NCBI GenBank assembly: GCA_017519965.1
Contig: JAFWRK010000051.1
Coordinates: 1 to 19,675, forward strand
DNA: 19,675 bases
Reading direction: 5' to 3'
Origin: Bacilli bacterium
GTDB lineage: Bacteria; Bacillota_I; Bacilli_A; RF39; UBA660
The notes under the pieces were generated by a model. That model saw only the letters and a list, made by a program, of their open reading frames with translations, made no database searches and was not told where the DNA came from. Shown here one piece after another: positions 1-19,675 of the stretch (position 1 is its first letter; each line of letters opens with the position of its first letter). The position numbers and the translations under genes are program-made.

Positions 1-1
1 T

Positions 2-1246
2 ACTGAGTATATATCTTCATTTATTAAATCAGAATTAGATGATTATGAACCAACACCTGGAGTTTTCTATAACTTAGATACTTTAGAGAAAGCATTAAAC
101 TTTGCTTTAATTAGTGAGGGTTGGTTAAGAAATGCTAATACTTATGGAGATGCTATTACTATTCGTGTAAGATTACATTCATTAATAGTTGGTAAGTACG
201 CTAAGTTCTTTGATTATCCTGAATATACTCCATTAGAGTCTTATTTATCATCATTAATAATTAATAATGGAAATAAATATCAAATTATTAATATTAACTT
301 AGATGATGTAGATGATGACTTTGCTAAAGTATTAACTAAAGTATATTCAAGATTAATATTTGAATTTGCTAAAGGATTGAAACAAAGAGGAAGTATTCCT
401 TTCCATATAGTTGTTGAAGAAGCTCATAGATATATTCAAAATGACACTGATAGATTCTTAATTGGCTATAATATATTTGAACGAATTGCTAAAGAAGGTC
501 GTAAGTATGGAGTTTTACTTGGACTTATATCTCAAAGACCTAGTGAAATGAGTGATACATGTATTTCTCAATGTATGAATTTCTTAATATTTAAAATGAA
601 TCACCCGGTTGATGTTGAATATATTAGAAAGATGGTTCCAAATATTAGTGATGAAATTGTTGAAAAACAAAAATCATTACAATCTGGTACTTGTTTAGGA
701 TTTGGTACTGCATTTAGAATTCCTATTATTGTTAAGATGGAAATGCCTAATCCAGCTCCATGGAGTGGTAACGTTGATGTTGTACGTATTTGGAATGGTA
801 GAGATGATGGTCAACCTTATGAAGAAACTCCAACTGATACTAATACTAATATAAATATGACTAGTGATTATTTAGTAAGTGATCCTAATGCTATACAAGA
901 TGTTAATCCAAGTAATTACGTAAATAATGATAATACTACTATGGAACAAATTATTAACAATGTTACAAATAATAATGGTTTACCAGATTTATCATTAGAT
1001 GATGATGACGATGGTTTTGATGATAATGATTTTGAAGATTCTGTAATTGATAAAGCTTTATTTGGACAAAATAATATGAATAATCAAGGTCAAACTGTTA
1101 GTCAACAAATGAATGGTAATCCACAAATGATAAATAATAATTATTCTAATCCACAGATGGTTAATAGTAATTATAATAATCCACAGATGATGAATAATAA
1201 TATGAATAATGGTCCAACTAAGCCATTAATAGATATTACAAATTAA
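2..1246 (+). CDS. HerA/VirB4-like ATPase, 3' part only, with Asn/Asp-rich tail
   Basis: The reading frame is open from base 2 to the TAA at 1244-1246 (414 residues), so the gene begins upstream of the window. A TTG at 377 is only an internal codon. Visible ATPase elements are a Walker B strand ending VVEEAH (residues about 137-142) and a sensor-like SQRPSE motif (about 177-182), followed by sequence typical of the HerA/DUF87 family (FGTAFRIP, ending near RIW). The Walker A loop must lie upstream. HerA-type hexameric ATPases pump or translocate DNA and often pair with a NurA nuclease, but no nuclease is visible here. From about residue 270 the protein becomes low-complexity: an acidic run of five Asp, then Asn-rich repeats built on NPQM. 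This tail is not part of the ATPase fold and is probably disordered. Family assignment is fairly sure; the biological role is not. Confidence 0.8.
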   Translation, partial: TEYISSFIKSELDDYEPTPGVFYNLDTLEKALNFALISEGWLRNANTYGDAITIRVRLHSLIVGKYAKFFDYPEYTPLESYLSSLIINNGNKYQIININLDDVDDDFAKVLTKVYSRLIFEFAKGLKQRGSIPFHIVVEEAHRYIQNDTDRFLIGYNIFERIAKEGRKYGVLLGLISQRPSEMSDTCISQCMNFLIFKMNHPVDVEYIRKMVPNISDEIVEKQKSLQSGTCLGFGTAFRIPIIVKMEMPNPAPWSGNVDVVRIWNGRDDGQPYEETPTDTNTNINMTSDYLVSDPNAIQDVNPSNYVNNDNTTMEQIINNVTNNNGLPDLSLDDDDDGFDDNDFEDSVIDKALFGQNNMNNQGQTVSQQMNGNPQMINNNYSNPQMVNSNYNNPQMMNNNMNNGPTKPLIDITN

Positions 1247-1267
1247 AAGTTCTTTATAGAACTTTTT
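1245..1267 (+). terminator. Rho-independent terminator after the HerA-like gene
   Basis: A 9-bp stem AAAAGTTCT / AGAACTTTT with a TTAT loop runs directly out of the stop codon and ends in a T-rich tract. Confidence 0.75.
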
Positions 1268-1283
1268 CTTTTGTTTTTCTTTA

Positions 1284-1289
1284 TATAAT
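1284..1289 (+). promoter_or_regulatory. -10 box of the ffh promoter
   Basis: A perfect TATAAT lies between the upstream terminator and ffh, about 16 bases before the ribosome site AGGTGAT (1305-1311). No good -35 is visible in the T-rich DNA upstream. Confidence 0.45.
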
Positions 1290-1315
1290 GGTAAAATAAG
1301 TAACAGGTGATAATA

Positions 1316-2623
1316 ATGTTTGAAAGTTTAGGCGATAGATTACAAAATGCAACTCATAAAATAAAGGGATATGGAAAAATAACTGAAGATAATATTTCTG
1401 ATATGATGAAAGAAATACGTTTAGCTTTACTTGAAGCAGATGTAAACTATAAAGTTGTAAAAGAGTTTACTAATACAGTTAAAGAAAAAGCTTTAGGTAG
1501 TGAAGTTGCTTCTTCTATAAATCCTGGAGAATTATTTGTAAAAATAGTAAAAGATGAATTGACTGAATTATTAGGTGGAGAAAGTGCTCCATTAAATACT
1601 ACAGGTAATCCTGCTATATTAATGTTAGTTGGTTTACAAGGTTCTGGTAAAACTACTACTATTGCTAAGATAAGTCAATTTTTAAGAAAAAAACATTCAA
1701 AAAAACCTTTATTAGTTGCTGGTGATGTATATAGACCTGCTGCTATTGATCAATTAAAACAATTGGGTAAACAATTAAATATAGAAGTATATGAAGAAGG
1801 AAAAAAGGATCCTGTAGAGATAGTAAATAATGCTCTTAATTATGCTAAAGAAAATAAATTTGATTATGTTTTAATAGATACTGCTGGTAGATTACATATT
1901 GATGATGAATTGATGGATGAATTAGATAATATTAAAAAAGCTGTTAATCCACAAGAAATATTATTAGTAATAGATGCTATGATGGGTCAAGATGCTATAA
2001 ACGTAATAACTGGCTTTAATGAAAAATTACCTTTAACTGGTGTTGTATTAACTAAATTAGATGGAGATACTAGAGGTGGAGTAGCTTTATCTGTTAGACA
2101 TTTAACTAATGTTCCTATTAAATTTATGGGTACTAGTGAAAAATTAGATGGTCTTGAATTATTTGATCCTGAAAGAATGGCCGGAAGAATTTTAGGTATG
2201 GGAGATATAGTTTCATTAGTTGAGAAAGCTACTGAGTCAATTGATGAAAAAGCTGCTGAAAAAACTGCTAAGAGAATGCAAGAAGGTAAATTTGATTTAG
2301 AAGATTTTTTAGATACTATGAAGCAAATGAAAAAGTTAGGACCTTTAGAAAACTTATTAAAGTTAATACCTGGAGCTAAAAAGATGGGATTGAATGATAT
2401 AAAAATAGATCCTAAACAAATGGCTCATATAGAAGCTATAGTATTATCTATGACTCCTAAAGAAAGAAGAAATCCAGATATAATTAAAGCTAGTAGAAAA
2501 ACAAGAATAGCTAAAGGGTCTGGTACTTCTGTTCAAGAAGTTAATAAACTATTACAACAGTTTGATCAAATGAAAAAGATGATGAAACAAATGAGTAATG
2601 GAAATTTTAAGATGCCTTTTTAG
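1316..2623 (+). CDS. ffh: Signal recognition particle GTPase Ffh (SRP54)
   Basis: This protein binds signal sequences of nascent membrane and secreted proteins and, with SRP RNA and the FtsY receptor, delivers ribosomes to the membrane. The 435 residues show the N domain (1-90), G1 loop GLQGSGKTTT (106-115), DTAGR (188-192) and TKLDGD (246-251) of the SRP-type GTPase, then the methionine-rich M domain (about 295-435) that holds the signal peptide and 4.5S/6S RNA. Length is normal for the family. I start at the ATG at 1316 rather than the in-frame GTG at 1307, because that GTG is itself part of the AGGTGAT ribosome site and MFESLGDRL is the usual N-terminus. The gene is monocistronic here, between two terminators, without the ylxM partner common in Firmicutes. 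Confidence 0.98.
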   Translation: MFESLGDRLQNATHKIKGYGKITEDNISDMMKEIRLALLEADVNYKVVKEFTNTVKEKALGSEVASSINPGELFVKIVKDELTELLGGESAPLNTTGNPAILMLVGLQGSGKTTTIAKISQFLRKKHSKKPLLVAGDVYRPAAIDQLKQLGKQLNIEVYEEGKKDPVEIVNNALNYAKENKFDYVLIDTAGRLHIDDELMDELDNIKKAVNPQEILLVIDAMMGQDAINVITGFNEKLPLTGVVLTKLDGDTRGGVALSVRHLTNVPIKFMGTSEKLDGLELFDPERMAGRILGMGDIVSLVEKATESIDEKAAEKTAKRMQEGKFDLEDFLDTMKQMKKLGPLENLLKLIPGAKKMGLNDIKIDPKQMAHIEAIVLSMTPKERRNPDIIKASRKTRIAKGSGTSVQEVNKLLQQFDQMKKMMKQMSNGNFKMPF

Positions 2624-2635
2624 GTATCTTTTTTT
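2609..2635 (+). terminator. Terminator overlapping the end of ffh
   Basis: AAGATGCC / GGTATCTT stem (one G-T pair) with a TTTTTA loop and seven T. The stop codon TAG (2621-2623) lies inside the hairpin. Confidence 0.8.
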
Positions 2636-2638
2636 ATA

Positions 2639-2665
2639 ACAATTGTTTTCGTTTTACATAGTATA
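2639..2665 (+). promoter_or_regulatory. Sigma-K/sigma-E-like sporulation promoter of the CotD-like gene
   Basis: The -35 element is AC (2639-2640, within AACA). Sixteen bases later comes CATAGTATA (2657-2665), which fits the mother-cell sigma-K consensus (AC, about 16 bases, CATAnnnTA). The same geometry and very similar flanks (ACAATT, then ATAAAAT) recur at 7235-7261. A sigma-A reading (TATAAA at 2662-2667) lacks a well-spaced -35. Confidence 0.5.
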
Positions 2666-2683
2666 AAATAGGAGGTATTTGTT

Positions 2684-3010
2684 ATGTATGATAATGACGT
2701 TATTAATAATTTTTATGTAGATGGAAACAATAATAATATAGATAGTGATATGAGTACTGATACTAATATGAATAGTATGAATAATATGCCTAGTATGAAT
2801 GGTATGAGTATGTGTAATCCAATTAATGAGGGTACACAAGAAAAATGTGTACATCGTACTATATATCATGATGTTCCACATGTTTGTCCTGTTCATACTC
2901 GTATAATTAATCATCATATTTATAGACATTTTTATCAACCTAGATATACTTGTAGTGAAGAAAATACAGTAAGTAATGTTCAATGTGGATCTTGTTGCAA
3001 CTATAGATAG
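2684..3010 (+). CDS. CotD-like inner spore coat protein
   Basis: A 108-residue protein. The first 45 residues are Asn/Met/Ser-rich low complexity. The C-terminal half is His/Cys/Tyr-rich, with VPHVCPVHTRIINHHIYRHF at residues 64-83 followed by a conserved-looking segment that ends CGSCCNYR. This His-rich VPHxxPxHTxxxNHxxY pattern and Cys-Cys end match what I know of CotD, an inner spore coat protein of Bacillus. The fit is by recognition, not by search. The ATG is set by GGAGGT seven bases upstream. The gene stands alone between two terminators behind a sporulation-type promoter, which agrees with the assignment. The complementary strand carries an open frame (2654-2983) that is a shadow. If correct, the organism makes spores or descends from a spore former. 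Confidence 0.7.
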   Translation: MYDNDVINNFYVDGNNNNIDSDMSTDTNMNSMNNMPSMNGMSMCNPINEGTQEKCVHRTIYHDVPHVCPVHTRIINHHIYRHFYQPRYTCSEENTVSNVQCGSCCNYR

Positions 3011-3036
3011 AAAGATTATTTTAATCTTTCTTTTTT
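3010..3036 (+). terminator. Terminator after the CotD-like gene
   Basis: A perfect 9-bp stem GAAAGATTA / TAATCTTTC (3010-3018 with 3022-3030), a TTT loop and six T. Confidence 0.8.
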
Positions 3037-3037
3037 A

Positions 3038-3067
3038 TTGACATTATGTATATACTTTGTATATACT
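3038..3067 (+). promoter_or_regulatory. mazEF promoter
   Basis: A consensus -35 TTGACA (3038-3043) and a -10 TATACT (3062-3067) are 18 bases apart, about 20 bases upstream of mazE. Confidence 0.7.
3048..3066 (+). promoter_or_regulatory. Candidate MazE/MazEF autoregulatory operator
   Basis: Two identical 8-bp palindromes GTATATAC lie at 3048-3055 and 3059-3066, with an 11-base repeat (one helical turn). They fill the spacer and overlap the -10 box. Type II toxin-antitoxin complexes usually repress their own promoter through such repeats, so a dimeric AbrB-fold MazE is the expected ligand. The binding role is inferred. Confidence 0.55.
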
Positions 3068-3086
3068 ATATATAGGTGGTGGTTTA

Positions 3087-3329
3087 ATGGAAGCTAGACT
3101 ACAAAGATGGGGTAATTCTGATGGAATTAGGATACCTAAAAGTTTATTAAAAGCATTAAATTTAAAAACTAATGATATTGTAGATTTAATACAAGAAGAT
3201 AATAAAATTATTATTTCTAAATCTAGTAAAAAAAAGGTATCTTTAGAAACTTTAATTAAAAATTACGATGGACCAAATTTAGCTAAGGATTATGATTGGG
3301 ATGATAAGGTTGGAAAAGAAATATGGTAA
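3087..3329 (+). CDS. mazE: MazE-like antitoxin (AbrB/SpoVT fold)
   Basis: An 80-residue antitoxin. The N-terminal half is an AbrB-type DNA-binding domain (RWGNSDGIRIPKSLL, about residues 7-21, resembling the RWGNS..VRIP motif of E. coli MazE). The tail DYDWDDKVGKEIW matches the end of E. coli MazE (DW...KEVW), the part that wraps onto MazF. I use the ATG at 3087, not the in-frame TTG at 3057. The latter lies inside the promoter, while AGGTGGTGG just upstream of 3087 is the ribosome site. The stop overlaps mazF by 7 bases, the usual coupling that keeps antitoxin made first. Confidence 0.93.
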   Translation: MEARLQRWGNSDGIRIPKSLLKALNLKTNDIVDLIQEDNKIIISKSSKKKVSLETLIKNYDGPNLAKDYDWDDKVGKEIW

Positions 3330-3664
3330 AAAAATATGTTCCTAAACAAGGTGATATTATTTATTTGGATTTAAATCCTACTAAAGGTCATGAACAGTAT
3401 GGTATTAGACCTGCTATTGTAATAAGCAATAACACATTTAATCAATTTACTAAGATGGCTATAGTTTGTCCTATTACTTCAAATACTAAAAGTTTTCCTA
3501 CTCATTACTTATTAGAAGACACTAAAAAGATTTCTGGCTCTGTTTTATGTGAACATGTTAGAAGCATTGATTATGAAAGTAGAAATATAACATTTGTTGA
3601 AGCAGCAAGTGATAATGATTTTTTAAGTATAATTACTTTGATGAATGCATGTATTGAAGAATAA
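3323..3664 (+). CDS. mazF: MazF-type endoribonuclease toxin
   Basis: A 113-residue PemK/MazF toxin, an mRNA interferase that cuts single-stranded RNA at short motifs and is blocked by MazE. The start MVKKYVPKQGDIIYLDLNPT, then KGxEQ and RPAIV (R29), and the conserved Thr52 (ITSNTKS region), closely follow the E. coli MazF layout. The SH3-like core is full length, so the toxin looks intact. Its ATG lies within the last codons of mazE, so expression is translationally coupled. Similarity to the E. coli-type MazF, rather than to the chromosomal NdoA type of Bacillus, hints at horizontal acquisition; this is inference. The cleavage motif cannot be read from the sequence. Confidence 0.95.
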   Translation: MVKKYVPKQGDIIYLDLNPTKGHEQYGIRPAIVISNNTFNQFTKMAIVCPITSNTKSFPTHYLLEDTKKISGSVLCEHVRSIDYESRNITFVEAASDNDFLSIITLMNACIEE

Positions 3665-3698
3665 ATTTACACTGTAAATATTTTGTCTAATTTTTTTG
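3665..3698 (+). terminator. Weak hairpin after mazF
   Basis: ATTTAC / GTAAAT (6 bp, ACT loop) directly after the stop, followed by an interrupted T-rich stretch. It is weaker than the other terminators of the window and may be leaky. The half-site ATTTACA recurs at 3710-3716. Confidence 0.3.
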
Positions 3699-3703
3699 AT
3701 TTG

Positions 3704-3732
3704 TTGATAATTTACAATAAGTAGTTTATTCT
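3704..3732 (+). promoter_or_regulatory. Probable rpoZ promoter
   Basis: TTGATA (3704-3709) and TATTCT (3727-3732) with 17 bases between. The ribosome site GGGAG (3740-3744) follows. Confidence 0.4.
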
Positions 3733-3753
3733 AATAATAGGGAGTGTGATATA

Positions 3754-3951
3754 GTGATTTATCCTTCTATTGACAAGCTTCTTAATATTGTGGACTCTAA
3801 ATATGAATTAGTTCATATTGCGGCAAGAAGAAGTAAACAAATGTCAAAAGATAAACATTTTCAATTAGCTGAAACAGAATATAAAAGTACTAAAAATATC
3901 GGAAGAGCTCTTGAGGAAGTAGCAGAGGGACTTATCAAGGTTAATAAATAG
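3754..3951 (+). CDS. rpoZ: RNA polymerase omega subunit
   Basis: A 65-residue protein with the family hallmarks: YPSIDKLLN and VDSKYELVHIAARRSKQM near the N-terminus, and the second conserved box IGRALEEVAEGLI near the C-terminus. Omega binds the beta-prime subunit and helps it fold and assemble into RNA polymerase. Length matches Firmicutes RpoZ. The start is a GTG (3754) placed 9 bases after GGGAG; there is no usable in-frame ATG nearby. The gene is monocistronic, with its own terminator, and not in the usual gmk-rpoZ-coaBC cluster. Confidence 0.93.
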   Translation: MIYPSIDKLLNIVDSKYELVHIAARRSKQMSKDKHFQLAETEYKSTKNIGRALEEVAEGLIKVNK

Positions 3952-3972
3952 GAAGTTATGCTTCCTTTTTTT
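3951..3972 (+). terminator. Terminator after rpoZ
   Basis: GGAAG / CTTCC stem, TTATG loop, seven T; starts at the last base of the stop codon. Confidence 0.75.
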
Positions 3973-3973
3973 A

Positions 3974-3982
3974 TGGTATACT
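3974..3982 (+). promoter_or_regulatory. Extended -10 promoter for recX
   Basis: TG-G-TATACT, directly after the T-tract of the rpoZ terminator and 17 bases before the recX start. No -35 is visible. Confidence 0.5.
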
Positions 3983-3999
3983 AATTCTAGGTGATGTTT

Positions 4000-4749
4000 A
4001 TGAAAGTGCTTAAATATAAAAAATTAACTGGAGGAAAATATAAAGTCACTCTAGATACTATGGATATAGTATTATATGAAGAAGTTATATTAAAATATAA
4101 TCTATTAATTACTAAAGAAATAGATCCCTTAGAGATAGAAAAAATAAGCAATGATAATATGTTTTATGAAATATATTATGTTGCGATAAAAAGTATTAAT
4201 TCTAGAATTAAAAGTGTATATGATATTAGAATGTTTTTAAAAAAGAAAGAATATCCAATAGATATTATTGAATCGGTTATTGATAAGTTATTAGAGCAAG
4301 GATATTTAAATGATTTGATCTTTACAAAATCTTTTATTAATAATCAAATTGTTACAACTAATAATGGACCTAATAAGATAAGAAAAGAGTTATTAGATCA
4401 TAGAGTAGATGAAAAAATTATTTATAATGAATTAGAAAGTTTTACTACTGATATTCAGTTAGAAAAGATTGAAAAATTAATAAATAGATTTTATAAAAGT
4501 AACCATACTAGAGGTGGATTTGTTTTAAAGAAAAAGATAACTAATGATTTATTAAATTATGGATATGATATGGAATTAATTGATAAAGAAATAAATAAGT
4601 TTGATTTTTCTAATGATAAAGATATAGCAAAAAAAGAATATGGAAAGTTATATAGAAAATTATCTAAAAAATATAATGGTGTTGAGCTAGAGAGAAAGAT
4701 TAAAGAAAAAATGTATATGAAAGGTTTAGTTTATGAAGAAGATATTTAA
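4000..4749 (+). CDS. recX: RecX regulatory protein
   Basis: A 249-residue protein that in the family binds RecA filaments and limits or modulates recombination and the SOS response. It is built from repeated three-helix units. One is clear at about 65-110 (SINSRIKSVYDIRMFLKKKEY ... LLEQGYLNDLIFTKSF) and a second follows with NNGPNKIRKELLDHRV. The length and the beta-rich N-terminal extension resemble Firmicutes RecX. I start at the ATG at 4000; the in-frame GTG at 3991 is part of the ribosome site AGGTGAT (3989-3995). Its last 17 bases overlap the next gene, so the two are translated together. Confidence 0.85.
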   Translation: MKVLKYKKLTGGKYKVTLDTMDIVLYEEVILKYNLLITKEIDPLEIEKISNDNMFYEIYYVAIKSINSRIKSVYDIRMFLKKKEYPIDIIESVIDKLLEQGYLNDLIFTKSFINNQIVTTNNGPNKIRKELLDHRVDEKIIYNELESFTTDIQLEKIEKLINRFYKSNHTRGGFVLKKKITNDLLNYGYDMELIDKEINKFDFSNDKDIAKKEYGKLYRKLSKKYNGVELERKIKEKMYMKGLVYEEDI

Positions 4750-6151
4750 CAATTATAAGTTTTTGTTTTTTAGTTTATTTACATCTTTTTCTTTATTTTT
4801 AACAACATTTATTAATAAAGAATCTGATTACATGTGGCATGTTAAAGCAGGAGAATATATGTTTAATCATGGTCCAATTGTTAAAGATGTATTCTCATGG
4901 TCTTTAAAAGGTGCATATTGGATGAGCCATGAATGGTTATTTGAAGTAATAATATATGCACTAAAAAAACTAATGGGTAATTTTAGTTTAATATTTTATG
5001 TATTTGTATGTGTAATGACAATACTATTTATAATATATACTTATAATAAAGAAAAAGTGAAGAATAGGTTATTTATGAGTTTATTATGGGTAGTATGTTG
5101 CTCTGTAATGATATGTTATATACAGGTAAGACCTCACTTAGTTAGTTACATTTTATTCACATTAACTATGTATTCTATTTACGATTTGATTAATAATGAG
5201 AATTCCAAAAAAATCTATTTTTTACCTTTATTGACTATTCTTTGGTCTAATTTGCATGGCGGTTCTAGTAATTTAGGATATTTAATGTGCTTTATTGCAT
5301 TGTTTGCTGGTTTATTTAGCTTTAGATTTCCTAAATTTATTGCTAAAAGTTTTACTAAGAAACAATTATTAACTTTATTATTAGTTGGTTTAGTTAGTAT
5401 ATTTTGTACTGCTATAAATATTCATGGATTTAAAATGACTATATATCCTTATACTAATATGATGGACAAAACTATGCTTGATAATATATTAGAGTGGAGA
5501 ATTACTGATATTAATGATTTAACTCATTCATTATTTTTTGTTATTGCTACTATAATATTCTTTATTCTTTTATGTAGTAAGAAAAAGATTAAGCTTATTG
5601 ATTTAGTAATGTTTGGAGTTGGAGTATTTTTAGGACTTAAGTCTATTAGATTTTGGGCATATTTATACTTAATATCATCTTTCTTTGTGTTTGATTATGT
5701 TGAAGAGTTTGAGTTTCATTATTTTAAGTATGCAGTTATGTTTGCTAATATAATGTTTATTGGTTTCTTTATTATTAATATTAAAAAAGTTTATAAAGAA
5801 ATTAATACAAATTATATATATACGGATTCAACTATTATTAATAAGATTAAAGAAGTTAAGTCAGAAAGATTATATAATATCTACAATGTTGGTGGAGAAT
5901 TAATATATTATGATATACCTGTTTTTATAGATGGTAGAGCTGATCTATATTCACAAAATGACTTATTTGAAGATTATTTAAAAATTGATGATTTAGATTT
6001 AGATTTTAAGTCTCAACTAAATAGATTCAATTTTGATTATTATCTAACTAATATCGGTGGAAAACTTGATAATTATTTAAACTCTCACGATATGGTAGAG
6101 ACTGTTGTTTCTTCAAACGGACTAGTTTTATACAAAAAGAAAACAAGTTAG
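4733..6151 (+). CDS. Multi-pass membrane protein, GT-C glycosyltransferase-like
   Basis: 472 residues with about ten hydrophobic segments. After the first membrane segment comes DYMWHVKAGEYMF (32-44), then DVFSWS and WMSHEWLFE (63-71). Later there are RPH (133-135), NLHGG (173-177), and a soluble C-terminal part with YNVGGEL and VFIDGRADLY (397-406). This signature (Asp near the outer end of the first helix, FSW, HEWL, IDGRxDLY) is one I associate with bacterial membrane proteins of the GT-C class that would use polyprenyl-phosphate sugars at the outer face. Substrate and product are unknown and the activity is inferred. It overlaps recX by 17 bases, with its ATG inside recX and no separate promoter. 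There is no functional link to RecA that I know of. Confidence 0.75.
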   Translation: MKKIFNNYKFLFFSLFTSFSLFLTTFINKESDYMWHVKAGEYMFNHGPIVKDVFSWSLKGAYWMSHEWLFEVIIYALKKLMGNFSLIFYVFVCVMTILFIIYTYNKEKVKNRLFMSLLWVVCCSVMICYIQVRPHLVSYILFTLTMYSIYDLINNENSKKIYFLPLLTILWSNLHGGSSNLGYLMCFIALFAGLFSFRFPKFIAKSFTKKQLLTLLLVGLVSIFCTAINIHGFKMTIYPYTNMMDKTMLDNILEWRITDINDLTHSLFFVIATIIFFILLCSKKKIKLIDLVMFGVGVFLGLKSIRFWAYLYLISSFFVFDYVEEFEFHYFKYAVMFANIMFIGFFIINIKKVYKEINTNYIYTDSTIINKIKEVKSERLYNIYNVGGELIYYDIPVFIDGRADLYSQNDLFEDYLKIDDLDLDFKSQLNRFNFDYYLTNIGGKLDNYLNSHDMVETVVSSNGLVLYKKKTS

Positions 6152-6169
6152 TAATTAACTTGTTTTTTT
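6141..6169. terminator. Bidirectional terminator between convergent genes
   Basis: A perfect 10-bp stem AAACAAGTTA / TAACTTGTTT with a GTAAT loop. It has T-rich DNA on the plus side and A-rich DNA (6132-6143) that serves the minus-strand prsA. It contains stop codons of both genes. Confidence 0.8.
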
Positions 6170-7169
6170 ATTGTTGATTTGTATTTGATGATGCTTGTTT
6201 AATTAAATTATCCATTAATTCGTTATAAGCTTTTTTAACTGTATTATCATTCCATGTTACACCATTTTCTTCTCTTATTTCAATTAATGAATTGTAATAT
6301 AATGTTTTGTCATCGTTTAGTTTTTGTTCTCTTATTTTTTCTTTAATTTCTGTTTTAACTTTCTTTAAAGCTTTTTTCTTTTCTTGTTTAGTTTTTAATA
6401 TTATATGATATCCATAAGATGATTTTACAGGTTCTTTAGTATATTCATCTACTTTTAATTCTGCACATGCTTTAGAGAATTCTGCTACCATGTCATCATA
6501 GGCAAAACTTCCTAAGTCTCCACCTTTAGATGCTGTAGCTTTATCATCAGAGTATTTCTTTGCTAACTTATCAAAGTCTTCTCCATCATTTAATTTTTTA
6601 ATTACTTTTTTAGCTTTTTCTAATGCTTTTTCTTCTGCTTCTGCTTTTTCTTCATCTGTTGCATCATCGCTACTATTAACTGCTATTAATATGTGTTTTG
6701 CACTCATATCTCCATAATAGTTTTCATCATAGTATTTTTTAATTTCATCATCTTTTAGATTCTTTTCTACATAATCATTTACAGCTTGTTCTCTTTTATA
6801 TTCTAATCTTAGTATTTCCTCTAATTCTTTTTCATCTTTTGCTCCAAAGTATTGAGCAATTACTTGATTAAAAGTTGATTCATCTGAGTAATAACTCTTA
6901 ATTTGATCTATTTGATCTTTTACATCTTTATCTTCCTTATCTGTTGATGGATATTTATCTTTAAATAATTTTAAATCTATCATATCAACTAATTTAGATA
7001 TATTTGTTGTTTTTATTTCTTTATAATAATCATTTGCTGTTATTTCTCCATCCTCAAATCCTACAACTGCTTTTTTACTAATCTTAACTTCTTTTCCACA
7101 TCCTGTTGTTAATAAAGAAGCTATAACTAAAAAAGAACCTATTCCTATTATTAATTTTTTATTTTTCAT
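6168..7169 (-). CDS. prsA: PrsA-like lipoprotein foldase (parvulin peptidyl-prolyl isomerase)
   Basis: A 333-residue lipoprotein. Residues 1-24 are a signal peptide ending in lipobox TTGC, with Cys24 as the lipidated residue. An N-terminal helical chaperone domain follows, then a parvulin domain at about 155-260 (AKHILI, FDKLAKKYSDD, GGDLGSF, EPVKSSYGYHIILK), then a C-terminal helix. PrsA folds secreted proteins at the outer face of the membrane, so it probably serves the exported surface proteins of this cell. The minus-strand start is fixed by AGGAGGT. It is monocistronic, with its own strong promoter and a shared terminator. Confidence 0.93.
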   Translation of the reverse strand: MKNKKLIIGIGSFLVIASLLTTGCGKEVKISKKAVVGFEDGEITANDYYKEIKTTNISKLVDMIDLKLFKDKYPSTDKEDKDVKDQIDQIKSYYSDESTFNQVIAQYFGAKDEKELEEILRLEYKREQAVNDYVEKNLKDDEIKKYYDENYYGDMSAKHILIAVNSSDDATDEEKAEAEEKALEKAKKVIKKLNDGEDFDKLAKKYSDDKATASKGGDLGSFAYDDMVAEFSKACAELKVDEYTKEPVKSSYGYHIILKTKQEKKKALKKVKTEIKEKIREQKLNDDKTLYYNSLIEIREENGVTWNDNTVKKAYNELMDNLIKQASSNTNQQ

Positions 7170-7187
7170 ACTGACCTCCTGTAAAAT

Positions 7188-7216
7188 ATAATAGCAAAAA
7201 ATAATTTTTAGTGCAA
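7188..7216 (-). promoter_or_regulatory. prsA promoter (minus strand)
   Basis: Read on the minus strand: TTGCAC, 17 bases, TATTAT, with TG one base upstream of the -10 (extended). It lies just before the AGGAGGT of prsA. Vegetative sigma-A type. Confidence 0.7.
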
Positions 7217-7234
7217 TAAATTATAGATATAATC

Positions 7235-7261
7235 ACAATTTTTGGCTTTTTCCATACAATA
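7235..7261 (+). promoter_or_regulatory. Second sigma-K/sigma-E-like promoter, for the tiny membrane peptides
   Basis: AC (7235-7236, in CACA), then 16 bases, then CATACAATA (7253-7261). The geometry is identical to 2639-2665, and the flanks ACAATT and ATAAAAT are shared. CATACAAT also fits the sigma-E -10. There is no sigma-A -35 at a proper distance from TACAAT. Confidence 0.5.
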
Positions 7262-7292
7262 AAATGAAAGCTAATAAAAAGGAGGAGTATTT

Positions 7293-7388
7293 ATGTGTAA
7301 TAATAATACAACTGGAACATCTTCTGCAGCTGCTATTCTATTAGTATTATTTATTCTTTTAATAATTATCTTAGGTGCTTATATTTAA
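7293..7388 (+). CDS. Tiny YjcZ-like transmembrane peptide 1
   Basis: 31 residues: a short polar head (MCNNNTTGTSSAAA) followed by one hydrophobic helix, ILLVLFILLIIILGAYI, that fills the rest. The form xLLVLFILLIIxxGAxx is what I know from the tiny Bacillus membrane proteins named YjcZ (annotated as sporulation protein by family). GGAGGAG lies 8 bases upstream of the ATG. The gene is followed after 12 bases by a paralogous small gene. The function of the family is not known to me beyond its link to spore formers. Confidence 0.72.
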   Translation: MCNNNTTGTSSAAAILLVLFILLIIILGAYI

Positions 7389-7400
7389 GGAGGTGAAATA

Positions 7401-7523
7401 ATGAATAATTGTGGAGATAATAATGTTTCAAAGGGTAGAGGTAATGGCTTTTTAGTAATTGTAATTTTATACATTTTACTTGCAATAATTTTAGGTGGTT
7501 CTTTTAACAATAATACTTTTTAA
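7401..7523 (+). CDS. Tiny YjcZ-like transmembrane peptide 2
   Basis: 40 residues. The polar N-terminal part (MNNCGDNNVSKGRGN) is followed by the hydrophobic stretch GFLVIVILYILLAIILGGSF and an Asn-rich end. It is clearly of the same design as the peptide encoded 12 bases upstream, as if by tandem duplication and drift, and both have a Cys near the N-terminus. A perfect AGGAGGTG starts within the stop codon of the first gene, so the pair is one transcript. Confidence 0.7.
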   Translation: MNNCGDNNVSKGRGNGFLVIVILYILLAIILGGSFNNNTF

Positions 7524-7527
7524 TAAA

Positions 7528-7556
7528 AAAATACAAAGATTATTCTTTGTATTTTA
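7528..7556. terminator. Bidirectional terminator between the tiny peptides and the HIT gene
   Basis: A perfect 12-bp stem AAAATACAAAGA / TCTTTGTATTTT (7528-7539 with 7544-7555), a TTAT loop, A-rich on the left and T-rich on the right, so it can serve both strands. Confidence 0.75.
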
Positions 7557-7949
7557 TTTTGTTAATTCATTATATATTTCTTCAATATCTTTTAAAATGT
7601 CTTTATTGTAATTGAAGTCTGCATTATCATTTTGATATCTTGGAATTAGATGTAAGTGATAATGTTTTATTTCTTGACCTAATTCATTATTTTGAGCTAA
7701 TGTTAATCCTTCACATTTGATTTTTTCTTTTAACATTGGATATAGTTTTTCTCTTACAATGTTTAACATGTGATTAATAGTTTCATTATCAGTATCCATT
7801 AGATTTACTACATGCTTTTTTGGTAATACTAATAAATGACCATTAGTATTTGGATTAATATTCATTATTACTTTAATTGTTTCATCTTCATATAAAGTTT
7901 TACTTGGTAATTCATTATTAATTATTTTACAAAATATACAATCTTTCAT
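7554..7949 (-). CDS. HIT-family nucleotide hydrolase/transferase
   Basis: A 131-residue protein of the histidine triad superfamily. CIFCKI near the start, GHLLVLPKKHV (37-47) and the triad HYHLHLIPR (96-104) are all present, so the catalytic histidine site is intact. Members hydrolyse or transfer nucleotide-phosphate bonds (for example AMP-linked or dinucleotide substrates); the substrate here cannot be told. CxxC (4-7) suggests the zinc-binding variant. It lies 8 bases after the preceding minus-strand gene, whose stop TAG forms part of its TAGGAGG ribosome site, so they form a two-gene operon. Confidence 0.93.
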   Translation of the reverse strand: MKDCIFCKIINNELPSKTLYEDETIKVIMNINPNTNGHLLVLPKKHVVNLMDTDNETINHMLNIVREKLYPMLKEKIKCEGLTLAQNNELGQEIKHYHLHLIPRYQNDNADFNYNKDILKDIEEIYNELTK

Positions 7950-7957
7950 ATTTCCTC

Positions 7958-8710
7958 CTAATTTAGATATTCATATGTTACTTCATATATATCTATTAAA
8001 TTGCTTTTCTTTTTATTTATTATAGCATTTATTATAGCATTAAAATCATTACTTTCTATTGTTTTACTGTCTATTGTTAGTGAAAGGACTTTAGTTTCAT
8101 CCTCAGGATCTTGTATGTTAAAAGTATAATTCTTTGGAGTTATGTTTTTATCTTTTAAATTATTGTCGAAATGTTTTAATGTTTTTTCTATATTAGATTC
8201 TTTAAATTCATCTAAAGTTATGTTTGCTTTTAAGTTATATATTTTTATTGTTTCCGGATCTTCTGAATTTATTATTTTTTCTTTAATATTATCTGTATAT
8301 TTATCTAATGTTTTTAAGATTTTTATTTCAAAATTTGACCCTGTTTTATTTTTTATATTTTTCTTAATTTGTTTTTCTTGATAATTTATAATAGTTTTTC
8401 CTTCTACATAATCTTTTTTATATGTATCTGTTATTTTTTTATCTTCATAATATAAATAAAAATATAAATTTGAATTCTTTTTATTTGATATTTTTAATTC
8501 ATATTTCATATTTTTATACTCTGTAGTTCCAATATTAATATCATTAATAATATCTTTATAGTTTTCATTTAGATATGTTTCTAATTTTTCAGTTACTTTA
8601 GGTATTTTTAGTGGAGATATTTTTTCATTAACTATTATTACTCCAAAAAATACAAATATTACAAAGAATAATAATATCATTTGTAGTGTTAGTTTGTCTT
8701 GTTCTTTCAT
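7958..8710 (-). CDS. Membrane-anchored protein of unknown function
   Basis: 250 residues that I do not recognise. Residues about 9-28 form one hydrophobic membrane segment (LQMILLFFVIFVFFGVIIV). The rest is Lys/Asn/Asp/Glu-rich, with alternating beta-like segments (YKNMKYELKI, NLYFYLYYED, KVLSLTI) and no Cys. It looks like a single-span protein with a folded soluble domain, probably outside the cell given the short charged N-terminus. The start is fixed by GGTGAT just upstream on the minus strand. It leads an operon with the HIT gene. Confidence 0.75.
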   Translation of the reverse strand: MKEQDKLTLQMILLFFVIFVFFGVIIVNEKISPLKIPKVTEKLETYLNENYKDIINDINIGTTEYKNMKYELKISNKKNSNLYFYLYYEDKKITDTYKKDYVEGKTIINYQEKQIKKNIKNKTGSNFEIKILKTLDKYTDNIKEKIINSEDPETIKIYNLKANITLDEFKESNIEKTLKHFDNNLKDKNITPKNYTFNIQDPEDETKVLSLTIDSKTIESNDFNAIINAIINKKKSNLIDIYEVTYEYLN

Positions 8711-8725
8711 ATAATCACCAATTTA

Positions 8726-8754
8726 ATTATATAAAAATAATACTTTTTATGCAA
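8726..8754 (-). promoter_or_regulatory. Promoter of the minus-strand operon 8710-7554
   Basis: On the minus strand: TTGCAT, 17 bases, TATAAT, just upstream of the GGTGAT ribosome site. Confidence 0.7.
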
Positions 8755-8782
8755 TTTTCATTTATTATTTTTAAAAAGATAG

Positions 8783-8811
8783 TTGTGTTGATTTTAGTTT
8801 TGTGCTAATAT
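8783..8811 (+). promoter_or_regulatory. Promoter of the acidic coiled-coil gene
   Basis: TTGTGT (8783-8788), 17 bases, TAATAT (8806-8811), with TG one base upstream of the -10. Confidence 0.55.
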
Positions 8812-8851
8812 AAAAGAAGATAAAAAGAATAAAATAGGTGGTGTGTTTATT

Positions 8852-10288
8852 ATGGCTATGCAAATACAAAGGGGCTTAGTAAAATACAAGGATAGAAGTG
8901 ATATTATATGTACTTATGGTGTTACTGATAATGGAAATCAATATTATTTTTTAGATGATACTAAATTGCCTAATGGTAATATTATTGTTAGTACAACTTT
9001 ATTGGAATCAGTAGATCCTTTAGCTGTTGCTTCTCATATTGGTGTAATAGATAGTGAAGGTAATGAAGTAATTCCTTGTAATAATAAAACTGTTAAGTCT
9101 ATATCTGGTGATATTTTACTTGTTGAAAAAGCTAATCCTGAAAGCCCTAATGTATTGGAAAGCTTAAGACAACGTGAAGATCCTGCATATGCAACTAAAT
9201 TAGTTACAACACCAGCTGCTATTAAAGATAATATGAATAAGTTGATGGGTGTTGATGGAAGATTTGTATTTAATGATCAATTCTCTGAAGCAACTATTTG
9301 TGATATAGATGGTAAAAATTTAATTAATAATGAATATTATAGTTTTATTAGTGTTAATGATGAAAAAATATATTTTAGTAAGAATATAGAAAATTCAGAA
9401 GTTGTTGAATATCCTTTATATCCTGTTAATGAAGAAAAGGTTGAGGAAAATGCACCTACATTAAATGTAGAAACTACTTCTGTTACTCAAGATTCTATTG
9501 AAAAAGCTCTTAGTGATGAAAATCAACCTGTAGAAAATAATGAAGCTACTAAATTAGATGAAAGTGTTTATACTGAGGAAGTTAATATTCCTGTAGAAGA
9601 ATCTCCAGTAGAAACTGAAGTTCAAGCTAAAGAAACTCCAGTAGAGGAAGCACCTGTTGAAGAAGTTCCAGCAGAAGAAGTAAAAGAAGAAGTACCTGAA
9701 GCTAATGTTTCAGTTGAGTCAGTTCCTGAAAAAGAAGAGGAAGCTGTTATTCCTGTTGAAAAGGTTAAGGAAGAAAAAGAGGAAATTAAGATAGATATAG
9801 ATACTCCAGAAGAAAAAATTGAAGAATCTGTAAAACAAGAAGAGGAACCAATTAAAGATGAAAAGGTTTATGTAGAAGATTCATATGATTATGATTATGA
9901 TAATGGATATAATAATTTATTAGAAAGTTATGATTATTCTAATTCTGCATCTACTAATTTACCTCAGAAATCATTCTTTGATGATGTTACTATAACTATT
10001 TCAAATTTAGTAGAATTAAATAGAAATCTACAAGGTATGATAGATGATTATGAGATGAGATTAGCTAAATGTGATGCTTCTCGTAAAAAACTTGTTGAAT
10101 TATCTAAATCACAAGCTAGAGAAATATCTAGTTTAAATGCTAGAATTGCTAGATTAGAGACTGATAAACAAGTATTAGAACAAAAATTAGCTGCATTCTC
10201 TCCTACATCTAATAATGATTTAGTTAGAGCTATGGCTGATGCTCAAAATATATTAGGTCAAAGTAGATATAGAACAAATAATGATTAA
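8852..10288 (+). CDS. Acidic-repeat coiled-coil protein of unknown function
   Basis: 478 residues without signal peptide or membrane segment. Three regions are visible. Residues 1-195 form a folded-looking domain (IQRGLVKYKDRSD, then Val/Ile-rich beta-like sequence). Residues about 195-340 are a long Glu/Val/Pro repeat (units like VEEAP, VEEVP, PAEEV). Residues about 378-450 form a heptad-like coiled coil (LNRNLQGMIDDYEMRL to DKQVLEQKLA) with a short tail, preceded by a Tyr/Asp-rich patch (DYDYDNGYN). I do not recognise the family. Such a plan suits a scaffold or adaptor with a flexible acidic spacer. I start at the ATG at 8852 (MAMQIQRG); the in-frame GTG at 8843 overlaps the ribosome site AGGTGGTG. 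It is monocistronic and well expressed-looking (strong ribosome site, own promoter and terminator). Confidence 0.78.
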   Translation: MAMQIQRGLVKYKDRSDIICTYGVTDNGNQYYFLDDTKLPNGNIIVSTTLLESVDPLAVASHIGVIDSEGNEVIPCNNKTVKSISGDILLVEKANPESPNVLESLRQREDPAYATKLVTTPAAIKDNMNKLMGVDGRFVFNDQFSEATICDIDGKNLINNEYYSFISVNDEKIYFSKNIENSEVVEYPLYPVNEEKVEENAPTLNVETTSVTQDSIEKALSDENQPVENNEATKLDESVYTEEVNIPVEESPVETEVQAKETPVEEAPVEEVPAEEVKEEVPEANVSVESVPEKEEEAVIPVEKVKEEKEEIKIDIDTPEEKIEESVKQEEEPIKDEKVYVEDSYDYDYDNGYNNLLESYDYSNSASTNLPQKSFFDDVTITISNLVELNRNLQGMIDDYEMRLAKCDASRKKLVELSKSQAREISSLNARIARLETDKQVLEQKLAAFSPTSNNDLVRAMADAQNILGQSRYRTNND

Positions 10289-10313
10289 AAAAGACAAAAA
10301 TGTCTTTTTTTTT
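10287..10313 (+). terminator. Terminator after the acidic coiled-coil gene
   Basis: AAAAAAGACA / TGTCTTTTTT stem with an AAAA loop, extending into nine T. Confidence 0.8.
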
Positions 10314-10340
10314 GAATTTCTTTATAGAATATGTTAAAAT
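10312..10340 (+). promoter_or_regulatory. suf operon promoter
   Basis: TTGAAT (10312-10317), 17 bases, TAAAAT (10335-10340), with TG one base upstream of the -10. It starts in the last T of the upstream terminator. A leader of about 60 bases precedes sufS; a TATAAT at 10371-10376 could be a second, weaker start. I see no known regulatory element in the leader. Confidence 0.55.
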
Positions 10341-10405
10341 ATATGTGTTTTAGAAAGAGGCATATAAGAATATAATATAAATAGAATTAAAAGAGGAGGC
10401 TTTTT

Positions 10406-11599
10406 ATGAATAGAGAAGATTTTCCTATGTTAAATCAAGATATAGTTTATTTTGATAATGGAGCTACTACTTTAAAGCCTAAATGTGTGATAGATAGTGT
10501 TGTTAAATATATGAGTGAACATACTTCTAATATACATAGAGGGGATTATAATGCGGCTGTTATTACTAATAAGTTATATGATGATACTAGAAATGTAGTA
10601 GCTGAATTTATTAATTGTAGTCCTAATGAAGTTATTTTTACTAGTGGAACTACTATGTCTATAAATCAAGTTGTTTTTGGTTTTATGAAGAATAATTTAA
10701 AAAAAGGTGATGAAGTATTACTTACACGTAGTGAGCATGCTTCTAATGTTGTTCCATGGATTAAATTAAGTGAAGAAATAGGTATAGTTATTAAGTACAT
10801 GGATTTAAATGAATCTTATGAATTGACTTTAGATAGTGTTAAAAACAGTATTACTGAAAAGACTAAAGTAATATCAATTGCTCATGTTACTAATGTAATT
10901 GGTGATGTAAGAGATATAAGGTCTATCGGTAAGATATGTAAGGATAATAATATTTATTTTTGTGTAGATGGTGCTCAAAGCGTTCCACATATGAAAGTTG
11001 ACTTTAATGATAGCAATATTGATTTCTTAAGTTTTTCTGGTCATAAAATGTGTGGACCTACTGGAGTAGGTGTATTAATAGGGAAAAAAGAGTTATTAGA
11101 AAAGATGAATCCACTATGTTATGGTGGAGGAATGAATAATTTCTTTGAAGCTGATAATTCTTATGAATTAAAAGATGCTCCTATTAAGTTTGAAGCTGGT
11201 ACTCCTCCTATTGCTGAAGTAATAGGTTTAAGAGAAGCAATTCTTTACTTAAAGTCAATTGGTATGGAAAAGATTCATGAATACGAAATGAATTTAAAGA
11301 AATATTTAATTTCCAAATTAGAAAAAATTGATAATATTATTATTTATAATAAGAATTCTAATAGTGGTATTCTTGCTTTTAATATAGATGGTGTTTTTGC
11401 TCAGGATTCATCAATTTATTTGAATCATTATAATATTTATGTTAGAGCTGGTAATCATTGTGCTAAGATGTTAAAAGATGAAATTGGTATTAAAAATACT
11501 GTACGTTGTAGTATGTATTTTTATAATAATTATGAAGATATTGATAAATTAGTAGATGTTTTAAATAATAGTAAAGATATATTTAAAGTTGTAATATAG
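10406..11599 (+). CDS. sufS: Cysteine desulfurase SufS
   Basis: A 397-residue PLP enzyme that takes sulphur from cysteine (giving alanine) and hands it on for iron-sulphur cluster assembly. Lys214 in SFSGHK binds PLP. Cys352 in RAGNHCA is the persulfide cysteine of group II desulfurases. His111 (SEHASN) and Asp188 (CVDGAQS) are the other active-site landmarks. Length is normal. The start follows GAGGAGG by 9 bases. sufU begins 7 bases after the stop, the typical SufS-SufU pairing of Firmicutes, so SufU is the likely sulphur acceptor. SufB, SufC and SufD are not in the window. Confidence 0.96.
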   Translation: MNREDFPMLNQDIVYFDNGATTLKPKCVIDSVVKYMSEHTSNIHRGDYNAAVITNKLYDDTRNVVAEFINCSPNEVIFTSGTTMSINQVVFGFMKNNLKKGDEVLLTRSEHASNVVPWIKLSEEIGIVIKYMDLNESYELTLDSVKNSITEKTKVISIAHVTNVIGDVRDIRSIGKICKDNNIYFCVDGAQSVPHMKVDFNDSNIDFLSFSGHKMCGPTGVGVLIGKKELLEKMNPLCYGGGMNNFFEADNSYELKDAPIKFEAGTPPIAEVIGLREAILYLKSIGMEKIHEYEMNLKKYLISKLEKIDNIIIYNKNSNSGILAFNIDGVFAQDSSIYLNHYNIYVRAGNHCAKMLKDEIGIKNTVRCSMYFYNNYEDIDKLVDVLNNSKDIFKVVI

Positions 11600-11606
11600 G
11601 TGAAAT

Positions 11607-12041
11607 ATGGATAGTGAATTAAGAAGAGAAATAATACTAGATAATTATCAAGAGCCAACTAATAGAGGTTTAGTTGATGATAATAGTTATTTAAAAACTA
11701 ATACTAATAGTGAAAGTTGTATTGATAATTTAGATTTTATGATGAAAATAGAGAATGGAGTTATTAGTGATATAAGATTTGATGGTGAAGCATGTGCTAT
11801 TAGTACTTCAGCAGCTTCTATTATGATTAAAACTTTAATAGGTAAGGATATTGATAGTGCTAAAGATATTCTTAATAATTATAAGAATATGTTAGATGAT
11901 GAAAAATATGATAGTGATATGTTAGGTGAGTTAAACGTTTATGACGAAATTAGTAAACAACCTAATAGAAAGAATTGTGCTTTATTACCATATAAAGCTG
12001 TAGTAAAAATGTTGGGGGAATTAGAAGGTTATGGAAAATAA
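11607..12041 (+). CDS. sufU: SufU zinc-dependent sulphur-transfer protein
   Basis: A 144-residue IscU-like protein that accepts persulfide sulphur from SufS through a zinc site. The four ligands are present: Cys38 and Asp40 (SCID, in place of the usual TCGD), Cys63 (GEACAIS) and Cys124 (RKNCALL). The region between Cys63 and Cys124 has the longer insert that separates SufU from IscU. The Gly between Cys and Asp is replaced by Ile, a small departure from the family. The ATG is preceded by GGTGA. It lies directly after sufS and overlaps the next gene by 11 bases. Confidence 0.93.
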   Translation: MDSELRREIILDNYQEPTNRGLVDDNSYLKTNTNSESCIDNLDFMMKIENGVISDIRFDGEACAISTSAASIMIKTLIGKDIDSAKDILNNYKNMLDDEKYDSDMLGELNVYDEISKQPNRKNCALLPYKAVVKMLGELEGYGK

Positions 12042-12564
12042 GTTTAAAAGAGAAGATTTATATATAGTTGGTTTAAGATTTTATGATAAGAGCCATGGAA
12101 AAAAAGGAGCTTTAGTACTTAGTGATAATTTATCTTATTTAATAGTTACTAAAAGCAATGTAGAAGGTAATAATAATTATTATAATGTTTTTAATAGAAA
12201 GGAATCATATCCAGTTTTTAAGAGAACTAATTATGCTAATTACAGGAGTAATGGAGAAGCATATGGAACTCAAATGGAATTAGTAAGTGATGGTGGATTC
12301 TTAGAATCCGGTCCTTGTTGGTTAATACAAGAACAATTACCTGAAGAATTTGGTGATGAAATATCTTTAAAGACATTAGAAGACTTAGTATTAAAATCTG
12401 ATAAGTATTTTAAAGATAGAGAAAATATTGCTAAAAGAAGAAATATTATTAAAGGATTAAAAACTCATTATAAAGATTTAGAAAATAAAAAGATGATGAA
12501 TAAATTCTTTGATGAGCAATATGCTGACTTAGATAAAGAAAAAACTAAAAAACTAGTAAAGTAG
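12031..12564 (+). CDS. Unknown protein, third gene of the suf operon
   Basis: 177 residues that I do not recognise. There is no signal or membrane segment. Residues 8-45 look beta-rich (LYIVGLRFYDKS, GALVLSDNLSYLIVTK). The middle is aromatic with a single Cys (GPCWLIQEQLP). The last 50 residues are Lys/Glu/Asp-rich and likely helical. Its ATG lies inside the last codons of sufU (11-base overlap) and a terminator follows its stop, so it is cotranscribed with and coupled to sufSU. That position is the only clue to function, and it may be a coincidence of operon packing. Confidence 0.8.
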   Translation: MENKFKREDLYIVGLRFYDKSHGKKGALVLSDNLSYLIVTKSNVEGNNNYYNVFNRKESYPVFKRTNYANYRSNGEAYGTQMELVSDGGFLESGPCWLIQEQLPEEFGDEISLKTLEDLVLKSDKYFKDRENIAKRRNIIKGLKTHYKDLENKKMMNKFFDEQYADLDKEKTKKLVK

Positions 12565-12570
12565 TTTTTT
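12547..12570 (+). terminator. First terminator of the suf operon
   Basis: AAAAAACTA / TAGTTTTTT (9 bp) with a GTAAAG loop; the stop codon lies inside. Confidence 0.65.
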
Positions 12571-12588
12571 AATAAATAATACTTTTTT

Positions 12589-12624
12589 AAAAGAATAAAT
12601 TTATAAATAGTTTATTCTTTTTTT
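12589..12624 (+). terminator. Second, tandem terminator
   Basis: AAAAGAATAAA / TTTATTCTTTT (11 bp, 11-base loop) with a further T run, 18 bases after the first hairpin. It gives a double stop before ssb. Confidence 0.6.
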
Positions 12625-12660
12625 GTTTTAAAATTTACTTAGATTATTATTTTTCCTCAT

Positions 12661-12689
12661 TTTACATTATATTAAATGTTTAATAATAT
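12661..12689 (+). promoter_or_regulatory. ssb promoter with an internal palindrome
   Basis: TTTACA (12661-12666), 17 bases, TAATAT (12684-12689). A perfect inverted repeat TATTAAA-TG-TTTAATA (12670-12685) fills the spacer and touches the -10, so it could be a repressor site, but in such AT-rich DNA chance is also plausible. Confidence 0.5.
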
Positions 12690-12712
12690 ACATCTTCGAG
12701 AGGAGGTGTTAT

Positions 12713-13054
12713 ATGTTAAATCAGATTGTACTTGTAGGACGTCTCACAAGAGATATTAGTGTTTATAAATCTGAAAAAGGTAAGGGATCTAAAGTTGCCA
12801 CTATCTCATTAGCTGTTCCAAGAAGCTTTAAAAACATGGAAGGTACTTACGATACAGATTTTATAGATTGTATTGCTTTTGAGAATATTGCTATAAATAC
12901 TTCTGAATATTGTAAAAAAGGGGATATAGTTGGCATTAAAGGAAGAATTCAGTCAAAGGTAGAAGAACAAGATGGTAAAAAGATAACTAAATTAGAAATA
13001 ATTGCTGAGAAAGTTACATTTTTATCTAGTAAAAAAGAAGAAGCAGATAGTTAA
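12713..13054 (+). CDS. ssb: Short single-stranded DNA-binding protein
   Basis: A 113-residue SSB with the OB fold intact: MLNQIVLVGRLTRD at the start, TISLAVPRSF, DFIDCIAFENIA, YCKKGDIVGIKGRIQSK. It coats single-stranded DNA in replication, repair and recombination. The flexible linker and the acidic DDDIPF-type tip that recruits partner enzymes are absent; the chain ends KKEEADS right after the fold. Length and missing tip match the second, competence-linked SSB of Bacillus (SsbB) rather than the essential one. A strong GAGGAGGTG lies 6 bases before the ATG. It stands alone, without rpsF and rpsR, which again argues against the main SSB locus. Confidence 0.94.
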   Translation: MLNQIVLVGRLTRDISVYKSEKGKGSKVATISLAVPRSFKNMEGTYDTDFIDCIAFENIAINTSEYCKKGDIVGIKGRIQSKVEEQDGKKITKLEIIAEKVTFLSSKKEEADS

Positions 13055-13066
13055 TCTGCTTCTTTT
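13038..13066 (+). terminator. Terminator overlapping the end of ssb
   Basis: AAGAAGCAGAT / ATCTGCTTCTT, 11 bp, AGTTA loop, with a short T tail. The last codons of ssb form the left arm. Confidence 0.65.
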
Positions 13067-13067
13067 A

Positions 13068-13076
13068 TGTTAGAAT
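13068..13076 (+). promoter_or_regulatory. Extended -10 for the ART-like gene and ispG
   Basis: TG-T-TAGAAT directly after the ssb terminator and 24 bases upstream of the next ATG. No clear -35. Confidence 0.35.
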
Positions 13077-13099
13077 TAAATAAAGACTAAGGAGTTATT

Positions 13100-13714
13100 A
13101 TGTATATAGATAAAGAAAAATGTGATTTAAAAAATGATTATTTTCATTTTACTAATAAAGATAACGTAAATGGAATTATTAGGAATGGGCTTCTTTTATC
13201 TAAAGGGGCTGCCTCTAAAATAAAGAATCATGAATCTAATGTTTCTGTTTCTAAAGGAGCTAAAGGAATACTTGGAATACTTAATTCATTTATTTTTGTA
13301 TTTAGTGAATTAAAATGTAATAAAGTTCCAGAAGAGTTTAGAAAATATTTTGATGGAGTAAATTTTAATTCTAATTCTACTGTAGGATTAGAAAATGCTT
13401 GTACTGCTATTAGTAACAAGTTAAAAGATGAAGTGTATTTTAAAGTTGATTTAGATGAAGAACAATTAGAGAGAGCTCATGTTGGTGGTTTTGGTGCTGC
13501 ATATGATATTAGACTAAGTGAAGATGTTGATAAATCTAAAGTTCATTTAGTTACTGATTCTGATCTTAATATTTTAAGTGCATATGATTTTGCCTCATAT
13601 ATTTATGATAAGACTGAGAGTATAGATATTTATAGAAAAATGAATAGTGAATTTTACTATATGATGGATAGAAATAATGGTTCTGATAGAAAATATGAAC
13701 CTTTCACATTTTAA
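13100..13714 (+). CDS. Putative ADP-ribosyltransferase-fold (DarT/ART-like) protein
   Basis: 204 residues. The N-terminal signature [20 protein letters not shown] (14-33) is the pattern I know from the ART/DarT/RNA 2'-phosphotransferase fold: His-x-Thr, then Asn or Leu, then a helix ending [15 protein letters not shown] (51-62) and a C-terminal YYMMDRN follow. His16 would be the NAD-contacting His. A catalytic Glu cannot be assigned with confidence (candidates lie in the region 110-125). There is no signal peptide or membrane segment, and no antitoxin-like partner (such as DarG) beside it. It is separated from ispG by 11 bases and shares its transcript. The fold is inferred from one motif, and it may be inactive or have another role. 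Confidence 0.65.
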
Positions 13715-13725
13715 TTGGAGGTAGT

Positions 13726-14775
13726 ATGAAGAGAAATAAGACTAGACAAATTAAAGTTGGGAATGTATTAATTGGTGGACAAAATAAAGTAGTTATTCAA
13801 TCAATGACTAATACTAAAACAGTAGATGTAGAGAGTACTGTGAAGCAGATATTAGAGTTAGAGGCTGTTGGCTGTGAAATAGTAAGAGTTGCTTGTCCTA
13901 CTATAGATGATGCTAAAGCTATTAAAGATATTAAGAATAGAATACATATTCCAATAGTTGCTGATATACATTTTGATTATAAAATTGCATTAGAAGCAAT
14001 TAAAAATGGTGTGGATAAAATAAGAATTAATCCAGGTAATATAGGTAGTATTGATAAAGTTAAAGCTGTAGTAGAAGCTTGTAAGGAAAAAAATATTCCA
14101 ATTAGAATTGGAGTTAATGCTGGTTCATTAGAAAAGGATTTATTGGAACAATATGGTAAACCCACAGCAGATGCTATGGTAGAAAGTGCTAGAAGACATA
14201 TTATAATATTAGAGGATTTAGGTTTTTATGATATTTGTTTATCTTTAAAAGCATCAGATTTAGACTTATGCATTTCTGCTTATGAAAAAGCAAGTCGTGC
14301 TTTTCCTTATCCTTTACATATTGGTATTACAGAAGCGGGTACTGCTTTTAGTGGTACTGTTAAATCTAGTATTGGTATTGGATATTTACTTAGAAAAGGT
14401 ATTGGAGATACTATTAGAGTTTCTTTATCTGATGATCCAGTAGAAGAAATTAAAGTTTGTAAAGAAATCTTAAAATGTTGTAATTTAATTAAGCTGCCTA
14501 AATTAGTAGCTTGTCCTACTTGCGGAAGAACACAAATTGATTTAATACCTATAGCAAAGGAAGTGGAAGATTTTTTACAAACTATTAATAAAAATATAAC
14601 TGTTGCAGTAATGGGGTGTGCAGTTAATGGACCTGGAGAAGCAAGAGAAGCAGATATTGGTATTGCTGGTGGAGTAAAAGAAGGATTATTATTTAAACAT
14701 GGAAAAGTAGTTAAGAAAGTACCTCAAGATAAGATAGTAGAAGTATTAAAAGAAGAAATAATTAATAATTTTTAA
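13726..14775 (+). CDS. ispG: 4-hydroxy-3-methylbut-2-enyl diphosphate synthase IspG
   Basis: A 349-residue enzyme of the MEP isoprenoid pathway. It turns the cyclic diphosphate MEcPP into HMBPP with an iron-sulphur cluster. The TIM-barrel half opens [13 protein letters not shown], with [11 protein letters not shown] (78-88) and RINPGNIG (100-107). The cluster-binding half has Cys263 and Cys266 (ACPTCGR), Cys298 ([12 protein letters not shown]) and Glu305. All are present and the length is that of the bacterial form. GGAGGT lies 6 bases upstream. It needs the iron-sulphur supply that the suf genes of this window provide. Confidence 0.97.
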
Positions 14776-14795
14776 GAGACTTAGTCTCTTTTTTT
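14774..14795 (+). terminator. Terminator after ispG
   Basis: AAGAGAC / GTCTCTT stem, TTA loop, seven T; starts within the stop codon. Confidence 0.75.
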
Positions 14796-14808
14796 ATTAG
14801 TCTTTTTA

Positions 14809-14817
14809 TGATATTAT
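14809..14817 (+). promoter_or_regulatory. Extended -10 for the GNAT-pdp operon
   Basis: TG-A-TATTAT, 20 bases before the start codon, just after the ispG terminator. Confidence 0.4.
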
Positions 14818-14837
14818 TTATTATAGGGTGATGGTTT

Positions 14838-15254
14838 ATGAATGAATTAAGTATTAGACTTTATAATGATGATACTGACTATGATAGAGTAAATAAAATA
14901 GTATATGATAATTTTGATCATAATAAAGAAAAAGGAGTTACTTTTTCAAATACTTTTGAATATGTTTGTTTACTTGATAACGAAGTTGTTGGATATATTG
15001 TTATTACTAAAAATAAAAATATAGTTCGTAATCAAGATTATTACTTAATAGATTATGTCTGTACTGATATTGATCATCAAGGTATTGGTGTAGGTAGTAA
15101 GATGCTTGAATTTGTTTGTGAAAAAGCATTAGAAGATAATATAACTTATGCCAAATTAACTTGTTCTAATAAAAGAGGTTGTGCATTTCATTTGTATGAA
15201 AAATTTAAATTTGAAAAATATGATACAAATGTTTATAGGAGGTACTTTAAATGA
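14838..15254 (+). CDS. GNAT-family N-acetyltransferase
   Basis: A 138-residue acetyl-CoA dependent acetyltransferase. Motif A with the pyrophosphate loop is DHQGIGVGSKML (79-90), preceded by strand YYLIDYVCTD. The C-terminal box CAFHLYEKFKFEKYDTNVY has the Tyr used by many members as general acid. The acceptor cannot be predicted. AGGGTGATGG precedes the ATG. The gene ends TGA, the only TGA stop in the window, and the next codon is TAG. Its last 4 bases (ATGA) start pdp, and its own end contains the GGAGGT of pdp. Confidence 0.9.
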   Translation: MNELSIRLYNDDTDYDRVNKIVYDNFDHNKEKGVTFSNTFEYVCLLDNEVVGYIVITKNKNIVRNQDYYLIDYVCTDIDHQGIGVGSKMLEFVCEKALEDNITYAKLTCSNKRGCAFHLYEKFKFEKYDTNVYRRYFK

Positions 15255-16477
15255 TAGTAGATATTATTAACAAAAAGAGATTAGGTAAGGAATTAAGTTA
15301 TAGTGAAATTGATAAATTCTTTAATGCATATTTAGATGGAGATATTAAGGACTATCAAATGAGTGCTTTACTAATGGCTATATGTATAAATGGTATGACT
15401 GATGAGGAAGTATTTGCTCTTACTAAGGTATTCATAGATAGTGGTGATGTACTAGATTTTAGTGGAATTATTGATAATATGGTTGATAAACATTCTACTG
15501 GTGGTATTGGAGATAAAACTACTTTGGTAATTGCTCCAATAGTTGCAGCTTGTGGAGTACCTGTAGTTAAGATGAGTGGAAGAGGATTAGGCTATACTGG
15601 TGGAACAATAGATAAATTAGAAAGTATAGGCGGATTTAAAACTAATCTTACTGATGAACAAATAATTAAACAAGTAAAAGATATCGGAGTTGTAATTACT
15701 AGTCAAACTGCAAATCTAACTCCAATGGATAAAGCTATTTATGCATTAAGAGATGTTACTGGTACAGTATCTTCTATTCCTTTAATTGCTTCTTCTATTA
15801 TGAGTAAAAAAATAGCTGGTGGAGCTGATAAGATATTAATTGATATTAAAGTTGGAAATGGTGCTCTACTTAATACTAAAAAAGATGCTAAGGAACTTAG
15901 TAGATTGATGAGAGAGATAGGTAAGATTTATCAGAAGGAAGTAGTAACAATTATTAGTGATATGAATACTCCTTTAGGATATTCTATAGGTAATTCTTTA
16001 GAAGTATTAGAAGCTATTGATATTTTAAAAGGAAAAGAAATAGATAGTAATTTATATGATTTATGTATTAGTTTAGCTTCTTCTATGGTTAGTTTAAGTA
16101 AAGGTATTGATAAAGCAGCAGCTGCTAAAGAGGTGTTCGAAGCATTAAATAAAGGAAGAGCTTATCAAAAGTTTTTAGAGTTAGTAAAATATCAAAAAGG
16201 TGATTTAAAGAAATGTACTGTTAGTGAAAAAGTAAAATATATTAAATCTCCTAAAGATGGATTTGTTGATTCAATTAATGCTTTAGAATTAGGTAAATTA
16301 TCTGTTGCTTTAGGAGCTGGTAGAGTTTCTAAAGAAGATAAGATTGATTTTGAGGTTGGTATTAAACTAAAAAAACTAGTTGGTGATGAAGTAAAAAAGG
16401 GAGAAGTTTTAGCTACTATTTATTATCATAAAGACTTTGAAATGCCAAAAGTTGAATCAATATTTGAGATAGGTTAA
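15251..16477 (+). CDS. pdp: Pyrimidine-nucleoside (or thymidine) phosphorylase
   Basis: A 408-residue enzyme that splits uridine, thymidine or deoxyuridine with phosphate to free base and (deoxy)ribose-1-phosphate, in nucleoside salvage. The phosphate-binding KHSTGG (80-85) and the family signature SGRGLGYTGGTIDKLE (109-124) are intact, with YALRDVTGTV (the substrate Arg) and IAGGADKILIDIKVGNGAL downstream. The C-terminal alpha/beta lobe is present (FEVGIKLKKLVGDEVKKGEVLATIY). The chain is about 25 residues shorter than the Bacillus enzyme at the C-terminus. Uridine versus thymidine preference (pdp or deoA) cannot be fixed by eye. It is coupled to the GNAT gene by an ATGA overlap. Confidence 0.95.
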   Translation: MIVDIINKKRLGKELSYSEIDKFFNAYLDGDIKDYQMSALLMAICINGMTDEEVFALTKVFIDSGDVLDFSGIIDNMVDKHSTGGIGDKTTLVIAPIVAACGVPVVKMSGRGLGYTGGTIDKLESIGGFKTNLTDEQIIKQVKDIGVVITSQTANLTPMDKAIYALRDVTGTVSSIPLIASSIMSKKIAGGADKILIDIKVGNGALLNTKKDAKELSRLMREIGKIYQKEVVTIISDMNTPLGYSIGNSLEVLEAIDILKGKEIDSNLYDLCISLASSMVSLSKGIDKAAAAKEVFEALNKGRAYQKFLELVKYQKGDLKKCTVSEKVKYIKSPKDGFVDSINALELGKLSVALGAGRVSKEDKIDFEVGIKLKKLVGDEVKKGEVLATIYYHKDFEMPKVESIFEIG

Positions 16478-16503
16478 AAAATAGTTTTAATTTTTTAAAA
16501 ATA

Positions 16504-16512
16504 TGTTATAAT
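16504..16512 (+). promoter_or_regulatory. Extended -10 of the surface-protein operon
   Basis: TG-T-TATAAT, 24 bases before the ATG at 16537, with the ribosome site AAAGGTAGGG between. The -35 region is AT-only and weak. Confidence 0.55.
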
Positions 16513-16536
16513 AACTTTATAAAGGTAGGGATTAAA

Positions 16537-17775
16537 ATGGAGAAAATTTATATGGAACAAAATAATAAGAATAAAAAAAGAAATTTTCAATCTAGTACAT
16601 CTATTATGATGTCATTCATTTTAGCTTTTGTAGCAATAGTATCAATTGCTGCATATGGTTTTGGTAAAATCTCATTTGCCATTCCAGAAGAAGCTCAAAC
16701 AACATTTCCAGCTACTATAGTTACTGCTGAAGAAGGTACTGGAGATTATCAAGTTGCTGGTAGTAGTGCTTTATTACCAATTAACTTGCATAGAACTACA
16801 GATGGTAGTTATATTTACTGTATTGAAAGTGATGTTGATATTGAAGAAGGCTTAACATATCAAAAGGATATTGAAATAAGTGATAAAGGATTGCTATATT
16901 TATTCAATCATTTATTAGGATCTGATACTACTATTGTTGATGCTAATGGTACTGCAGTTCCAGAAAAAGCAAAAGGATGGATAGTTCAAACTGCTATTTG
17001 GGCATATCAATATGAAGTTAAAGCAGAAAAATCATATGAAAGAACTTTAAATGATGCTACAGTTGCTGCTTTTAAAACAGAAACTTCATTACATACTGGT
17101 TCTAGTATAGTTCCATTCTTTACAACTACAGATGCAATTTATAATACATGTAAAGTAAAGAATGATAAGTTAGCAGATAATGGTGCTACAATTATGGCAT
17201 TAATAACTAAAGCAGAAAAAATTCATAATGGTGCTGAATCTTGGGATGCATTCTCATTAACTATTTCTAAGAAGACAGATACTATATCTGCTACAAGTGA
17301 TAATAAGTATTATCAAACTGATGTAATTACTGTTAATGGTACAGGTGGTAAATTCTTAGGATTTAAGATTGATACTACTAATTTACCTGAAGGATCTATG
17401 ATTCTAAATACAAATGGTGAAGAGATGAAAGGTGAAGCTTTAGATAACCTTGTTACTGGTACACAATTTGTATTAAGAGTTCCAATTAATAAAATTACTG
17501 AAAAAACTAAAAATGTTAGTTTAAGTGTTACAGGTGCTTTCGAAGGAGATGTTGCTTATAGATATGTTTCTGGTGATAAACAAAAAGTAGCATTTGCTGG
17601 TAAAGTAACTAAACATATTAATAAGGGAATTGATTTTACATTTGATTATACTCCAGATGTTCCTGATACTTCTATTACAACTGCTCAATCTATTTACTTT
17701 ATTGGATTAATTATATTATTAGCTGGTGTTGGAATTATCTATGCAAACATTAAACCAAAAAAAGCAGAAGAGTAG
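16537..17775 (+). CDS. Thioester-domain (TQXA-type) cell-surface adhesin
   Basis: A 412-residue secreted protein, wall- or membrane-anchored. Residues about 22-42 are a signal/membrane segment. The thioester domain lies at about 60-235: Cys95 in YIYCIESD and Gln151 in VQTAIWAY are the pair that forms an internal Cys-Gln thioester, which lets such adhesins attach covalently to host or surface amines. A beta-rich domain follows (about 236-370). The sorting signal is VPDTS (375-379), then a membrane helix (about 385-403) and a basic tail (NIKPKKAEE). The motif is a variant of LPXTG. The sortase starts 1 base after the stop, so this is its probable substrate. The thioester is inferred from motif positions. 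Confidence 0.82.
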   Translation: MEKIYMEQNNKNKKRNFQSSTSIMMSFILAFVAIVSIAAYGFGKISFAIPEEAQTTFPATIVTAEEGTGDYQVAGSSALLPINLHRTTDGSYIYCIESDVDIEEGLTYQKDIEISDKGLLYLFNHLLGSDTTIVDANGTAVPEKAKGWIVQTAIWAYQYEVKAEKSYERTLNDATVAAFKTETSLHTGSSIVPFFTTTDAIYNTCKVKNDKLADNGATIMALITKAEKIHNGAESWDAFSLTISKKTDTISATSDNKYYQTDVITVNGTGGKFLGFKIDTTNLPEGSMILNTNGEEMKGEALDNLVTGTQFVLRVPINKITEKTKNVSLSVTGAFEGDVAYRYVSGDKQKVAFAGKVTKHINKGIDFTFDYTPDVPDTSITTAQSIYFIGLIILLAGVGIIYANIKPKKAEE

Positions 17776-17776
17776 A

Positions 17777-18424
17777 ATGATAAATATTAAAAAGAGCCAG
17801 ATACTACTTTTTGGCTCTTTACTTGTATTTATGGGGATATGTTTAATTGGTTATAATACTTTTATTGCTTTAAGAGAAGAAGTTTATTCTGACTTAAAAC
17901 TAGATATAGTAACAGATACTGTTACTTCTCAATCAATTGATGATGTTCCTGTAGCTGAGAATATTTCTAATGAGGAATACTCAGAAATACAAGAATATGT
18001 TGAACCTGTTCAACAACAAGTTAATTATGATAATTACTTAGGTGTTTTAGAAATACCTAGAATAAGTTTAAAAAGAGGTTTCTACGGGCTAGATAATAGA
18101 TATAATAATATCCAATATAATGTTACTTTAGTAAATGGTTCTACTATGCCAGATGTTCCAAATGGAAATCTAATTCTTATGGCACATTCTGGAGATGCAT
18201 ATATTTCATTTTTTGCATACTTATTTAGATTAAATATCGGTGATAATGCTTATGTTACTTATAAAGGTGTTAAGTATACATATAAAATAGTTAATATTTA
18301 TAATGTACCTAAAACTGGACAAGTAACAATTAAAAGAAATTATGATAGAACTACTATGACTTTAATAACATGTACTAAAGATAACGATCAATCACAAACA
18401 ATATATATTCTTGAACAAGTATAG
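17777..18424 (+). CDS. Sortase family transpeptidase
   Basis: A 215-residue membrane-bound sortase that would cut the sorting motif of surface proteins and join them to the wall or to each other. Residues about 8-30 anchor it. A linker follows, then the catalytic barrel with His137 (LILMAHSGD) and Cys199 (TLITCTKDN). The place usually held by the catalytic Arg, just before the last strand (SQTIYILE), is Gln207. I recall close relatives in uncultured Firmicutes that share this Gln, so it is probably a subfamily trait and not decay. I start at the ATG at 17777 rather than the in-frame GTG at 17726, which would overlap the previous gene by 50 bases and disturb the anchor. The ribosome site is weak (AGAAGAG). 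Confidence 0.9.
   Translation: MINIKKSQILLFGSLLVFMGICLIGYNTFIALREEVYSDLKLDIVTDTVTSQSIDDVPVAENISNEEYSEIQEYVEPVQQQVNYDNYLGVLEIPRISLKRGFYGLDNRYNNIQYNVTLVNGSTMPDVPNGNLILMAHSGDAYISFFAYLFRLNIGDNAYVTYKGVKYTYKIVNIYNVPKTGQVTIKRNYDRTTMTLITCTKDNDQSQTIYILEQV
17791..17820 (+). other. Hairpin inside the first codons of the sortase gene
   Basis: A perfect 9-bp inverted repeat AAAGAGCCA (17791-17799) / TGGCTCTTT (17812-17820) with a 12-base loop. It covers sortase codons 5-15. It resembles a terminator stem but is followed by only a short T run, so it could act as an attenuator, an RNA-processing site, or a translational brake between the adhesin and its sortase. Confidence 0.5.
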
Positions 18425-18436
18425 TAGGTGATACTA

Positions 18437-19009
18437 GTGAATTTAACGGCATTTGAAAAATTTATTACTTTAATTAAATATATTTTTTCATCTTTTTTAT
18501 CTATAGAGTTATTAATATTTAGTATTCTATTATTTGTAATATTAATTATTAATATGAAAAGAAGAAAAAAGATAGTTACATATACTGCCATAGGCTTATA
18601 CTTAAGTTTACTTATAGGTACTATGATAGCTTATAATGAATATGTTATTCTATGTTTTAAAACTTTATTTAAAGGTATAATTAGATATATTTGTTTTCCA
18701 ACTACAGTTGCTTTTTTCTCAACTATAGTTTTGATTACTATAATTATGATTTATACTTTATTTAGTAAAAAATTATCTAAATTTAAGAAGATATCTAATT
18801 ATTTATTTTTCTCAATTCTATATTACTTATTTATGTCTTTTATAGCACTAGGTGCTTATTATGGAATAGATTTAGTTGATACTACTTTGTTATATCAAAA
18901 TGATACTATATTATCTATAGTACAAATAAGTAATTTCTTATTACTAATATGGTTGATATATACAGGATTTTATTATTTATTTAGATTTTTTAAAAAGAAA
19001 TATGATTAG
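18437..19009 (+). CDS. Multi-pass membrane protein of unknown function next to the sortase
   Basis: 190 residues with about five hydrophobic segments (near residues 15-40, 48-67, 85-108, 122-144 and 160-180), short basic loops (MKRRKK) and a basic end FKKKYD. I know no named family. Sortase operons often include such a membrane partner, so a role in anchoring or in the same export step is possible but unproven. I choose the GTG at 18437, set 5 bases after AGGTGA, over the GTG at 18428, which is part of that ribosome site. It lies 12 bases downstream of the sortase stop and ends the operon at a strong terminator. Confidence 0.8.
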   Translation: MNLTAFEKFITLIKYIFSSFLSIELLIFSILLFVILIINMKRRKKIVTYTAIGLYLSLLIGTMIAYNEYVILCFKTLFKGIIRYICFPTTVAFFSTIVLITIIMIYTLFSKKLSKFKKISNYLFFSILYYLFMSFIALGAYYGIDLVDTTLLYQNDTILSIVQISNFLLLIWLIYTGFYYLFRFFKKKYD

Positions 19010-19012
19010 ATT

Positions 19013-19047
19013 AAAAACCTAGTTGAGTTTTCTCAATTAGGTTTTTT
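19013..19047 (+). terminator. Terminator of the adhesin-sortase operon
   Basis: A 15-bp stem with one G-T pair (19013-19027 with 19032-19046), a TTTT loop and six T, closing with AAAAACCTA / TAGGTTTTT. It is the strongest hairpin in the window. Confidence 0.85.
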
Positions 19048-19048
19048 A

Positions 19049-19077
19049 TTGATTAAATTGCTATTTTATTATAATAT
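19049..19077 (+). promoter_or_regulatory. Promoter of the TasA/camelysin-like gene
   Basis: TTGATT (19049-19054), 17 bases, TAATAT (19072-19077). A TATAAT overlaps at 19070-19075 (15-base spacing). The ribosome site AGGTGAG follows. Confidence 0.5.
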
Positions 19078-19096
19078 TATTATAGTAGGTGAGTGT

Positions 19097-19675
19097 ATGA
19101 AAAATAGGAAAAGAAGGAATAGAGTATTCATACTATTTATATTATTATTAACAGTATCAATAGGATTTGCTGCTCTTAGTACACAATTAAATGTTGTTGG
19201 TACTACTGGTATTAGTAAGAATACATGGAGTGTGTATTGGGCTAATGTTGGTAATGAAAATGGTATTGTTCCTACAACATCTCCAACAATAAGTAATGAA
19301 GATGAAACTCACCTTAATACAGTAATAAGTTTTGGAGTGACTTTAGCTGAACCAGGAGATTATTATGAATTTGAAGTAGATGCAGTAAATAATGGAACAA
19401 TTGACGCGATGTTAACTGGTGTTACTACAAATATTACGAGTAATGGAGTATCGGCAACATTACCTTCATATATACTTTATAGTGTAAAATATTCTGATGG
19501 AGAAGAACCAGGAAATAAACATTTACTTTCAAAGAAAAGTGGTAATACTCCAACAAAAGAAAGATATAAAATAAGAATAGGATTTTCAAGAGACATCACA
19601 AAAACACAGTTAGATGAAATGCCTAATGATGGGTTAAGTTATGATATAGATATAGAGGCTTCATATGTTCAAGCA
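19097..19675 (+). CDS. Secreted TasA/camelysin-like beta-sandwich protein, 5' part
   Basis: The frame is open from the ATG at 19097 to the end of the window (193 residues), so the gene continues beyond it. Residues 1-27 are a signal peptide: a basic start MKNRKRRNRV, then VFILFILLLTVSIGFAALS. The mature part is Thr/Asn-rich with VTLAEPGDYYEFEVDAVNNG (about 79-98), a pattern I associate with TasA/camelysin-type secreted fibre proteins, where PGD..xxxxVxNxGT is conserved. Such proteins form extracellular fibres. Here the gene follows the sortase operon but has its own promoter, so whether it is a substrate of that sortase cannot be told without its C-terminus. Confidence 0.7.
   Translation, partial: MKNRKRRNRVFILFILLLTVSIGFAALSTQLNVVGTTGISKNTWSVYWANVGNENGIVPTTSPTISNEDETHLNTVISFGVTLAEPGDYYEFEVDAVNNGTIDAMLTGVTTNITSNGVSATLPSYILYSVKYSDGEEPGNKHLLSKKSGNTPTKERYKIRIGFSRDITKTQLDEMPNDGLSYDIDIEASYVQA

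Follow-up and report, generated by a model that had tools for sequence, protein, structure and literature searches.

Results and Discussion

Two promoters in the DNA analyzed here (the window, a stretch of 19,675 nucleotides from a Bacilli bacterium of the RF39 lineage) and the elements that interrupt cotD in related genomes are, taken jointly, probably a sigma-K-dependent mother-cell regulon of RF39-like Bacilli and insertions excised in the mother cell. The elements matter more than the promoter pair. With somewhat less assurance, we favor the view that they represent a family of small non-phage elements of RF39-like Bacilli. Each would encode, under sigma-E control, a serine recombinase together with a directionality factor of about 46-64 aa, and the family would insert preferentially in sporulation genes of the mother cell (cotD, spoIVA and a LysM amidase gene), pass from one species to another at an identical codon, and leave the genome of the mother cell but not that of the spore. 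The promoter pair would extend the sigma-K/GerE regulon to a lineage in which sporulation is predicted, as excerpts of PMC10868615 already do for RF39, rather than shown.

Promoters and genes of the window

The features of the window referred to below are the following.

1307..2623, + strand: ffh (TIGR00959, 616.6 bits), the upstream neighbor of cotD in many relatives
2639..2665, + strand: predicted cotD promoter, sigma-K type, ACAATTGTTTTCGTTTTACATAGTATA, that is AC-N16-CATAGTATA, assigned from the sequence
2684..3010, + strand: uninterrupted gene for a CotD-like spore coat protein of 108 aa (PF11122, E=0.0012, below cut-off)
2867..2889, + strand: predicted empty attachment site (attB) in cotD, codons HDVPHVC, at the codon where the cotD of relatives is cut
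7233..7261, + strand: predicted yjcZ promoter, sigma-K type, -35 TCACA, -10 CATACAATA, assigned from the sequence
7293..7388, + strand: first of two tiny YjcZ-like membrane proteins, of 31 aa (TIGR01732, E=0.0023; PF09680, E=0.0013; both below cut-off)
7401..7523, + strand: second of these proteins, of 40 aa, encoded immediately 3' of the first (TIGR01732, E=0.00018)

An earlier, sequence-only reading had described two sites composed of AC, exactly 16 bases and CATAnnnTA, and both were recovered where it had placed them, at 2639-2665 and at 7235-7261 (ACAATTTTTGGCTTTTTCCATACAATA); 18 nt separate the first from the cotD-like ATG at 2684, and 31 nt the second from the yjcZ-like ATG at 7293. The ATAAAAT that it had noted after each -10 is also present at both sites, where it overlaps the final three bases of the -10. 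The strict N16 motif was observed three times in the window against a shuffled mean of 1.5 (three or more in 59 of 300 shuffles), and the N16/17 form three times against a mean of 3.02, a count reached in 170 of 300 shuffles. A longer form beginning with ACAATT gave 18 window matches with up to two mismatches, compared with 13.0 expected; without mismatch, ACAATT-N12-CATAnnnTA was found twice with 0.03 expected and in none of 300 shuffles, although this form was picked post hoc, after both sites were known. With the motif count at chance level, significance from the window DNA by itself was rejected; both promoters are nonetheless judged to be real, their significance coming from the comparison with relatives. 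The third strict copy, at 13655 on the minus strand, sits within a coding ORF of the opposite strand, and the assertion that the window holds no further promoter of this form therefore stands.

The likeness of both genes to spore families, also put forward from the sequence alone, is plausible, even though the profile scores in the window are below cut-off. The window protein scored 19.8 bits against PF11122 (curated cut-off 22) and is for this reason called CotD-like; 18 of the 28 aligned orthologues match this profile at E<=0.01 (best 2.3e-6), and their alignment has 10 invariant columns. Similarly, the tandem pair scored 17.6 and 21.1 bits against TIGR01732 (curated cut-off 21.35), hence the name YjcZ-like. 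Tandem YjcZ-like pairs were found again in relatives, and 6/19 of the relatives' genomes contain TIGR01732 matches above cut-off.

Elements interrupting cotD in relatives

Relatives were found by means of ffh, and the best 80 of 568 were kept; the sequences share ancestry, and counts across them are therefore not independent. Among 81 loci, cotD was split in 15, intact in 32 (window included) and without a classifiable copy in 34, so that 15 of 47 classifiable loci carry a split, always at one codon. The elements responsible span 2.8-5.6 kb (seven measured) and contain a serine recombinase (PF00239, PF07508 and PF13408), a small ORF, and Fic, MazEF, GNAT and NERD cargo. Joining the cotD flanks restored CotD in frame in 7/7 cases, and the first half retains its sigma-K -10. 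As with skin-like elements, the gene that is split and can be restored in frame would be a mother-cell gene, given the expression predicted for cotD. Programmed frameshifting was rejected as the origin of the short cotD ORFs, since the second half is located kilobases downstream.

A recombinase at least 76% identical was present in 14/32 genomes, every one of which has a cut cotD (in G006, the first half only), and none at 60% identity or above was found in the 14 genomes with intact cotD. The operons of small ORF and recombinase have CATAnnnTT, a sigma-E-like -10, within the last 45 nt in 19/20 cases (13/14 at cotD), against a background of 57 in 1065 sampled starts at 8-60 nt; the recombinase operon of one cotD element (L024) has CATAnnnTA. 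The elements at L029 and L070 are 98.8% identical over 4877 bp, whereas the ffh DNA of the two species is 72.2% identical, showing that a whole cotD element has moved horizontally between species. The window cotD, with the shared ACA of its attB at 2878-2880, is by this comparison the empty site of such an element. No cotD halves were found in the eight viral contigs that were examined out of nine with recombinase relatives. The contig ends of G018 were considered as a mix of excised and integrated reads; no overlap was found, and this is not claimed.

Proposed excision and its alternative

From the observed sequences, the fixed insertion codon, the in-frame restoration and the -10 classes, we infer the sigma factors involved, the excision and when it happens, and what the small ORF does, as follows. 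RF39-like Bacilli would have kept a mother-cell cascade of sigma-E, then sigma-K, then GerE, in which the yjcZ pair would be transcribed from a full -35/-10 sigma-K promoter and cotD from a sigma-K -10, with a GerE-like box in many relatives where a -35 would help. Mother-cell sigma-E would drive the small ORF, the candidate directionality factor, together with the serine recombinase, which would then recombine attL with attR at their shared ACA core, releasing the element. The restored cotD would subsequently be transcribed with sigma-K and GerE, and the forespore would retain the element.

The strongest competing explanation, which we regard as unlikely, holds that the insertions in cotD are integrative islands of an ordinary kind, which only inactivate the gene and undergo no developmental excision. 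Many islands use serine integrases, the Fic, MazEF, GNAT and NERD cargo is island-like, excision is read from sequence, and related recombinases with CATAnnnTT also lie beside a P-type ATPase gene (G007 and G026). An island of this kind would not readily account for cotD halves that are both intact and in frame in all joins, for the sigma-K -10 kept before the first half, for the sigma-E-like -10 of the recombinase operons, or for related elements that strike other sporulation genes, and known intervening elements share the same layout (excerpts of PMC5025042, PMC5595907 and PMC10747680). The best reading of the cotD insertions is that they are skin-like and would be excised in the mother cell.

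The skin elements of C. difficile (excerpts of PMC5025042) and of B. subtilis likewise combine a large serine recombinase, a small candidate directionality factor and, as predicted for the cotD elements, a sigma-E-type promoter, and split a mother-cell gene that is restored in frame. They differ in that the target here is cotD (LysM amidase and spoIVA for related elements), the measured elements span 2.8-5.6 kb, the small ORF lies next to the recombinase in one apparent operon, the host is uncultured and excision is predicted. The gin element in gerE of B. cereus ATCC10987 is another non-phage insertion in a small gene of the late mother cell and likewise pairs serine recombination with an additional factor, but extends over 28.6 kb with three recombinases, according to excerpts of PMC5595907, whereas the cotD elements have one recombinase and occupy the same codon in many species. 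In yin, a sigma-K-controlled gene, yabG of C. botulinum, is split by an element with a putative small RDF downstream of a putative sporulation promoter; excerpts of PMC10747680 report it as unique to one strain, while cotD elements are found across species and move between them.

Promoter conservation and sigma factor assignment

Among short yjcZ genes of relatives, 16/17 have AC-N16/17-CATAnnnTA, the lone exception (L140) having TATA instead of CATA; this recount replaces an earlier 15/15, whose pattern missed L137, which fits, and L140, which does not. Longer YjcZ-like genes have CATAnnnTA in 5/9 cases. Upstream of cotD, the -10 CATAnnnTA was found in 35/39 regions, a count that takes in the window and a more distant site in L020, with AC at N16/17 in 9/39 against 2.63 expected. 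The window cotD has this AC, and the relatives with intact cotD and the highest Ffh identity (L003, L004, L008 and L009) do not; an ancestral AC -35 of cotD was rejected, as it is missing from most orthologues. The near-identity of the two promoters that had been proposed accordingly holds at yjcZ, where the -35 is conserved in relatives, and fails at cotD, where it is not. A TRGGC box, which we take to be a GerE-like site, lies 28-30 bp upstream of cotD in 19/39 regions against 0.58 expected; the window cotD is without it, and G002, G003 and G005 encode a GerE-size protein yet have no such box at cotD. A literature search found no printed GerE consensus.

The B. subtilis sigma-K regulon includes cotD, gerE, cotE and small coat proteins. 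In the relatives, CATAnnnTA was present at all located cotE (14/14) and gerE (12/12, of 17 gerE loci) genes, whereas spoIVA, the sigma-E control, had it in 0/11 located cases and CATAnnnTT in 9/11; the background for CATAnnnTA at 8-60 nt was 51/1065 sampled starts. SpoIIIAA was dropped as a second sigma-E control, none having been found in relatives. The printed B. subtilis sigma-K consensus is -35 KCACM and -10 CATAnnnTA (excerpts of PMC3416734), and the yjcZ -35 TCACA fits it; targets are similar, and GerE is encoded by most relatives. The lineage departs from B. subtilis in that its cotD is in most cases without the AC -35 and frequently carries TRGGC at a fixed distance, and in the absence of DpaA (0/19 genomes) and SpoIIIAA (0/18) among the relatives searched.

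The mother-cell regulon, sigma-K or sigma-E, suggested from the sequence alone is supported by these counts and narrowed to sigma-K, which fits better because the spoIVA control never has CATAnnnTA. It is quite improbable that cotD and yjcZ are instead early mother-cell genes read by sigma-E: the yjcZ -10, CATACAATA, is compatible with the published B. subtilis sigma-E -10 as well, KCATANANTN, but the yjcZ -35 matches KCACM and not the sigma-E TYATATTT (excerpts of PMC3416734), and position 9, T in the spoIVA controls, is mostly A in cotD, yjcZ, cotE and gerE.

The strict motif, for which the sequence-only reading had proposed a scan before genes, preceded 10/1182 sampled gene starts compared with a mean of 2.66 over 47 permuted patterns, and most of these ten look spore-related; a control with CA replacing AC occurred at 9 of the same 1182 starts, and the enrichment therefore does not prove AC. 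The -10 alone was barely enriched at sampled starts (CATAnnnTA 42/1065, permuted words up to 38), and a first run on G004 alone gave two full motifs against a control maximum of three. A reading of both window sites as fortuitous matches in AT-rich sequence served by sigma-A agrees with this weak -10 enrichment, the shuffle counts and the cotD AC missing from the four nearest intact relatives, but is very improbable against position-specific conservation across divergent spacers at short yjcZ and at the cotD -10, far above background. Sigma-K remains the preferred assignment.

Sporulation genes and related elements

The refuting outcome named by the sequence-only reading, a lack of mother-cell sigma genes, did not appear in relatives: G004 encodes SigE, SigG, SigK, a SigF-like protein, SpoIIGA, SpoVAC and SpoVAD, and G001 encodes SigK. 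Above cut-off, Spo0A was present in 17/19 genomes, SpoIVA in 18/19 and CotE in 18/19; SpoIIID was found in 9/19, none above cut-off. A GerE-size LuxR protein occurs in 17/19 genomes and can be regarded as GerE, close to that of B. subtilis in G008 (68 aa, stand-alone LuxR-type HTH; best PDB hit 1fse, 1.3e-24). In G001, the nearest relative by Ffh, no SpoIVA, CotE, YjcZ, cotD or GerE-size protein was found, and Spo0A only as a piece.

The elements would provide independent evidence of sporulation in uncultured bacteria, because without continuing spore formation neither the intactness and frame of both halves nor a sigma-E-like promoter of the recombinase would be expected to last; if the reading is true, RF39-like uncultured bacteria really sporulate, and an intervening element has been transferred between distantly related species at a single codon. 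Host genes of intervening elements in print are sigK, spsM, spoVFB, gerE and yabG (excerpts of PMC10747680), which cotD, the LysM amidase gene and spoIVA would join; among openly licensed PMC papers, no report was found of such elements in cotD or spoIVA, or of any in RF39. In partial alignments, related recombinases interrupt a LysM amidase gene and adjoin a cut spoIVA; the G021 copy of spoIVA (residues 118-430) appears degenerate, and G025 yielded the second half alone. Next to related recombinases in G015, G016, G020 and G031, other genes may be split as well.

Promoters of cotD and yjcZ

The two 27-base sites proposed by the sequence-only reading were found exactly as it gave them, one ahead of cotD and one ahead of yjcZ. 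The window features considered here are:

2639-2665, cotD promoter
3057-3664, MazEF pair, directly 3' of cotD
7235-7261, yjcZ promoter, with TCACA as its -35
8843-10288, 481-aa protein with a Glu/Val-rich middle (by eye), without a match over cut-off in Pfam or NCBIfam

Within the window alone, the strict motif AC-N16-CATAnnnTA was not enriched over shuffled sequences, with three copies against a mean of 1.5 (3 against 3.02 when N16 or N17 was allowed); the third copy falls within a coding ORF of the opposite strand. Thus, the case for the two promoters rests on comparison.

Relatives (loci, L numbers; genomes, G numbers) were the best 80 of at least 568 by Ffh, confirmed in genome_contigs, with Ffh identities to the window of 71-91%. 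Nearly all are MAGs, many from rumen or gut samples as judged by record titles, which name Bacilli, Bacillales, Firmicutes, Erysipelotrichaceae, Tenericutes, Mycoplasmatota, Mollicutes and one Clostridiales; Candidatus Faecimonas and Candidatus Faecisoma are among them. We take these relatives to be RF39-like. Gene searches covered 19 genomes chosen among these loci, most of them represented by long contigs.

Ahead of the short yjcZ genes, which encode 26-28 aa in relatives, CATAnnnTA with AC at N16/17 was present in 16 of 17 cases, the lone exception (L140) having TATA in place of CATA. The same -10 was found in all 14 cotE regions located from 18 full matches (for L283 and L285 the farther site was scored, the nearer also being CATAnnnTA), within 75 nt of gerE in 12/12 (12 of 17 loci located), and in 35 of 39 cotD regions including the window, a count that L020 enters through a site 53 nt away, its nearer site not being CATAnnnTA. 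Longer YjcZ-like genes (39-61 aa) had CATAnnnTA in 5/9 and AC in 4/9, with the start probably set inside the gene in at least two of the nine. The sigma-E control, spoIVA (11 of 19 loci located), had CATAnnnTA in 0/11 and CATAnnnTT in 9/11; backgrounds at 8-60 nt from sampled starts were 51/1065 and 57/1065, respectively. The B. subtilis consensus is given as KCACM / GCATANNNTA for sigma-K and TYATATTT / KCATANANTN for sigma-E (PMC3416734). Altogether, the orthologous promoters supported the earlier proposal of a sigma-K or sigma-E mother-cell regulon and narrowed it to sigma-K. The -35 likeness between the two window sites is no conserved feature of cotD, where AC occurred in 9/39 regions (2.63 expected); at cotE it occurred in 6/14 (0.89 expected).

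The box TRGGC, which we take to be a GerE site, lay 28-30 bp before the cotD -10 in 19/39 regions (e.g., L015, L018 and L026; 0.58 expected). A literature search found nothing in print on TRGGC as a GerE site. The box is absent from G004, itself without a GerE-size protein; G002, G003 and G005 have such a protein, yet no box at cotD.

In 1.19 Mb sampled from G004, G005 and G008, the strict motif occurred 8-60 nt upstream of called starts in 10/1182, where 47 permuted patterns averaged 2.66, but AC was not singled out, since the largest control, with CA replacing AC and the -10 unchanged, reached 9. Two of the ten matches look accidental; the other eight precede genes (named by eye, save CotE and YjcZ) for two YjcZ, one YjcZ-like 52-aa protein, CotE, a LysM amidase, a pair of short proteins resembling each other and a conserved protein whose gene neighbours spoIVA. 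The -10 alone was hardly enriched at starts (42/1065 against at most 38 for other permuted words), and in an earlier scan limited to G004, which used a cruder gene caller, the full motif occurred twice, the highest control count being 3. These predicted promoters are supported by their orthologues and not by the gene-start scan. The gene of a conserved protein of ~150 aa near spoIVA (L221:9299, L247:925, L259:7324) is preceded at 14 nt by a CATAnnnTA -10 in 3/3 sampled genomes and is a possible new sigma-K gene.

Sporulation genes of the relatives

PF04542 gave 5-10 matches per genome (19 genomes). By NCBIfam names, G004 carries SigG, SigE, SigK, a SigF-like protein, SpoIIGA, SpoVAC and SpoVAD, and G001 carries SigK, several of the underlying scores being below curated equivalog cut-offs. 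Matches over cut-off were found for Spo0A (17/19), SpoIVA (18/19) and CotE (18/19), and a GerE-type match in a frame of 67-103 aa in 17/19; the one compared with PDB best matched B. subtilis GerE (1fse, E=1.3e-24). SpoIIID was matched in 9/19 genomes, none over cut-off, DpaA in 0/19 and SpoIIIAA in 0/18, which counts against a full classical sporulation set.

Field et al. (2024) describe sporulation as predicted for RF39 and give spoIIAB and spoIIE as absent or reduced there (PMC10868615); this applies to the window only if the RF39-like placement is right. All 26 PF13581 matches listed for G001-G019 sit in frames of at least 340 aa, so that no SpoIIAB-size protein was seen at the search threshold, in agreement with that description. 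In G004 (L094:2569-3557), spoVAC/AD come after sigF, and the ORF before it, of 114 aa, is STAS-like by eye and without an NCBIfam match, with no space for SpoIIAB between ORF and sigF. Due to these two observations, control of sigma-F may differ from that of B. subtilis.

The closest relative by Ffh among the best 80 of at least 568 (G001, locus L001; 91%) has SigK and a piece of Spo0A, and is without SpoIVA, CotE, YjcZ, cotD or a GerE-size protein. Several of its contigs are short, and these absences may reflect incompleteness or sporulation loss.

A recombinase-bearing element in cotD

In many relatives, the cotD ORF ends at one codon, HEVP[HQ], and reads into sequence common to them, with the C-terminal half found kilobases downstream. 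By attachment-site patterns, the 81 loci including the window comprised 15 split, 32 intact and 34 without classification, the last including L007 and L010, where a cut cotD has a variant left end. When the flanks were fused at the ACA that they share, full-length CotD was restored in 7/7 loci whose two halves lay on a single fetched stretch, the elements measuring 2810-5627 bp. Constant to all seven are a Fic protein (PF02661, one tested) and a recombinase of ~520 aa (PF00239, PF07508 and PF13408, one tested; the automatic call for L013 begins late), together with a small ORF that is usually of 58 aa; the cargo varies and includes MazEF, GNAT and NERD. This intervening-element family, with its presumed excision, is a more novel result than the promoter pair.

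Recombinases sharing 76% identity or more with the L018 one were found in 14/32 genomes, and cotD is cut in 14/14 of these (first half only in G006); the 14 genomes with intact cotD had none at least 60% identical. These counts are not frequencies, because 13 of the 32 genomes were added for cut-looking cotD; among the first 19, cotD was cut in 4, intact in 14 and absent in 1. In G022 the two halves are on different contigs and a close recombinase was not found; G031 and G032 were assigned to neither state. The L029 and L070 elements are 98.8% identical over 4877 bp against an ffh identity of 72.2%, so entire elements transfer from one species to another at this one codon.

The 45 nt immediately before the small ORF and recombinase contained CATAnnnTT in 19 of 20 distinct sequences (17/20 for CATAnnnTT[TA]A; a smaller earlier tally gave 18 and 16), the exception, L024, having CATAnnnTA. 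The -10 of spoIVA belongs to the same class. Fourteen of the 20 are from the cotD clade of recombinases in cut-cotD genomes (13/14); the other six are relatives located elsewhere that carry the signal too, so it is not confined to sporulation genes. CD1234, the small directionality factor of C. difficile, is described as sigma-E controlled, its start site lying 14 bp ahead of the start codon (PMC5025042), and B. subtilis SpoIVCA as under sigma-E and SpoIIID.

Intervening elements listed so far in one account lie in sigK, spsM, spoVFB, gerE and yabG (PMC10747680), and almost all are described as being in mother-cell-specific genes (PMC6957869), a bias that the cotD family fits. In G008, a recombinase of 56% identity sits within a LysM amidase gene (residues 7-291 and 310-397, ~6.7 kb between), and G018 has amidase pieces paired much alike. 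More distant recombinases adjoin SpoIVA from residue 121 (G025) and ~118 (G021); two G018 contigs end exactly at that codon, which was not taken as proof. In both G007 and G026, the neighbour of a related recombinase is a P-type ATPase gene, so not every family member targets sporulation.

Two IMG/VR contigs classed as viral (L379 and L380) have a recombinase with 82% identity to the one in the cotD elements, and no cotD half; L379 has a similar small ORF and CATAnnnTT. Homologous MazEF genes sit just ahead of the second cotD half in the L013, G020 and G026 elements (61% and 77% identity between L013 and the window), and MazE-like sequence follows intact cotD in L020; the window MazEF may reflect exchange with an element.
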